Shown here in pieces: positions 1 to 64,000 of a stretch of DNA of 64,000 bases. The notes under the pieces were generated by a model. That model did not search any database, was not told the DNA's origin, and saw only the letters and a program-made list of their open reading frames with translations. A program made the translations under genes and the position numbers. Numbering within the stretch: the stretch's first letter is position 1; each line of letters begins with the position of its first letter. Source of the DNA: Candidatus Competibacteraceae bacterium (GTDB taxonomy: Bacteria > Pseudomonadota > Gammaproteobacteria > Competibacterales > Competibacteraceae); contig RXIV01000003.1 of NCBI GenBank assembly GCA_003989085.1, positions 186,001 through 250,000 on the forward strand, in the 5' to 3' direction.

Positions 1-1
1 T

Positions 2-121
2 CCGGAAAAAAGCGATGGGGATAAATTGCTGTTTCACGTCGATCTGCCCGCCCGCGCCGCTGATGGTCAGGCTAAAAAGCAGATACAAACCCTGCGGCTG
101 ACGCTAAATAATGAGTGGTGA
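2..121 (+). CDS. 3' end of an unidentified gene (partial)
   Basis: An open frame runs from the window edge to a TGA at 119-121, giving about 39 residues that end in LTLNNEW. The stop overlaps the region just ahead of the DUF4139 gene, so the two are probably co-transcribed. Nothing in the visible tail identifies the family. It could be another surface or periplasmic protein, given the neighbour. Confidence 0.45.
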   Translation, partial: PEKSDGDKLLFHVDLPARAADGQAKKQIQTLRLTLNNEW

Positions 122-125
122 AACC

Positions 126-1571
126 ATGACTATTAACCGGATGATCCATTGGCTTTTCCTGTTTAGCCTACTGCTGCCTTTCACAGCAATTTCTAGTAAT
201 ATTGATCTCGCTACTGTTCCCGAACGGCGAACCGTGCAACTGACCATCTACAACTCCGAAGATTTGACCTTGGTGCGAGAAAGTCGGGTAGTCACTTTCA
301 AGCAAGGTGTCAATCCCCTGCAATTCTCTTGGGCTAATACCCTCATTGATCCAACCTCAGTTGAACTCCACTTTCGTGAACCGAAAACCGGCCTTGAAAT
401 ACTGGATACGACCTTCCCGCATGACAAGCCACAAACCCTGTACTGGAATGTGCAAAGCGACGCCAATCGTGAGGCGATAATCGAGATCAGCTATTTTACT
501 TCGGGCATCAGTTGGGCGGCGGATTATCTGGCGATAGCGGATGCGGATGAGAAAAGTCTGCGGCTGGAGAGCTTCGTGCGGGTGACAAATAATTCCGGCG
601 AGGATTACGAAAATGCTCAAGTGCGATTAGTCGTTGGTACTATCAACCTTGTCGAAAAGATTGCAGAACTGGCGAAGCTGCCGGTCGGGCGTGTAAAAGA
701 TGAGCTTAGGAAAGGCGATCATCGGGAACTCCGTCAGCAAGCCGCCCGTAAGATAATGGCCGCTCCTGCTCCCGCATCAGTGGCGATGATGGATATGGCG
801 GCGGGGTCGATGCAGGAAATGGATGCGCCTAAAGAAATCATTAAGGAAGGGCTGAGCGAGTATTTCATCTACACCATTGAAGGAACAGAAACTGTGCCCA
901 ATGGTTGGGCTAAGCGGCTCCGCAGTTTCGAGATAGATGGTGTGCCGATGACCATTCAATACCGCTACCGACCACGGGAATACGGTGACCAACTGGTGCG
1001 GCTGTATCTGCTGAAAAATGATACCGCTTCCAAATTGGGAACCACGCCATTGCCAGATGGCACATTACGAGTATTCCGTGCTAATGGCAGCGATGGCTTG
1101 AATTATCTGGCGACGCAATCGCTCAAATACATTCCTGTTGGCGATAAGATTGAATTGAATCTGGGCGCTGATCCCTCAGTGATTTTTGAATTAATCAAGC
1201 GCAAGGTATCTCGTGATAATCTGTGGTTTCAGATCAAGGGTGGTAACCTGTACCGTAAACTGGGTGAGGATGGTATGAGGCTGGAACTGGATAGCCAAGT
1301 GGCTGGTTGGGACGAGCACACCATTTACCAGCAGAAAATTCGTAATTACTCTACCCAGCCGATCAGTGTGCAAATCCGCCGCGAAATTCCGGGTGATGTG
1401 GTATTTCGCAGTCGGCTCAATCCGACACTGCATGATTTCCAGACGGTACAATTTGAAACCGAGATTGCTGCGGGCGGCAAAGCTGAACTGGACTACGAAT
1501 TGATTAGCCGGCAAGGCTATAACCAGAAGCAGAACCGCGTGGAATTGCAGAGTGGGGAGGTGGGACGTTGA
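126..1571 (+). CDS. DUF4139 domain-containing protein, probably exported
   Basis: The 481-residue product begins with a short basic stretch and a hydrophobic segment (IHWLFLFSLLLPF) that reads as a signal peptide, so the mature protein should be periplasmic or surface-associated. The segment around the ISYFTSGISWAADY motif and the later FEIDGVPMTIQYRYRP region are typical of the DUF4139 family, whose biochemical role is not established. I prefer ATG 126 over ATG 111 because 111 lies inside the stop region of the upstream gene and adds five residues ahead of the signal peptide. The spacing suggests translational coupling with the upstream gene. Downstream the sequence passes into a transposase remnant. 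Confidence 0.8.
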   Translation: MTINRMIHWLFLFSLLLPFTAISSNIDLATVPERRTVQLTIYNSEDLTLVRESRVVTFKQGVNPLQFSWANTLIDPTSVELHFREPKTGLEILDTTFPHDKPQTLYWNVQSDANREAIIEISYFTSGISWAADYLAIADADEKSLRLESFVRVTNNSGEDYENAQVRLVVGTINLVEKIAELAKLPVGRVKDELRKGDHRELRQQAARKIMAAPAPASVAMMDMAAGSMQEMDAPKEIIKEGLSEYFIYTIEGTETVPNGWAKRLRSFEIDGVPMTIQYRYRPREYGDQLVRLYLLKNDTASKLGTTPLPDGTLRVFRANGSDGLNYLATQSLKYIPVGDKIELNLGADPSVIFELIKRKVSRDNLWFQIKGGNLYRKLGEDGMRLELDSQVAGWDEHTIYQQKIRNYSTQPISVQIRREIPGDVVFRSRLNPTLHDFQTVQFETEIAAGGKAELDYELISRQGYNQKQNRVELQSGEVGR

Positions 1572-1698
1572 GACTGCCTTTATCTACGGAAGATATGGAA
1601 AACATGGAAAGCCCTCGTACAGGCTGACGCCATCGTGCGTGTTCGGGTTGTCCCGCACCAGCGGTATCCCCAAGCCAGCGAGGATCAAGGGAAGCCGG

Positions 1699-1818
1699 TA
1701 TGCCGCCGAGGAACGCGAAGCCCAGTTGAACCGTTTGGGCGATGTGCTACAAGTGATGGAGAAGCACATCGACTTCAAAGGGCTGGCCACCGAGATTGAC
1801 CAAGCATTCTCTTCAAGA
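1699..1818 (+). pseudogene. IS5-family-type transposase N-terminal remnant
   Basis: Within an otherwise meaningless open frame, about 40 residues centred on LNRLGDVLQVMEKHIDFKGL resemble the start of IS5-group transposases, where a similar phrase (LGD...L....DF..L) precedes the conserved N-terminal domain. The similarity stops abruptly and no catalytic DDE part follows, so this is a decayed fragment. It marks the left side of the retron locus as a place where mobile DNA has been. The family assignment is from memory of the motif only. Confidence 0.5.
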
Positions 1819-1838
1819 AACAGCATCCCACAACCGAG

Positions 1839-1852
1839 GATTGACGACACGC
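1839..1852. repeat. 14-bp repeat shared with 16368-16381
   Basis: The word GATTGACGACACGC occurs here and again in the same orientation at 16368-16381, on the far side of the retron locus. At the second site the GATTGACG part also forms one arm of a small hairpin. It could be a boundary repeat of an inserted block or a dispersed genomic repeat. Confidence 0.4.
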
Positions 1853-1923
1853 GAGCGCCCTAACCCACTACAATTCGAGTCGGAATAAAAATTCTTTGAG
1901 AAACAGTATAAGGTCCGAACAAC

Positions 1924-3723
<1,800 letters not shown>

Positions 3724-3757
3724 CCCAATATAACCGATTCATAACTAACAACAACCT

Positions 3758-3786
3758 TTGACAAGGGAGCGAAAAGTCCGTAGCGT
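3758..3786 (+). promoter_or_regulatory. candidate sigma-70 promoter for retron ncRNA
   Basis: A perfect TTGACA at 3758-3763 is followed, after 17 bp, by TAGCGT at 3781-3786, which matches only half of the -10 consensus. Transcription would start near 3793, inside the annotated a1 arm. That would leave about 17 nt of a1 in the RNA. The -35 box is strong and the -10 is weak, so this is a candidate only. Confidence 0.4.
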
Positions 3787-4056
3787 AATGATTGCTGGAG
3801 CGTGAGGCGTTCCTCCATTAGCCGTTTGGGCGGCGTTGCGCCGTCCGGGAATTCCAACGCCACACACGCCACAAGGTAGGCTGTTCTTGGCCAGCTTCGC
3901 CGGTAACCGTCCCTAGTTGTCGGCGGAGCTGGGCCAACCACGCCACCGCGGTTTCCGCCAACAACTAGGGACGGTTACCGGCGGCTGGCCGGTGAGCCTA
4001 CCGTGTCCCTTGTGAGAAGTAGCGGTTTGCGCCTCACGCTCCAGCAATCCTTACGC
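3783..4056 (+). ncRNA. Retron msr-msd non-coding RNA
   Basis: The 349-bp gap between the SWIM and RT genes is filled by nested inverted repeats. The outer arms a1 (3783-3809) and a2 (4030-4056) are complementary at 26 of 27 positions. A TTAGC at 3818-3822 is in the right place to supply the branching guanosine (G3821). A small GC-rich hairpin around 3827-3847 would belong to msr. The msd candidate is a long stem: CACAAG/CTTGTG (3870-3875 with 4009-4014), GGTAGGCT/AGCCTACC (3875-3882 with 3995-4002), GGCCAGC/GCTGGCC (3889-3895 with 3984-3990) and a perfect 22-bp stem (3899-3920 with 3961-3982). The reverse transcriptase begins 17 bp after a2, the usual retron order. The exact msd ends cannot be set from sequence alone. 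Confidence 0.87.
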
Positions 4057-4072
4057 TCGGTCTGGATACGAC

Positions 4073-5371
4073 ATGAGCGAAACGCCCCCCACCTGGGAAG
4101 AAATCGCCCAAGTCGGCGATATCGAACGCTGGGTCGTTGCCCGGCTCCGACAACTCGGCTTGCTGGATGAAGTTACCGATCCCGCTAAGCTGACCGCCGC
4201 AGCTCTGCGCCAGTTCAAGGCGCGCCGCGAAGAAGAGCGCCGCGTCCGCAAACAACTGCGCCAGCAGGCGTGGGCCGCCTTCCGCCAAGCCCATTTGGTC
4301 CATCTCGGCGCGGACGTGTTCCACCATGATACGCCGGATCAAGACCGCTACGACCTGCCCGATCCCGAGACCCGGCGCGAAACCAACGCTTTGCCGGAGA
4401 TGAAAGACGCTCAGGCGCTGGCAAAGGCGCTCGACCTGTCCATTCCCCGCCTGCGCTGGCTGGCGTTCCACCGCGAAGTCGACAGCGGCAGTCATTATCA
4501 CTACTGGACCATCCCCAAACGCGACGGCGGCGCACGCTTGATCAGCGCCCCCAAGCCGACGCTGAAACAGGCGCAACGCTGGATTTTGCGCCAAATCGCC
4601 GAACGACTGCCGGTGCATGGCGCGGCGCACGGCTTTCTGCCCGGACGTAGCATCTTCAGCAATGCCGCCGTCCACGCCGGCGCACGCACCATCGTCAAAC
4701 TCGACATCCGCAACTTCTACCCTACGGTGACCTGGCGGCGGGTCAAGGGTCTATTTCGCAAGGGCGGCTACGGCGAGCAGGTCGCCACCGTACTGGCCCT
4801 GCTCTGCACCGAAGCGCCGCGCGAACTGCTGCTGCTTGACGGCAAGCATTACCATGTCGCCAGCGGGCCGCGCGCCCTGCCGCAGGGTGCGCCGACCAGC
4901 CCAGCCCTCAGCAACACAGTTTGCCTGCGACTGGATTGCCGCTTGTCCGGCCTCAGCCAAAAGCTGGGCTTTCGCTACACTCGCTACGCCGACGACTTGA
5001 CCTTTTCCTGGCATGACGCCACGCCGCCGCCGTTAGGACCCTTACTGCGCTGCGTTCGCGCCATTCTCAAGGCGGAAGGCTTTGTTCCTCACCCGGAAAA
5101 AACTCGGATTCTGCACCGAGGTCGCCGCCAAACCGTGACCGGCCTGGTGGTCAACGAAGCGCCGTCCGGCAGTCCGGCCCGGGCGCCGCGCGTTAAAGTC
5201 CGGCAGTTGCGCGCCGCTCTGCACAACCGCCTGAACGGCAAGCCCGGCAATGGGGAAAGCCTGGCGCAACTACGCGGCTGGGTCGCCTTTCTGCACATGA
5301 CTGACCCGGAGCGGGCCAAACCGTTTCTGGCGCAACTCAAACAACTGGAGGAGCGTGGCGCGGATGAGTGA
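4073..5371 (+). CDS. Retron-type reverse transcriptase
   Basis: This 432-residue protein has the RT core: LDIRNFYP with the first catalytic Asp near residue 209, LPQGAPTSPALSN for the QGxxxSP motif, and YADD at residues 305-308. Two retron signatures are present, NAxxH at residues 197-201 and VTG at 355-357. About 110 residues precede the core, more than in compact retron RTs. The enzyme would copy msd from the adjacent ncRNA to make a branched RNA-DNA (msDNA) in the cytoplasm. The QGxxxSP motif argues against a diversity-generating-retroelement RT, and no maturase or endonuclease domain supports a group II intron. The stop overlaps the start of the WGR gene by 8 bp, implying coupled translation. 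Confidence 0.92.
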   Translation: MSETPPTWEEIAQVGDIERWVVARLRQLGLLDEVTDPAKLTAAALRQFKARREEERRVRKQLRQQAWAAFRQAHLVHLGADVFHHDTPDQDRYDLPDPETRRETNALPEMKDAQALAKALDLSIPRLRWLAFHREVDSGSHYHYWTIPKRDGGARLISAPKPTLKQAQRWILRQIAERLPVHGAAHGFLPGRSIFSNAAVHAGARTIVKLDIRNFYPTVTWRRVKGLFRKGGYGEQVATVLALLCTEAPRELLLLDGKHYHVASGPRALPQGAPTSPALSNTVCLRLDCRLSGLSQKLGFRYTRYADDLTFSWHDATPPPLGPLLRCVRAILKAEGFVPHPEKTRILHRGRRQTVTGLVVNEAPSGSPARAPRVKVRQLRAALHNRLNGKPGNGESLAQLRGWVAFLHMTDPERAKPFLAQLKQLEERGADE

Positions 5372-5825
5372 GTGGCAAGTTTCCCTGATTTTTCAGGACA
5401 ACAAATCCAATAAATTCTGGCGGGCGCGCTGCATCGGCAACAATCTGGAAATCAATTTTGGCCGGATCGGCGCCCAGGGACAAAGCCAGGCCAAACGCTA
5501 CGATTCACCGGAGGATGCGGCGCGCGAACTGGAAAAACAGGCGCGGGAAAAATATAAGAAAGGCTATGTGGGCGGCGACGGCGGCCCAAGCGAATCGTCC
5601 GCGCCATCTGCCGCCGCGACCGAATCCACACTCACGCCTCCCGCCGCTTCGCAATGCGCGCTGGTCCTGACGCTGGGCGAACGCCGCCTGGAACTGCGCC
5701 TGAGCGTCGAAGGCAACGCGCTGCACACCCACGGCGTGGAACATTATCCCGACGCCTCCGCCGCCGAAGCCGCTTTTGCCCAAGTCCGGGCGGCTTTGGA
5801 GGCCGAAGGCTACCGGCCTCAATAG
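5364..5825 (+). CDS. WGR domain protein of the retron locus
   Basis: The 153-residue product has an N-terminal WGR domain (about residues 3-80). The characteristic turn is FGRIG, with Phe in place of Trp, followed by the AxRELEKQAREKYKKGY helix typical of the family. WGR domains in PARPs and bacterial MolR-like proteins bind nucleic-acid ends, so a role in contacting msDNA or damaged DNA is a reasonable inference. Residues 80-100 are an Ala/Ser-rich linker, and the tail (100-153) is a small alpha/beta segment I do not recognise. ATG 5364 is chosen because GGAGGAG at 5347-5353 sits about 10 bp upstream; GTG 5355 would be too close. The gene overlaps the RT and is followed 9 bp later by the HEAT gene. 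Confidence 0.82.
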   Translation: MSEWQVSLIFQDNKSNKFWRARCIGNNLEINFGRIGAQGQSQAKRYDSPEDAARELEKQAREKYKKGYVGGDGGPSESSAPSAAATESTLTPPAASQCALVLTLGERRLELRLSVEGNALHTHGVEHYPDASAAEAAFAQVRAALEAEGYRPQ

Positions 5826-5834
5826 GCGACGCTC

Positions 5835-8711
5835 ATGGCTGACGACCGCTCCATCCTGTTCGCTGATCTGGAATACGCCGCCGCCCGGCGCGATCCGCAA
5901 TTGGTCCCGTGGGTGCTGGAATTTCTCGCCCAACCCGACCCGCCCGCCGGTCAGCCGGAAGACCCGCCAGACGACTTTCAAGCACTGCCGCCATCGTCCG
6001 ACGCCTGGTCGCTGGAACGCTTGCGTCAGACTTTGAATCCGCAAGCGCTGGCGGGCAAAACTGAAGATGAGCGCAAAGCGATTCGCCTCAGCGCCTGGAG
6101 CGCACTACTGGCGTCGCCCCATCCGCTGCCCCGCCTGCGCCTGGGCCAATTGCTGTTGGATTTATACGTGGCCGACGATGAACCGGCCCGCGCTCTGTTG
6201 TTGGAGTTGATTCCACAACTGCCGCCGAGCGCGATCGGTTGGGGCGTTTGGCAAGGCGTCAAAAGCATTTATAAACAGGCCGAGCAGCGCCACGATCTCG
6301 CCATGCTGGGTGTGCTCTGCTACCGGCTGGACGTTCAACCTGTCGCCAACGGCAGCGAAATTTCCCGAGGCGTTTTGCTGTACATGCGCCGCCGGGCTTG
6401 GCGCTATCTGCGCCAACTCGGCCAAGCTTTGCCCGAACTATTCCCGGTCTTTGCCGGGCAGGTGCTGCGCCATTACCCGCCCCAGTGCGATTTTCGCCAC
6501 TGTTGGATCGCCAATCAGATCTATCGGCATCGCGATCTTATCGGTTCCACTGACCAAGGTGTTTTGAGTCACGGCAGGCTGCCGGACAAACTGGAGCGGC
6601 GCGCCTTCGACGACGCTTGGAAAATCAGCCCCGCGCCGCTGCTGCGGTTGCTGGAGGACGCCCAAAACCCGCAAGTCTGCGACTTCGCCATTCGCTGTTT
6701 GGAACAGGACTTCAAGGATACTCTGCGCCACATCGAACCCGCTTGGCTGGCCCGCCTCGGCGCAAAATCGCTGGCCATCGCACACGAATTCATCCTGCGC
6801 CTGCTGCGCGACAACCCGGAATTTCATCAATCCAGACTGAAACAGCTTGGCCTGCACGACATGGTGCTGGGCTTGCTTTACAGCGACAACAGTCCGGCCC
6901 GTCGTTACGCTATCGACTACGCTCGCGCCTACGCGACCGACCTGCCGGTTACCGCACTGGTCAAGCTGGTGCAAGAGGGGACGCAGGATGCGCAGACCTT
7001 CGCCGTGGCGTTGCTGGAGCAACGCTCGCCCGCCGAACTGGGGCTGCCGACGCTGCTCAAGTTGCTGGGCGCTCCGGCCAGTGTCGCTCTCGCCAAGACC
7101 AAGCTGCGGCAGGGTTTCAAGCCCGCCGACATCACCGCCGAGCAATTCGTCGAAGTTGCGCTCGCGCCGTCCGGGCAGAGCGCGTCCGCCGCAAACCAGT
7201 TGCAGCATCTTATCGAAGTCCTGCAACAGACCGTTCAGGAAGACCCCGGCCTTCAACGTAGGCTCAACCAGTTGGCGCGCCAGGGGAGTTCCGTGGCGCT
7301 TGATGCCGTGCTCGAATTTTACCGGGAAGCGAAAGTGACGGTTCCGGCGGCTTACTACCGTCAACTGCTGGATGATCCGCGCTGCAATCCGCTGGCGCGG
7401 CAGCGAGCATTGAAGGCGCTGGCGGATTATCCGGGGCGCGAGATCGGTATGGAGTGGCTGCAAAAAGCCCTTCTCGACCCGCAACTGAACAGCGCGGTCG
7501 CTAGTTGGTTGCGGCAAGGCAAATTGCAAGGCGAAGATTTGGATGTCGAATGGCTGAAAAGGCTGGTGTTGCGCCCCGCACTGCGGCCGTTGGCCTTGCA
7601 ATTGCTGGGCGATGGGCAACTGGTCGCCCCGAGCCGCGTCGGCTTGCCGTGGTTGCTGGCGATGGCGCGGCAGGCCGATCCGACCCTGCACGATTTCGCG
7701 CATCGTTATTTGCTGCAATCATTCCAGCCCAATGATTTCGCCAGCGGCGACCACAGCGGCATCGATCATCTGTGGGAGCTGGCCTGTGGCCCTGCCCAGC
7801 CGGAGCCGGTGCGCCGCTTCGCCGCCGCCTATCTCAAGACCCATCATCCGAAAATCGGCCCCAGCGATCCCGAAACGCGCGCCCTGAACATCAAGCCCGG
7901 CTTGACCGCCGCCGATTATCCATTGAGCCGACTACGACCGTTGTTCTCCGACCAACGGCCCGACCTGCGCCGGCTAGCGGTCGCCATCGCACGAGAGGAA
8001 CTACGCGCCTGGAACGAACCGACTCTCCTCTACCGGCTGGCCGACAGCGAACACCGTGAACCACGCGCCTTCGCCATCGAGCAGTTGCTCCATTTAGGCG
8101 AGACTACAATCGAACCCGCCTTGCCGCTGGATTGGCTATTGCCGGAACGGGTGTTTCAGTTAGCCGAAAGCCGCCACAAGATCTCCCGCGAGACGGCGCT
8201 GACCCTGATCCGCCGCCATCAGGAGCAACTCGGCGATCCGGCGCGGCTGGCTTGGCTGATGGAAAGCCCGCACCGCGAGGTCGGGTTGTTCGCCGTGCGG
8301 TTGCTGTGGGAACGCCAGCGCCGGAGGTTCGCGCCGACCGCGAAGGCCGCCGAGCCTCAATCCAGCACTCCAGCCGAGGGACTGCGCCAGTTTCTGCGCA
8401 AGACTTTGTTCGGCCTGCCGCCCGGTCGGATGGAACGGCGGGAGTTGGACGCCGAACAGGCCGCGCCCGAACGGCCGTGGCCGGCCAGCGTCGGCAAACG
8501 CCGGCTGATCGAGGTTATCAAGACGCTGGCCTTGAGCGACGCGGCTTTTGCCGAACTGGCGACGCCGGTGTTGGCGGAATTTCGCCATTCCCGCGCTAAG
8601 AACGAATGGCAGCACTGCATTGCGGCTCTGGTGCAAATTCGGCGGGCGCATCCGGGGATTCGAGTGGATTTGCCGATGGGGCAGGTTAATATCAGGGTAA
8701 AGATGGCGTGA
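5835..8711 (+). CDS. Large HEAT/ARM-repeat protein of the retron locus
   Basis: The 958-residue product is almost entirely short amphipathic helices rich in Leu, Arg and Ala, with recurring patterns such as RPLALQLLGDG and RRFAAAYLKTHHP. That is the signature of HEAT/ARM alpha-solenoids, which serve as protein or nucleic-acid binding scaffolds. No enzymatic motif is visible. A loop at roughly residues 835-880, rich in charged residues and Pro, interrupts the pattern. The gene starts 9 bp after the WGR gene and is evidently in the same operon as the RT. It likely corresponds to the ARM-repeat partner seen in one known retron type. Confidence 0.78.
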   Translation: MADDRSILFADLEYAAARRDPQLVPWVLEFLAQPDPPAGQPEDPPDDFQALPPSSDAWSLERLRQTLNPQALAGKTEDERKAIRLSAWSALLASPHPLPRLRLGQLLLDLYVADDEPARALLLELIPQLPPSAIGWGVWQGVKSIYKQAEQRHDLAMLGVLCYRLDVQPVANGSEISRGVLLYMRRRAWRYLRQLGQALPELFPVFAGQVLRHYPPQCDFRHCWIANQIYRHRDLIGSTDQGVLSHGRLPDKLERRAFDDAWKISPAPLLRLLEDAQNPQVCDFAIRCLEQDFKDTLRHIEPAWLARLGAKSLAIAHEFILRLLRDNPEFHQSRLKQLGLHDMVLGLLYSDNSPARRYAIDYARAYATDLPVTALVKLVQEGTQDAQTFAVALLEQRSPAELGLPTLLKLLGAPASVALAKTKLRQGFKPADITAEQFVEVALAPSGQSASAANQLQHLIEVLQQTVQEDPGLQRRLNQLARQGSSVALDAVLEFYREAKVTVPAAYYRQLLDDPRCNPLARQRALKALADYPGREIGMEWLQKALLDPQLNSAVASWLRQGKLQGEDLDVEWLKRLVLRPALRPLALQLLGDGQLVAPSRVGLPWLLAMARQADPTLHDFAHRYLLQSFQPNDFASGDHSGIDHLWELACGPAQPEPVRRFAAAYLKTHHPKIGPSDPETRALNIKPGLTAADYPLSRLRPLFSDQRPDLRRLAVAIAREELRAWNEPTLLYRLADSEHREPRAFAIEQLLHLGETTIEPALPLDWLLPERVFQLAESRHKISRETALTLIRRHQEQLGDPARLAWLMESPHREVGLFAVRLLWERQRRRFAPTAKAAEPQSSTPAEGLRQFLRKTLFGLPPGRMERRELDAEQAAPERPWPASVGKRRLIEVIKTLALSDAAFAELATPVLAEFRHSRAKNEWQHCIAALVQIRRAHPGIRVDLPMGQVNIRVKMA

Positions 8712-8723
8712 GGGAATTATTGG

Positions 8724-8804
8724 ATGATACGAGTTTATCTTGACAACTGCTGTCTACAACGCCATCTCGACAACCCATGTCCAGTTTGGATTGTAAAGTT
8801 ATAA
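8724..8804 (+). pseudogene. PIN-domain toxin N-terminal remnant
   Basis: Twenty-six codons from ATG 8724 read MIRVYLDNCCLQRHLDNP and then stop. The YLDNCC..R..D pattern is the start of many PIN-domain ribonuclease toxins, in which the Asp is a metal ligand. The rest of the domain is missing, so only a stub remains. It lies just ahead of a small antitoxin-like gene and is AT-richer than the HEAT genes on either side, consistent with a decayed toxin-antitoxin pair inserted between them. Confidence 0.45.
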
Positions 8805-8835
8805 CCCTGCTTAACCTGATTCCAGAGACTTCAAA

Positions 8836-9057
8836 ATGAGCGTTCACTTTCAACCAATTTCTGAGATTACTCATCGAGCTAAAAACGCTTTGATTCAAGA
8901 ATTAGGAGTCGTTGATACCCTACGTTTCTTGAATCAATTCCGTGCAGGCAGCGGTGATTATACGGCCGAGCGGGAACAGTTGTTTAAAGGGACATCGGTT
9001 AAAAGTGTCATCGCTGAAATCAAGGCTCGAAGGAGCAACCGCTATCCGAATGAATAG
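8836..9057 (+). CDS. Small antitoxin-like protein
   Basis: The 73-residue product (SEITHRAKNALIQELG..DTLRFLNQFRAGSGDYTAER) is a helical protein of a type I have seen beside PIN-domain genes, so an antitoxin role is possible. I cannot name the family. The PIN stub at 8724-8804 lies directly upstream on the same strand, which suggests a toxin-antitoxin pair whose toxin has been lost. Base composition is clearly AT-richer than the surrounding HEAT genes, pointing to a separate origin. Confidence 0.55.
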   Translation: MSVHFQPISEITHRAKNALIQELGVVDTLRFLNQFRAGSGDYTAEREQLFKGTSVKSVIAEIKARRSNRYPNE

Positions 9058-9224
9058 CACCGCATCGGCTGGTGAAAATAGTATCTTAAAACAAGCTGGT
9101 CTGAAAAAGTGATGGGAGCTCCATGCACTAGCTTAGCTTATAGCTTGTTTGATATATTGCTAAGAGCCAAAGAATTTGAAGTTAATTTCGTTAAATTTAA
9201 TCCAAGGATCGATTGATTTCCACC

Positions 9225-9629
9225 ATGAAAAAATTGATTATAATTGCGATTATTTTAGTTATTGGTTGGTACGGAAATTATTTATATAGGAAAAACGGAT
9301 CAATATTTACGCAGCGATCATCCACTGAGTTTGTCCATAAAAATCCGACAAAATGTATCACGAAAGATGGACGTGTTCTTTATGGTGATTTGCCTCAAGG
9401 AGCAGTTTGCGTTGAGGAAAAGCCAGTAGAAGGAGCATTGACAGTGATGCCTTCGCAAAACTCCGGAAAGGTAGTAACTTCAAGTTTTAAATGTGATAGC
9501 CGAATCTACTGCTCACAGATGACCTCTTGTGAAGAAGCTACTTTCTTTTTACGAAACTGCCCTAATGTAAAGATGGATGGAAACAATGATGGAGTTCCTT
9601 GTGAGAAACAATGGTGCGGGCGATTTTAA
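9225..9629 (+). CDS. Membrane-anchored Excalibur-like protein
   Basis: The 134-residue product starts with MKK and a strongly hydrophobic stretch (LIIIAIILVIGWYG), a signal anchor or signal peptide. The C-terminal 40 residues contain CSQMTSCEEA, then NCP..KMDGNNDGVPCE, matching the Excalibur pattern with its DxDxDGxxCE calcium-binding loop. A TTG at 9213 lies 5 bp after an AAGGA and could add four residues; I prefer ATG 9225 because the signal sequence then starts normally. Codon use is AT-rich, unlike the retron genes it interrupts. The role is unknown; related domains occur in extracellular nucleases and envelope proteins. Confidence 0.72.
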   Translation: MKKLIIIAIILVIGWYGNYLYRKNGSIFTQRSSTEFVHKNPTKCITKDGRVLYGDLPQGAVCVEEKPVEGALTVMPSQNSGKVVTSSFKCDSRIYCSQMTSCEEATFFLRNCPNVKMDGNNDGVPCEKQWCGRF

Positions 9630-9707
9630 ATAAAATTTTGCTTCTTTTACTGTCAGCGACATCATCACTGCCAAGCGTAAACCGTATTCCAAAAGGAACC
9701 GCCTCCC

Positions 9708-12700
9708 GTGGCCAAACAATATGCGCCCCACATCGAACGCCTATTGGCCGTCGCCGCCAGCGGCAAACTGTTGGCCGTCGGTGGTCGCCGCGACGCGGCG
9801 GGCGTCACCGACTCCAGCGTTCACCTGCTGCAACTGCCCAAGCTGAACGCCCGCTTCAGTGCGCCGCTGGACGCCGCCGCATCCGCGCTGGCCTTCTGTG
9901 GCGATGATCTATTGGTGGCCGGAACCGCTAACGGTGATCTGGCGCTTTGGCGCGCAAGTGGCGATGGAAAAATCCCCGATTGGCAACAGTCCATCCACAA
10001 CGGCGCAGTGCGCGCGCTGGTTGCGTCCGACTCGCAAGTCCTGAGCGTCGGCGATGACGGGACACTGGCGCTGCACATCGTCGAAATGGGCAGCGACCGA
10101 CCGCGCTTGCGCGAGCAGGCCAAACGCCGTTTGAGCGAACAGCCGTTACGCGCCGTCGCGCTGGACGCGAGGAACGGCAGCGTAGCCGCCGCCGGTGCCG
10201 ACAACACCATTTACGTCCTGCCACTGGCGCGACTGGGCAACGCCGAACCTCGCGTCATGCCCTGCGGCGAACGCGGCATTTCCGCCCTGACCTTCACCGG
10301 TGACGGGCGGATCGTGGCTGGCTGCGGCGACGGTTCGATCCGGGTCTGCTTCCTGGAAGGAGCCATCGACGAAGAGGATCGCAGCGGCGACGCCGCCCAT
10401 CAGGGGCCGGTACGGAGTCTGCTGTTCAGCGCCGCGTTGAACGACGAGCAGGGCCGACCGCTGCCGCGCCGCTTATTCTCGCTCGGCGAGGACGGCGAAC
10501 TGAAAATCTGGACGCTCGATCAGCGCCGCAAGCCGCGCACCGTTCCCGTCGGGCGCAACGCCAGCGCGCTGGCGCTGTTCGACTCGCTGCCGCAGGCCAA
10601 ACCGGAACAGCGCGGCGGGTTGCTGGTCGCGGTGACCGAACAGCGGCAAATTTGGCTCAGTGCGGTTGATCAAAACGGCAATCCATCCGGCAGCGCCGAA
10701 ACCTGGGATTCCCGACTGCAACGACTGCTCGATGAGGTCAAGGCGAATCGTTCATCGTCGGCCACTTTGGACGCTTTGGCGCAACTAGCTGAGGACGAGG
10801 CGCGGGACGCGCTGGAATACGTGCTCGGTCAGGATTCTCGGCCAGGGCAACGCATCGAAGCCGCGCAAAAGCTGGGAGTCAGTCAACGCCGCCGCAGTCG
10901 GCCCGCGCTGGCCAAGGCGCTGAACGACGACCATGTCGGCGTCCGCAAAGCCGCTCTGCAAGCGTTGGAACAGATTGATGCCGAAACATCGTTGCAAGCC
11001 CTGCAACTGGCGCTGGGCAGCCGTCACCCGGACATCCGGCTTGAGGCGGTGCGACGCCTGACCAAGTTGCGCCAAGCGTCGCCCCTGGTGCCGAGGCTTC
11101 TGAGTGAACGGCTGAACGATTCGGATGAAAAAGTCCGCGAGGCCGCCCTGGATAGCCTACTGGCCCTGGAACCCGATGCCGGCGTCGTATTGCGCGGCGC
11201 GTTCGAGCGCGGTTCCCCCGACATCCGCCGTGCAGTTTTGATCCGGCTTGGGCGACGGAATCTCGGCACGACCCCGGAAGGTCGCCAACTGCTTGGCCAG
11301 GCGCTCAACGACGAAAGCCACGAGGTCCGCCAGGCGGCGCTTTGGGTCGCGGTCGCGGCGCATCCCGCGCTTGCCGCTCGTCTGCATACCAGCGGCGGCT
11401 ACATCACCAAGGTGCTGGATGAACTCCGGGCGCGAGGGGTCGGCGAAGAAAGCGCGGCCACACCCGACGCTCTGACCGAAGCGGAACGGGAACCGCTGTT
11501 TACCGCCCTGGTTTGCCGTCAGCCGGACATAGCCTTGCAAAGCGCTCTGTGCCTAAGCTGGCTTGGCGACGACCGGGCCAGCGGCGCCTTGCTGCAACTC
11601 AGCCGGGAACCAGAGGTCGGGATACGACGGTTAGTCGCCCGCTTCATGGTCAATGCCATCATCAATCTGGCCGGCGATCGGCGCTTGCGCCTGCGTCTAC
11701 AATGGCTGCTAAACGATGATGATGACGGTGTCCGCGATGAAGCGTTCGGCGGCTTGCTCAAGCTGACCGAACCGGAAGGTCCAGCCGGCGAGATCGATCT
11801 GGCCGAACTGGCTCTGCGCACCCAGGCGGGCGAGATTCGGACCCGCGCCCTGCAACTGCTGGTCAAGCACGGCGCCACCGCGCAGAGCGAACTCGCCACC
11901 CGCATCGATGGGTTACTCGGCCATGCCCTGGACGACGAAGCCGAAGACGTGCGCCGGGAAGCCGTGCGGACGCTGTGGGCGTGGCACAGCAAGCGTCCAG
12001 AAACCACTCTACGTCGTGCGGTCACCTCGGTGCATCCCGACATTCGCCGTTGGGCCGTAGACGAACTAGCTCGCCAAGCCCGCCAGTCGCGCGCCTGGGC
12101 CAGGGAATTGCTGATCGAACGGGTCGGCGACAACGCCGCCGAAGTCGGCTTGGCCGCCTACGAGGCTCTGACCAAGGAAGACGCCGACAAGAAACGCTCC
12201 AATTACCATCTAGCAGCGCTCAATTCACCCACCCCCGAAGTCCGCTTGGTTGGTTTGAAAGGCGCGCTGGAAGCGTCCGACCCGGCCCCGCTGCGGAACC
12301 GGTTGATCGAACTGCTGCAAACCGAGGAAGCGCCCCAGTTCCTCGCCGCCATTGAGGCGCTCGACAAGCTGCTGCCCAACGACGCGCAAGCTTTCGCCCT
12401 CGCCTTCGACAGCCCGTTCTATCTGCTGCGGGTGCGCGCCGGCGAATTGTGCGGCAAGCGCCGGGACAGCCGCGCCATCGGGCCGATGCAGGCGTTGCTG
12501 AGCATCCCCAAGACCGACCGCGACCGCCCTTCCGAAACGTTGCGCCAGCGCGCCGCCAGCGCCCTGGCCGATGTAGGCGCTCCAACCAGCATTCCGTTTT
12601 TGCTCTCTCTTTTGCACGACGACGATGCCTTGGTTCGGGAACACGGCGCACGCGGCTTGGCCGCCGCCTGCCAAAGCGGCAACGAGCAGCCGCTGGTCGC

Positions 12701-15700
12701 CGCGCTGGCTCACGCCGATCTGGCGGTGCGCAGTTGGGCCGCCGACGGCCTGTCGAAGCTGGGCGATGCGCGGGCGCTGCCGGTGCTGGCTGGCACCCAG
12801 CGTCACGAACATTTGCCAATCCGGCGCGGCGCGTTGTACAGCTTTGTCGCGCTGGGTAGCGCCGGCGTGCAAGGCTTGCTGCAAGGTCTGGAAGACCACG
12901 AACGCGATCTCCAGGAACTGACCTTCGCCGTGATCGTGGCCCGCGACATCGCCCTGGCGCGGGCGAAGCTGGAACCGGATTTGCTGTTGAGCGCCCTGAG
13001 CGCCGGCCAGCCGGAAATCCGCTTTGCCGCCGCCTGCGTTTTGGAAGCGCGGTTGCGGGACGAGGATTTGGGACAATGGGGCCTGGAACTGATCGGGCCG
13101 CGCCAGCCGGAAAAGGCCAGTGATATGCGCAACTGGCCGGAGCCGGCGCAACGGCCGCGTCTGCTCAATGCGGTCGTCAATGCCTTGTCCAGCGATTCTC
13201 CGGCACGGCGCTACGCCGCCGCCCAGGTACTCGGCTTGCGCCCACAGCCCGAAACCTTCTGGCGCGAGGCGAAACGTCTCGCCGAAATCGCCACCGATCA
13301 AGCGCCGCCGCACACCGCGCCGGAATCCGAAACGCCGTTGGAGCGCAAGACCGGCTGGATTCGCGGTCTGTTTCAGCGCAAGCAGCAGCCGAACAACTCC
13401 GCCACCCAACGTCTGTTGACGGTGTTGCGCTTCGCCGGCGGCGGGCGACGACCGCCCAAGAATGAAGAGCAAGCCAGCGCGTCCGAGCTGTGGCGGCTCG
13501 CGTTCGGAACGTATGCCGGGCTGATTCGGCAAGCGCCGGTCGCCAAGGGACCAGACGATTATCAACGGGTGCGGCGCGACAGCATCGCCCGCCTCGCCGT
13601 GCTGGCCCAGCAACCCGCTATCGGTCGGGAAGCGGTGTTGCCGGTGCTGCGCCAAGCCCTGGGCGACCCGCATCATCTGGTCCGACAAGCAGCGCTGAAT
13701 GCGCTGGCCGAACTGCATCCTCACGAACCTTTGCAACCGCTGGCCTTGGCCTTGAACGTCGATTCCGCCGATCTTGGCCGCAATGCCTTCGACCGTCTGC
13801 TGGCTTTGGCTGCGACCGGCGATGCGCGCGCTGCCGAACTGGCTCGTGGTGCGGTCGATGCCGCCAACGCGGAGACGCGCCGCCACGCTCTGGAACAATT
13901 GCCCCGCCTGTACCCCGCTGGCAGTCTGGAACCCTGGTTGCTGGCGCTGAACAGCCGTCACGATGATTTGCGACTGACGGTAGTGGATCGCTTGCTCGAC
14001 GCCAACGATCCACGCATCGCGGTAGCTCTGAGCCGCGCCCTGGAAAGCGAGCATGATGAGTTGCGCCTGCGCGCCGCCGTGGGCTTGGCCCAGCGCGGCG
14101 AAGCGCTGGCGCTGGACGTGTTGGCCGCCGCTCTGCGCGCTGAACCGCGCATTGCTAACCGGGCGTTGGAAGCATTGGTCGCGCTGGCGCACGCTCGGAC
14201 GAACGAGCAGGTCGCGGCAAAGGCGGCTGAAGCCGTGATGGCGCGCTTGGAAGACGATCCCGATCAGACTGCCGACCGGCCGGCTCTGCTGCGCGCCTTG
14301 GGTCGCATCGGGCATATCGCCGCCGCGTCGCTGCTGGGACGCTGGTTGCTGGACAAGGACCAAGCCGCTCATCACGGCTTGGCGCTGGACGTGCTGTTGC
14401 AACTGTTGCGCGACCGAATCCAGCCGGAGCAAAAGCGAGCGGATGGGCGGCAATACCCGCGTTATCGAGAAGAATTGGCCCTGGACGCCTTGCCGCCGTT
14501 GCTCGATCACGACAACGCCGCCATCCGCATGCGCGTCGTCGAGGTGTTGGGCAATCTGGAGGCGAAACAGGCGGAAACGCTGCTGGTCCGGTTGCTGGAC
14601 GACCGCGACGAAGCGATGCGGGCGTTGGCCTGCGCGCAACTGGCGCGACGCATCGTTGCCGGTATGCCGGGGGCGAGTTTGGAGCCGTTGACGCGGGCGC
14701 TGGTCGGCGGTCGCCGCGAACTGTTGCTGACTGCCGCCGAAGGCTTGGCCAAACAGCAACGCCTGGAAGCCTTTCAACCGCTGCTGCTGGCTTTCACGGC
14801 GGGCACGGACGTAGAGCGGAAACGCGCCATCGCCGCGCTGGGCCAGTTGGGCGACCGGCGCGCTCTGGAATATCTGGAACCGTTGCTCGATCAACGCGCT
14901 GACTTGCCCGCCGACGACCGGGCCTTGGCCCCGGATGCCGCCGAAGCCCTCGGCGCGTTGCTCCCCCGCTTGACCGACGCCGACGAACGCCAGCGGGTGC
15001 GCAACAATATGGAGCGGCTGGCCCGCGAGGGGGTGGGCGAACTGCGCTGGCGGACGCTGAGCGGTTTGCGGCGCGTTGGTGACGAGCGCAGCCGCGCCTT
15101 GCTGGAACGCCTCGCCAGCGATCCCTACGAGGATGGGACTACCCGGCAGCGGGCCGCTGCCGAATTGGGCCGGCTGGGCGCGGCTGCTTCCGAACTGGTG
15201 TTAGCGGGCTTGCTGCACCAGCGTGACGCTAGTCTGCGCAAGGCGGGTCTGGAGGCGTTGCGGCGGATTTATCCCAGCGACGCCACCCAGGTCAACCTGC
15301 TGGCCCTGAACAGTGAATACGCCGAGATCAGCCAGCCCGCCGCACGTTTCCTGGCTCGGCAGGGCGACCCCGCCACCCTGACCCAACGGTTGGGCGTGGT
15401 GAAAGATCAACAGGTTCGGCAACGATTGCGGCGTGGTTTGATTCGCCGCCAGGCCTTCTCCCGAGATGGCCTGAGCGAACTGCTGCGCGGCGACGCGGCG
15501 GCGACGCGGGCCGAGGCAGCTTGGATCGCTGGCAGCAGCGGCGATCGAGATTTGGCGGGAGCCGTGCAAGCCGCGCTGGAGCAGGCGGCTGCCGGTTGGC
15601 GGCAGGCCGACCAACGGCATTCGCGGGAGCAGGCCGACGCGGAAGCGCAAACCTGGCGAGCCAGTCTTTGGGCCGCCCGTCAACTGCAACTCGCCGTCGC

Positions 15701-16259
15701 GCCAGCGGCGCGGACCGCGCTGGCCGATCCCCGTCATCCGGTGGCTGTGCGCCGCGAGGCCATTCGTTGTCTGGTCGAGTGCGGCGACGCCAAGGATAGC
15801 AAGGCGTTGTGGCAAGCCCTGGAGGATGTTGATTCCGGTGTGCGCACGGCGGCGAGCGCCGCCTTGGCCCGGCTGGGTGGCGACCTGGTGTTACCGCATT
15901 TGGAACGCGCCAAGAGCGTCGATGGCGTGACTTTGCGCCCGGTCTTGCGAGTGGTTCTGTCCGGGGCGGACGGCCGTTTGCTGTCCAGCGCTGAACAGCG
16001 GCAAGCCGCGCTGCCGGTTTATCTGGAACAACGGGAAGTCGCGGCGCTGGTTGGTCGCGCCACGGCGACTGGTGGGGAATCCGGGGCGCGATCCAGCGCG
16101 ATTGCAGCCTTGGGTCGGTTGGGCGGCGAGGCCGCGCAAACCGCACTGCAAAACATCCTGGATAACAAGGGCGAGGATAACGCCATCCGAGCCATCGCGT
16201 TCAAAAGCTTGCGGCGGGTGGAACGGCAGATAGCCAATCGGATTGTTCCCGGCGGATAG
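9708..16259 (+). CDS. Giant beta-propeller/HEAT-repeat protein (2183 aa)
   Basis: Residues 1 to about 320 form WD40-like repeats: recurring phrases such as VRALVASDSQVLSVGDDGTLAL, ALTFTGDGRIVAGCGDGSIRV and LKIWTL mark the blades of a beta-propeller. From about residue 350 to the end the protein is a continuous run of HEAT repeats of about 30 residues (for example DDHVGVRKAALQALEQI and DPHHLVRQAALNALAEL), dozens of them. No enzymatic motif is visible. The start is GTG 9708, preceded by AAAGGA at about 9691. A predicted soluble scaffold of this size at the end of a retron operon suggests a sensor or platform for phage or msDNA-derived signals; that is inference. Composition matches the 958-aa HEAT gene. 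Confidence 0.8.
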   Translation: MAKQYAPHIERLLAVAASGKLLAVGGRRDAAGVTDSSVHLLQLPKLNARFSAPLDAAASALAFCGDDLLVAGTANGDLALWRASGDGKIPDWQQSIHNGAVRALVASDSQVLSVGDDGTLALHIVEMGSDRPRLREQAKRRLSEQPLRAVALDARNGSVAAAGADNTIYVLPLARLGNAEPRVMPCGERGISALTFTGDGRIVAGCGDGSIRVCFLEGAIDEEDRSGDAAHQGPVRSLLFSAALNDEQGRPLPRRLFSLGEDGELKIWTLDQRRKPRTVPVGRNASALALFDSLPQAKPEQRGGLLVAVTEQRQIWLSAVDQNGNPSGSAETWDSRLQRLLDEVKANRSSSATLDALAQLAEDEARDALEYVLGQDSRPGQRIEAAQKLGVSQRRRSRPALAKALNDDHVGVRKAALQALEQIDAETSLQALQLALGSRHPDIRLEAVRRLTKLRQASPLVPRLLSERLNDSDEKVREAALDSLLALEPDAGVVLRGAFERGSPDIRRAVLIRLGRRNLGTTPEGRQLLGQALNDESHEVRQAALWVAVAAHPALAARLHTSGGYITKVLDELRARGVGEESAATPDALTEAEREPLFTALVCRQPDIALQSALCLSWLGDDRASGALLQLSREPEVGIRRLVARFMVNAIINLAGDRRLRLRLQWLLNDDDDGVRDEAFGGLLKLTEPEGPAGEIDLAELALRTQAGEIRTRALQLLVKHGATAQSELATRIDGLLGHALDDEAEDVRREAVRTLWAWHSKRPETTLRRAVTSVHPDIRRWAVDELARQARQSRAWARELLIERVGDNAAEVGLAAYEALTKEDADKKRSNYHLAALNSPTPEVRLVGLKGALEASDPAPLRNRLIELLQTEEAPQFLAAIEALDKLLPNDAQAFALAFDSPFYLLRVRAGELCGKRRDSRAIGPMQALLSIPKTDRDRPSETLRQRAASALADVGAPTSIPFLLSLLHDDDALVREHGARGLAAACQSGNEQPLVAALAHADLAVRSWAADGLSKLGDARALPVLAGTQRHEHLPIRRGALYSFVALGSAGVQGLLQGLEDHERDLQELTFAVIVARDIALARAKLEPDLLLSALSAGQPEIRFAAACVLEARLRDEDLGQWGLELIGPRQPEKASDMRNWPEPAQRPRLLNAVVNALSSDSPARRYAAAQVLGLRPQPETFWREAKRLAEIATDQAPPHTAPESETPLERKTGWIRGLFQRKQQPNNSATQRLLTVLRFAGGGRRPPKNEEQASASELWRLAFGTYAGLIRQAPVAKGPDDYQRVRRDSIARLAVLAQQPAIGREAVLPVLRQALGDPHHLVRQAALNALAELHPHEPLQPLALALNVDSADLGRNAFDRLLALAATGDARAAELARGAVDAANAETRRHALEQLPRLYPAGSLEPWLLALNSRHDDLRLTVVDRLLDANDPRIAVALSRALESEHDELRLRAAVGLAQRGEALALDVLAAALRAEPRIANRALEALVALAHARTNEQVAAKAAEAVMARLEDDPDQTADRPALLRALGRIGHIAAASLLGRWLLDKDQAAHHGLALDVLLQLLRDRIQPEQKRADGRQYPRYREELALDALPPLLDHDNAAIRMRVVEVLGNLEAKQAETLLVRLLDDRDEAMRALACAQLARRIVAGMPGASLEPLTRALVGGRRELLLTAAEGLAKQQRLEAFQPLLLAFTAGTDVERKRAIAALGQLGDRRALEYLEPLLDQRADLPADDRALAPDAAEALGALLPRLTDADERQRVRNNMERLAREGVGELRWRTLSGLRRVGDERSRALLERLASDPYEDGTTRQRAAAELGRLGAAASELVLAGLLHQRDASLRKAGLEALRRIYPSDATQVNLLALNSEYAEISQPAARFLARQGDPATLTQRLGVVKDQQVRQRLRRGLIRRQAFSRDGLSELLRGDAAATRAEAAWIAGSSGDRDLAGAVQAALEQAAAGWRQADQRHSREQADAEAQTWRASLWAARQLQLAVAPAARTALADPRHPVAVRREAIRCLVECGDAKDSKALWQALEDVDSGVRTAASAALARLGGDLVLPHLERAKSVDGVTLRPVLRVVLSGADGRLLSSAEQRQAALPVYLEQREVAALVGRATATGGESGARSSAIAALGRLGGEAAQTALQNILDNKGEDNAIRAIAFKSLRRVERQIANRIVPGG

Positions 16260-16356
16260 GCAGGTCAGTAGAGTGTCCACACAAGACACAGGTAAGGCCG
16301 GCTGCTCGCCACGACCCGATTTTGCCTGAGCGTATGGCGGCGTGCTCACAATCGCT

Positions 16357-16381
16357 CGTCAATCGAAGATTGACGACACGC
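16357..16381. repeat. Hairpin plus 14-bp repeat at right edge of retron locus
   Basis: CGTCAATC (16357-16364), a GAA loop and GATTGACG (16368-16375) form a perfect 8-bp hairpin in the short gap between two convergent genes. The right arm is part of GATTGACGACACGC, which also occurs at 1839-1852 left of the retron locus. There is no T-tract, so terminator function is doubtful. Confidence 0.45.
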
Positions 16382-16386
16382 TACCT

Positions 16387-17298
16387 TCAATCCTGCAACC
16401 AGCAATCAAACAACACATCCTCGCCCATGTCATAACGGCGGCAGCGAGGGCGCAATCCCTGCGATAAATCCTGAATGGCGGGCAAGGCGATGCCCATTCG
16501 CCCTGAACCGATAATGAGCGGTGCGATGGCAATTTGTAGCCGATTCAGCAACCCCGCCTCCAGAAAGGCCGACACGGTTAAACCACCGCCCTCCACGAAA
16601 ATCCCGAACAGCCCATCGTCGCGCAACCTCTGCACCACCGCCGGTAAATCCAGCCGTTGATTGTAGTAGGGAACACCGATCACGCGGCTATGACCCGGCC
16701 CACGCTGAGCAGCCTTTTGTTCCGCACAAATCAGCCAAGTCAGCGCAGCCTGATCCTGAAAAACCTGGTAATCAGCTATGAGACGACGGCGAGGATCGAG
16801 AATGACCCGCACCGGATTTGTTCCTGATATCCGCCGGGTAGTCAGTTGCGGATTATCGCATTCCACTGTGCTGGCCCCGACGATGATGGCGTCGCATAAT
16901 GCCCGCAGTCGGTGTAGATGGATCAGGTTTTCCAAACCATTAAGGGTGCGGGATGCGCCTTCCCGTGTAGCAATCCGCCCGTCCAGACTTTGCCCCAGAT
17001 GCGCCACGATCAATGGCCGGGTGCGACAAGTCAGTGCGATTGGCAGATATAAATCCAGCAGTTCCGCGCCGGCGGGGCTGATAGGAACCTTGGCGATCCA
17101 ACTGCCGTTAGCCCTGACCTCGATTCGGGTGACAGGATCGGCAGCCGAAAGCACCACCGCTTGCCCGTGAGGGTCAAACGCTAGCCCTAGCCGTTCGGGA
17201 ATAGCCTCCCACTGCCGCCGCGCTTGCCGCAACGCCAGCAGCAGCGCCCAGACCGCTTCTCCTGTCAGGGTCGATTGAGCACAGATGGAGCCGTTCAT
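16387..17298 (-). CDS. RibD C-terminal (riboflavin reductase-like) family protein
   Basis: The 303-residue product has the RibD C-terminal reductase fold: LGQSLDGRIAT near residue 105, a middle IIVGASTVECDNPQLT segment, and VEGGGLTVSAFLEAGLL near residue 235, which forms the NADPH-binding core. In RibD this domain reduces 5-amino-6-ribosylamino-uracil phosphate. Standalone proteins of this type may act on other pteridine-like or pyrimidine substrates. The first 100 residues are not the usual RibD deaminase, because no zinc HAE or PCxxxGxxxPC motif is seen, so the riboflavin reaction itself is not assured. The start overlaps the stop of the AI-2E permease gene by 4 bp, so the two are co-translated. 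Confidence 0.75.
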   Translation of the reverse strand: MNGSICAQSTLTGEAVWALLLALRQARRQWEAIPERLGLAFDPHGQAVVLSAADPVTRIEVRANGSWIAKVPISPAGAELLDLYLPIALTCRTRPLIVAHLGQSLDGRIATREGASRTLNGLENLIHLHRLRALCDAIIVGASTVECDNPQLTTRRISGTNPVRVILDPRRRLIADYQVFQDQAALTWLICAEQKAAQRGPGHSRVIGVPYYNQRLDLPAVVQRLRDDGLFGIFVEGGGLTVSAFLEAGLLNRLQIAIAPLIIGSGRMGIALPAIQDLSQGLRPRCRRYDMGEDVLFDCWLQD

Positions 17299-18392
17299 TC
17301 GGCGTCAGCGCCAGGCGAATCAACCGTTTCCGCCTCCTTAAGCCAGGCCAGCAGCAACGTGTAAGCAATGGCCATCAGTGTCGGCCCCAGGAATATCCCA
17401 ATCAGGCCATAGGCGAACAGGCCGCCGATCACGCCGGCGAACACCACAGTCAGCGGCATGCGCATACCGCGGGTGATCAGTATGGGCCGCACGATGTTGT
17501 CGACGCCGCCAACTACGAACAGACCCCAGATCGCCATGAACACAGCCCAGCCGGTGTGATCCTGCCAGTACAGCCACAGCGCCGCGCCCAATACCGGCCA
17601 AGCTGCGCCAATTTGGGCTACCGCCAGCAGAAAGCAGCCAAACGCCAGTAGCGTCGCTAGCGGCACTCTCGCGATCAGCAGGCCAATAAGCGCCAGGCCG
17701 GTTTGCAACAACGCGGTGAGCACCACTCCTAGCGCCACTGCCCGAATTGCCTGGTGCGCCTGAGCGCGGGCTTCCAACACCTGCTTGCCGCCAATGCGGT
17801 CGGCCAGTCGCCGCATCAGATCGTTGATCGCTTCGCCATTTAGGTAAAACACCAGCGAAAATACGATCACCATTAAAAATTGCAGAAACAACTCGCCGAT
17901 AGCGCCGGCCTGACGCAGCAGCCAGCGCCCGCCGGTCTGGATCGCCGGCCCCAACTGCGCCCGCAGACTGTCATTGTCGCCAGCAGCGTCTCGCCAGGTT
18001 TGCGCCAGCGTCGTTCCGGCCAGCGGCAAATTCACTATCCAGACCGGCGGTTCGGCAGGAATCCGATCAATTGCGGTCCGGGCATCCTGAAACAGAGCAT
18101 CGCCATGCGTAGCAAGCGTGGAGACCCCAACCAGCAATGGCCCAATGACAAAACCAACCAGCGCTACGACCAACAGCAGGGCGCAGGCTGCCCGGTTCCA
18201 GTGGAAGCGCTGTTGCAGCCAGGCCAGCCCCGGCCAGACCGCGATGACGATGAAGGCGCTCCATAACATGCTGGCCAGGAATGGCCGCAGGATTTGGAGA
18301 ACCGCCAGCAGCAAAATACCGACCAACAGCAGACGCAACGCGGTGCGAACCGGTTCGGATAGTGAGTGCAGAGAAGACTGGGCGGCGCTCAT
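17295..18392 (-). CDS. AI-2E family transporter / permease
   Basis: The 365-residue product has about eight hydrophobic segments with the layout of the AI-2E exporter/PerM family: two N-terminal helices, a long soluble loop, and a C-terminal block containing GGVDNIVRPILI...GMRMPL and GLIGIFLGPTLMAIAY, which are family hallmarks. Members export small molecules or ions across the inner membrane, and substrates are mostly uncertain. It overlaps the RibD-like gene by 4 bp. It diverges from the lipoprotein gene, with about 70 bp between the starts serving as a shared promoter region. Confidence 0.85.
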   Translation of the reverse strand: MSAAQSSLHSLSEPVRTALRLLLVGILLLAVLQILRPFLASMLWSAFIVIAVWPGLAWLQQRFHWNRAACALLLVVALVGFVIGPLLVGVSTLATHGDALFQDARTAIDRIPAEPPVWIVNLPLAGTTLAQTWRDAAGDNDSLRAQLGPAIQTGGRWLLRQAGAIGELFLQFLMVIVFSLVFYLNGEAINDLMRRLADRIGGKQVLEARAQAHQAIRAVALGVVLTALLQTGLALIGLLIARVPLATLLAFGCFLLAVAQIGAAWPVLGAALWLYWQDHTGWAVFMAIWGLFVVGGVDNIVRPILITRGMRMPLTVVFAGVIGGLFAYGLIGIFLGPTLMAIAYTLLLAWLKEAETVDSPGADAE

Positions 18393-18461
18393 GCGGCAGA
18401 GGCTCCGGGAAGGGATTATGCTTGGTGGGTATCAACGGTGCGCCAGGGGGAAAACCATCTC

Positions 18462-19328
18462 ATGCCAAACAGTTCAAGAATAGCTGCGCTACTGCTGTTA
18501 TTCATCGGTTTATTAACGCTGACCGGCTGTAATGATGATCACTGCCCGGATTGTGGGATTACTACGGATTCTCCGGCGAGAATCAACGATACCGCCAAGC
18601 ATCCCGATCAAATTAATGACTTTTTGCGCCTGGTTTTTCTATCTCCCAATCAAGAGTTCAGCGGTTTGTTGGGGCAACCGTCGGCCAGTTACGCCTTTGT
18701 CGGACCAACCCGGTTCTATCAGCCGCCATTGCCGGTCAATCAGATTCCCCAGTATCCGGGGTTAATTTATCGCGCCGATAAAACCCTGTACGCGATTCGT
18801 TGCCAGCCGCGCAACGCGGAGGAATTGGCGCCGCTGCTGGCCACTTGGCCGAATATCTACGCTCTGCTGAAAACCGAGCTTGGCAATAAGGGTTATGCCT
18901 GTCCCGCGTCGCCAGGCGCTGGGGAAAATGCATTGTATTGTCTGGTCAAGGATTATCAGGATACCCCGTCGGTCGTGTCGTCTGACAGCATTTATCTGGC
19001 GCTGGAAGTCGCGGTGCAACTATTCGCTAATCCCGATATTAGTAATATTTTAAAGACACGCTACGGAATTTATCAGGAATTCAGCGGATTAGGATGGTCA
19101 ATCAAGACCTACGATAACTATGCGCCCATGTCTGCTCATGTTGTGCTGAGTCAAGCGGTGGTCCCGGAGTATCTGGTCAAGAACGCCACTTTGGCCCAAG
19201 GTGAGTGCCGGTGTATCCGGGTCGAACCTTATGCGGGTCGAGAAACTGATCTGCTCGATCCTGATTTTATTAGTCAGGTCGGATCGGCAGATTGTCCGAT
19301 AGTGAATAATCTGCGGCGGGCGCGATAG
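18462..19328 (+). CDS. Predicted lipoprotein of unknown function
   Basis: The 288-residue product begins MPNSSRIAALLLLFIGLLTLTGC, a type II signal peptide with lipobox LTGC, so the mature protein should be lipid-anchored at its Cys. I do not recognise the remaining sequence; Cys pairs such as CPDCG after the anchor and CRCIR near the end are noticeable. ATG 18462 is chosen because it opens the signal peptide and follows AGGGGG at 18445-18450; an upstream in-frame extension would overlap the divergent permease gene. No conserved partner is evident nearby. Confidence 0.7.
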   Translation: MPNSSRIAALLLLFIGLLTLTGCNDDHCPDCGITTDSPARINDTAKHPDQINDFLRLVFLSPNQEFSGLLGQPSASYAFVGPTRFYQPPLPVNQIPQYPGLIYRADKTLYAIRCQPRNAEELAPLLATWPNIYALLKTELGNKGYACPASPGAGENALYCLVKDYQDTPSVVSSDSIYLALEVAVQLFANPDISNILKTRYGIYQEFSGLGWSIKTYDNYAPMSAHVVLSQAVVPEYLVKNATLAQGECRCIRVEPYAGRETDLLDPDFISQVGSADCPIVNNLRRAR

Positions 19329-19348
19329 CCTGACCGACGAGGTCTTGC

Positions 19349-19369
19349 CGGTTTAGCATGATTAAACCG
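19349..19369. terminator. Hairpin between convergent genes
   Basis: CGGTTTA (19349-19355) and TAAACCG (19363-19369) form a 7-bp stem with a 7-nt loop between the lipoprotein gene and the convergent lolD. There is no clear T-run, so it is only a possible bidirectional terminator. Confidence 0.3.
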
Positions 19370-19421
19370 ACAATCAATTGGATAGACAGGATTGCGGAGT
19401 TTTCAGGGCGATGGCCCCAGT

Positions 19422-20126
19422 TCAACTTTCCGGTTTTAACAGTCCGTCATCCAATCGCCATACGGCATCCATGCGCGCTGCCAGGACTGGATCGTGAGTC
19501 ACCACCACAAAACTGGTGCCCAAATCATGATTGAGTTCCAGCATTAATTCAAAGACCTGTTCAGCACTATGTCGGTCGAGATTGCCGGTCGGTTCATCCG
19601 CCAGCACACAGGCCGGTTCGGTAATCAACGCCCGCGCCACTGCCGCCCGTTGCCGCTCGCCGCCGGACAGTTCACCCGGTTTATGCGTCAGGCGTTGCCC
19701 CAGCCCAACCCGCTCCAGCAACGCAGTTGCCCGTGCGCTGGCTTTAGCCGGCGCTTCACCGCGAATCAGCAATGGCATCGTCACATTTTCCAGCGCGGTG
19801 AATTCCGGCAGCAGATGATGGAACTGGTAGACAAAGCCCAGACAACGATTGCGTAACCGGCCCCGGCCCGCATCCCCCAAGCGGCTCAACTCCTGCCCAG
19901 CCACCCACACTGAGCCCGCCGTCGGCGTGTCCAGTCCACCCAACAGGTGCAGCAGGGTGCTTTTGCCCGAGCCGGAATTGCCGATAATAGCCAATCGCTC
20001 CCCGCGTCGAATCTGGAAATCGACCGCTCGCAGCACCTCTAGCCGTTCGCTGCCTTCACGGAAGGACTTGGCTAATCCCCGGCATTCCAGCACCACTGTT
20101 TCGATAGCTGTGGTTGGGCTATTCAT
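19422..20126 (-). CDS. lolD: Lipoprotein-releasing ABC transporter ATPase LolD
   Basis: The 234-residue ATPase has Walker [10 protein letters not shown], signature [15 protein letters not shown] and Walker [12 protein letters not shown], in the compact form typical of LolD/MacB-type subunits. With LolC/E it extracts outer-membrane lipoproteins from the inner membrane for transfer to LolA. The start MNSPTTAIE at 20126 overlaps the end of the permease gene by 8 bp, showing coupled expression. An upstream in-frame extension of 35 codons lies inside the permease gene and is unlikely to be translated. Confidence 0.93.
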
Positions 20127-21369
20127 AACGCAACGCCTCTGCTGGTTGGGTTCGCGCAGCTCGCCAGGCCGGATAGAGCGTCGCCAAAGTCGCCAGTCCG
20201 AAGGCCACCAGGCCAATGGTCGAGACATCACCCCATTGCACCTGTGCGGGCAAATCGCTGATCAAATACACATCGGGGGCCAGAAACTTGATGCCGAACA
20301 CCCGTTCGATGAAGGGCACCACCACATCGACATGAGTCGCCAGCGACACACCTCCGATCAGGCCAAGTAGCGTCCCACTCAGACCAATGGTGATGCCTTG
20401 CACGATGAAAATCCCCATGATGCTGAGAGGGGTCGCCCCCAAGGTGCGGAGAATGGCGATATCGGCCTGTTTATCAGTCACGACCATCACCAGCGCCGAA
20501 ACGATATTGAACGCCGCCACCGCGACGATCAGGGTTAGAATCACGAACATTGCTGTTTTTTCAATCTGCACCGCCCGGAAAAAACTGGCGTGATCCTGGG
20601 TCCAGTCGCGGGCGCTGTAGCCTTCCGGCAATTGCTGGGCAAGTTCACGCGCCAGTCGTGGCGCCTGGAATAAATCCCGCAGTTTCAGTCGTACCCCGGT
20701 CACCGCGCCTTCGGGAAACTGGAACAACTTACCGGCATCAGCGACATGAATCAGCGCCAGCCCCCGGTCGTACTCGTACATTCCGGCTTCAAAAATGCCT
20801 ACAACTTCGAAGCGCTTGAGCCGGGGCAACACCCCGGCGGGGGTGACATTCGCTTGTGGGGTAATGACAGTCAGCTTGTCGCCCACCCGTACCGCCAGCG
20901 CGTTCGCCAGCGCCTTGCCGAGGATCACGCCAAACGCGCCGGGACGCAGATCGGCCAGTGAGCCTTGAACCATCTTGCCGCCAATGTCCGAGACCTGTTG
21001 CTCCTCCTGCGGCAAGATGCCCTGCACCAAAGCGCCGCTGACCAGCGAGGCATGGTTCAGCATCGCTTCGCCACGAATGAACGGTGCGCCACCCTGGACT
21101 TCGGGATGGGTGATGGCCTGATCTCGCACCGCCTGCCAATCTTCAATTACGCCATTCCAATGACTGATCGTGGCATGAGCAGTCATCGCCAGAATGCGCC
21201 CGCGCAGTTCCTGCTGAAAGCCATTCATCACCGACAGCACGGTGATCAGCGCGGTGATACCGAGCGCAATACCTAGCATCGAGGTTAAGGAAATAAAGGA
21301 AATGAAGTGGTTGCGGCGTTTGGCCCGGGTGTAGCGCAGGCCGATAAACAGTTCCAGAGGACGAAACAT
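20119..21369 (-). CDS. lolC: Lipoprotein-releasing ABC transporter permease LolC/LolE
   Basis: The 416-residue protein has the LolC/E layout: an N-terminal [20 protein letters not shown] segment, a first membrane helix ending in TVLSVMNGF, a large periplasmic domain, and three C-terminal helices with the FtsX-like pattern. It works with LolD in lipoprotein release. Only one permease gene is present here, so a single LolC/F-type subunit may form a homodimer. I choose [10 protein letters not shown] (21369) because it aligns with known LolC starts. An upstream ATG at 21405 would fall at the expected transcription start of a TATAAT box at 21412-21417 (minus strand). Downstream coupling is to lolD. 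Confidence 0.9.
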
Positions 21370-21423
21370 GAAGGGATTCCGAGGGGAAGCAACGGCGGTC
21401 GCCATGCGGCCATTATAAACGAC

Positions 21424-21446
21424 GACCGCCCGGCAAACGGGCGGTC
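21424..21446 (-). terminator. Hairpin between comEA and lolC
   Basis: GACCGCCCG and CGGGCGGTC form a perfect 9-bp stem with a 5-nt loop, located downstream of comEA and upstream of lolC. A clean T-run is lacking and a TATAAT box follows, so it may end the comEA transcript inefficiently or simply separate the two units. Confidence 0.4.
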
Positions 21447-21491
21447 AAACGGCGATCCATTGCCAAGTCAGCCATGCGCTACCTTACATCA

Positions 21492-21932
21492 TCATTTGGC
21501 TGGCGCAACTGGAGTTACCGGAGCTGTTGGCATGACCGGTGCGACTGGAGTCGGCAAAGTTGTCGGTTTAGCTGGCGCAATGGGGGTTGCCGGAGCTGTT
21601 GGCATGACCGGCGCGGTTGGAGCCGCGTGAACTGGTGGTACTGCCGGGACAGTCGCAGCGTCACCCGCTGTCAGCATCCCTTTGTTATCCTTCAACAGTT
21701 TTTCCAGCCCCTTGCTTTTGATTCCCGGCACCTTGGTCAGGTCATCCACCGATTTGAAAGGGCCGGTGGTTTCACGATATTTGACAATCGCCGCCGCCTT
21801 GGTCGGACCGATCCCCTTGATCGCCTTTGCCAACTGCTCTGCACTGGCCGTGTTGATATCCACTGCTTGTGCGAACGTCACAGCAGAACACAGCGCCAGC
21901 ATCAACCCGAACAGTAAATGTAGTAATTTCAT
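21492..21932 (-). CDS. ComEA-like helix-hairpin-helix DNA-binding protein
   Basis: The 146-residue protein starts with a signal peptide (MKLLHLLFGLMLALCSAVTFAQA) and then the double helix-hairpin-helix of ComEA: VDINTASAEQLAKAIKGIG followed by TKVPGIKSKGLEKLL. ComEA-type proteins bind DNA in the periplasm during natural transformation. The C-terminal third is Ala/Pro/Thr low complexity made of two imperfect copies of a block of about 60 bp (roughly 21498-21627), which looks like an expansion. ATG 21932 is preceded by AAGGGG at 7 bp; longer in-frame starts upstream lack this. comM, another competence gene, lies 24 kb away. Confidence 0.85.
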   Translation of the reverse strand: MKLLHLLFGLMLALCSAVTFAQAVDINTASAEQLAKAIKGIGPTKAAAIVKYRETTGPFKSVDDLTKVPGIKSKGLEKLLKDNKGMLTAGDAATVPAVPPVHAAPTAPVMPTAPATPIAPAKPTTLPTPVAPVMPTAPVTPVAPAK

Positions 21933-22079
21933 AGGATAACCCCTTATGTTATGGCTGAGGATTGGGTTCTGGAAAGTCCACTCATGTGACATAACCATTA
22001 GCATAACCATAGGATAATCTGACACAGACGCAACTTGATTGAATCTCACCGTTGCAAAGCAGTGGCGTCACGCACGAAT

Positions 22080-23252
22080 TCAAGCACTGGCTCTGAGCAC
22101 CCAATCAGGGATCGGCTTGATCGCGCTCCACTGCTGGCAACTAGGACAGCACCAGTGCATCGATTTGACGATGAAACCACAGTTGTCGCAACGGTAGCGG
22201 GCAGCGCCGTTGAGTAGCTGGGTGCTGATGCCGTGTAGAACCTGCAACTCGGTATAGGCTACGCCCTCGCCCCGCGCTAACTTGATCTCGACCAGCCGCC
22301 GTAATCCAAGCAGAGTTGGATAATCCCGCAGTTCCTGTTCGAGAAATCGTAGCGCCGCCGCTTCGCCTTCCTGGCGCAACAACCAGTCCGCCAGAGCATC
22401 CGTAATCCGTCCACCATGATCCCGCTGCTGGACTTCCCGCAGATGGGCGATCCAGCCATCAAGCCGCCCCAAGGCGTCATAACACTCGCTGAGCGGCGCG
22501 ATCACCTCGGGGAAATAACCCTGATCCTGCCGCTCAACTGCCTGAAAGGCGACAATGGCGGTTTGATAATCGCCCGCCCGCATCGCCAGTTGACCCAGCA
22601 GCAGATTGGCGCGGGTGCAGCCAGGGTCTCGTATCAGCGCGTCCTGTAGCCATGCCTTGACATGAGCGTCGCCCTCTCCCGCACTGCTTGCTTCCTCGGC
22701 CAGTTCACAGCAGAAATGGGCGCTTTGCCGCCCTCGGTATTCATCACTGATCCGCTCTAGCCGGTCGCTGTAGGCAATCGCCTGTCGCCAGTCTTTTTCC
22801 TGCTGAAAAATATAAATCAGGCGGGACAAGGCGGTTCGGGTATGTGCGGGCTGGTCCAGCAATTCCCGGAACAAGGCTTCAGCCCGGTCGAGCAGCCCGG
22901 CCCGCAAGTAATCTTCGCCCAATTCCAGCATGGCCCGACGGCGCTTGTCAGCGGTCAGCGTGGGGCGGGCAATCAGGCTGCCATGAATATGAATCGCCCG
23001 GTCTACCTCGCCGCGCCGCCGGAACAGATTACCCAGCGCCAGATGAACTTCAGCGGTGTCCCGATCCACGTCGGCCATTCGGGTGAAGACCTCAATGGCC
23101 TGATCAGGCTGTTCATCAATCAGATAGTTCAGACCTTTGAAGTAGTCGGCACGGCGCAGCGCCGCCCGGCTGCGCTTGACTTCGGCCCGCCGGGCGGCCC
23201 ACCAACCAGAAGCGGCGGCCACTGGTAGCAGCAGCCACAGTAATTCCATCAT
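22080..23252 (-). CDS. lapB: Lipopolysaccharide assembly protein LapB
   Basis: The 390-residue product has a single N-terminal membrane helix (ELLWLLLPVAAASGWW), a series of TPR repeats from about residue 35 to 340, and a C-terminal rubredoxin-type metal site CDNCGF...CCPSC. LapB regulates LPS synthesis by steering LpxC to FtsH and coordinating LPS export at the inner membrane. It follows lapA by 25 bp, the conserved gammaproteobacterial arrangement. Adjacent ATG codons at 23252 and 23249 are equivalent possibilities. Confidence 0.93.
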   Translation of the reverse strand: MMELLWLLLPVAAASGWWAARRAEVKRSRAALRRADYFKGLNYLIDEQPDQAIEVFTRMADVDRDTAEVHLALGNLFRRRGEVDRAIHIHGSLIARPTLTADKRRRAMLELGEDYLRAGLLDRAEALFRELLDQPAHTRTALSRLIYIFQQEKDWRQAIAYSDRLERISDEYRGRQSAHFCCELAEEASSAGEGDAHVKAWLQDALIRDPGCTRANLLLGQLAMRAGDYQTAIVAFQAVERQDQGYFPEVIAPLSECYDALGRLDGWIAHLREVQQRDHGGRITDALADWLLRQEGEAAALRFLEQELRDYPTLLGLRRLVEIKLARGEGVAYTELQVLHGISTQLLNGAARYRCDNCGFIVKSMHWCCPSCQQWSAIKPIPDWVLRASA

Positions 23253-23277
23253 GGTCTAATGGCGCAACCCCGGCTGG

Positions 23278-23580
23278 TCAACGTGCTTCCCGCCCGACTT
23301 TCTTGGCCAGCAGGCTGATTTCATGATCCTTGCTGGCAGTGGCTTGCCGCAACCGAGCTACCTGCCAGCGCAATGGCAGCACCACAAACACCCCGACCAG
23401 CGCCGAGATCAGCACACCGGCGGCAAAGGCGCCCACGATGACCCAGGCCAACTCCAAGGTTGCCGTTCCTAGCAGATAATTAACCGTGACCAGCTGGGTA
23501 TGCAAGGTAGAAAATTCTAGGCCCAGCACCAGCACGACCGATAGAAGTGCGGCAATCAGAATGAATTTAATCCAGAACAT
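23278..23580 (-). CDS. lapA: Lipopolysaccharide assembly protein LapA
   Basis: This 100-residue membrane protein has two hydrophobic helices (FILIAALLSVVLVLGLEF and WVIVGAFAAGVLISALVGVFVVLP) and a short cytoplasmic helix, the DUF1049/LapA pattern. It functions with LapB in LPS assembly control. It lies between ihfB and lapB as in many gammaproteobacteria. A terminator between ihfB and lapA (23676-23701) suggests lapAB has its own promoter or depends on partial readthrough. Confidence 0.88.
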   Translation of the reverse strand: MFWIKFILIAALLSVVLVLGLEFSTLHTQLVTVNYLLGTATLELAWVIVGAFAAGVLISALVGVFVVLPLRWQVARLRQATASKDHEISLLAKKVGREAR

Positions 23581-23675
23581 CGATTTCCCCTGCCAGAGCG
23601 GCGCAAAAACGGCAAACCCGGAAAGCAGTTTGCGAATTATGGTGATTTTCGACTAATGATCTAGTTCCCTCCAAT

Positions 23676-23701
23676 AAAAAACCCACTTGATGCTGTGGGT
23701 T
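23676..23701 (-). terminator. Rho-independent terminator after ihfB
   Basis: Read on the minus strand, AACCCAC and GTGGGTT form a 7-bp stem with an 8-nt loop followed directly by a T-run. It sits about 65 bp past the ihfB stop, as expected for an intrinsic terminator. Confidence 0.8.
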
Positions 23702-23766
23702 CTTTAGCGGTGGCTGATAGCCAATCACTGGACGGATGATCAAGGTCCAGTTCAGCAACCGGGCAG

Positions 23767-24069
23767 TCAGAAAAATCCACCGCCGCCTTCACGGTCGTTG
23801 ACCCGTTCCCGCAACTCTTTGCCGGGTTTGAAATGCGGGACGTACTTACCAGACAAGTCCACGGCATCGCCAGTTTTAGGATTGCGCCCGATCCGGGGCG
23901 GGCGAAAGTGCAGCGAAAAGCTGCCAAAGCCGCGAATTTCGATCCGTTCGCCATTCGCCAAGGATTCGCTCATCTGGTCCAGCAAGGTTTTTACCGTCTG
24001 CTCTACATCCTTGTAGGGAATGTCGCTGCGCTTGTTTGCGAGAATCTCGATCAATTCCGATTTCGTCAT
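23767..24069 (-). CDS. ihfB: Integration host factor subunit beta
   Basis: The 100-residue protein matches the HU/IHF family over its whole length, including the signature [21 protein letters not shown] around residues 47-67 and the C-terminal [10 protein letters not shown]. Its position directly downstream of rpsA identifies it as IHF-beta rather than HU. IHF bends DNA and assists sigma-54 promoters, recombination and replication. The Gly-rich tail (EGGGGFF) is slightly unusual. A terminator follows it. Confidence 0.95.
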
Positions 24070-24185
24070 GAAATTTCCCCCAACGGGTGATGCCCACCAC
24101 GACGCCGTTTACGCCGCCCTCTTCTGCAACCGACCACAGCAGCTGCACCCCATCGCGATCTTCCACAACGGGGCGCAGCGGACGG

Positions 24186-25859
24186 TCAGTCGTCCGGAGC
24201 GCTCATCTGTTCCTTGAAAATGTCGCCCAAGGTCGCGCCAGTGCTGGATTTACGGCTGTAGTCCTGCAATACCTCGGCTTCATCCGCCATATCCTTGGCC
24301 TTGATCGACAGAGTAATGGTGCGGTTCTTACGATCGACGCCAATGAATTTGGCTTCGATCTCTTCGCCTTCCTTCAAGCTGGAACGGGCGTCTTCAATCC
24401 GCTCCCGCGACAGTTCGGAAGCACGCAGGATGCCTTCAACGCCGCTCCCCAGATCCACCACGGCGCCTTTGGCATCCACCGACAGGATGCGACCCTTGAC
24501 GATGGCGCCCTTGGCATGATCAGCGACAAAGTTGGAGAACGGGTCCTTGTCCAACTGCTTGATGCCCAGCGAGATGCGTTCGCGTTCCGGGTCTACCGCC
24601 AGCACCACGGCATCGACATCCTGGCCTTTCTTGTACTGGCGGACGGCATCTTCGCCAGGGGCGTTCCAGGAAATATCGGACAGGTGCACCAGACCGTCGA
24701 TGCCGCCATCCAAGCCGATGAAGATGCCAAAGTCGGTGATCGACTTGATCTTGCCGGATACGCGGTCGCCCTTGGCGTGGTTCTGATCGAACTCGTCCCA
24801 AGGGTTCTGCTGGCATTGCTTCATGCCCAGCGAAATGCGGCGGCGCTCTTCGTCGATATCCAGCACCATGACTTCGGTTTCGTCGCCCAGCGCCACGACT
24901 TTATTGGGATTGACGTTCTTGTTGGTCCAGTCCATTTCCGAGACGTGAACCAGACCCTCGACGCCCTCTTCGATTTCCACGAAGCAGCCGTATTCAGCGA
25001 TGTTAGTGACCTTGCCAAACACCCGGGTGCCGACCGGATAGCGGCGGGCCAGCGCGATCCAGGGATCATCGCCCAACTGCTTGAGGCCCAGCGACACCCG
25101 GTTGCGGTCACGGTCGAACTTGAGAACCTTGACCCGGATATTGTCGCCAACCGCGACCACTTCAGAGGGATGCTTGACCCGCCGCCAGGCCATATCGGTG
25201 ATGTGCAGCAGACCGTCAATGCCGCCCAGATCGAGGAATGCGCCGTAGTCAGTGAGGTTCTTGACCACCCCATCGACGATCTGGCCTTCCTGAAGGTTCT
25301 GAAGCAGGGCTTCGCGCTCGGCGCTGTATTCCTGCTCCACCACGGCCCGGCGCGACACCACCACATTATTACGGCGGCGGTCGAGCTTGATGACCTTGAA
25401 TTCCTGTTCCTTGCCTTCCAGATAGGCGGCATCGCGCACTGGGCGCACGTCCACCAGCGAACCGGGCAGGAAAGCGCGGATTTCGCCGATATCGACGGTA
25501 AAGCCGCCCTTGACCTTGCCGCTGATCAGGCCCTTGATGATTTCCTCGCCCTCGAAGGCTTTTTCCAGGGCAGTCCAGACCCGGGCGCGTTTGGCTTTTT
25601 CGCGGGACAGCCGGGTTTCGCCGAATCCGTCCTCAAGAGCATCCAAGGCGACTTCAACCATATCGCCCACTTTCACTTCGAGAACGCCGTCCTCGCTGTA
25701 AAACTGTTCGATGGGGATCAGCCCCTCGGACTTCAGTCCGGCATTGACGATGACAGCGTCGGCCCGGATTTCCACTACCATTCCCTGGACAATGGAACCT
25801 GGCTGCATCTGCTTGTCGGCCAGGCTCTGTTCAAACAGTTCGGCAAAACTTTCAGTCAT
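24186..25859 (-). CDS. rpsA: 30S ribosomal protein S1
   Basis: The 557-residue protein comprises six S1 (OB-fold) domains, with repeated cores such as [40 protein letters not shown] and [28 protein letters not shown]. The length is the normal one for a gammaproteobacterial S1. S1 binds mRNA on the 30S subunit and helps initiation on structured leaders. Gene order cmk-rpsA-ihfB is the conserved one. A very long opposite-strand open frame over this gene is a composition artefact. Confidence 0.97.
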
Positions 25860-26061
25860 GGGTTATAGGCTCAAAAACCGGCGGAACGGGCCGCCACGGG
25901 TGGGTTGGAGTATTGAGGTTCGGATGTCCCCGAACCGGCTTGATGAACTGCGCCTCTGGATAACGGCGGCTTGCAGGGCTTGCTGCCCGGAGTGCCCGGT
26001 GTTGGCGTCGAATCAATCCATTAACGATAAAGCGTAGCCAAGGCCTGACCCGGCGTAAAGT

Positions 26062-26763
26062 TTAATCCCGGTGATTAGTGGGGATTTGCAGCCGTTGTCT
26101 GGCCTGTCGCCAAGCCCATTCGCACACCTGGGCAATGCTCTTGGCGGTGGTATCCAAGACAGTTGCGTCGGCGGCAGGCGTGAGCGGGGCAGCAGCGCGC
26201 TGGACATCACGGGCGTCACGCTCAGCGATTTCGCGTTCAAGGGCGGCAAGGCTAACATCCATGTCGTTTTCGCTCAACTGCTTATGTCGGCGACGGGCGC
26301 GTTCCCCAGTGTCGGCTATCAGGAACAGCTTGAGCTGGGCATCGGGGAACACGACGGTCCCCATATCCCGCCCGTCGGCGATCAGGCCGGGCCGTTGGCG
26401 AAAATCCCGTTGCCGCTGCAACAGCGCCGCGCGAACCTGGGGCAACGCGGCGACTTGGGACGCAGCATTGCCGGCAGTCTCGCTACGAATGGTGGTGCTG
26501 ACCTCCTCGCCATCCAGCGTGATATGCAACACGCCATCGGTTCCAGCGGAAAACTCGACCGCCAACTCAGCGGCGACCGCAGCCACTGAACTTTCATCGT
26601 CCAATGGCAGGCAGCGGCGCTGCGCCGCCAGCGCGGTCAGCCGGTACAATGCGCCGCTGTCCAGCAATCGCCAGCCAAGCCGGGTCGCCAGCCATTGGCA
26701 GAGCGTACCCTTGCCGACCCCGCTGGGACCGTCCACAGTAATCACCGGTGCGATGCCGTTCAT
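26062..26763 (-). CDS. cmk: Cytidylate kinase
   Basis: The 233-residue protein has the P-loop [12 protein letters not shown] near the N-terminus, the CMP-binding region [11 protein letters not shown] and the [18 protein letters not shown] motif of CMP kinases. It phosphorylates CMP and dCMP. The start overlaps the aroA stop by 4 bp, so aroA-cmk are translationally coupled. rpsA follows after about 200 bp. Confidence 0.95.
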
Positions 26764-28076
26764 GTCGCTTCTTCCCGCAAGTCCAGACCCGCGTGGCGGG
26801 CAAGGTCGGCGAATCCCGGAAATGAGGTGCTGACGTTGGCGCAGTCATGAATCCAAATCGGCCCGCTGGCCCGCAGGGCTGCAATGGCGAAGCTCATCGC
26901 GATACGGTGATCGCCGTGGCTGGCTACGGTTCCGCCGGACAATGCGCCGCCTTGAATCACAATGCCATCGGTGGTTGCGCCGGCGGCGATGCCTAAAGTA
27001 TTCAACCCGTCGGCCATGACCTGAATCCGGTCGCTTTCCTTGACTCGCAATTCCGCCGCGCCGGTCAGCACCGTAACGCCTTCGGCGCAGGCAGCGGCAA
27101 TGAACAGCGCCGGAAATTCATCAATTGCCAGCGGCACCAGGGCTTCGGGAATGCGGATACCGTGCAAAGGGGCATGGCGTACCCGCAGATCGGCGACCGG
27201 TTCGCCACCGACCAACCGGGGATTTTGCACCTCAATGTCGGCGCCCATCAGCCGCAGAATCTCGATCACACCGGTGCGGGTCGGATTAACGCCGACGTGT
27301 TCCAGCCGCAGATCGGAACCTGGCGCGATGCTGGCTCCCACCAGGAAAAAAGCGGCGGAAGAAATATCCGCCGGAACATCAATAGGAATTGCGGTCAGCC
27401 GTCCGCCACCGCTGATAACCACGGTGCGCTCACTTTCCCGCCGCAGTGGATAGCCAAAGCCTTCCAGCATTCGCTCGGTATGGTCGCGGGTCGGCGCCGG
27501 TTCGGTAACTCGGGTCGCGCCTTCGGCGTAAAGGCCGGCCAGCAGCACCCCGGATTTGATCTGGGCGCTGGCCACCGGCAAGGGATAGTCAATACCGATC
27601 AGCCGTTGACCACCGTGAATCTGCAAGGGCGCGGTTCCTCGTTGGCCGGTGGCAATCCGCGCTCCCATCAGCGACAACGGTTCGGTGATTCGCCGCATTG
27701 GCCGGCCCGTCAGCGAGGTGTCGCCCGTCAGAACGCTATCGAACGCCTGCCCGGCCAGAATCCCGCTCATCAGCCGCATGGAAGTGCCGGAGTTGCCCAG
27801 GTCCAGCGGCCCGGCGGGTGCTTGCAAGCCATGCAGACCAACTCCGTGAACCCTCACCCGACCTTGATCCGGGCCGTCAATCACCACGCCCATTGCCCGA
27901 AAGGCATTGATCGTCGCCAGGCAATCTTCGCCGTCGAGAAAGCCGGTAATGGTGGTGATCCCATCGGCTAATGCGCCGAACATGATGGCGCGGTGGGAAA
28001 TGGATTTATCGCCGGGTACCCGCCACTGCCCGCGCAAGACCCCACCGGGTGCGGCCAGAAAGTTCAGCTCAGTCAT
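26760..28076 (-). CDS. aroA: 3-phosphoshikimate 1-carboxyvinyltransferase (EPSP synthase)
   Basis: The 438-residue enzyme has the EPSP synthase motifs [13 protein letters not shown] near the N-terminus, [11 protein letters not shown] in the first domain and, in the C-terminal half, [13 protein letters not shown] and [15 protein letters not shown]. It transfers enolpyruvate to shikimate-3-phosphate in chorismate synthesis. MTELNFL at 28076 is chosen over an ATG five codons upstream (28091), as neither has a strong ribosome site. tyrA, normally adjacent, is separated here by a type III restriction-modification pair. Confidence 0.93.
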
Positions 28077-28215
28077 GTGGAAACCGTCCATACCTTATTC
28101 ATAGACCTCTGCCGGATTAAGGGCGTAATTAATAGCTTTAACTTGGATTCCGCTTCATCGCAACCCAACAGTCCATGTCCATCCTGAACCGTCAGGTTAC
28201 CAATATGACAGCAAT

Positions 28216-30957
28216 CTAATTGTCAATTGGCTTCTGGCTATTGTTATATACTTCTTTGTATTCCATGAAACTTTTAGTCAACTCATGGAACGACTCAGGC
28301 TTGTATTTATTGAAGCTCTCCTGATCCACATATACAAAGTCGTATGTAACGTCAGATTGTGCCTGGTTTATGTCTAGGCACCATTGCCGTAGTCGTGCCA
28401 TTTTCAAGGGAACGTCTAAGTCTTCCTGTCCCTTGGTTTCGACGATATAGAGTTTTTTCGGAGATAATTTGACCACAAAATCAGGATAGTAGTTTGAAAT
28501 ATCGCCGTCCGCGTTCACATAGTCCAGCTTGAAATGCACAGCCATGTAGTTTTTGGCGTAGGCAATCACATCGTCGCAGTCTTCCAGGAAGCGGGCAAAC
28601 AGCAGCTCTAGGTGACTATCGCCAATGATCTTGTTGAAAATACTTTTTTTCGGGACAAGGTAGCCTTGATCTTTGGTCATGAAAGGGCGGGTTTGCCTAA
28701 GTTTGATGCTATCCCGAATTTCGGCATCGCCCTTGTCCCTGACCGTGAGCGCGTTAATGCCTTTCTTGACTGTCTCGATAAGTGTTTTTGTGGCTGCGAG
28801 TTCCGACAAATTGCGTAGCGTGTTGGGGTCGTCAAGTTCCACTTGCCGGTCAAACAACTGATCTTGCACGAAGGCTTTGATTTTGCCGTAGAGAACGTCA
28901 TAGCCGCTAACTAGGCGCAGGTCTTTCATAATCGTTTGCGCGAAATAGCCCATCACGCTGCGGTAATCGGCAATGCCAGCCGTATCGAGAATGGTGGTAT
29001 GCGTAACTTCGCCCGTGGTAATGTCCTTAAAGACAATTTCCCGCTGTTCTTCTTCACTGAAAGCCTTATAGGGTACTTTGCCGTTGCCCAATGTCTCACT
29101 ATTAAAATCGGCTAGATTCTTGTATTCTCGGTAAATGCGCGGCGTCATTACCGGAATTTCAATCTCGAGCGCATCGAGGTCTTTCTTTTCGTTTTCCTTG
29201 TCAATCTCAACGACCAGCGGTGTTTTAGGCTGGCTACCTTCGCCCATCGGCTTGTGTTCTAATACTACGCCTTCGGCTTGGATAGACTCTACGAAGTCCA
29301 TGAAAGCATCGGTGCCGACGACGCTAACGTATTCTTCGATACCGCCTGGATACATTTTTCGCAGGCCGCGCCCTAGGGTTTGTTCTGGCAGGATATTGCT
29401 TTTCGCGGCATAGGCGCGAAGTCCAACAATGGTCGTGACGTTGCGCACGTCCCAGCCTTCTTTCAGCATCAATACCGAAACAATCGCCTTAAAAGGGCTT
29501 TCTATGCTGTCAATTGCATTGGCCTGTTTGCGCAGTTTCTCCAGTTCTTCCTTGGCCTTGCCAGAAGCCGCTTCGGAAATCTCACCATTGTCCTTGGTGT
29601 GAATGACCAGTACCCCGCCTTTTAAATCGGGGTAATTGCCTTCCAGGTATTCGGCCACGTCGTCGCAATTTCGGGTGTCATCGGTCATCACGAACAGAAT
29701 GGCCTTCTTACCCAGCTTCTCATGTTCCGCATAGGTTTTTCGCCATTCGACCACACCCAGGTTGAGATAGTCGGCGTATTTTTCGGTGTATTTAGAACTC
29801 TGCCGTTCCGCCAATTTGGCGCGGCTGGCGGCATCCGGCAGCACCGGATGTTTCACCACATTTTGCGAAATCGCCTCGACCAGCGGGTAATCCGCCACAG
29901 TCTGCACGAAAATAGCGCCGTTGTTATGTTTCGGCGTAGCGGTCACGTCCACTTGCAGAGAAAGCGCGTCGCCTTTCTGTTTTAGCCGGTTGTGGATGTC
30001 CTCGATAGACTTGAACCAGGCCAGGCGGCTATCGTGGATGTGGTGCGCCTCGTCGTTCAATACGGCCAGTTCGTCAATATCGCGGACGATTATTCCTAAA
30101 TCCACTTTGGAATCGGTCGTTGCGCCCGTGGGTTTTTTCCCTAAGAAATAATTCATCGTGTTGTCATCATCGGGCGAAGGTATCGTTTCATTGCCAGCAT
30201 AGACCCGATGAATATTGGTCAGGAAGATATTGCCAACGGGATTAGTGATGCGCACATTATCTTGCAGGTGCAAAGTAAGCTGGAAGTCATCCCGCCAGTT
30301 CTGACCATCCACGCCGTTATCGGGCAACACAGGGTCTTCAAAAAATATGCGCAACCCGTCAAAGTCCTTGTAAATGCGATCCAGCACGATGATGTTGGGC
30401 GCAATCACCAGGAAATTGCGGGACAGTTCGGATTCAGGCTCATACAGCTTGTGAAAATAGCTCCAGGCCAGAACCAGGCTCATCACCTTGGTTTTACCTG
30501 CGCCGGTCGCCATTTTGACCACGAAACGCCGCCAAGACTCATCGAACATGCCGCTGGATACTGCGCCGGAACTATCGAAGCGCATCAAGTCGAATTTATC
30601 CTTCACCCCTACCACGTCGTACAGGTAGATGATGGTTTCCAGGGCTTCCCGTTGCGCAAAGTAATACTGGAATTCGGCCATATTTTCCCCTCGCCCTGAT
30701 AAGGGAGAGGGGTTAGGGGGGAGGGTTTGCAAGTGCGGCGTTTTGAACCACCAGTTCAGCAGGCTGCGACTTGTTTCCGTGGCTTTGGCATAGCCGCTGT
30801 TGCGCCAGGCTTTTACTTGCTTGCGCAACTCCGGTACGAGAGGCGGCAGCAGTTTTTCAAAGCTGGATGCCCGCAACGCCTCATCCGCCGGAAACCAGCG
30901 AATAGAAGGATCAAGAATGGCGTGGGGGGAATCGGGAAAGTCCTTGTGCAGCGCCAT
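28216..30957 (-). CDS. res: Type III restriction enzyme, Res subunit
   Basis: The 913-residue protein has a superfamily 2 helicase core with Walker A MATGAGKTKVM and an LNDEAHHIHDS box, and a C-terminal PD-(D/E)XK nuclease: PD near residue 825 and ETK at residues 840-842. With Mod it would cleave DNA carrying head-to-head unmethylated sites after ATP-driven translocation. The start overlaps the mod stop by one base. Residues about 75-92 (PPNPSPLSGRGE) are an in-frame insert encoded by a C-rich/TGATAA/G-rich repeat at 30687-30725; the flanks HL and MAEFQYYFAQREA join naturally without it. The helicase and nuclease motifs are intact, so activity is plausible. Confidence 0.92.
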   Translation of the reverse strand: MALHKDFPDSPHAILDPSIRWFPADEALRASSFEKLLPPLVPELRKQVKAWRNSGYAKATETSRSLLNWWFKTPHLQTLPPNPSPLSGRGENMAEFQYYFAQREALETIIYLYDVVGVKDKFDLMRFDSSGAVSSGMFDESWRRFVVKMATGAGKTKVMSLVLAWSYFHKLYEPESELSRNFLVIAPNIIVLDRIYKDFDGLRIFFEDPVLPDNGVDGQNWRDDFQLTLHLQDNVRITNPVGNIFLTNIHRVYAGNETIPSPDDDNTMNYFLGKKPTGATTDSKVDLGIIVRDIDELAVLNDEAHHIHDSRLAWFKSIEDIHNRLKQKGDALSLQVDVTATPKHNNGAIFVQTVADYPLVEAISQNVVKHPVLPDAASRAKLAERQSSKYTEKYADYLNLGVVEWRKTYAEHEKLGKKAILFVMTDDTRNCDDVAEYLEGNYPDLKGGVLVIHTKDNGEISEAASGKAKEELEKLRKQANAIDSIESPFKAIVSVLMLKEGWDVRNVTTIVGLRAYAAKSNILPEQTLGRGLRKMYPGGIEEYVSVVGTDAFMDFVESIQAEGVVLEHKPMGEGSQPKTPLVVEIDKENEKKDLDALEIEIPVMTPRIYREYKNLADFNSETLGNGKVPYKAFSEEEQREIVFKDITTGEVTHTTILDTAGIADYRSVMGYFAQTIMKDLRLVSGYDVLYGKIKAFVQDQLFDRQVELDDPNTLRNLSELAATKTLIETVKKGINALTVRDKGDAEIRDSIKLRQTRPFMTKDQGYLVPKKSIFNKIIGDSHLELLFARFLEDCDDVIAYAKNYMAVHFKLDYVNADGDISNYYPDFVVKLSPKKLYIVETKGQEDLDVPLKMARLRQWCLDINQAQSDVTYDFVYVDQESFNKYKPESFHELTKSFMEYKEVYNNSQKPIDN
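30687..30725. repeat. C-rich/TGATAA/G-rich palindromic repeat inside res
   Basis: CCCCTCGCCCTGATAAGGGA (20 bases from 30687) is followed by GAGGGG and a TTAGGGGGGAGGG tail, giving a stem around a TGATAA centre. The same core occurs inside mod (31467-31484). Here it is translated in frame on the minus strand. Confidence 0.7.
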
Positions 30958-33785
30958 TATTTTTTCCCTCCCACGGTGATTTCGATAATCGTCATGGTGT
31001 CATTGCCGAAAATGTCCACCACTTTAACCGCGACTTTGCGCCGTCCTGGCACGACCTCCTGAGATACGCTTTTGAGTTCTAGCTTGCGGTCTTTCTTGGT
31101 GCGGAAGGATTGCCACTCGTTTTCAAAAATGTAATCCCCTGTCCAGACTTCTTCCCATTCGCCGCTTTCGGCATTCTGCACACGGATGATTTCCCGTTTA
31201 TTTTCAAAATCGAAATCTACCGACCAATAATCAATCCAGTCCGTCCAGTTTTTAGTGAGCACTTCACGGCGGACTATGCCGTTTTTGTCCCTGCTGACTT
31301 TCACAATCTGGCCTTTATCGACCACGATTTTGCTTTGTTTATCTTTTAGATTGGCTTCGGCGTTGGCAATGGAATCCTGGGAATAGAACACCGAAAAATC
31401 CGTCAGTTCGACGGCAATTTTAGGAAGTCTCCCGGACGAGGAAGATTGGGGTGGTTGCCCTGATAGCCCCCCTGATAAGGGGGGTTGGGTGGGTTGCTTT
31501 TTTCTTTCCTCTAACCGCCTCGTCAAATCGTCATAAACACCCGCCAGATTTTCGATCACGTCCCGATTGCCATATCGGATTACCGCAATCCCCAACTGGT
31601 TTAGTCGCATCGTGCGTTGTTCATCGTATTCCGCCTGTTCCGCATGGCTATCGCCGTCTATCTCAATCGCCAGCATCAACTCGGCACAATAGAAATCGAC
31701 AATATACTCATCTAATGGCTTCTGACGGGTGAATTTTAGTCCACCAAGGCGTTTATCCTGTAATGCTTCAAACCAAAGCCGCTTTTCTGCAGGAGTTGGG
31801 TTCTTTCTATTTTCACGTGCCTTTTCGGTAAGAGCTGGATTATAGTGGATATAGCTAGGCATGTATTCCCTGTTTTGGCTAGTAGCCCCTTCCAAAATAA
31901 CCCCCCTGCCCCCCTTATCAGGGGGGTATTGAATCCTGCTCCCATTGTCAGTGGGGTATTGAATCCTGCTCCCATTGTCAGTGGGGTATTGAATATGCGG
32001 TTTAACCTCGATAAAAGATACGTCATGGAAGACTACTTGATTCTTTTCCACTGCCCGCTTGTCGAACACATCGGCGGGAATATATTTCGGGGCAATATCA
32101 ATTCCCTTGGTTTTGGCTTCATCCAATACGTTAGGGAACAAGCCCATTTCAAACTCAAATCCGAGAATATCCACGCGGGTAATATGTTTCTGGCGGCATT
32201 CAAGAATGACTTCTTCCACGAGGAGCCGCGTGACGGGTAGATTGACCGGCCCAACAGCCACCAGACGACCGGCCTTCTTGCCGTGGAAAGTCTGGAAACC
32301 ATCAGTCTTTTCGGCGTGATAGGCCCGCAAGATCAAGTCGAGAAAAGCGGCTTCCTTAGCTTCTAGCTGCTTCTGCTTTTCGACATCACGCAGGTTGGGG
32401 TTCACGCCGATATAATGCTGGCGTTCATACTTGCCAAGGTTGAGGATTTCAAAGGCGCGGTAGGTTTTATCTGAAGCTTTCAGTTGACGCTGAACGCCAA
32501 TTAGACGCTTGCGCGTGGTGTGGATGGCGAACTTGCCTAGGTCACTTGTAATCCACTTCCGGCCCAGCTTTTCTGCGACCGCCGCCGTGGTGCCTGAGCC
32601 ACAGAAGAAGTCGGCCACTAAGTCGCCTTCGTTGGAGGAAGCTTTGATGATTCGCTCAAGAAGGGCTTCGGGCTTTTGGGTAGGGTAGCCAAGGCGTTCG
32701 GTGCCGGTATTGGTTACTCGTGAAATATCCTGCCAAATTGACTGCGGAGCTTGGCCTGCTTTGGAGTCAAGATAGACAATAAGGCCATCCATTCGTGGAG
32801 TTCCGTCTTTTTTTGTTGCAATCCGTCCTTCTTCCCACCAAGTTTCTAATTGCTCAAGTGTGTAGCCCCATCCCCTGGTAGAGGAGGGCATTGTTCCCCG
32901 CCATTCAAATTTCCCTGAACTACTTCCAATTCGCGGTGCGGTAAGGTCTTGTGTAGTGTAGTAGCGGCCTTGTTGATCTTTTTTATAGCGGCCCAATTGT
33001 TCCTCTGAAAAGGCAACAGGGTCGGGGTGCCACACATAATTAGCAGGACGTTTGGTTGCGAAGTGGATAGTGTCGTGGATACGACCATATTGGCCTGTTT
33101 CATTGTGAGCATTGGTACGCTGCCAAACGATTTCATTTTTGTAGGAGTCAATTCCAAAAATTTCCTCAATCGCATGGCGTAGATATGCGCTTACTCGCCA
33201 ATCACAATGCACATAAATACTTCCATTCTCCGCCAACAAATCCCGCATCAACACCAGACGCTCATAAAGCATTGCTATAAAAGAATCTGCACCCTTTCCC
33301 CAAGTATCGCGGTAGGCTATTTCTTCGAGAATATTGGGTTTCTTGGTGAAGGTGTCGCCGCCGATTTCAATATCCATGCTGAAATCCGCACCCACATCAA
33401 ACGGCGGATCAATGTAAATCAGCTTGATGCCGCCCTGTTTTTCGATTTCTTCCCGCAGTGGCCCGTTTTTCAGGCTGGATAAAACCAGTTTGTTGTCGCC
33501 CCAAATCAGCTTGTTCGTCCAGCCTTTGAGTTGGCGACCGCGTGAATCCATATCGAATAAGTCGGCCTGAATCCGCGTATCTTTCTCTGAGCGCGGCTCG
33601 TCCACCTGTTCGATGACTTGAAAGGGCAGCACGACATTGCAAACTACATTGGTCTTGCCGTTCCAGACCAGTTCGACTTCACGTTTTTCGTCAAACAACA
33701 GGAAGCGGTATTTGTCAGGCAGAGGCTTTTCAGTCTCCAAAAAGCGGATGATTTCCTGTTTTTCTTGTTCTGTTAGCCGTGCCAT
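30957..33785 (-). CDS. mod: Type III DNA methyltransferase Mod with embedded DUF559 domain
   Basis: The 942-residue protein has the beta-class N6-adenine methyltransferase motifs: DPPF at residues 126-129 and, near 393, DFFCGSGTT for S-adenosylmethionine binding. It confers site specificity and protective methylation in the type III pair with Res. Residues about 620-773 are an extra block: three copies of a 10-residue repeat (IQYPTDNGSR type), then a DUF559/Vsr-like endonuclease domain with YIVDFYCAELMLAIEIDGDSH. The flanking sequence (SFIEVKPHIQ and LPKIAVELTDFSVFY) reads as ordinary Mod. The insert keeps the frame, so the fused protein is probably still made. ATG 33785 is the natural start. 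Confidence 0.9.
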   Translation of the reverse strand: MARLTEQEKQEIIRFLETEKPLPDKYRFLLFDEKREVELVWNGKTNVVCNVVLPFQVIEQVDEPRSEKDTRIQADLFDMDSRGRQLKGWTNKLIWGDNKLVLSSLKNGPLREEIEKQGGIKLIYIDPPFDVGADFSMDIEIGGDTFTKKPNILEEIAYRDTWGKGADSFIAMLYERLVLMRDLLAENGSIYVHCDWRVSAYLRHAIEEIFGIDSYKNEIVWQRTNAHNETGQYGRIHDTIHFATKRPANYVWHPDPVAFSEEQLGRYKKDQQGRYYTTQDLTAPRIGSSSGKFEWRGTMPSSTRGWGYTLEQLETWWEEGRIATKKDGTPRMDGLIVYLDSKAGQAPQSIWQDISRVTNTGTERLGYPTQKPEALLERIIKASSNEGDLVADFFCGSGTTAAVAEKLGRKWITSDLGKFAIHTTRKRLIGVQRQLKASDKTYRAFEILNLGKYERQHYIGVNPNLRDVEKQKQLEAKEAAFLDLILRAYHAEKTDGFQTFHGKKAGRLVAVGPVNLPVTRLLVEEVILECRQKHITRVDILGFEFEMGLFPNVLDEAKTKGIDIAPKYIPADVFDKRAVEKNQVVFHDVSFIEVKPHIQYPTDNGSRIQYPTDNGSRIQYPPDKGGRGVILEGATSQNREYMPSYIHYNPALTEKARENRKNPTPAEKRLWFEALQDKRLGGLKFTRQKPLDEYIVDFYCAELMLAIEIDGDSHAEQAEYDEQRTMRLNQLGIAVIRYGNRDVIENLAGVYDDLTRRLEERKKQPTQPPLSGGLSGQPPQSSSSGRLPKIAVELTDFSVFYSQDSIANAEANLKDKQSKIVVDKGQIVKVSRDKNGIVRREVLTKNWTDWIDYWSVDFDFENKREIIRVQNAESGEWEEVWTGDYIFENEWQSFRTKKDRKLELKSVSQEVVPGRRKVAVKVVDIFGNDTMTIIEITVGGKK
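31467..31926 (-). mobile_element. Putative DUF559-bearing insert with 18-bp inverted repeats
   Basis: The ends are CCCCCCTGATAAGGGGGG (31467-31484) and its exact reverse complement (31909-31926), each nearly palindromic. Between them, on the minus strand, lies a DUF559 domain with its own ATG at 31862 (MPSYIHYNPALTEKAREN) and the core motifs FTRQKPL, YIVDFYC and LAIEIDGDSH. This fold is related to Vsr and other PD-(D/E)XK-like nucleases. Total length is about 460 bp. Its position inside mod with the reading frame kept suggests a small repeat-borne element, mobile in the past. No transposase is present. Whether the nuclease moves the element is unknown. Confidence 0.5.
31909..31998. repeat. 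Three tandem 30-bp repeats in mod
   Basis: Units at 31909-31938, 31939-31968 and 31969-31998. Each has a C-rich stretch, a TTATCA or TTGTCA centre, a G-rich stretch, then TATTGAAT. Units two and three are identical for 26 bases. On the minus strand each encodes a 10-residue IQYPxDxGxR block. They border the DUF559 insert and probably arose by tandem duplication of its end. Confidence 0.85.
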
Positions 33786-33856
33786 CTGTTTTCCAATCCC
33801 AAGACGCTCTTCAATGGAGAGTCTATTTTGCCGCGCTTTAACACACTGGGGTTTAA

Positions 33857-34735
33857 TTACTCCAGATACAGATTATCGCGGGCGCGTTTAGCCCGCTGGA
33901 ACGTGGCGAGAATGGCCGCATGATCATCATGGCGAATCGCTTCAGCTAATTGGGTCAAGTCGGCATTAAACAGCGCAATCATTTCCAACAACTGCTCGCG
34001 ATTGGCAACACAGATGTCGCGCCACATGGTCGGGTCACTGGAGGCAATCCGGGTGAAGTCGCGGAACCCGCCGGCGGCATAGCGGAAAATCTCCGCCCGG
34101 TCGTCCAGTCGCGCCAGGGTATCGACCAGGGTATAGGCCAGCAGGTGCGGCAGATGACTGGTCGCAGCCAACACAGCGTCGTGATGATGTACGCCCATAT
34201 CTACCACTTCGGCCCCGGTCAGCTCCCACATCTGTTGAATGAGGTGGTGGGCGGTGGCGGCGGTTTCGGCTAACGGCGTCAGAATGACCCGCCGGCGCTG
34301 GAACAGAGTGGCGAAGGAGGCCTCGACACCACTGTTTTCGGTGCCGGCGATGGGGTGGCCGGGAACGAAGCGGGGCGGAATGCCGCCGTAAATTCGCGCC
34401 ACATCCTCCACCACACTGCCCTTGGCGCTGCCAACATCAGTCACGACGGCCTCGAGGGCCAGATGCGGGACGATACTCCGCAACACCGCCGCCATTGCGC
34501 CTAACGGCACGGCGACCACCACCACATCCGCCCCGGCCACCGCATGGGCGGGATCGGTCTCGTAGCGATCCACCACGCCGAGGCGCACAGCAGCTTGTAA
34601 ATTAGCCTCGCCGCGCCCGCAGCCGATCACCTCGCCGACCTCGCCCGCCTCACGCAGGGCGCGGGCCAGCGAGCCGCCAATCAGGCCGACGCCAATGATG
34701 CACAATCGTTGAATCAAAGGTCGTTTCGCGGCCAT
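33857..34735 (-). CDS. tyrA: Prephenate dehydrogenase
   Basis: The 292-residue protein has an N-terminal NAD-binding fold (IIGVGLIGGSLARAL), the VTDVGSAKGSVV segment and the FVPGHPIAGTENSG substrate-site motif of TyrA. It oxidatively decarboxylates prephenate to 4-hydroxyphenylpyruvate for tyrosine. It starts one base past the end of hisC, so the two are coupled. In related genomes aroA follows directly; here a type III restriction-modification pair intervenes. Confidence 0.94.
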   Translation of the reverse strand: MAAKRPLIQRLCIIGVGLIGGSLARALREAGEVGEVIGCGRGEANLQAAVRLGVVDRYETDPAHAVAGADVVVVAVPLGAMAAVLRSIVPHLALEAVVTDVGSAKGSVVEDVARIYGGIPPRFVPGHPIAGTENSGVEASFATLFQRRRVILTPLAETAATAHHLIQQMWELTGAEVVDMGVHHHDAVLAATSHLPHLLAYTLVDTLARLDDRAEIFRYAAGGFRDFTRIASSDPTMWRDICVANREQLLEMIALFNADLTQLAEAIRHDDHAAILATFQRAKRARDNLYLE

Positions 34736-34736
34736 G

Positions 34737-35861
34737 TCAGTCCTTCAACACAGTGCCCAGCACCTCGATCAGCCGGGCATTTTCCGCCTGGGAACCGATG
34801 CTGATGCGCAAAAAATGCGGCAGACCGTAATTATCCACTGGCCGGACGATAACGCCCCGCTTCAGCAGTTCCAGAAACATCTCCCGACCCGACCGACCGA
34901 CATCCACGCACAGGAAGTTGCCGACCGAAGGCAGCCAGCTCAGACCCCACTGCCGGCAGGCGTCCTGCAACTGCTGCATCCCGGCCCGGTTCAGGGTTCG
35001 ACTGCGCTCCAGATGTTCGAGATCACCCAGCGCCGCCGTGGCCGCAACCAGCGCCAGACTGTTGACGTTGAACGGCTGGCGCACCCGATTCAGCAGATCG
35101 GCGACCTGAGGATGGGAAACCGCATAACCGACCCGTAATCCGGCCAATCCGTAAGCCTTGGAGAAGGTGCGGGTGATGATCAGATTGGGGAAGCGGTCGA
35201 GCCAGTGCAGTGCGTTCGGGCAATCGGCGGTGGCCTCGACATATTCGCCATAGGCTTCATCCACCACCACCATGACCCGTTCCGGCACGGCTTCCAGCAA
35301 GGTCTGCAACTCCGCCGTTTTCAGCCAAGTGCCGGTTGGGTTGTTGGGATTGGCGATGAACACGATCCGGGTACGGTCATTGATCAAATTCAGCAAGGCG
35401 GCCGGATCGTGCCCGTAGGGCATGGGATGATCGGGCGGGTTGGCCTGGGCAACGCGGGCGGTCGCACCGATGGCCTGCGTCACAATCGGATAAACCGCGA
35501 AGGCGTGTTCGGAAAACACCGCTTCATGTTCCGGGGTCAGAAACGCCCGCGCCGCCAGCTCCAGCACATCGTTGGAGCCATTGCCCAGGGTCAAGGCCCC
35601 GATAGGCGTGTTCAACCGGGCGGACAAGGCAGTTTTGAGTTCAAAACCGTTGCCGTCAGGATAACGGGCCACGCCAGCCAGCGCCTCTCGCACTGCGACC
35701 AAGGCTTTTGGACTCGGCCCCAGCGGATTTTCGTTGGAAGCCAGTTTAATGATGTCGCTGAGGCCATATTCCCGGCGCAGTTCGCTTTCCGGTTTGCCGG
35801 GCTGGTAGGGATGCAGGGTGCGAACGCCGGGCGCGGCGAGCGGGAGAAAATCGCAAGTCAT
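34737..35861 (-). CDS. hisC: Histidinol-phosphate / aromatic aminotransferase
   Basis: The 374-residue fold-type I PLP enzyme shows KLASNENPLGPSP near the N-terminus, NPNNPTG in the middle and the PLP lysine in FSKAYGLAGLRVG. HisC2-type enzymes beside tyrA are thought to serve histidine and aromatic amino-acid transamination. MTCDFLPLAAPGV at 35861 is chosen because it matches the usual HisC2 start and has AAGGA 11 bp upstream; an earlier in-frame ATG at 35909 would overlap the methyltransferase gene. Confidence 0.92.
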   Translation of the reverse strand: MTCDFLPLAAPGVRTLHPYQPGKPESELRREYGLSDIIKLASNENPLGPSPKALVAVREALAGVARYPDGNGFELKTALSARLNTPIGALTLGNGSNDVLELAARAFLTPEHEAVFSEHAFAVYPIVTQAIGATARVAQANPPDHPMPYGHDPAALLNLINDRTRIVFIANPNNPTGTWLKTAELQTLLEAVPERVMVVVDEAYGEYVEATADCPNALHWLDRFPNLIITRTFSKAYGLAGLRVGYAVSHPQVADLLNRVRQPFNVNSLALVAATAALGDLEHLERSRTLNRAGMQQLQDACRQWGLSWLPSVGNFLCVDVGRSGREMFLELLKRGVIVRPVDNYGLPHFLRISIGSQAENARLIEVLGTVLKD

Positions 35862-35905
35862 AGCGGACAGGTTCCTTGCAGAAAATGAGGCGGATTCAGC
35901 CAGGT

Positions 35906-36706
35906 TCACGCGACCACCGCGCCGGCCTTGCGCCCGAAATAGGCGCGAAACAGGCCCAGTTCGACATTACAGCCCGCCTCGGCAAAGCCGGCGGCGCGGA
36001 GCGCTTCGAGAATAGTTTCCGGCGGAACGCAGTGCTCAATCGTGTCCCAGTAATAGCGCATCAGGGTTTGCATATCACGGTTACCGGTGGTCAATCGACT
36101 GAGCAGCGGAATCAGCCAACCCATGTAGCACTTAAACAAGGCCCGCTTGAACGGCTGGGCCGGCCGGGCAATTTCCAGAATCAGCAGGGTTCCACCGGGC
36201 CGCAGCACCCGCTGAAACTCGCGGAAGGTGGCGTTGAGATCAGCGACGTGGCGCAGCGCATAGCCCATGCTCACAAAATCGAAGCGGGTGTCGGCCACCG
36301 GCAACTGCTCCATCAGGCTCTGAATCAGCGGAATCTTCAGCAGCCGGCTCACTTCGGCCAGCATCCCGGCGCTTACATCCAGCCCGACCACTGACTGTGA
36401 ATCACCGGTGATCGCCAGCGCCTGCCGGGCCACTAATCCGGTGCCAATAGCGACATCCAGCACGGTCATGCCGGGGCGCAAACCAGCCTGTTCCAAGACA
36501 CGGCGGCGATACCAACTGCCGGAGCCGAAGGAAAATAGCCGGTTGACCCGGTCATAATAGCCGGCAGTACGGTCAAACAGCCCGCGCACGAAGGCGGGCC
36601 GCTGCGCCAGATCGGGATAATAATCTGGCAGCGCTGGATGTGGCTCCAGTGGCTGATCGGGTTTCACGAGGCCATATTCCTTGATTCGGGTGGCACAGAG
36701 GTTCAT
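35906..36706 (-). CDS. UbiE/COQ5-like SAM-dependent methyltransferase
   Basis: The 266-residue protein has the class I methyltransferase site VLDVAIGTGLVARQAL, an acidic loop VVGLDVSAGMLAEV and the UbiE-like phrase YALRHVADLNATFREFQRVLRPGGTLLILEIARP. It starts directly after the stop of the chorismatase gene. In aryl-polyene and xanthomonadin clusters, methyltransferases modify the aromatic head group, and the neighbouring chorismatase would supply hydroxybenzoate. That is the likeliest role; ubiquinone or menaquinone methylation is the alternative. Confidence 0.78.
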   Translation of the reverse strand: MNLCATRIKEYGLVKPDQPLEPHPALPDYYPDLAQRPAFVRGLFDRTAGYYDRVNRLFSFGSGSWYRRRVLEQAGLRPGMTVLDVAIGTGLVARQALAITGDSQSVVGLDVSAGMLAEVSRLLKIPLIQSLMEQLPVADTRFDFVSMGYALRHVADLNATFREFQRVLRPGGTLLILEIARPAQPFKRALFKCYMGWLIPLLSRLTTGNRDMQTLMRYYWDTIEHCVPPETILEALRAAGFAEAGCNVELGLFRAYFGRKAGAVVA

Positions 36707-37717
36707 TCAACCAGCGGCACTGACCGCCAGCCCTTCGATTTCGATCAACAGCTCCCGGCGGCAAACGTCCCCCTGTAAAAACACCATCGGGACGGCGCGC
36801 CCAAATGCCTGGACGATGCGTTCGCGCAGTGGCGCAAGGTCGCTGTCCGTCCGCACATAAATCCGGAGCAGCGCAGGCTGCAATGGCGTCGCGGCCCGCC
36901 GACTGGCTTCGGTCAGCAGCGCATCGAGATTAACCAGAGTTTCATCCAGTTGTGCCAGCAGATTGCCATGCCGGCTGGCGTGACCGACCACGCTGGCCGT
37001 GCCGGAAATGTAAAGGTGATAATGCCCGTCGCCCCAGTGCTTCAACACGGCGCGGGAAAACGAGGGGCTACGCGGGCCATATTCGGGCGGATAGTGGAAG
37101 GCGCTGATCTGGCGCGGGTTCTCAATCTGCTCGCCGGCATCCCGCCCGGCCAGCGCATACAGCCGCAAACCCTCCCCCATACCTTCCCCAACCTGAGCAA
37201 AAGACTTTGGAAAGCCGATGGCCGAGGCCGCTGGCAAGCGGGTTTCGACTTCTCCCAGCGTTGCATCCAGCACTTGGCGACGGCCCGCGCAGAACGCCCG
37301 GTAACGCTCCAGACCGCCGTATTCCTCATTGATGTCCGGCAGGTAATTCCAGATGCGGAGCAAATGCGGATAGCCTTGGGCGCGAGCCACGGCGAACAGT
37401 CGCCGGTAGGCAATGGCGGTTACTGGTTGCAGTGCGTCTGGAGCGTACTCATCCGACTGGAGTTGCAGGAACAGCGCCTCGCCATTATCCGCGTAACTCA
37501 CCCCACTGACCCGCCCGACCTGCACCGGAGACGGACTGATCCAGATCTCGGCGGTCGCGGTTCCACCCAGTTCAGGCAGTGGAATCACGCACTGCCGGGG
37601 ATCGTCGGTCTCCGCCGCAACCGGCTCTCTGAACCGGATCAACGCCAGCCGATGATCGTTATTCAGGCGCTCATCGGCTCCGTGATCGTCGCAATAGCGC
37701 ATGACGAAAGGAGCCAT
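36707..37717 (-). CDS. Chorismatase (XanB2/FkbO/Hyg5 family)
   Basis: The 336-residue protein has the two-part layout of chorismatases. Hallmarks are QSDEYAPDALQPVTAIAYRRL, LRIWNYLPDINEE, RYRAFCAGRRQ, AIGFP and, in the C-terminal RidA-like half, FSRAVLKHWGDGHYHLYISGTASVVGHASRH. Such enzymes hydrolyse chorismate; the Xanthomonas member XanB2 yields 3- and 4-hydroxybenzoate for xanthomonadin and ubiquinone. Placement next to a UbiE-like methyltransferase and divergent from an ACP-led gene set fits an aryl-polyene pathway. The product (3- or 4-hydroxybenzoate, or a dihydrodiol) cannot be told from sequence by eye. Confidence 0.85.
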   Translation of the reverse strand: MAPFVMRYCDDHGADERLNNDHRLALIRFREPVAAETDDPRQCVIPLPELGGTATAEIWISPSPVQVGRVSGVSYADNGEALFLQLQSDEYAPDALQPVTAIAYRRLFAVARAQGYPHLLRIWNYLPDINEEYGGLERYRAFCAGRRQVLDATLGEVETRLPAASAIGFPKSFAQVGEGMGEGLRLYALAGRDAGEQIENPRQISAFHYPPEYGPRSPSFSRAVLKHWGDGHYHLYISGTASVVGHASRHGNLLAQLDETLVNLDALLTEASRRAATPLQPALLRIYVRTDSDLAPLRERIVQAFGRAVPMVFLQGDVCRRELLIEIEGLAVSAAG

Positions 37718-37917
37718 GGAGATCGCCAGTCAGATTGTGAAACGGCGGAAAGGCCGGGCAAGAGGCTTTCGACGCTTCGGGGTGAAAGCCGGGACTGGGC
37801 AACGCCGGGTTTTGGTCATGGTGCAGGCTTAGGGTTTGTGGTTAAAATCATCAATGCAGACAACTGCTATCGTTTACACGCCATTCAATCCCGATTCAAT
37901 CCCCCACGAGGTCGCAC

Positions 37918-38187
37918 ATGGAAGCTCTCTCGCCATTCGAGCTGGAGGTTGCCCGACTGTTGGTCGAGACCCTGCATCTGGAAGAAGTCCAGCCCGAAGC
38001 CGTCCAGCCTGAAGAAGCATTGTTTGGTGAGGGCTTGGGTCTGGATTCGATTGATGCGCTGGAGCTGGCGCTGGCGATTGCCAAGACCTACGGGTTTCAA
38101 CTGAGGGCTGAAGACCAAAATAACCGGCGCATTTTCGCCTCGCTGCGTGCGCTGAGCCAACATATCGCGCAGCAGCGCACCCGCTGA
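37918..38187 (+). CDS. Acyl carrier protein
   Basis: The 89-residue protein carries the phosphopantetheine site GLGLDSIDALELALAI, with Ser near residue 43, in a four-helix ACP of normal size. It follows a GAGG ribosome site 6 bp before ATG 37918. It opens the plus-strand gene set that diverges from the chorismatase operon; ACPs lead aryl-polyene operons, where they hold the growing chain. A housekeeping AcpP is less likely because fab genes are absent. Confidence 0.88.
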   Translation: MEALSPFELEVARLLVETLHLEEVQPEAVQPEEALFGEGLGLDSIDALELALAIAKTYGFQLRAEDQNNRRIFASLRALSQHIAQQRTR

Positions 38188-38213
38188 ATATCCGAAAGCC
38201 CCCACCTTAACGC

Positions 38214-39122
38214 ATGAGCCGCCTGGCTTGGAGTACGGTTAGCGCAGCCCTCGCGCTGAGTCTAATTCTGGCGCTGGCCGATGCGGGGCCAAGCAAAACC
38301 CGTCTGCTACTGATGATCGTTGGTCTTTATGGCGCACTGCTGGCGGCAGGTTCCCTGTTGCCACGCCTTGATTTTTACCTGCCTTCAGCCCGGCGTGGCT
38401 CGGTTGACCAGCCTTGGGTTGCGCTGACTTTTGACGACGGCCCTGATCCCGCGATTACCCCAGCCCTGCTGGACTTACTCCGCCGTGAACGTGTCCCCGC
38501 GACGTTTTTCTGCGTCGGCGCCGCCGCTCGGCAACACCCGGCGTTGGTTGCACAAGCGGCGGCAGACGGTCATCTGATTGGCAACCACTCGGATCAACAT
38601 GGCTACGGCTGGACGGTCGCAGCGCCCAACCAGGTCTTCGCTGAATTCGACGCCGCCAACCAGACTCTCGCCGCCATTCTCGGTGATGCGCCGCAGTTTG
38701 TGCGAACGCCCGCCGGGGTGTCGCGCCCGGATCTGGCTGAAACCTTTGCCCGGTTACGGCTGATCAATGTTGCTTGGGATGTGCGCGGACTGGAACTGCT
38801 GTACCGCGATCCAGCCCGCATTGCCGCCCGCATTGCCCGCAACGCACGGAATGGCTCGATCATCCTGCTGCATGAAGCCTATTACGGAACCCGGATCGTT
38901 GAACCATCGCAGGCGTTAGCGACCACGCAACTGACCATTGCCCGGTTGCGGGCGCGTGGCTTCCGCCTGGTTCGTCTGGATCAACTCTTGAGGCAACCGG
39001 ATTACGCCGCCACGCCGGTTAACGTCGGTTGGCTGCCGGAAGCGGGCGCGGCTCTGGTAGAGGCCCGGATCAATGACATCCTCCCCACCCTAGAGGACGG
39101 GGTTTCTCGCGGAGAATCCTGA
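38214..39122 (+). CDS. Polysaccharide deacetylase family protein (NodB fold)
   Basis: The 302-residue product has two N-terminal hydrophobic segments and then a NodB domain: VALTFDDGPDPAITPALLD (catalytic and metal Asp), NHSDQHG for the metal His pair region, and RTPAG and ILLHEAYYG later. Such enzymes remove N- or O-acetyl groups from carbohydrates or related esters. Usual aryl-polyene sets do not centre on a deacetylase, so its role here is uncertain. The last residues are encoded by an IS200/IS605-like terminal repeat (39080-39110), so the original C-terminus may have been altered. The stop overlaps the next start by 1 bp. Confidence 0.82.
   Translation: MSRLAWSTVSAALALSLILALADAGPSKTRLLLMIVGLYGALLAAGSLLPRLDFYLPSARRGSVDQPWVALTFDDGPDPAITPALLDLLRRERVPATFFCVGAAARQHPALVAQAAADGHLIGNHSDQHGYGWTVAAPNQVFAEFDAANQTLAAILGDAPQFVRTPAGVSRPDLAETFARLRLINVAWDVRGLELLYRDPARIAARIARNARNGSIILLHEAYYGTRIVEPSQALATTQLTIARLRARGFRLVRLDQLLRQPDYAATPVNVGWLPEAGAALVEARINDILPTLEDGVSRGES
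39080..39110. repeat. IS200/IS605-type end-like repeat at the deacetylase 3' end
   Basis: The stretch CCTCCCCACCCTAGAGGACG plus GGGTTTCTCGC folds as CCCC/GGGG with an inner CCT/AGG pair. It resembles hairpin ends I recall for IS200/IS605 elements. No tnpA or tnpB is nearby. The repeat is translated as the C-terminal residues of the deacetylase. Confidence 0.4.
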
Positions 39123-40024
39123 TGAACCACAATTGGGCGCAATTGCCAGAACGGGGCAATCTCGCCGCCTTGCGGCTCATTCACTGGATCACCCTGCATA
39201 TTGGCCGGCCTGCTGGTCGCGCCCTGCTCTATCCCATTACCCTCTATTTCCTGCTGACGGCGACAGCGGCGCGGCGGGGATCACAACGCTATCTGCGGCG
39301 GGTGCTGGGTCGGGCGCCACGCCTGCGCGAGGTGTTCCGCCATATTCACTGTTTCGCCGCTACGATTCTGGATCGGGTGTATTTTCTCTCCGGGCGGCTG
39401 GATCGGTTTGAAGTCCGTTTCTTCAATGAGCAATTGATTCTGGATCAGGCCGCCTCCGGGCAAGGCTGCATCCTGCTGGGTTCGCATTTGGGCAGCTTTG
39501 AAGCGTTGCGGACGCTCGGCGTGACCGCAAACCATTTTCCGATCAAGATATTGATGAACACCGCACACAATCAGGGCATGACCCGCTACCTCAGCGCCCT
39601 GAATCCGACGCTGGCTGAAACCATCATTCCCATTGACGGCGGACCGGACACTTTGCTGAAAGTGCAGGAAAGCGTCTCGCAAGGTTTCATGGTCGGGGTA
39701 TTGGGCGATCGGGTTGTTCCCGGTGAAAGGACGGTGCAGTGCCGGTTCTTCGGTCAGGACACCCTCTTTCCCGCTGGGCCGTTGTTGCTGGCGGCGTTGG
39801 CCGGCTGTCCAGTCATCCTGTTCTTTGGCCTGTACCGAGGCGGCAACCGCTACGATGCCCACTTTGAACGGCTGGCTGATCGGATCGACCTGGATCGCCG
39901 CCGCCGGCAGGAACAGCTTGGTAAATGGGCTCAACGCTACGCCGACCGGCTGGCGCATTACGCCCGCATCGCACCCTATAACTGGTTCAATTTCTACGAT
40001 TATTGGGAGGAGGATGCTCCATGA
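39122..40024 (+). CDS. LpxL/HtrB-like acyltransferase
   Basis: The 300-residue membrane-associated protein has the lysophospholipid-acyltransferase-type site GSHLGSFEALR (HxxxxE-like) and VVGVLGDRVVPGER-type residues near 195, the pattern of the LpxL family. In aryl-polyene clusters an enzyme of this class transfers the polyene chain to a lipid acceptor in the inner membrane. It overlaps the deacetylase upstream and the YdcF-like gene downstream (ATGA), so the set is translated as one unit. Confidence 0.85.
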   Translation: MNHNWAQLPERGNLAALRLIHWITLHIGRPAGRALLYPITLYFLLTATAARRGSQRYLRRVLGRAPRLREVFRHIHCFAATILDRVYFLSGRLDRFEVRFFNEQLILDQAASGQGCILLGSHLGSFEALRTLGVTANHFPIKILMNTAHNQGMTRYLSALNPTLAETIIPIDGGPDTLLKVQESVSQGFMVGVLGDRVVPGERTVQCRFFGQDTLFPAGPLLLAALAGCPVILFFGLYRGGNRYDAHFERLADRIDLDRRRRQEQLGKWAQRYADRLAHYARIAPYNWFNFYDYWEEDAP

Positions 40025-40713
40025 AGCCGATGGCGACTCATTCCCGGCATTTCGCTCGGCAACGAGGCATGGGCCTGGACGGACTGGCGATGCTGGCGCT
40101 GTCGAATCTGGTGCTGGTGGCGACCGGCGGCTTGAGCGGGCTATGGCTGCTGGGCCAGGTCTGGCGAATGGCCCGGACTGCGCCAGCGACTGATGACGCC
40201 AGCGGCTGGATTGTGGTGCTAGGGGTTCGGCTGCGCCGGGAGCAGATTCGCCCGGATTACGCGCTGCGCCTGCAACGTGCCGCCGCACTATATTGGGCCA
40301 ATCCGGATCGGCGGATTCTGCTGGTGGGCGGCCTGACCGGCGGTAGCGTCAGCGAAGCCGCACAGGGTCGGCAATTCCTGATCGAGGCCGGGTTGCCAGC
40401 GGCCCGCCTGTTCACCGAGGATCGCTCGCTGCACACCCTGGACAACCTGCGTCAAGCCCGGCAACTGCTGGCCGAAGTGCGGGAGCTGCCGTTTACGCTG
40501 GTGACCAACCGCTACCACCTAGCCCGCAGCGTGGCGATGGCCGATGGGCTGGGCTTGCTATCGAGTCCTTGCGCTGCCGAAGAACATCTACGGTTGACCC
40601 TGCCGACCGTGGGTCGGCTGTTGCGGGAAGCTTATTACCTGCACTGGTACTTAGTGGGCCGGCTCTGGTCGCGCTGGACTGATAACCGCCATAGCCTGGC
40701 CCGGATTAGCTGA
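40021..40713 (+). CDS. YdcF family protein (DUF218)
   Basis: The 230-residue product has an N-terminal membrane segment (LAMLALSNLVLVATGGLSGLWLL) and the YdcF/DUF218 core: WIVVLGVRLR, RILLVGGLTGG, EDRSLHTLDNLRQA and LVTNRYHLARS. The fold binds nucleotides or small ligands in the known member; its cellular role in such clusters is unknown. ATG 40021 overlaps the upstream stop in an ATGA and is preceded by GGGAGGAGG at a 6-bp distance, so it is preferred over ATG 40003. Confidence 0.82.
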   Translation: MKPMATHSRHFARQRGMGLDGLAMLALSNLVLVATGGLSGLWLLGQVWRMARTAPATDDASGWIVVLGVRLRREQIRPDYALRLQRAAALYWANPDRRILLVGGLTGGSVSEAAQGRQFLIEAGLPAARLFTEDRSLHTLDNLRQARQLLAEVRELPFTLVTNRYHLARSVAMADGLGLLSSPCAAEEHLRLTLPTVGRLLREAYYLHWYLVGRLWSRWTDNRHSLARIS

Positions 40714-40714
40714 G

Positions 40715-41239
40715 TTGAGCGCCCATCCGCCACAGATCACGTTCATGCCCATCGGCAAGGCGCAAATCGAGGCGCTGATCCCCCACGCCGGGGCCATCTG
40801 TCTGCTGGACGCCGTCACCGAATGGGACGAGGAGGCCATTGTCTGTGTCGCCAACAGCCACCGCGATCCCGCCAATCCACTGCGCCGACAGGGTCAGCTG
40901 GCCGCGATTCACGCCTTTGAATATGGCGCTCAGGCGGCGGCGGTGCATGGCGGGCTATGCGCCCAAACGACTGGCCGAACCGCGTCGCCGGGTTATCTGG
41001 CGGCTTTACGCGATGCCCGCTGGTTCGTCGCAGACCTCGATTCAATCGCCGCACCGCTGCTAGTGACCGCACGCCAATTACTGAACGAAGCTGGGCGCTG
41101 TATCTATGCGATACGGGTTAGCGTCGGGGAACGACTTCTGGCTGAAGCCCGGATTGTCGTTGTGCCGCAACCGCCGCGCTTCTCTTGCCCGTCGGTGGAC
41201 GAGGCATCGGAGATCAGAACTGGAGTTGGTTCATCATGA
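40715..41239 (+). CDS. FabZ/ApeP-like 3-hydroxyacyl-ACP dehydratase
   Basis: The 174-residue protein has a hot-dog dehydratase layout: IPHAGAICLLDAVTEWDEEAIVC at the N-terminus and AIHAFEYGAQAAAVHGG at the active-site helix, with Glu in the position used by FabZ-like enzymes. It would dehydrate the chain during polyene elongation. The start may be TTG 40715, one base after the YdcF-like stop, or ATG 40745; neither has a clear ribosome site. It ends in an ATGA overlap with the LolA-like gene. Confidence 0.75.
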   Translation: MSAHPPQITFMPIGKAQIEALIPHAGAICLLDAVTEWDEEAIVCVANSHRDPANPLRRQGQLAAIHAFEYGAQAAAVHGGLCAQTTGRTASPGYLAALRDARWFVADLDSIAAPLLVTARQLLNEAGRCIYAIRVSVGERLLAEARIVVVPQPPRFSCPSVDEASEIRTGVGSS

Positions 41240-41802
41240 AACGCTGGGCCGGCGTATTTGCATCACTACTGTGCTGGCCGCTGACGGTGGTTGCGACGGA
41301 TGAGGCGCTGACCGAGGTGATGCGGATGCTGGCCGGAGTGAGGTCGCTGGAGGTCGGGTTCCGGGAGGAAAAAACCCTCGCCATGCTCCAGCAACCGCTG
41401 ATTGCGACTGGGCGGCTGTATTACCAGGCTCCGGCTTATTGGCGGAAGCAGACCGTGCAGCCCCAACCCGAAGATTACGTCGCCGATGGCGACTGGCTGA
41501 CCGTGGAAACGTCGGACGGCGGACGGCGCGATTTCAACCTGAACGGCTACCCGCAATTGCGGCCGCTGGTCGAGGCGATTCGCGCCACTCAGGCCGGTGA
41601 CCGGGCGGCGCTGGAACGCTACTACCGGCTGGATTTTCAGGGAGCGCCGGCAGAATGGACGCTGCGTCTGACCCCGCTGGATTCGACGGCCGCCCATTAT
41701 GTCGCCGCTATTGTCATGCATGGGCGGAATGAGCGGATTCTCAGCGTCGAAACACTGGAGCCGGACGGCGACCGCAGCCTGATGACCCTTGAGTTGCATT
41801 GA
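41236..41802 (+). CDS. LolA-like outer-membrane lipoprotein carrier homologue
   Basis: The 188-residue protein begins with a signal peptide (MKRWAGVFASLLCWPLTVVA) and shows the LolA-like pattern: VMRMLAGVRSLEVGFREEKTL, LYYQAPAYWRKQ and a TPLDSTAAHYVAAI strand region. Aryl-polyene clusters contain such a LolA-type periplasmic carrier. ATG 41236 is chosen because it starts the signal peptide and overlaps the dehydratase stop. The open frame continues past the TGA (41800-41802) for 49 further codons; see the next entry. Confidence 0.82.
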   Translation: MKRWAGVFASLLCWPLTVVATDEALTEVMRMLAGVRSLEVGFREEKTLAMLQQPLIATGRLYYQAPAYWRKQTVQPQPEDYVADGDWLTVETSDGGRRDFNLNGYPQLRPLVEAIRATQAGDRAALERYYRLDFQGAPAEWTLRLTPLDSTAAHYVAAIVMHGRNERILSVETLEPDGDRSLMTLELH

Positions 41803-41952
41803 GAACCTGATGATGCCGTGGTTGATGCCGCCTATGCGAAACGCAAATTCAGCGGCGACAGTGACCGGCTTGCGTTCCTGTTTGCGCTCTACCAGCCCAT
41901 CGTCAGCCTACTGGCCGCGCTGGTTTCCCCCAAGCCGCTGCGCCGCCGATAA
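41803..41952 (+). pseudogene. Orphan in-frame 3' fragment after the LolA-like gene
   Basis: Directly after the LolA-like stop and in the same frame, 49 codons read through to TAA at 41950-41952, with a central segment YAKRKFSGDSDRLAFLFALYQ. There is no ATG and no ribosome site. It looks like the C-terminal tail of another membrane-associated protein whose body has been lost, or readthrough sequence. I cannot assign a family. Confidence 0.35.
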
Positions 41953-41976
41953 CGCCCCAATCCGGATTAACCCGTG

Positions 41977-44298
41977 ATGCGCCGCTGGCGGATTCCACTG
42001 ATCTGGCTGCTGGCCGCGCTGCTTTGCGGCGGGATCATCCTGAAAACCCCGGTTGCCACCGATCTGACCCTGTTTGTGCCCCGCGCCGATCCGGTCGCGG
42101 AATTGCTGCTGGAACAGTTGCGCAGCGGTCCGACCACCCGGCTGATCCTGATCGGACTGACCGGCGATGCGGAGAGTGAACGGGCGGCTGTCAGCCGGCG
42201 ATTGGCTGAATCATTGCGAGCCAGCAACTCCTTCGTCCGGATCGCCAATGGCGCGGATGCCTTGCCCGAAACCGAATTGCAAACCCTGTTCGCCCACCGC
42301 TACCTGCTCAGTCCCACCGTCAGCCCAGAACGCTTCACCCCGGATGCTTTGCGGGCGGCGCTACGCCAGCGGCTGCGGGAATTGCAATCACCTCTGGCGG
42401 CAGTGCAGAAACGCTGGTTGCCAGCCGACCCAACCGGGGAACTGCTGACCCTGCTTAAGCGCTGGCAGGGTGAAATCCGTGAGCCGGCCAAGCGGTTGGG
42501 TGTGTGGTTCTCGCCCAACGGTGATCGCGCCCTGCTGCTGGCTGAGACCGGCGCCGCTGGCTACGACCTGGCGGGACAACGGCACGCTGTAATGGCGATT
42601 CGCGCCGCCTTCGCCAAAGTCGCCGCTGGAACCACGGTTGCTCTGCAAATGAGCGGTCCCGGCGTGATCGCCACGCTGGCCGAGGACACGGTGCGGGCGG
42701 AAGCGGAGTTATTAAGCATCCTAGCGACCCTGGGGATCATGCTGATTCTGGTGCTGGTCTATCGCTCGGCGCGAACCGTCTGGATCGGCGCATTGCCGAT
42801 GTTGGCGGCGCTACTGGCCGGGGCGGCGGCGGTCGATCTGCTGTTCGGCAAGATGTACGCCCTGACTCTCGCCTTCAGCATGACCCTGCTCGGCGAAACT
42901 CTGGATTATCCCACCTATCTGTTCAGCCACCGCCAAGCCGGGGAGACGGTGTGGGATACCTTGCGCGGTTTGTGGCCGACCCTGCGGCTCTGCGCTGCCA
43001 CTACCCTGCTCGGTTGTCTGGCGATGATCGCCCCGGACGTGCCGGGTCTGAGTCAGTTGGGCGTTTTCACCATCGCTGGCATCATCGCCGCCGTGACGAC
43101 CACCCGTTGGCTGTTACCCGTGCTGTTGCCGCCGGACTGGCGACCGGCGCGAGTTATCGGCGCAGGAATCTGGATGGATACGTTGCTAAAGCCACGGCCC
43201 TGGCGGGCGCTGGCTGTGGGCGTCGGAGGTTTACTGGTGTTGCTGGCCCTGCTCATCAAGGCTCCGCCGGTGTGGGAAGATGACATCGCTGCACTTAGTC
43301 CGGTCCCGCGTGAGCTGTTGCGGCTGGATCAAGAATTACGGAGTGGCTTGGGCGCACCGGAGGTTGGACAATTGATCGCCGTGACCGCCCCGGATGCGGA
43401 AACTGCCTTGCAGCAGAGCGAAATCGTCGCTGCCTGGCTCGATGCTCGCCAGCAGGAAGGTTTACTGGCGGGTTACGAAGCTGCTGCCCGCTATTTACCC
43501 AGCCAACAAACCCAACGGCAACGGCAGGCGCACTTGCCGGATCTGGAAGCACTGACCGCGAATCTCGCCCGCGCCGCCGAGGGCTTGCCGTTCCAGCCCG
43601 GCCTGTTTACGCCCTTTCTTGACGCTATCGCCGCCGCCCGCACCGCGCCGCCGGTGCAGCCCGAAGATTGGCGCGGCACCTTGCTGGGAACCCGGATCGG
43701 CATTCTGCTGTTCCCCGGCGAACGTGGCTGGACGGCGTTGCTGCCGTTGAGTGGGGTGAAGAACCCGCAGTGGCTGGCTGCCAACTTGCCATCAAGCCAG
43801 GCTACTCATGCCTTCTATCTGGACTTGCGGGCTGAGACCAACCGGTTGGTGTCCGGCTTTCGCGCGACTGCCCTGCAACGGTTGACCTGGGGTGTGGTGC
43901 TGATTGTGGCGGTCGTCTGGATGGGGCTGCGTTCCTGGCGGGGCGTCATCGCGGCGCTGACGCCGGTGACGGTGGCGTTAATTTTCACCGTTGCGGTATT
44001 GTTGAGCCTGGGCGAGCGGCTGTCTCTCTTCCATCTGGTGTCGCTATTGCTGGTGTTGGGGATTGGCGTGGACTATGGGCTGTTTTTTAGCCGGCCCGCC
44101 GCTGATCCGGTTCAGCGCCGCCAGACTCTGCACGCCTTGCTGGTCTGCTGTGGTTCTGCCCTGACCGTATTCGGGATGCTCGCGACTTCGGAGTTGCCGG
44201 CGTTGCGGGCTATCGGGTTGACGGTCAGCATCGGCGTCGCCGCCAGTTTCAGCACGGCGCTGGTCATGGCCCGGCCCATCCTGATTCGGATGGGCTGA
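41977..44298 (+). CDS. MMPL/RND-family exporter
   Basis: The 773-residue protein has the RND/MMPL arrangement of two halves: an N-terminal helix (WLLAALLCGGIIL), a large periplasmic loop, then membrane clusters near residues 240-420 and 630-770 with LAFSMTLLGETLDYPTYLFSHR and LVLGIGVDYGLFFSRP. These resemble the sterol-sensing/MMPL helices that carry proton-coupled transport. In aryl-polyene clusters the MMPL protein moves the finished lipid-linked pigment outward. ATG 41977 is preferred over GTG 41974. The gene ends the visible plus-strand set; a ketosynthase, ketoreductase and AMP-ligase are not seen here. Confidence 0.85.
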   Translation: MRRWRIPLIWLLAALLCGGIILKTPVATDLTLFVPRADPVAELLLEQLRSGPTTRLILIGLTGDAESERAAVSRRLAESLRASNSFVRIANGADALPETELQTLFAHRYLLSPTVSPERFTPDALRAALRQRLRELQSPLAAVQKRWLPADPTGELLTLLKRWQGEIREPAKRLGVWFSPNGDRALLLAETGAAGYDLAGQRHAVMAIRAAFAKVAAGTTVALQMSGPGVIATLAEDTVRAEAELLSILATLGIMLILVLVYRSARTVWIGALPMLAALLAGAAAVDLLFGKMYALTLAFSMTLLGETLDYPTYLFSHRQAGETVWDTLRGLWPTLRLCAATTLLGCLAMIAPDVPGLSQLGVFTIAGIIAAVTTTRWLLPVLLPPDWRPARVIGAGIWMDTLLKPRPWRALAVGVGGLLVLLALLIKAPPVWEDDIAALSPVPRELLRLDQELRSGLGAPEVGQLIAVTAPDAETALQQSEIVAAWLDARQQEGLLAGYEAAARYLPSQQTQRQRQAHLPDLEALTANLARAAEGLPFQPGLFTPFLDAIAAARTAPPVQPEDWRGTLLGTRIGILLFPGERGWTALLPLSGVKNPQWLAANLPSSQATHAFYLDLRAETNRLVSGFRATALQRLTWGVVLIVAVVWMGLRSWRGVIAALTPVTVALIFTVAVLLSLGERLSLFHLVSLLLVLGIGVDYGLFFSRPAADPVQRRQTLHALLVCCGSALTVFGMLATSELPALRAIGLTVSIGVAASFSTALVMARPILIRMG

Positions 44299-44397
44299 AA
44301 ATCAGAGCGCCACAGGGAAGGAATCTTTGGGAACAGGTCATGCGGAAGCGGCGCTGCCGCAGATCAGACTATCCGGAGTTCCGGGGCTTGGCTCGGT

Positions 44398-45909
44398 TTA
44401 ACGGGCCTGCATCCGGTCCAGGGCGCGGTAGCTGATCGCCTCGGTCAGATGCGAGGTTTTAATGTCGTCGCTGCCGGCCAGATCGGCAATGGTGCGGGAC
44501 ACCTTCAAAATCCGGTGATAGGCGCGGGGCGACAGACCCAATCGCTCCAACGCGTGCTCCAGCAGTTTGTGATCGGTGTCATTCAGGGCGCAATACTGCT
44601 CAATTTCACGGGTTTTCAACGCGCTGTTGGGCTTGCCAGCCCGCTGCAACTGCCGCTCACGGGCCTTACAGACCCGCGAGCGCACGGTGGCGCTGCTCTC
44701 TTCCGGCGCTTCGCCACGCAACACCCGGTGCGCCAGTCGCGGCACTTCGATATGCAGGTCGATCCGGTCGGCCAGTGGCCCGGACACCCGCGCTCGGTAG
44801 CGGCGCACCTGTTCCTGGCCGCAGGCGCAACGCCGCTCGGCATCGCCCAGATAACCGCAGGGACAGGGATTCATCGCCGCAATCAGTTGAAACTGTGCCG
44901 GAAAGTCAGCCTGACGGGCAGCACGGGAAATCGAGATTCGACCGGATTCCAAGGGTTGCCGGAGCACCTCCAGCACCCGTCGGTCGTACTCCGGCAGTTC
45001 GTCCAGAAACAATACTCCGTGATGAGCCAGCGAAATCTCGCCGGGGCGCGGTTGCCCGCCGCCGCCAACCAGTGCGACCCCGGATGCAGTGTGATGCGGG
45101 GCGCGGAACGGCCGGACTCCCCATTGCTTCAGATCCAGCCCTTGGGCGCTGATCGAGGCAATCGCTGCGGTTTCCAACGCCTCATCCTCGGTCAGCGGTG
45201 GCATGATGCCGGGCAACCGGCTGGCCAGCATAGTTTTGCCAGTGCCGGGTGGGCCAATCATCAGCAGGTTATGGCCGCCAGCGGCGGCGATTTCCAGCGC
45301 CCGTTTGGCGTGTGGCTGACCGCGCACGTCACTCAAATCCCGCTCCAGCACTGCCTCTGGTGGAGCGCGCGGTTGTCGAGTCGGTGGTTGCAAGGCGCAG
45401 CCGGTCGCCAATTGCTGGCATACCTCCAGCAGATGTCCTGCACCGAGCACTTTCGTTCCATTGGCCAGAGTCGCTTCAGCAGCGTTGTTTTCCGGGGTCA
45501 GCAGGGTGCGCCCGGCGTCACGGCAGGCCAGCGCCGCCGGCAATACCCCGCGTACCCCGCGCAGTTCACCGCCGAGCGCCAGTTCACCAAGGAATTCATA
45601 TTGATCCAGCCGGGCGCGGTTGACCTGCCCAGAGGCAGCCAGGATGCCCAGCGCAATCGGCAGATCGAATCGCCCGCCTTCCTTGGGTAAATCCGCCGGG
45701 GCCAGGTTGATGGTGATGCGGCGGATCGGGAATTCAAACTGGCTATTGAGGATTGCGCCGCGCACTCGATCCTTGCTTTCCTTCACCGCCGCTTCCGGCA
45801 GACCGACGATGGACAATCCTGGCAGCCCACCGGACAGATGGACTTCGACACTGACCAGCGGCGCATCAATGCCCACTTGGGCGCGGGTATAGACGATAGC
45901 GAGCGACAT
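44398..45909 (-). CDS. comM: ComM/YifB Mg-chelatase-like AAA+ protein
   Basis: The 503-residue protein has an N-terminal Lon-protease-like domain, a helicase-type AAA+ core with Walker A GPPGTGKTMLASRLPGI and a Walker B FLDELPEYDRRVLEVLRQPLE, and a C-terminal magnesium-chelatase-like segment with a CPCGYLGD..RCAC cysteine cluster. ComM is a hexameric branch-migration helicase in natural transformation. MSLAIVYTRAQVG at 45909 matches the family start; a longer in-frame extension reaches into ubiK and is not used. It lies 70 bp downstream of ubiK on the same strand. Confidence 0.93.
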   Translation of the reverse strand: MSLAIVYTRAQVGIDAPLVSVEVHLSGGLPGLSIVGLPEAAVKESKDRVRGAILNSQFEFPIRRITINLAPADLPKEGGRFDLPIALGILAASGQVNRARLDQYEFLGELALGGELRGVRGVLPAALACRDAGRTLLTPENNAAEATLANGTKVLGAGHLLEVCQQLATGCALQPPTRQPRAPPEAVLERDLSDVRGQPHAKRALEIAAAGGHNLLMIGPPGTGKTMLASRLPGIMPPLTEDEALETAAIASISAQGLDLKQWGVRPFRAPHHTASGVALVGGGGQPRPGEISLAHHGVLFLDELPEYDRRVLEVLRQPLESGRISISRAARQADFPAQFQLIAAMNPCPCGYLGDAERRCACGQEQVRRYRARVSGPLADRIDLHIEVPRLAHRVLRGEAPEESSATVRSRVCKARERQLQRAGKPNSALKTREIEQYCALNDTDHKLLEHALERLGLSPRAYHRILKVSRTIADLAGSDDIKTSHLTEAISYRALDRMQAR

Positions 45910-45979
45910 GCAAATCCTGGGGCCAGCAGCCAGTGATATAGTGGCGGCGAAGCGCTTTTGCCCTAATCCGGTGCGATGA

Positions 45980-46285
45980 CTAGCCGTCGGTTTCTGGTTC
46001 AGCGGCTTTGTCCGCCGCTTTGCGTCGCTTGCTACCCGGCGCCTTTCCTTCCAGTTCCGCGACCTGTTTTTCCAGTTCCTCCAGCTTAGCGCGGGTGCGG
46101 GCCAGTACGCCTTGCTGGACTTCAAATTCTTCCCGCGTCACCAAATCCAGTTTGGCGAACGTCGCCTGCAAGGCGGCGTGGAGGTTCTTTTCCATTTCGA
46201 CTTGAAACTGCCGGACGCTCGGCGGCAGCGCTTCGACGAAACGTTTAGTCAGATCATCAAAATTTTTGGGATCAATCATCGCCAT
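45980..46285 (-). CDS. ubiK: Ubiquinone accessory factor UbiK
   Basis: The 101-residue protein has the UbiK (BMFP) pattern: PKNFDDLTKRFVEALPPSV near the start, then a coiled coil (LVTREEFEVQQGVLARTRAKLEELEKQVAELE). UbiK binds UbiJ and supports ubiquinone synthesis under aerobic conditions. The two start codons MAM differ by two residues only. It is divergent from glnK across 300 bp that hold nitrogen-control sites. Confidence 0.88.
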   Translation of the reverse strand: MAMIDPKNFDDLTKRFVEALPPSVRQFQVEMEKNLHAALQATFAKLDLVTREEFEVQQGVLARTRAKLEELEKQVAELEGKAPGSKRRKAADKAAEPETDG

Positions 46286-46356
46286 GGCTCCAGAGTGCGG
46301 GTGACAGGAGATTTAGTGTAGCGGGAATTTCCAGCTCATGCGGAAGCGGCCGGTAT

Positions 46357-46373
46357 TGCACTGAATCAGTGCG
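46357..46373. promoter_or_regulatory. Candidate NtrC binding site
   Basis: TGCACTGAATCAGTGCG is a dyad whose TGCAC...GTGC halves match the known TGCACY-N5-RGTGCA NtrC operator. It lies about 95 bp upstream of the sigma-54 promoter of glnK, a typical distance for an enhancer. One outer base deviates. Confidence 0.65.
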
Positions 46374-46467
46374 TGGCAACAGGGATGAGTTCCAAGCCGG
46401 GCTGAATGCAACTGGAAGCGTCAACAAAATAGCTGACAACTGACTGTTTTTAAATTGATATATTTTT

Positions 46468-46483
46468 TGGCATACGATGTGCT
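46468..46483 (+). promoter_or_regulatory. Sigma-54 promoter of the PII-AmtB operon
   Basis: TGGCA at 46468-46472 is followed by TGC with the GG and GC elements exactly 12 bp apart, fitting the -24/-12 consensus. It lies about 105 bp before the first PII gene. IHF, whose beta subunit is encoded in this window, often assists such promoters. Confidence 0.8.
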
Positions 46484-46584
46484 CTGAGCGGGAACTATAA
46501 CGCCACACGGGGTTTGAATCCGCCGGATGCCGGCAAGACGCATCGCGCCCCCTGGGAGGTGTTCTGAACCACAGGAGATGTTGA

Positions 46585-46926
<342 letters not shown>

Positions 46927-46993
46927 CTGTGGTTTATCTTCAACAACAGATGAGCCCCACTAATTTTCCCAACCCCTCAGGAGTAGTCCACTG

Positions 46994-48364
46994 ATGAGTA
47001 AAAAGATGATGCAAACGCTGACTGCCGGCGGCGGGCTGGCGCTGCTGGCGGCGCTCACGCCCGGCTTGGCGCTGGCTCAGGAAGCAGTAAAACCGGCGCT
47101 GGATACCGGCGACACGGCCTGGATGCTGACCTCGACTGCGCTGGTGCTGTTCATGACTATCCCCGGTCTGGCGTTGTTTTACGCCGGCATGGTGCGGGCC
47201 AAGAATGTGCTGTCGGTGATGATGCAGTGTTTTGCGATTACCGCGCTGGTTACAGTGCTATGGACCTTGTACGGCTACAGCCTGGCGTTTGATGCGACCG
47301 GGATGGAAGCGGGCGTACTCAATCTGAATTCGTTCATTGGCACCCTGGGCAAGGCGTTTATGAGCGGTGTGACGGTGGAAAGCCTGTGGCAACCGGTGAC
47401 AACCGTGCCGAACGCTATCCCGGAAACGGTGTTCATGGTGTTCCAGATGACCTTCGCCATCATTACTCCCGCGTTGATTGTCGGCGCCTTTGCGGATCGG
47501 ATGAAGTTTTCCGCGCTGCTGCTGTTCATGGGGATATGGTTTACCGTGGTCTATCTGCCGGTTGCGCACATGGTGTGGGGTGGGGCCGGTTCGCTGATTG
47601 GCAGTAGTTGGGGCGTGCTGGATTTCGCCGGCGGCACGGTGGTGCATATCAACGCCGGTATTGCCGGATTCATCGCCTGTCTGGTGATCGGCAAGCGCAA
47701 AGGCTATCCGCAAGTCGCCATGCCGCCGCATAACCTGACTTATACTCTCATGGGCGCCTCACTGCTGTGGGTCGGCTGGTTCGGCTTCAATGCGGGCAGC
47801 GCGGTAGCGGCTAATGGCAGCGCCGGCATGGCGATGGCCGTGACCCAGATTGCAACGGCTACGGCGGCGCTGGCGTGGATGTTCGCGGAATGGATCTCTC
47901 ATGGCAAACCCAGCGTGCTGGGCATCGCGTCTGGTGCGGTCGCAGGGCTGGTGGCGATTACGCCGGCCTCGGGGACTGCTGGACCGATGGGTGCGTTGCT
48001 GATTGGCGTGGCTTCGGGTGTGCTGTGCTTTCTGGCCTCCACCAAACTCAAGCGGGCGCTGGGCTATGACGACTCGCTGGATGTCTTTGGCGTCCATTGC
48101 ATCGGCGGCATCGTCGGCGCCATTCTGACCGGGCTGTGCGCTGACAAGATGATGGGCGGCGTCGGTCTGGCGGAAGGGATGACTCTGGGCAGCCAACTGT
48201 TCGCCCAATTCAAAGGCGTTATGTTTACCCTGCTCTACTCCGGCATCCTCAGTTTCGTGATCCTAAAGATCGTGGATGTGTTGGTTGGCTTGCGGGTCAC
48301 TGACGAGCAGGAAACCGAAGGTCTGGACATCGCCCTGCACGACGAACGCGGCTACAACCTGTAA
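46994..48364 (+). CDS. amtB: Ammonium transporter AmtB
   Basis: The 456-residue protein begins with a signal peptide ending near ALAQEA and has eleven hydrophobic helices. Motifs include FYAGMVRAKNVLSVMMQ near the ammonium-recruiting vestibule, DFAGGTVVHINAG with the first pore His, and the second pore His in VFGVHCIGGIVGAILTGL. It conducts ammonia across the inner membrane and is gated by GlnK, its operon partner upstream. Its length and arrangement are standard. Confidence 0.96.
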   Translation: MSKKMMQTLTAGGGLALLAALTPGLALAQEAVKPALDTGDTAWMLTSTALVLFMTIPGLALFYAGMVRAKNVLSVMMQCFAITALVTVLWTLYGYSLAFDATGMEAGVLNLNSFIGTLGKAFMSGVTVESLWQPVTTVPNAIPETVFMVFQMTFAIITPALIVGAFADRMKFSALLLFMGIWFTVVYLPVAHMVWGGAGSLIGSSWGVLDFAGGTVVHINAGIAGFIACLVIGKRKGYPQVAMPPHNLTYTLMGASLLWVGWFGFNAGSAVAANGSAGMAMAVTQIATATAALAWMFAEWISHGKPSVLGIASGAVAGLVAITPASGTAGPMGALLIGVASGVLCFLASTKLKRALGYDDSLDVFGVHCIGGIVGAILTGLCADKMMGGVGLAEGMTLGSQLFAQFKGVMFTLLYSGILSFVILKIVDVLVGLRVTDEQETEGLDIALHDERGYNL

Positions 48365-48370
48365 AGATGA

Positions 48371-48829
<459 letters not shown>

Positions 48830-48858
48830 ACCCGCCGCACACCGGCGCATTCAATCCA

Positions 48859-48890
48859 GGGCGGAGCCGCAAGGTTCCGCCCTTTCGTTT
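48859..48890 (+). terminator. Rho-independent terminator after second PII gene
   Basis: GGGCGGAGCC and GGTTCCGCCC form a 10-bp stem (one mismatched or wobble pair) around a GCAA tetraloop, followed by TTTCGTTTT. Position and shape fit the end of the PII-AmtB-PII transcript. Confidence 0.85.
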
Positions 48891-49075
48891 TGGGCAGCTT
48901 TTATCCGGCTTGTGGATGATTCTGTTTCAATGATGATCAACACTATTGGTTTTCTTTACGATCCACCAGTGTGGAAGATCACCCGCCGACAGAAATTGGC
49001 TTAGAATCTTCAGCAGACTGGGCGGTCTTTTCATGGGTCGCTCGATCCCATTTCCTAGCTCTCGTGGAGTCCGTC

Positions 49076-50932
49076 ATGCCCGACTATCGTTCCCGCACTA
49101 CTACCCATGGCCGCAACATGGCGGGCGCTCGCGCCCTATGGCGGGCCACTGGCGTCAAGGAGGGCGATTTTGGCAAGCCAATCATCGCTATCGCCAATTC
49201 CTTCACCCAGTTTGTACCCGGTCATGTTCACCTGAAAGACCTAGGGCAACTGGTGGCGCGAGAGATCGAACAGGCGGGCGGCATTGCTAAGGAATTCAAT
49301 ACGATTGCGGTGGACGACGGTATTGCGATGGGGCACGGCGGGATGCTGTACTCGTTGCCCTCGCGGGAGCTGATCGCCGATTCGGTCGAATACATGGTCA
49401 ACGCCCATTGCGCCGATGCGCTGGTGTGCATCTCCAACTGCGACAAAATCACGCCAGGGATGTTGATGGCCGCCATGCGCCTGAATATCCCGGCCATTTT
49501 TGTCTCTGGCGGGCCGATGGAAGCCGGTAAGACCCGGTTGGCGGCGCATAAACTGGATCTGGTGGATGCGATGGTCGTCGCCGCTGATGACCGGATAGAC
49601 GATGCCACGGTGGCTGACTATGAGCGTTCCGCCTGCCCGACCTGCGGTTCCTGTTCCGGGATGTTCACCGCCAACTCCATGAACTGCCTGACCGAGGCGC
49701 TGGGTCTAAGCTTGCCCGGCAACGGCTCGTTGCTGGCGACCCACGCCGACCGCCGGGCGCTGTTTCTGGAAGCCGGCCAGCGGATTGTCGAACTGGCTAA
49801 ACGCTACTATGAACGCAACGACGACTCGATCCTGCCGCGCAGTATTGCCAGCTTTGCCGCATTTGAAAATGCAATTAGCCTCGATATTGCGATGGGTGGC
49901 TCAACCAACACCGTGCTGCACTTGCTGGCGACCGCCCAGGAAGGCGAGGTCGACTTCACCATGCGTGATATTGACCGCTTATCGCGGCAAGTGCCTAATT
50001 TGTGCAAGGTTGCGCCGGCCACTCCGAACTATCATATGGAAGATGTGCATCGGGCGGGTGGGGTGATCGCTATTCTTGGCGAGCTGGATCGGGCTGGATT
50101 AGTCCATCGTGAAGTTCGCACCGTTCACAGTGAAACGCTGGGCGAGGCGTTGGATCAGTGGGACATTGCCCGGCCAACCTCCGGAGATGACGCCCGGCGG
50201 CGCTATTCCGCTGGGCCAGCCGGCATTCCTACCCAGGAAGCCTTCAGCCAGGATACCCGCTGGCCGAGTCTGGATCTGGATCGACAAAGCGGCTGTGTCC
50301 GTGACCAAGCTCATGCCTACTCACAGGATGGCGGACTGGCGGTGCTGTACGGCAATCTGGCCGAGGATGGCTGTATCGTCAAAACCGCCGGGGTGGATGC
50401 CAACAGCCTGGTTTTCAATGGACCGGCGCGGGTGGTTGAAAGTCAGGAAGACGCCGTTGCGGCCATTATCGGTGGGCAGATTCAACCGGGCGATGTGGTG
50501 CTGATCCGCTATGAAGGGCCACGGGGTGGGCCGGGTATGCAAGAGATGCTGTATCCCACCAGCTACCTGAAATCCAAAGGGCTGGGTAAGGTTTGTGCCC
50601 TGGTCACGGATGGGCGGTTCTCCGGCGGCACCTCCGGCTTGTCTATCGGCCATGTTTCACCAGAAGCAGCGGATCGTGGAACTATCGCCCTAGTGGAAGA
50701 AGGTGACCGGATCGAAATTGACATTCCCAACCGGCGGATCCATTTGGCGGTCAGCGATACCGAATTGCACCAACGGCGAGCAGCGATTCAGGCGCGGGGG
50801 GCGATGGCATGGCAACCAGTCAACCGGCAACGCCCGGTGTCCGCCGCGTTGCGGGCTTATGCCGCGATGACCACCAGCGCCGCTCGTGGCGCAGTGCGTG
50901 ATGTCTGTCAGGTTGAGAAGGCTAAAGCTTAG
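49076..50932 (+). CDS. ilvD: Dihydroxy-acid dehydratase
   Basis: The 618-residue enzyme has the IlvD/Edd signatures [13 protein letters not shown] and [19 protein letters not shown], whose Cys residues bind the iron-sulphur cluster, and [24 protein letters not shown] and [14 protein letters not shown] further on. It dehydrates 2,3-dihydroxy-acids in valine and isoleucine synthesis. [21 protein letters not shown] at 49076 matches the normal start; 35 in-frame codons ahead of it are not conserved. Confidence 0.96.
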
Positions 50933-51060
50933 AGAAGCCGCGTCTTAACTATTTGAATTTTTCTGTGTGCTCTGCGTGCGGATGCACGGTTTTATATAAG
51001 CAGCAAAAGTTCAATTCCATATTCCCCCTGACTCACAATGAACATTTCAAGGAGACCACC

Positions 51061-53469
51061 GTGGCTCAGGCTAGTCCGGATAGCCAAAATCTAAAATTAG
51101 TCAATCACCTGAAGCTAATTGAGGATTTGTGGCAGAAGCTGTACTACGTCAAGTGGAATCCCAAATCCTTCGCCATGCTGGTCCGGCTGGCCCAGGATAT
51201 GGCGCGGAACGTGCGCGAAAGCAGCGATACACGGCTGATCAATCTGATTGCGCAACTGGAAGAGCACGTTAAACATTGCGCAGCCCTCGGCGAAGTCCTC
51301 CATGAAGCGGATCGACAGCGACTAACCGCGCTGATTGATGGGCTGCGCTTTATTCTGATAACCAGTGTTGGCGCGAGCGGATCTGACGAACCCCGCACTC
51401 GCCCGCTATTGGCTTCGCCGCCGGAGATCTTCCTGATTACCCCGGAAGAGGAATCGCCGTTGCTGGCGAAGCTTCAGAATTCCGCTTATCGGGTGCGGCA
51501 TATTTCTAGCCTGGTGGAAGCCGAAGACCGGCTGCATGAACGGATTCCCGGTGCAGTCATCATTGATGTGGATTTTCCCGAAGGATCGGACCAGGCCATT
51601 GCGCTGATCGCCGCCCTGCGTAAAGAGGCTGGATTGCAAGCGCCGGTTCTGTTTCTGGCCGAGCGCAATGACATGTCCGCCCGGCTGGATGCGGTGCAGG
51701 CTGGCGGCAATGCCTATTTCAGCAAACCCTTCGAGAGCGACGAGATCCTGAGCGTTCTGCGTGAACTGCTGTTGCCGCAAACCTCGGAAGGCTATTACCG
51801 GGTGCTGATCATCAATGACCGTCCGGCTGAGGCATGGGAGATGGCGGGCGCGCTGGAGGAGCAGGGTGTTACCCCACGGGTCGTGATTCAGCCGCTGCAA
51901 GTATTACAGGATATTTACCGGTTCCGACCCGATCTGTTGCTGATCGATTTGGATCTCAAGGAAGTCAATGGTTCAGATCTGGCGCAAGTGATTGCCCAGC
52001 ATCGGGAATGCGACATTCTGCCGATGATCCTGCTGTGTTTTCCCGCCGATGTCGCTCATTACCTGATGAAGCTGAATGCGCCAGGCGCTAGTCTGCTGGC
52101 TAAACCGGTGCCGACCAGTTATCTCTGCTGGGAAGTTAAACAGCGGCTGAGCCGGGCGAGAACCATGCGGGTCAAGCTGAACTTGTTGACCGATAACGAT
52201 ACCGTCAGCAGTTTGTACAACCGGCAACGGTTCATGATGCTGATAGAGCAGACGCTGGAGGCGATGGGGCTGCGTCTGCAATCTCTGGCGGTGGTGTTCG
52301 TCATGCTCGACAACCTGCGTTCAATCCGCGATTCAGTCGGGGTGGCGACCGCCGATGAAGTGGTTGGCCAGGCTGCCTTCCGGTTACGACAAGCGCTGAA
52401 TGCCGAGCAGCCGGCGGCCCGGTTCAGCGACGCCATTTTCAGTATTCTGGTTCCTAATTTGCTGGGCGAACCCCTGCTCGGATTAGCCCGGCGCATTCGT
52501 GATGCGCTGGAGACCGGTTTTTACAAGATCGGTGAGCAGGCATTGCTGTTGCGGACCAATATCGGTATTGCGGTGACGACTGATCGCAGCCAGGATCATC
52601 TGATGTTGATCCAGCGGGCTGATTCCGCCTGCGGATTAGCCAAGGACGTCAAGGGCGAACGCATTTATCTCCAGCAGAGCGTGGCTGAGGCCAAGCAAGA
52701 TCGCGAGGCTTCATCACGAGGGCGGGTGCTGGAACAGGTGCGCGAAATTATCGAACACGAGCGGCTGTGGCTGGTGTTTCAGCCGGTCGCCAGCATGCGC
52801 GGCGACACCAACGAACGCTATGAAGTCCTGCTGCGGCTGCGCGATGGACAGGGTCAGGAACTGGTGCCGGGCAGCGTATTCGGTGTGGTCTACAATCACC
52901 CGACCGGACTGACGCTGGATCGCTGGGTGATTGACCATGCGCTGGAAATGCTGCGGCAACGCCCATCGATGACCACCCTGTTCATCAAGGTGCTGCTGGT
53001 GACTTTGCAAGACAAGACGCTGGCGACCTGGTTACGCGAACGGCTGGAGCAGACGGGCGTTGAAGCGCAACGTATCGTGTTTGAGGTGGCCGAATCCAGC
53101 GCCGAGCGTAGTCTGCGCGATATGTTTGGCTTTCTGAGCGGGATCAAGCTACTGGGTTGCGGATTTTGCCTGGACCGGTTTGGTCGAGGCTCCGACTCGC
53201 TGGGCCTGCTCAAGAACCTTGGCGCCGACTACGTCAAGCTGGACATGTATTTCGTGAGCAACTTGGCCAAGGATGCCAAGAAGCAAGCCCAACTCAAGGA
53301 ATTAGTGCAAAACCTGGATTTATTGGGGGCGGCCACCATTGTCGGTGGGGTGGAAGACGTGAAAACCATGCCGATCCTGTGGTCGCTGGGAATTGATTTG
53401 ATTCAGGGTTTCTTCTTGCAACATCCCTTCAGTGAAATGAGCTATGACTTCTCGGGCGGGGCGTTTTAG
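51061..53469 (+). CDS. FimX-like two-receiver protein with degenerate GGDEF and EAL domains
   Basis: The 803-residue protein has an N-terminal helical region, two receiver-like domains (about residues 123-240 and 246-365), a GGDEF-like domain near 385-540 and an EAL-like domain near 570-795. The GGDEF motif is replaced by FSDAIF and the EAL motif reads EVL (YEVLLRLRD), so both enzymes are probably inactive. The combination resembles FimX, a cyclic-di-GMP receptor that promotes type IV pilus assembly. GTG 51061 is chosen because AAGGAG (51049-51054) lies 6 bp upstream; longer frames lack this. Which pilus or target it serves is not shown nearby. Confidence 0.82.
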   Translation: MAQASPDSQNLKLVNHLKLIEDLWQKLYYVKWNPKSFAMLVRLAQDMARNVRESSDTRLINLIAQLEEHVKHCAALGEVLHEADRQRLTALIDGLRFILITSVGASGSDEPRTRPLLASPPEIFLITPEEESPLLAKLQNSAYRVRHISSLVEAEDRLHERIPGAVIIDVDFPEGSDQAIALIAALRKEAGLQAPVLFLAERNDMSARLDAVQAGGNAYFSKPFESDEILSVLRELLLPQTSEGYYRVLIINDRPAEAWEMAGALEEQGVTPRVVIQPLQVLQDIYRFRPDLLLIDLDLKEVNGSDLAQVIAQHRECDILPMILLCFPADVAHYLMKLNAPGASLLAKPVPTSYLCWEVKQRLSRARTMRVKLNLLTDNDTVSSLYNRQRFMMLIEQTLEAMGLRLQSLAVVFVMLDNLRSIRDSVGVATADEVVGQAAFRLRQALNAEQPAARFSDAIFSILVPNLLGEPLLGLARRIRDALETGFYKIGEQALLLRTNIGIAVTTDRSQDHLMLIQRADSACGLAKDVKGERIYLQQSVAEAKQDREASSRGRVLEQVREIIEHERLWLVFQPVASMRGDTNERYEVLLRLRDGQGQELVPGSVFGVVYNHPTGLTLDRWVIDHALEMLRQRPSMTTLFIKVLLVTLQDKTLATWLRERLEQTGVEAQRIVFEVAESSAERSLRDMFGFLSGIKLLGCGFCLDRFGRGSDSLGLLKNLGADYVKLDMYFVSNLAKDAKKQAQLKELVQNLDLLGAATIVGGVEDVKTMPILWSLGIDLIQGFFLQHPFSEMSYDFSGGAF

Positions 53470-53539
53470 GCGGTAAAAAGCGCAGCGCCAAGAAGATCGT
53501 TATTCGCGGAACACACGGAAAATGCGGAAAAGCTGAAAG

Positions 53540-54430
53540 TTAAGGCGATGCCGGTTTGATCTTCAAAATCGCTCCATAGCCCTCCCGATAGCCTGGATAG
53601 CGGAACTTGAAGCCGCTGGCTCGTAATCGAGCGTTGCTGCATCGCTTGCTGGCGCGCATCCGCGAAACTGAATCGCGGCGGGTTTCGGCACCCGGTTTGA
53701 ACGCGGGCTGGGTCGCCAACGGCGGTTCCGGGACGCCCAATTGTCCGGCCAGCCAGCCAAGCACTTCATCCAGTGGCGCTGGATCATCATCCACGGCAAG
53801 GTACAACGGCTCCGCTTTGGGTAGATTCAGCAGGTGTTCCAGGGCTCGGGCGCAGTCGTCACGATGAATACGGTTGGTGTAGATCGGTGGGCCGGCAGGC
53901 CGGACGGCGCTGCCCTCGCGGACACTGTCAATCAGCCGGGTGCGTCCGGGGCCGTAAATGCCGCCGAACCGCACCGCTACAGCCGGCCACGGACTGTCCC
54001 ATAGCAACTGCTCGCCCTGACGAATGCAGCGCCCGCTGAAGCCTTCTGCTTCCGCCGGCGACTCCTCAGTGACCCACTCACCCTCATGTTGTGCGTAAAC
54101 TGAGGTGCTGGATGTGAACAACAAGCGCTGCGGTTGTTGACCGCTGCGCTGCATCGCCTCGATCAGGTTACGGACGCCGGTGACGTAGGCGGCCTGGTAC
54201 TGCGCGGCGCTGAAACCGGCCGCAGCAGCGCTATAAACAACCGCATCCAGCGCCGGAGGCAGCGCGTTCAGAGTTGCCGGATCGGTTAAATCCGCCGCCA
54301 GTGGTTGAATGCCAGGCAGCGCCTCAGCCGGATGGCGTTTCAGACCCCAAACCGTATGCCCAGCCGCACTCAGCGCCAGACCTAAGGTTGTTCCTATATC
54401 GCCGCAGCCGGCGATCAGAATGCGGGCCAT
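53540..54430 (-). CDS. NAD-dependent epimerase/SDR family protein (YeeZ-like)
   Basis: The 296-residue protein starts with a Rossmann dinucleotide site (MARILIAGCGDIGTTLGLALSAAGH) and contains LLFTSSTSVYAQHEGEWV, VRFGGIYGPGRTRLID and YTNRIHRDDCARALEHLL, typical of extended SDR proteins of the YeeZ type. The usual YxxxK pair is not obvious, so activity may differ. ATG 54430 follows GAGGA by about 6 bp. It is divergent from mutY across 36 bp. Confidence 0.8.
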   Translation of the reverse strand: MARILIAGCGDIGTTLGLALSAAGHTVWGLKRHPAEALPGIQPLAADLTDPATLNALPPALDAVVYSAAAAGFSAAQYQAAYVTGVRNLIEAMQRSGQQPQRLLFTSSTSVYAQHEGEWVTEESPAEAEGFSGRCIRQGEQLLWDSPWPAVAVRFGGIYGPGRTRLIDSVREGSAVRPAGPPIYTNRIHRDDCARALEHLLNLPKAEPLYLAVDDDPAPLDEVLGWLAGQLGVPEPPLATQPAFKPGAETRRDSVSRMRASKRCSNARLRASGFKFRYPGYREGYGAILKIKPASP

Positions 54431-54466
54431 ATTCAATCCTCGCTTGAAATTAAGGTAAATCAGCAG

Positions 54467-55522
54467 ATGAATCCGGCGGAATTTGCCCGGCGTGTCTTGG
54501 ACTGGTTCGATAGGCACGGCCGCAAGCAGTTGCCTTGGCAGGAAAACCCGACCCCGTACCGGGTCTGGGTTTCCGAGATCATGTTGCAGCAAACCCAGGC
54601 GGCGACCGTGATTCCCTATTATCAGCGATTCATGGCGCGGTTTCCCGATTTGCGGACGCTGGCCGATGCCGAGCTGGATGAGGTGCTGCGGTTATGGGCA
54701 GGGTTGGGCTATTACGCACGTGCACGCCATCTGCACCAGACCGCGCAACAATTGCGCGACCGGCAGGGTGGGGCAATGCCGCTGGATAGCGCACTCTTGC
54801 AAGCTTTGCCGGGAATTGGTCGCTCCACCGCCGGGGCAATTCTGGCGCTGTCCGGCGGGCAGCGCCAGCCGATTTTGGATGGCAACGTCAAGCGATTACT
54901 GGCGCGGGTTGCGGCTATCGAAGGTTGGCCGGGGCAGGCGCGAGTCGCGGCAACCTTATGGGCGCTGGCGGAACGCTATACCCCGGCGGAACGAGTCGCG
55001 GATTACACCCAGGCGATCATGGACCTCGGCGCAATGATCTGTACGCCGCGCCGACCGCAGTGCGTAGTCTGTCCACTGGTGGAACAGTGCGCCGCTCATG
55101 CCCAAGGCCGGGAACTGGATTTGCCGACGCCCAAACCGCGTCGGGAATGGCCGGTGCGAGCGGTGCGGATGCTGTTGTTGTGTGGTGCCAGCGGGGAGGT
55201 CTTGCTGGAGCGCCGCCCGCCCGTCGGTATCTGGGGTGGGTTGTGGAGCTTCCCGGAATGCCCGCTGGAGCTTGATGTAGCGGATTGGTGTCGGGAACGA
55301 CTGGGGTTGACAGTATCCGTTGAACCGGCATGGCGAATCTTCCGGCACACCTTTAGCCACTTTCATCTGGACATCACCCCTACCCCGGCGCGAGTGATGG
55401 AGCAAGGTAGAGGGGTTATGGAAGAGGATCGGTTTGTCTGGTATAACGGCCGCCGCCTTGATGATCGGGGTATGGCCGCGCCGGTGCGGCGACTGCTGGC
55501 GATGCTGGTCGATGAACGGTAA
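54467..55522 (+). CDS. mutY: A/G-specific adenine glycosylase
   Basis: The 351-residue enzyme shows PWQENPTPYRVWVSEIMLQQTQ at the N-terminus, the helix-hairpin-helix LPGIGRSTAGAIL, an iron-sulphur loop with Cys at CTPRRPQCVVCPLVEQC and a C-terminal NUDIX-like 8-oxoG recognition domain. It removes adenine opposite 8-oxoguanine. It is followed by yggX, a common gammaproteobacterial pair. Confidence 0.95.
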   Translation: MNPAEFARRVLDWFDRHGRKQLPWQENPTPYRVWVSEIMLQQTQAATVIPYYQRFMARFPDLRTLADAELDEVLRLWAGLGYYARARHLHQTAQQLRDRQGGAMPLDSALLQALPGIGRSTAGAILALSGGQRQPILDGNVKRLLARVAAIEGWPGQARVAATLWALAERYTPAERVADYTQAIMDLGAMICTPRRPQCVVCPLVEQCAAHAQGRELDLPTPKPRREWPVRAVRMLLLCGASGEVLLERRPPVGIWGGLWSFPECPLELDVADWCRERLGLTVSVEPAWRIFRHTFSHFHLDITPTPARVMEQGRGVMEEDRFVWYNGRRLDDRGMAAPVRRLLAMLVDER

Positions 55523-55540
55523 AACGAAGAGGAGACGGCA

Positions 55541-55810
55541 ATGGCTCGAATGGTGAATTGCGTCAGGCTCGGCATTGAGACCGAAGGACTGGATCGAGCG
55601 CCCTATCCGGGCGATCTGGGTCGGCGGATTCTCGAGAACGTGTCCAAAGCTGCCTGGCAGCAATGGTTACGGCAACAGACCATGCTGATCAACGAATATC
55701 GGCTGACGCCCTTTGAGCCGAAGGCCCGTCAGTTTCTGGAAGAGCAGATGACGCTGTTTTTCTTCGGGGAAGGCGCAGCGACGCCAGAAGGCTATGTTCC
55801 ACCCACTTGA
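55541..55810 (+). CDS. yggX: Iron-trafficking/oxidative-damage protection protein YggX
   Basis: The 89-residue protein has [21 protein letters not shown], with the Cys implicated in iron handling, the helical [20 protein letters not shown] segment and MTLFFFGEG at the end, matching YggX. It protects iron-sulphur clusters and supports MutY, which needs one. ATG 55541 lies 18 bp after the mutY stop with GAGGAG just before it. Confidence 0.93.
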
Positions 55811-55815
55811 GCGGC

Positions 55816-55844
55816 TTGACGCTTCGCCCACAAGTTGCTTAAAT
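55816..55844 (+). promoter_or_regulatory. Promoter of tRNA-Phe
   Basis: TTGACG (55816-55821) and TTAAAT (55839-55844) are separated by exactly 17 bp and lie 14 bp before the tRNA. This fits a sigma-70 promoter placed correctly for a tRNA gene. Confidence 0.65.
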
Positions 55845-55858
55845 GCGTCCTCCTTTGC

Positions 55859-55934
<76 letters not shown>

Positions 55935-55940
55935 TATAAA

Positions 55941-56822
55941 TCAACGCCTTGCCGCGATTTCCGGCAAGGCGTTTTTTGTGGCCGTGCCGGAATTTGTGCG
56001 GATGACTCTGGATTTGGCAATCCGCTCGGCATGTTCCGCCAAGTGGTCTGCGCCCAGATGGGCATACCGCAAGACCATCTCCAAGGTCGCCCAACCGCCC
56101 AATTCTTGTAACACATTCAGCGGCGTCCCCGCTTGCACGTGCCAACTAGCCCAGGTGTGACGGAGATCATGCCAGCGGAAGTTCTCAATTCCGGCCCGTT
56201 GCAGCGCCTTTCGCCAAGCGTGGTTATTCGCCCGAGTCACGGGGTTCCCCTCGTAGACCAATACCCGCGTGGGATGCCGATCTTGTTGCTCCCACACCAC
56301 CGCCATCGCGGTGGCATTCAGCGGGACCGCAATCGCTCGCCGCCAACCCTTGGCCTGATCCACATGAATCCAAGCGCGGTGGGCGTCCAGATCGATCTGA
56401 TTCCATTCGAGTTCAATGACGTTGTGTTCGCGTAATCCCGTCGCTAGGGTAAAGCGCGCCATCGCCGCTAGATGCCCCGGCAATTCTGCCAGCAACCGGT
56501 CAGCCTCCTCGTGGGTCAACCAGCGAACCCGACATTTTGGCTCGGGCAACAACCGCACAACAGGAACGCTGTCCAGCCAATCCCAATCTTTGCGGGCCGT
56601 GTTCAGAATGCCCCGGATGACGGCCAACAGCCGGTTGATGGTGGCGGGGGCGACCCCCGTGCTGAGTCGCGCTTGGGTCAGTCGATCCAGCACGGTCCGG
56701 TCAATCTGCTCCAGCGTCAAGAGGCCAAGGATGGGATCGGCTTGGCGCAAATGACGCTTGACGTCGCGTAACCAGCGACTGTGGGGATTTTTGAATCGCC
56801 CCGGGTTTTGAGGAGGCTCCAA
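55941..56822 (-). CDS. Tyrosine recombinase (site-specific integrase)
   Basis: The 293-residue protein contains the integrase catalytic set: LATGLREHNVIELEW with the first Arg, WHDLRHTWASW with His-x-x-Arg, and the tyrosine in VLRYAHLGADHL. The N-terminal core-binding domain starts at about LTQARLSTGVAPATINRLLAVIRGIL. It lies against the 3' end of tRNA-Phe with its stop only 7 bp from the tRNA, the classic position for an integrated element, so the tRNA end is the likely att site. The protein is somewhat shorter at the N-terminus than many integrases, and a transposase remnant lies next to its start, so truncation is possible. Confidence 0.85.
   Translation of the reverse strand: MEPPQNPGRFKNPHSRWLRDVKRHLRQADPILGLLTLEQIDRTVLDRLTQARLSTGVAPATINRLLAVIRGILNTARKDWDWLDSVPVVRLLPEPKCRVRWLTHEEADRLLAELPGHLAAMARFTLATGLREHNVIELEWNQIDLDAHRAWIHVDQAKGWRRAIAVPLNATAMAVVWEQQDRHPTRVLVYEGNPVTRANNHAWRKALQRAGIENFRWHDLRHTWASWHVQAGTPLNVLQELGGWATLEMVLRYAHLGADHLAEHAERIAKSRVIRTNSGTATKNALPEIAARR
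55943..55977. terminator. Terminator after tRNA-Phe
   Basis: A 12-bp stem (55943-55954 with 55962-55973, AACGCCTTGCCG type) has a 7-nt loop and is followed by a T-run. The minus-strand side is A-rich, so it may also stop the integrase transcript. It begins 8 bp after the tRNA. Confidence 0.85.
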
Positions 56823-56877
56823 CCCTTAAGAGAATGGAGCCATGAAGAAGACAGAAAAGTGGTAATGCCCTTGCATC

Positions 56878-57084
56878 GAAGAGACGATCAACGGCTTATA
56901 CAAAACCGAGTTGATCCCCCGTTGTGCACCGTGGAAAAGCCGGGAACCGGTCCAACGGGCCACCCTGGAATGGGTGGCCTGGTTCAATCATCACCGCTTG
57001 CTTGAACCCATCGGCTCTATTCCGCCTGCCGAAGCTGAGGCAAACGACTATCGACAACTTCCCGGGCAGGCCATCCCAGACTGA
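56878..57084 (+). pseudogene. IS3-family transposase OrfB C-terminal remnant
   Basis: Sixty-eight codons ending at TGA 57082-57084 read ETINGLYKTELIPR...WKSREPVQRATLEWVAWFNHHRLLEPIG.IPPAEAEA, the end of IS3-group transposases with its catalytic Glu region lost. A sequence about 25 bp later (CCTCCATGAAAACCGGGGCG, near 57098-57117) resembles the inverted-repeat end of such elements. The front of the gene is missing. The remnant separates the integrase from the helicase unit. Confidence 0.8.
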
Positions 57085-57172
57085 CTCACACTAACCGGCC
57101 TCCATGAAAACCGGGGCGATTTAGGAATGTCGTGTGAAGTAAAGACCAATTTGGGCAGTCGTGTGTGCAGGT

Positions 57173-57826
57173 TCACCTTGTCAACAGCACAATCCACGCA
57201 CCTAGCGCAATAGTGCCGGCCAGCAATCCGATGATCAGAACTTTATTGAATTGTGCTGTTGTACCTTCCCGCAGTTGCCGGTTCTGATCCTGTAAAGCCT
57301 TCTCCAGTGTGACTCGCAGTTGCTCATTGGCCGTGGCGGTGCGCTGATCCAAGGCAGCGATGGTGTGTTGCTGGGCGGTGATCATCTGCGTGACCGAGGC
57401 TTGCAAAGCGGCCAGATTCTGTTGCAACTCTTGGTGGATTTGCTGATGACGGGTGACGGTGGTCTGCGCGGCAGCCTGTTCCTGTTGCAACTGAGCGGCG
57501 AGTTCGCCAAGGCGGGTGTAGGCCTGTTGCTGGTGATCGGCCAGCAGGGTTTCCAAATGCGTCTGCTGTTGGCGGATCGGCGCTTCCAGTTGTGCCAGCC
57601 GCGCCTCGGCCTGTTGCCGGACGGTCGCAAATTCTTGGGCGTAGCGCTCGGGCAAGCGGGCGGCTTCGTCGATGAGCGATTGCAGACGTTCATAGCGCGC
57701 CTGTAAGTCCTGAAAGGCAGTCTGAATATCCGGCAAGGCGCGCAGGGCGCTAATGGCGTCCTGAAGTTGGTTTTCCAGCCGGGTGATTTCGGCTTCAAAC
57801 GCTTCGATTTTCATGGGCAGGGTCAC
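57173..57826 (-). CDS. Coiled-coil protein with C-terminal membrane helix
   Basis: The 217-residue protein is a long coiled coil from residue 8 to about 185, rich in Gln, Glu and Ala (IEAFEAEITRLENQLQDAI, LEAPIRQQQTHLETLLADHQQ), ending in one hydrophobic helix (VLIIGLLAGTIALGAWIVLL). It should be anchored in the inner membrane with the coil in the cytoplasm. The start is 4 bp after the stop of the large helicase gene, so both belong to one operon. I do not recognise a named family. Its pairing with a helicase-nuclease suggests a membrane partner of a defence system, but that is inference. Confidence 0.75.
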   Translation of the reverse strand: MTLPMKIEAFEAEITRLENQLQDAISALRALPDIQTAFQDLQARYERLQSLIDEAARLPERYAQEFATVRQQAEARLAQLEAPIRQQQTHLETLLADHQQQAYTRLGELAAQLQQEQAAAQTTVTRHQQIHQELQQNLAALQASVTQMITAQQHTIAALDQRTATANEQLRVTLEKALQDQNRQLREGTTAQFNKVLIIGLLAGTIALGAWIVLLTR

Positions 57827-57830
57827 AGCG

Positions 57831-60800
57831 TCAGGGGCTGGAAGGGCTGGCGTGGCGGCGTGGACGATCCGGGCGCGACGTGGTCAGGGCAGCGGTCAGG
57901 GTTTTCAGTTCCTGCAGCGGGCCGTTCAGCCGGTGCAGGACGCGGACCCGGGCGATGGCCGCCAGAGCGCGATACCCCGGCGATGCCGTGCCCAGCAGTG
58001 GCTCCCATTCCTCAACCCAGCGGCCCAAGTCCGCCGGATGCTTGAAGGGCGGGATGACATCATTGAGCCAGCGCACCGCTTCCTCGGCGTCCACTTCGGC
58101 GGCGGGCTGATAGAACAAGGTCAGCAGGGCGTCCAGCGCCAGACCTTGCGCGCGGCCCTGCAGGAATCCGCGGCGGAAATAGCCCAGCGCCTGGTTCTGG
58201 CGGGACGGGATTTGCCAAGACAGCGCCCCGGCCAGATACAACGCAGGCAATGAATCGGGGTCGCCTTCCAGATGTTGGGTCGTTCGGGCCAGCATTCCCA
58301 GAACCACGCCATATTTCTGAATTTGTTGAATCAATTTGCGCAGTTCCGCAGGATCAGGTCTTGCTGCCACAAGAGTGTCATGCAGTTGCTTGACCAGTTC
58401 TTCAAGTTCGATGCTGCCCACCGCATCGGTAGCCAAGTCCTGTTGAAAATTTAGATCAGGCACACAGACATCGCAGAGTTCGCACTTGTACTGATCTACG
58501 GCCACTTTGTCCTTGTTGAAAAGATTGAGCAGAATAACCCGCCGGCAGGTGTTCTCAGCGGCTCGTGCGTAATCCAGTTGATCGCGCAACATTTGCAAGC
58601 GCATGAAGCGAACCCGTGAATAAACCCGCCTGAGCAAAGTACCGATGGCTTTCTTGAGCAGGGCAATTTCCGGGCGCTGGTGCTCATCCGGCCAAGGTGG
58701 GGAACCGCATAGTGCCGTCAATTCGCTTAAAACCCGCATGGGTTCGGTGACATCATCAGCTTCAGGGCGGCGGCTACGCTCCAAAAAGCGTCTGACCTGT
58801 TCCAGCAGAGTTTGGGGTTGCCAGTCCGCCTCAAATTCCACTTCAAACCGCCAATTCGTCAGACCGGAGTATCGGATGGTGTACCCGCGCGCGATGCCCA
58901 GTTGTTGCAGGCGATAGATCGCTAATTGGTAGACGGTCTGTTTCCGGTCGGTACCGGGAGCATCATTCGCGCCATCATCACCGGGAGTGGGCGGATTGAA
59001 GTCATCCTGACTGGCGAGCGGCTGACCCGCCTTAAGCCGCTGATAAACGGCATAGGTTGTCTTCATATCCGCATCTTCATCTGGATAGCTGTCCTGAATG
59101 AAGCGGGCTTGATGGCTGAAATCGCAAAGTACTGACAGCTTGTAAGGGCGGGGACAGTAGCGGCGTTTGAAAGCATCCGGGTCGGTGATGCAACGCGGCA
59201 TTTCACCCTGGGCGATGGTGTCGCGGATGCAGGCTTCAGTCGGCGGGATATACAACAGGGCAACATGAGCGCGTTGCTTGGCGCGACCGGCGCGACCCGC
59301 TTCCTGATAGTACCCTTCCAGACCGCTGGCAAAGGCGTGATGCACGACAAAAGAGACGTTGCGCTTGTCGATACCCATACCAAAGCCTTTAGTGGCGACC
59401 AGCAACGGAAACCGATCCTGTTTGAAATTTTCATGGCGCTGTTGCAAGGTGGTTTCCCATTTCTCAACCCGCTTAGGCCGGATGAAAACTTTGGAACAGT
59501 CCTGGCATTTCAGTACTTTATCGCCAAAGCCAGCTTGCGCGGCTTCCCTATCGCTCGCTTTCCAGTAGTTGTGCGATTTGCACTGCGGACACACTTTCGG
59601 TACCCGGCTGGCGTGGGTTTGCACCTCAGCATTGGTCAGGCCCAAGGTTGTGCGCAAGCGAGCGGCAATTTCGGCGGTGCCCTCGGCAAAGGTGGTGGTG
59701 CCGTGGGGATCGGCGTAGATGGCAAACACGATGCCGGCATCCGGGTAGCGGTCATCGGATTCCTGCTCAAAGAGATCAAATCCATAGGGCTGACCGAGGG
59801 CGCGAGGCAGATCGTCGGTCAGTAACTGCGCCAAGGCTTGGCTTTTTGCCCCCAGTTGGGCGGGAACCGGATGCACCGAAAGACTGAGATTGCGCCGGTC
59901 GCTGCTGGCGTTCTGGATCAAGCAGTCCGACGCAAGCTGCAAGGTATCCAGCATGTCGGCTTTGACGAGCGGAGAAGCCGTCGCGGTCAGAGCGATCAAA
60001 GGCACTTGCCGCTGGGCCTGATCTTCTAGCAATCGTCGTAGCCGGGGAATTTGCAGATAGGCCGGGCGGAAATCGTGGCCCCATTCCGAGACGCAATGCG
60101 CTTCGTCAATCACCAGTGCGCCGAGAGGGGTGTCGCCCAAGGAAGCACGGAGTTCGTCGTAAAACGTCTTAATCTGGAGCCGTTCCGGGGCAATATAAAA
60201 TAGCCGATAGCGTGAACTGTGGAATAGATCAGCCAGTCGTCGGTGGCGCTGTTCCGTTGTGTCGGTGCTGAGAATGGAATCCACGCACGTCCAGCCCAAC
60301 TGGCGCAATGCCCCTACTTGATCCTGAATCAGCGCCTTGAGTGGACTGATCACCAGTGTCACACGGGGACTGAGCAGTGCATAAAGCTGAAACACCAGTG
60401 ATTTACCAAAGCCGGTCGGCAAGATACCGATAGCGTCTTGACCGTGCAGTGTGCGTTGCAACAGTTCGATCTGTTGTGGCTTGAGTTCAGGAATCTGGAA
60501 ATAGCGCCGGGCAAAATAGACAAGAACACGTCGTTCCAGATCAGCGGGGGTGGGCGAACGATCCGGGGGTCGTTGCCAGTGAGCAGTAAAGCGTTGTCCC
60601 CAACCAACGAGGCTGTCGAAAGTGCGGGACTTGGACGCATCGCTGCTGGGGGTGGCGGCGACGAACAGCGCATTTTCTTGAAAATCATCGGGTAGCGTAT
60701 CGGCAATCGTCAGATGGATGGCCGTACGCGGCACATCAAACCGTTCATGCGGGTCGTGGTCGGATTGCAACACCCGGTGTAAGAGTCGCTCTTGCGCCTC

Positions 60801-61808
60801 CCGGTTGCGGGGGGCAATCAGGTACAAGTCGAGTTCGGGTAGTGTGATCGATAATCCGTAAAATTCAGCCACTCGCTCGACCAGACCGAGGGTGTCAATG
60901 AGCGCAAGGGTCAGGATCGGCATTCCACCGCCGATTTCGGCGACGGTGAGGCGCGTCAAGCCCCGTTCGCCGGCGCGGGCCAGCAGAGCCAGGGCGGTGC
61001 GTTGCGCGTCCGGGTAGCGTTGGGGCAAGACGACCAGTAGCCAGGCCAGATGCAGCAAATCTAATGGCTCGGCGGGTTCCAGCAAGGACCGTAACCGGGC
61101 GTCCTGCTCGATGAGACTACGGAGCGCCGGTTCGGCTTCGCCGTCTTTCACCTGATCCCAACTCATTGGGAAGTATTCAAAATCCGCTTTGGTTAATTCC
61201 TGTTGGCGGGTTCTCTCGCGGTTAAACCGTTGCCGGGCTTCCTCGCGGTCGGGCAGATGCGCCCCATCGTGATAGGTTCTACCTTCAATCTCCAGTGCAT
61301 AGCGCCGTTCCCCCTCCAGCACAAAGTCTATGCGGCGCGATCCTGCAAACGGCACTTGTGGTTTCAGATAGCGCAACCCGTCCAGGCCGCACAGTGGAAC
61401 AAAGACCCGCTCGATAAATTGCCGCTCCGCCCAGTGTTCATCCTGCTTGTCGCTCTCGTCGTGTTCCAGTCGGTAGTGCTGGAAATAGGCGTCGGGCGAA
61501 GAGAATTCCGGAGTCCGTTCAACATCGAGAGTTTTCAACCGCTCCAGCAACTCATCCGGTTCCGTGTGCCAGTAGTGGTAGGTAACGTGTTGGCCGCCTT
61601 CAAAATTGAGTTGTGTCGGCGGATAGAACACACATTTGAAGCGTTCGGGGGCTTGCCTGGCGGCGCTGTCCAGCACGGCCAACCGGATCGGCAACGGCAA
61701 TGCGCCCAGCGGTTCCTCTGGGGTCGGCCCCAGCAGGGTGCAGCCGCAGAGGTGATAGCTTAACGGCCAGAGGTCGGTAGAATTGGGGAATTCATCCATC
61801 ATAATCAT
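57831..61808 (-). CDS. Large RecQ-like helicase with N-terminal nuclease-like domain
   Basis: This 1325-residue protein has a RecQ-type helicase core: Walker A GILPTGFGKS near residue 466, DEAH in VIDEAHCVSEWGHDFRPAYL near 566, and YYQEAGRAGR near 836, then a RecQ zinc site with CRRVILL...YKCELCDVC near residues 1090-1116. Ahead of this, residues about 130-200 carry RIDFVLEGERRYALEIEGRTYHDG, a DUF559/Vsr-like PD-(D/E)XK pattern. A zinc ribbon (CPQC and CQDC, about residues 739-770) is inserted in the second helicase lobe, which is unusual. The C-terminal 200 residues are helical. It overlaps the upstream frameshifted gene by ATGA and is followed by the coiled-coil protein. It resembles phage-defence helicases in build, but I cannot match it to a named system. 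Confidence 0.85.
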   Translation of the reverse strand: MIMMDEFPNSTDLWPLSYHLCGCTLLGPTPEEPLGALPLPIRLAVLDSAARQAPERFKCVFYPPTQLNFEGGQHVTYHYWHTEPDELLERLKTLDVERTPEFSSPDAYFQHYRLEHDESDKQDEHWAERQFIERVFVPLCGLDGLRYLKPQVPFAGSRRIDFVLEGERRYALEIEGRTYHDGAHLPDREEARQRFNRERTRQQELTKADFEYFPMSWDQVKDGEAEPALRSLIEQDARLRSLLEPAEPLDLLHLAWLLVVLPQRYPDAQRTALALLARAGERGLTRLTVAEIGGGMPILTLALIDTLGLVERVAEFYGLSITLPELDLYLIAPRNREAQERLLHRVLQSDHDPHERFDVPRTAIHLTIADTLPDDFQENALFVAATPSSDASKSRTFDSLVGWGQRFTAHWQRPPDRSPTPADLERRVLVYFARRYFQIPELKPQQIELLQRTLHGQDAIGILPTGFGKSLVFQLYALLSPRVTLVISPLKALIQDQVGALRQLGWTCVDSILSTDTTEQRHRRLADLFHSSRYRLFYIAPERLQIKTFYDELRASLGDTPLGALVIDEAHCVSEWGHDFRPAYLQIPRLRRLLEDQAQRQVPLIALTATASPLVKADMLDTLQLASDCLIQNASSDRRNLSLSVHPVPAQLGAKSQALAQLLTDDLPRALGQPYGFDLFEQESDDRYPDAGIVFAIYADPHGTTTFAEGTAEIAARLRTTLGLTNAEVQTHASRVPKVCPQCKSHNYWKASDREAAQAGFGDKVLKCQDCSKVFIRPKRVEKWETTLQQRHENFKQDRFPLLVATKGFGMGIDKRNVSFVVHHAFASGLEGYYQEAGRAGRAKQRAHVALLYIPPTEACIRDTIAQGEMPRCITDPDAFKRRYCPRPYKLSVLCDFSHQARFIQDSYPDEDADMKTTYAVYQRLKAGQPLASQDDFNPPTPGDDGANDAPGTDRKQTVYQLAIYRLQQLGIARGYTIRYSGLTNWRFEVEFEADWQPQTLLEQVRRFLERSRRPEADDVTEPMRVLSELTALCGSPPWPDEHQRPEIALLKKAIGTLLRRVYSRVRFMRLQMLRDQLDYARAAENTCRRVILLNLFNKDKVAVDQYKCELCDVCVPDLNFQQDLATDAVGSIELEELVKQLHDTLVAARPDPAELRKLIQQIQKYGVVLGMLARTTQHLEGDPDSLPALYLAGALSWQIPSRQNQALGYFRRGFLQGRAQGLALDALLTLFYQPAAEVDAEEAVRWLNDVIPPFKHPADLGRWVEEWEPLLGTASPGYRALAAIARVRVLHRLNGPLQELKTLTAALTTSRPDRPRRHASPSSP

Positions 61809-62141
61809 ATCCGTTTCAACAAAACCACCCGTAAAATCTCCGCAGGATCGCGCCCGGAATCGACCACATACGGTGCACAGTCGGCAGGCTTAACTAAACG
61901 AGGCGGCGACTTGGAACAAGCCCTGATAGTCCCAACCACTGGGCTTGCGCTTGATGAATACCGGAACGGCTTGGGTTTGTCTGGACAGCATCTCACCGGG
62001 TTGCCGAATGTTGGGGCCGGAACCGCGAAGAATGACCGCGGGAGTGCCAAGATTGAGATCCAAGCGTAGGCAAGCGGCGACTACTACGCCGGACTTGAGC
62101 GGAAGTGATCTTGCAACCTTGTTGTGGACACCTGTCCTCAT
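61805..62141 (-). pseudogene. Frameshifted small gene upstream of the helicase
   Basis: On the minus strand one frame reads VVVAACLRLDLNLGTPAVILRGSGP...VFIKRKPSGWDYQGLFQVAAS and stops at a TAA near 61890. A neighbouring frame then carries on as LVKPADCAPYVVDSGRDPAEILRVVLLKRI to a TGA at 61805-61807 that overlaps the helicase start as ATGA. The two pieces read as one protein broken by a single frameshift near 61900. I do not recognise the family. The N-terminus may be lost, because an IS3 remnant lies directly upstream. The final overlap implies it once formed the first gene of the helicase operon. Confidence 0.5.
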
Positions 62142-62179
62142 TAGCCGGCCATTCGAGCATCAAAGTCACAAGGTGACAG

Positions 62180-62317
62180 CTAGTTGAGCGTCGAATGCCG
62201 GCGTTGTCGGTTGTAGTAGGTCTCGATGGACTCAATCAACCCGGCCTTTGGCCGACGTCGTCCCACGGCCCTGATCAGGGCCTGCGTCACCAGGTCACGG
62301 GTGATTCGCTCCGACAT
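62180..62317 (-). pseudogene. Internally deleted IS3-family transposase remnant
   Basis: The minus-strand frame joins MSERITRDLVTQALIRAVGRRRPKAGLI, which precedes the HSDQGSQY motif in IS3-group OrfB proteins, to IETYYNRQRRHSTLN, the normal end of such proteins. About 60 residues of the catalytic core are missing between them. It is a dead transposase left at the upstream edge of the helicase operon. Confidence 0.75.
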
Positions 62318-62511
62318 CGACCCGCCGACCACCGGCGGGGCGGACCGGGGCGGCGGGGGACAAGTGTTGTTCTTTGAGATTGCACCGTGCAAATTTTCGT
62401 TGGTGTGGTGCGGTTCCTAGTCCGGCGCCGCTGTTTTATCAAATTCCGTTTGTCACCTTCTTGTTCCCATCGCGCCTGACCGCTAAAATGCTTCACTTTG
62501 TTGATGGGCAG

Positions 62512-62548
62512 GGGCGAGGACTCATCCGCCGAGATGGCGTCCTCGCCC
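62512..62548. repeat. 10-bp inverted repeat
   Basis: GGGCGAGGAC (62512-62521) and GTCCTCGCCC (62539-62548) form a perfect stem with a 17-nt loop about 30 bp upstream of the DUF4351-like gene. It could regulate that gene or be a dispersed repeat. Confidence 0.5.
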
Positions 62549-62580
62549 ACGATCCAATGCGCTGCGCCGCCGGGAACGGG

Positions 62581-63467
62581 ATGAATCACGACCAGAACTT
62601 CAAAAATCTCATTCTGGACTATCCGCGCCAAGCACTGGAGTTCTTCGCGGCGACGGAAGCCAGTCCTCTCGAATGGGAGACAGCCCGGATTACGCCGGTG
62701 CGCCAGGAACAACTGCAGGAGCGACTGGGCGAGCGCTTTCTGGCTTGTGACTTGTACCAGTTGCCCGCAGCGCAGTATCTGCACAGTTCCAATCGGGTGG
62801 CGCGGTTGAACCTGGTGAACATGGCCTATGCGCCCGAACAGCGGCTGGAAGTCTATAGGAATCCGATCCGGGTTGTGGAAAGAGGCAAAATCCCCCCGCC
62901 GCTGACGCGGCTTCCCCCCTTTGCAAAAGGGGGGTTAGGGGGGATTTCCGACCGGGCGCGACCACAACTCATTTAGGAAACCTATATGCCCGCGCTCAGG
63001 ACGGGCTGGCCGGGCTGGAATCCAACTGGGACAAGCGGCTGAAATACGCCGATTTCATTGATGGTTATGCGCAATTGAGCGAAACCGAATGGGCGCAGTA
63101 CCGCCGGGAGTATCTGGCGGACAGCGACCAGCGGGAGGCGATTATGGGCATGTTGAGCTATAGCCGGAAGGAAGGTTTGCAGCAGGGTTTGCAGCAGGGG
63201 GAATCGCTGCTGTTGCGGCGGCTGTTGACCCGCCGGTTTGGGCCGTTGCCGGAGTGGGCGGAACGGCGCTTGACCGATGCGGAGCCGGCGCAGTTGGAAC
63301 GGTGGGGCGAGCGGGTGTTGGAGGCGGCGACTTTGGGTGAAGGCGCGGAGTCAGCGGTTATTAGAGTTAGAGAAGCAGTATTTGGCTTCCAGCGGACGAT
63401 AGGGCGGATTCAACTTCCATCGGAAGCAGAAAACCAAATCCATATTTTTCAGGAGAAAAAGAGATGA
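62581..63467 (+). pseudogene. Decayed DUF4351 / Rpn-like PD-(D/E)XK nuclease gene
   Basis: ATG 62581 opens MNHDQNFKNLILDYPRQALEFFAA, a start I know from DUF4351/Rpn-type transposase-like nuclease proteins. After about 55 residues the frame jumps to LPAAQYLHSSNRVARLNLVNMAYAPEQRLEVY, which belongs far downstream in intact members, so the catalytic middle appears deleted. A GC-rich repeat (62887-62946) then breaks the frame. The C-terminal part continues in another frame (DGLAGLESNWDKRLKYADFI to LLTRRFGPLPEWAERRLTDAE), ending at 63467. The gene is therefore deleted and frameshifted. The AGGAG of the following antitoxin gene overlaps its end. Confidence 0.72.
62887..62946. repeat. GC-rich palindromic repeat disrupting the DUF4351-like gene
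   Basis: A block with CCCCCCGCCGCTGACGCGGC, then TTCCCCCCTTTGCAAAAGGG and a GGGTTAGGGGGGATTTCC tail folds into stacked stems. The C-run/G-run arrangement and the TTAGGGGGG tail resemble the repeat inside res (30687-30725). It lies exactly where the reading frame of the host gene is lost. Confidence 0.65.
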
Positions 63468-63676
63468 GTTCTATAGAGCGTTTGACTGAAATAGCTAAGA
63501 CGTTACCGGAAACTGAACTGGCGCGGGTGATTGGCTATATCGAGGGGCTACAGGCCCAACAAACGGGGACGGTGAGCACCACAGACGACGATTGGGATCT
63601 GTTCGAACAATACGCCGGTAGCTGGACGGGGCGATTTCAGCGCGAGGACTGTTATGATCGTGCGTCCCTTCGCTGA
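63464..63676 (+). CDS. Antitoxin-like protein upstream of VapC
   Basis: The 70-residue product (SSIERLTEIAKTLPETELARVIGYIEGLQ...) has a helical N-terminus and an acidic C-terminal tail with DDDWDLFEQYAGSW, the kind of tail that wraps a PIN toxin. ATG 63464 follows AGGAG at a normal distance. It overlaps the VapC-like gene by 23 bp, the usual antitoxin-first order. The DNA-binding fold is not certain by eye. Confidence 0.75.
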   Translation: MSSIERLTEIAKTLPETELARVIGYIEGLQAQQTGTVSTTDDDWDLFEQYAGSWTGRFQREDCYDRASLR

Positions 63677-64000
63677 CACGAATCTTGCCGTGTATTGTCT
63701 CGATGCAGATTTGACTCGGCGAGCTAAAGCCCTTTCGGTGATGCGCGCCCGCCCAGTGATCAGTGTCCAAGTGGTCAATGAATTTCTATCAGTCGTGATC
63801 CGCAAGAGCCGTCTGCCGCGAGAAACCGCAATGCGACTCGCCCGCATTTTGATGAATCGCTGTGAGGTGGTGTCGGTCACCCGGCAAACGGTCGAAATGG
63901 CTCTCGAACTGGGCGACCGTTATCAGCTATCGCATTGGGATGCACTGATTGTGGCGGCGGCGCTGGCGGCGGGTTGCGATACGCTGTTTTCCGAAGATCT
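63654..64000 (+). CDS. vapC: VapC-family PIN-domain toxin (cut by window end)
   Basis: From ATG 63654 the frame encodes FADTNLAVYCLD, with the first catalytic Asp, VVNEFLSVVIRKS with Glu, and LSHWDALIVAAALAAGCDTLFSEDL with the later Asp residues, all in PIN-domain order. It runs to the window edge without a stop, so only the last residues are missing. VapC toxins are ribonucleases that cleave tRNA or rRNA. It is paired with the antitoxin-like gene just upstream. Confidence 0.9.
   Translation, partial: MIVRPFADTNLAVYCLDADLTRRAKALSVMRARPVISVQVVNEFLSVVIRKSRLPRETAMRLARILMNRCEVVSVTRQTVEMALELGDRYQLSHWDALIVAAALAAGCDTLFSED

Follow-up and report, generated by a model that had tools for sequence, protein, structure and literature searches.

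A pair of long inverted repeats just upstream of a reverse transcriptase (RT) gene in a Candidatus Competibacteraceae genome raises the question of which RNA this locus encodes, how it is expressed and what it may do for the neighbouring proteins. The whole stretch of DNA analysed here (64,000 nt) is referred to as the window, and the features of the locus are collected in Table 1.

Assignment of the locus to type XIII retrons

It is well supported by sequence that positions 3782-4057, located between the SWIM and RT genes, encode the msr-msd RNA of a retron of type XIII. The a1/a2 arms, a branching G, an msr hairpin and an msd hairpin expected of a retron non-coding RNA (ncRNA) are all present, and the folding energy is -176.7, compared to -108.0 +/- 5.0 in shuffled sequences. 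Given this z-score of -13.7 and that both repeats are the longest of their kind in the window, the structure does not result from chance. The first-pass annotation had proposed a retron ncRNA here, naming no type, and the adjoining retron-type RT (RT_XIII), the conserved branch motif, the arms and the covarying msd all bear this out. Rfam at its gathering threshold returned no match for the ncRNA, a tRNA being the sole match in the window.

Table 1. Positions of the operon genes and of the elements of the retron RNA gene in the window.
Feature	Positions	Strand	Evidence
SWIM protein, 599 aa	1924..3723	+	PADLOC SWIM_XIII 466.7 bits
Putative promoter TTGACA-N17-TAGCGT; -10 over a1 5' end; predicted +1 ~3793	3758..3786	+	conserved across loci
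a1 arm; outer ~11 nt probably untranscribed from local promoter	3782..3810	+	inverted repeat
TTAGC, candidate branching G at 3821	3818..3822	+	conserved motif
msr hairpin TTTGGGCGGCG-TTG-CGCCGTCCGGG, many G-U pairs	3825..3849	+	folding, alignment
Predicted msd, ~150 nt, reverse-transcribed part	3866..4018	+	ends inferred by analogy with Retron-Eco1
5' strand of outer msd helix, partner 3995-4006; almost unchanged between the two phyla	3871..3882	+	alignment
5' strand of msd core stem; perfect 23-bp pairing with 3961-3983, sequence variable, covariation strictly Watson-Crick	3898..3920	+	
Apical region AGCTGGRCCAACC...GCGGTTT; mostly conserved, Competibacteraceae and Myxococcota class A copies	3927..3954	+	
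msd core stem, 3' strand	3961..3983	+	inverted repeat, covariation
Outer msd helix, 3' strand	3995..4006	+	alignment
a2 arm	4029..4057	+	inverted repeat
Retron RT, 432 aa, motifs YADD, NAAVH, VTG	4073..5371	+	PADLOC RT_XIII 507.5 bits; Pfam RVT_1
WGR-domain protein of 153 aa; 8-nt overlap of its start with the RT stop	5364..5825	+	Pfam WGR 56.9 bits
HEAT/ARM-repeat protein, 958 aa	5835..8711	+	PADLOC HEAT-ARM_XIII 856 bits
WD40-like and HEAT-repeat protein, 2183 aa	9708..16259	+	PADLOC HEAT-ARM_XIII 1243 bits; Pfam HEAT_2, WD40

The RT frame is intact, with its active-site motifs (YADD, NAAVH and VTG, read in 4073-5368), and its best PADLOC matches are retron RTs, which places it in the retron clade. 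RT_XIII, SWIM_XIII and HEAT-ARM_XIII are all matched in the operon, so that every protein family of type XIII retrons in PADLOC (RT, SWIM, WGR, HEAT/ARM) is shared, as is the position of the ncRNA between SWIM and RT. WGR is supplied by the 153-aa open reading frame (Pfam), a separate small ORF that sets the window apart from type XIII, while PADLOC WGR_XIII matches the adjacent HEAT protein only. The gene order also differs from that of Myxococcota relatives, being SWIM-ncRNA-RT-WGR-HEAT-HEAT in the window and HEAT-HEAT-SWIM-ncRNA-RT-WGR in theirs. No obvious toxic enzyme was found among the operon genes. A search of the host genome (3.5 Mb) revealed one RT copy and one ncRNA copy, linked to each other.

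As in the window, Retron-Eco1 (Ec86) has a TTAGC branch context, an msr hairpin and an msd hairpin between a1 and a2. The window msd stem is, however, far longer, with a conserved apical region, and the operon encodes several proteins without a recognised enzyme effector. In scale, the window ncRNA resembles Retron-Mxa1 (Mx162) and Retron-Sau1 (Sa163), with a 241-nt transcript and a 162-nt msd (PMC6868368). The msr hairpin is preceded by TAGC in the window and by CAGC in several of the unlinked relatives, the latter being the motif reported for Mx162 and Sa163. In RT_outgroup loci, used as stand-ins for Mx162, no related ncRNA motif was found within 900 nt upstream.

Conservation and covariation of the msd hairpin

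One scan yielded 29 loci. In 12 Myxococcota loci and 11-12 Competibacteraceae loci, the ncRNA immediately precedes the RT gene; the latter count includes the misbinned L030, the partial L010, cut inside the hairpin, and L006, cut after it. Wherever the contig extends far enough, SWIM precedes the linked ncRNA. TTAGC, with G3821 as candidate branching nucleotide, had been read correctly in the first pass. It is shared by every Competibacteraceae copy and by nearly all linked copies in Myxococcota, L017 having TCAGC instead. Among linked copies, the base and apical region of the msd are nearly invariant and the core stem varies, and conserved flanking motifs are 129 or 130 nt apart in every complete copy (L004 has an N run there).

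In the window, the 23-bp core stem is the longest perfect inverted repeat with a loop below 80. The inner helix had been described beforehand as perfect and 22 bp long; it is perfect, and measures 23 bp. Outer helices, at least three of which had been described with it, exist at 3871-3882/3995-4006 and 3887-3895/3984-3992. We examined covariation in 19 distinct sequences from Competibacteraceae and Myxococcota, which are related, so that their changes are not independent events. In the msd, 96.6% of cells are paired and double-sided changes occur in 35 of 53 pairs, in 220 cells, compared to 62.5 +/- 6.4 in shuffles (0/500 as high); control structures slid along the alignment had at most 44% of cells paired. 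Covariation well above both controls indicates that the msd fold, including the long stem, is real.

Across nine Competibacteraceae, mean divergence is 29.5% at RT fourfold sites, 18.3% in the stem, 2.3% in the apical region, 1.1% in the msr and 0 in the outer msd. Strong purifying selection acts on the ncRNA, whose stem changes freely only in pairs. These rates also bear on whether the locus could be a retron remnant or a satellite RNA without activity. Such decay has a precedent in Candidatus Competibacter phosphatis SBR_G (L014, 10001-11300), in which the RT frame is disrupted and the ncRNA intact. In the window, by contrast, the RT is intact with its active-site motifs, and the ncRNA evolves far more slowly than RT fourfold sites (outside the stem, 0-2% against 30% diverged), which makes an inactive remnant very improbable.

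Two other explanations of the stem were rejected. Positive selection in Competibacteraceae is not supported, as the stem diverges by 18% on average, below the 30% at RT fourfold sites, which L009 alone exceeds. An origin as acquired phage sequence found no match, either for three exact 20-25-mers searched against viral_contigs or for nine arms searched against phage records. In the host genome, allowing up to 3 mismatches, the window stem matched only itself. In a set of 27 non-redundant stem arms, palindromes of 4 and 6 bp, chiefly GTAC, occur in excess; since these arms share ancestry, the idea of restriction-site baits is only a lead.

Contig breaks or N runs occur at or beside the msd hairpin in L004, L006 and L010, and short-read assemblies therefore probably often lose the ncRNA. 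Moreover, the contig of L030, labelled as a Phycisphaerales metagenome-assembled genome, is plainly Competibacteraceae, a case of contamination.

Scarcity of G-U pairs in the msd

G-U pairs account for 2 of 845 paired cells in the msd (inner stem 2/637, outer helix 0/208), compared to 39/425 in a1/a2 and 43/177 in the msr hairpin, that is 9-24% in these RNA-only helices. The inner-stem depletion is significant (Fisher p < 1e-13); the short junctions on either side of the stem (columns 19-20 and 59-63), which do have G-U pairs, were tallied apart. Since a G-U pair in the RNA becomes a C-A mismatch in a DNA copy, this scarcity fits selection on the msDNA. It could instead stem from DNA-level correction of palindromes during replication.

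A strict Watson-Crick stem that does not tolerate G-U would also suit long inverted repeats acting as DNA palindromes, either as a terminator or as a protein-binding cruciform, and not as a template for reverse transcription. We give this explanation hardly any weight, as the RNA-only helices a1/a2 and msr retain G-U pairs, conservation extends to the branch motif, the msr hairpin and the neighbouring RT, and no T run follows the stem.

Promoter and length of the a1/a2 arms

Pairing of a1 with a2 (3782-3810/4029-4057) spans 29 positions, with 27 Watson-Crick pairs, one G-U and one mismatch (T3789/C4050). The single mismatch had been noted before, with a length of 27 nt that falls short of the 29 measured. 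The perfect 20-bp core of the pairing (3790-3809/4030-4049) is the only inverted repeat of at least 14 bp at 100-400 nt spacing within the 64 kb. A strong -35 box, TTGACA (3758-3763), and a weak -10 box, TAGCGT (3781-3786), overlapping a1, had also been recognised and are confirmed, even if a generic promoter scan called no promoter at TTGACA-N17-TAGCGT. This element is exact in every Competibacteraceae locus containing the stretch and in Paraliomyxa (Myxococcota, L026), where it sits entirely upstream of a1.

The usual spacing from -10 to +1 is 6-7 nt. Given that the conserved -10 lies on the first nucleotides of a1, this standard spacing would put the start near 3793. Probably ~18 nt of a1 are then transcribed, within the range of 15-23 nt in Myxococcota relatives. 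The arms had been called exceptionally long; as the -10 overlaps a1, the ~18 nt predicted to be transcribed are ordinary among relatives and the claim is mostly unsupported. Part of their great length, at least, comes from the promoter overlapping the repeat, and SWIM read-through could give longer forms; the full 29-nt a1 would be expected only in such read-through transcripts.

Alternatively, transcription from the SWIM operon or from a start located upstream could include all 29 nt of a1/a2, with a function for their unusual length. In favour of this, SWIM precedes the ncRNA on the same strand, complementarity is retained in all Competibacteraceae having both arms (perfect, G-U included, in L007 and L030), and a 7-bp extension past the mismatch is unlikely to arise by chance. 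Nevertheless, the outer a1 (5') strand is invariant and coincides with the conserved -10, whereas the outer a2 (3') strand changes without compensation, including a mismatch in L011. Moreover, the same promoter stands ahead of a1 in Paraliomyxa, and SWIM is separated from the ncRNA by 600-900 bp in L002, L003 and L007. We thus regard functional full-length arms as unlikely and favour a start inside a1.

Proposed mechanism

We are confident, short of certainty, in the following proposal for the window ncRNA. An RNA of ~265 nt would be produced from its own promoter, starting inside a1, and folded by a1/a2 pairing, and the RT encoded by the adjacent gene would bind it. This RT would prime on the 2'-OH of G3821 and copy ~150 nt, giving a branched msDNA that forms a long hairpin of DNA. 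The base and the apical region of this hairpin hardly vary, and its core stem is fixed in length and free in sequence. Most likely, proteins would read the conserved base and apical region, and the stem would serve as a fixed-length spacer. As long as phage infection has not disturbed it, the RT-msDNA complex would keep the SWIM, WGR and HEAT/ARM proteins inactive. Sequence comparison shows the gene neighbourhood, the covarying fold, a promoter-like element, the lack of G-U in the msd and, in linked copies, the motif spacing of 129-130 nt; 2'-5' priming, msDNA, defence and control of effectors are inferred from known retrons.

Unlinked ncRNA copies in Myxococcota

Type XIII is widespread in Myxococcota, where three arrangements were observed: SWIM-ncRNA-RT carrying the window-type ncRNA (class A), SWIM-ncRNA-RT with a different msd (class B), and SWIM followed directly by RT, with no inverted repeat of at least 12 bp between them (class C). 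A different msd lies between SWIM and RT in L031, L032, L041, L070-L076 and L078; where read, the msr hairpin of these loci is of the same GC-rich GGCGGCG..CGCCGTCC type. SWIM directly precedes RT, without an ncRNA between, in L023, L025, L027, L077, L079-L081, L084, L088, L091, L093 and L095. Over ~16-19 kb, four class C loci contained HEAT-SWIM-RT genes and no ncRNA match.

We searched 284 Myxococcota genomes with a covariance model of the msd core at 3869-4009 (R2). Matches were found in 17, often on contigs that had no type XIII RT match. Many genomes with class C RTs carry the ncRNA away from the RT. G537 has five copies on five contigs (L107-L109, L129, L130), G379 a tandem of three (L113, 7786-8690), G461 a tandem of two (L112) with a weaker third on another contig, and G423 two (L110, L111); other class C genomes have single copies. 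Many genomes with unlinked copies are draft or metagenome-assembled. Profile search found no RT near the unlinked copies, typically within 8 kb on each side and less at contig ends. L120 is an exception, its ncRNA lying downstream of a linked RT, and in L114 and L118 the ncRNA lies ahead of a HEAT gene near contig ends, so these may be operon-head copies and not unlinked ones.

When copies of equal length within one genome are compared, their outer msd differs by 0-4% and their stems by 28-80%. Perfect pairing in the stem runs for at most 24-31 bp in 9 of 12 copies; in three, among them the degenerate third copy of G379, the run is limited to 10-16 bp. In G461, the duplicated unit extends from the promoter-like element through a2, with unrelated sequence outside; the apical region of these copies is identical and their stems differ by 54%. 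Between other copies the apical region differs, by up to 62% within G537.

A second model, R3, was built from the unlinked copies. It matched 18 of 40 chosen genomes (39 with an RT_XIII-related match plus G349) and none of 40 genomes without one, a test that is not independent, some of the positives having served to train R3. Model matches were confined to genomes with type XIII RT or operon genes, with none in these 40 others. As an independent check, the class C loci L023, L025 and L027, found before R3, each have exactly one ncRNA in their genome, on a contig other than that of the RT, as judged by comparing contig numbers with accession numbers. All 18 class A genomes searched have the linked copy only. 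The class C genomes G428, G437, G471 and G505 gave no ncRNA match, so the rule that associates class C with unlinked copies is incomplete.

On balance, we lean towards a type XIII RT lineage that has lost its linked ncRNA and acts in trans on one or several unlinked copies. Duplicates extending from promoter to a2 would keep the base, the msr and often the apical region, and acquire new perfect palindromes as stems, giving a repertoire of msDNAs that vary chiefly in their stems, possibly as baits for different phage enzymes.

Implications

We found no experiments on type XIII, and no report of unlinked or multiple retron ncRNAs, in the open literature searched; in both cases the absence is weak evidence, as the 2020 classification paper lay outside the search. 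The window supplies a clean template RNA for type XIII, which is experimentally undescribed in that literature. Moreover, the G-U test provides a simple computational mark that separates reverse-transcribed from RNA-only helices, and it could place msd borders in any retron family. If the RT serves unlinked copies in trans, the picture of one RT and one template in retrons would be broken, and the diversity of msDNA stems would become directly testable.
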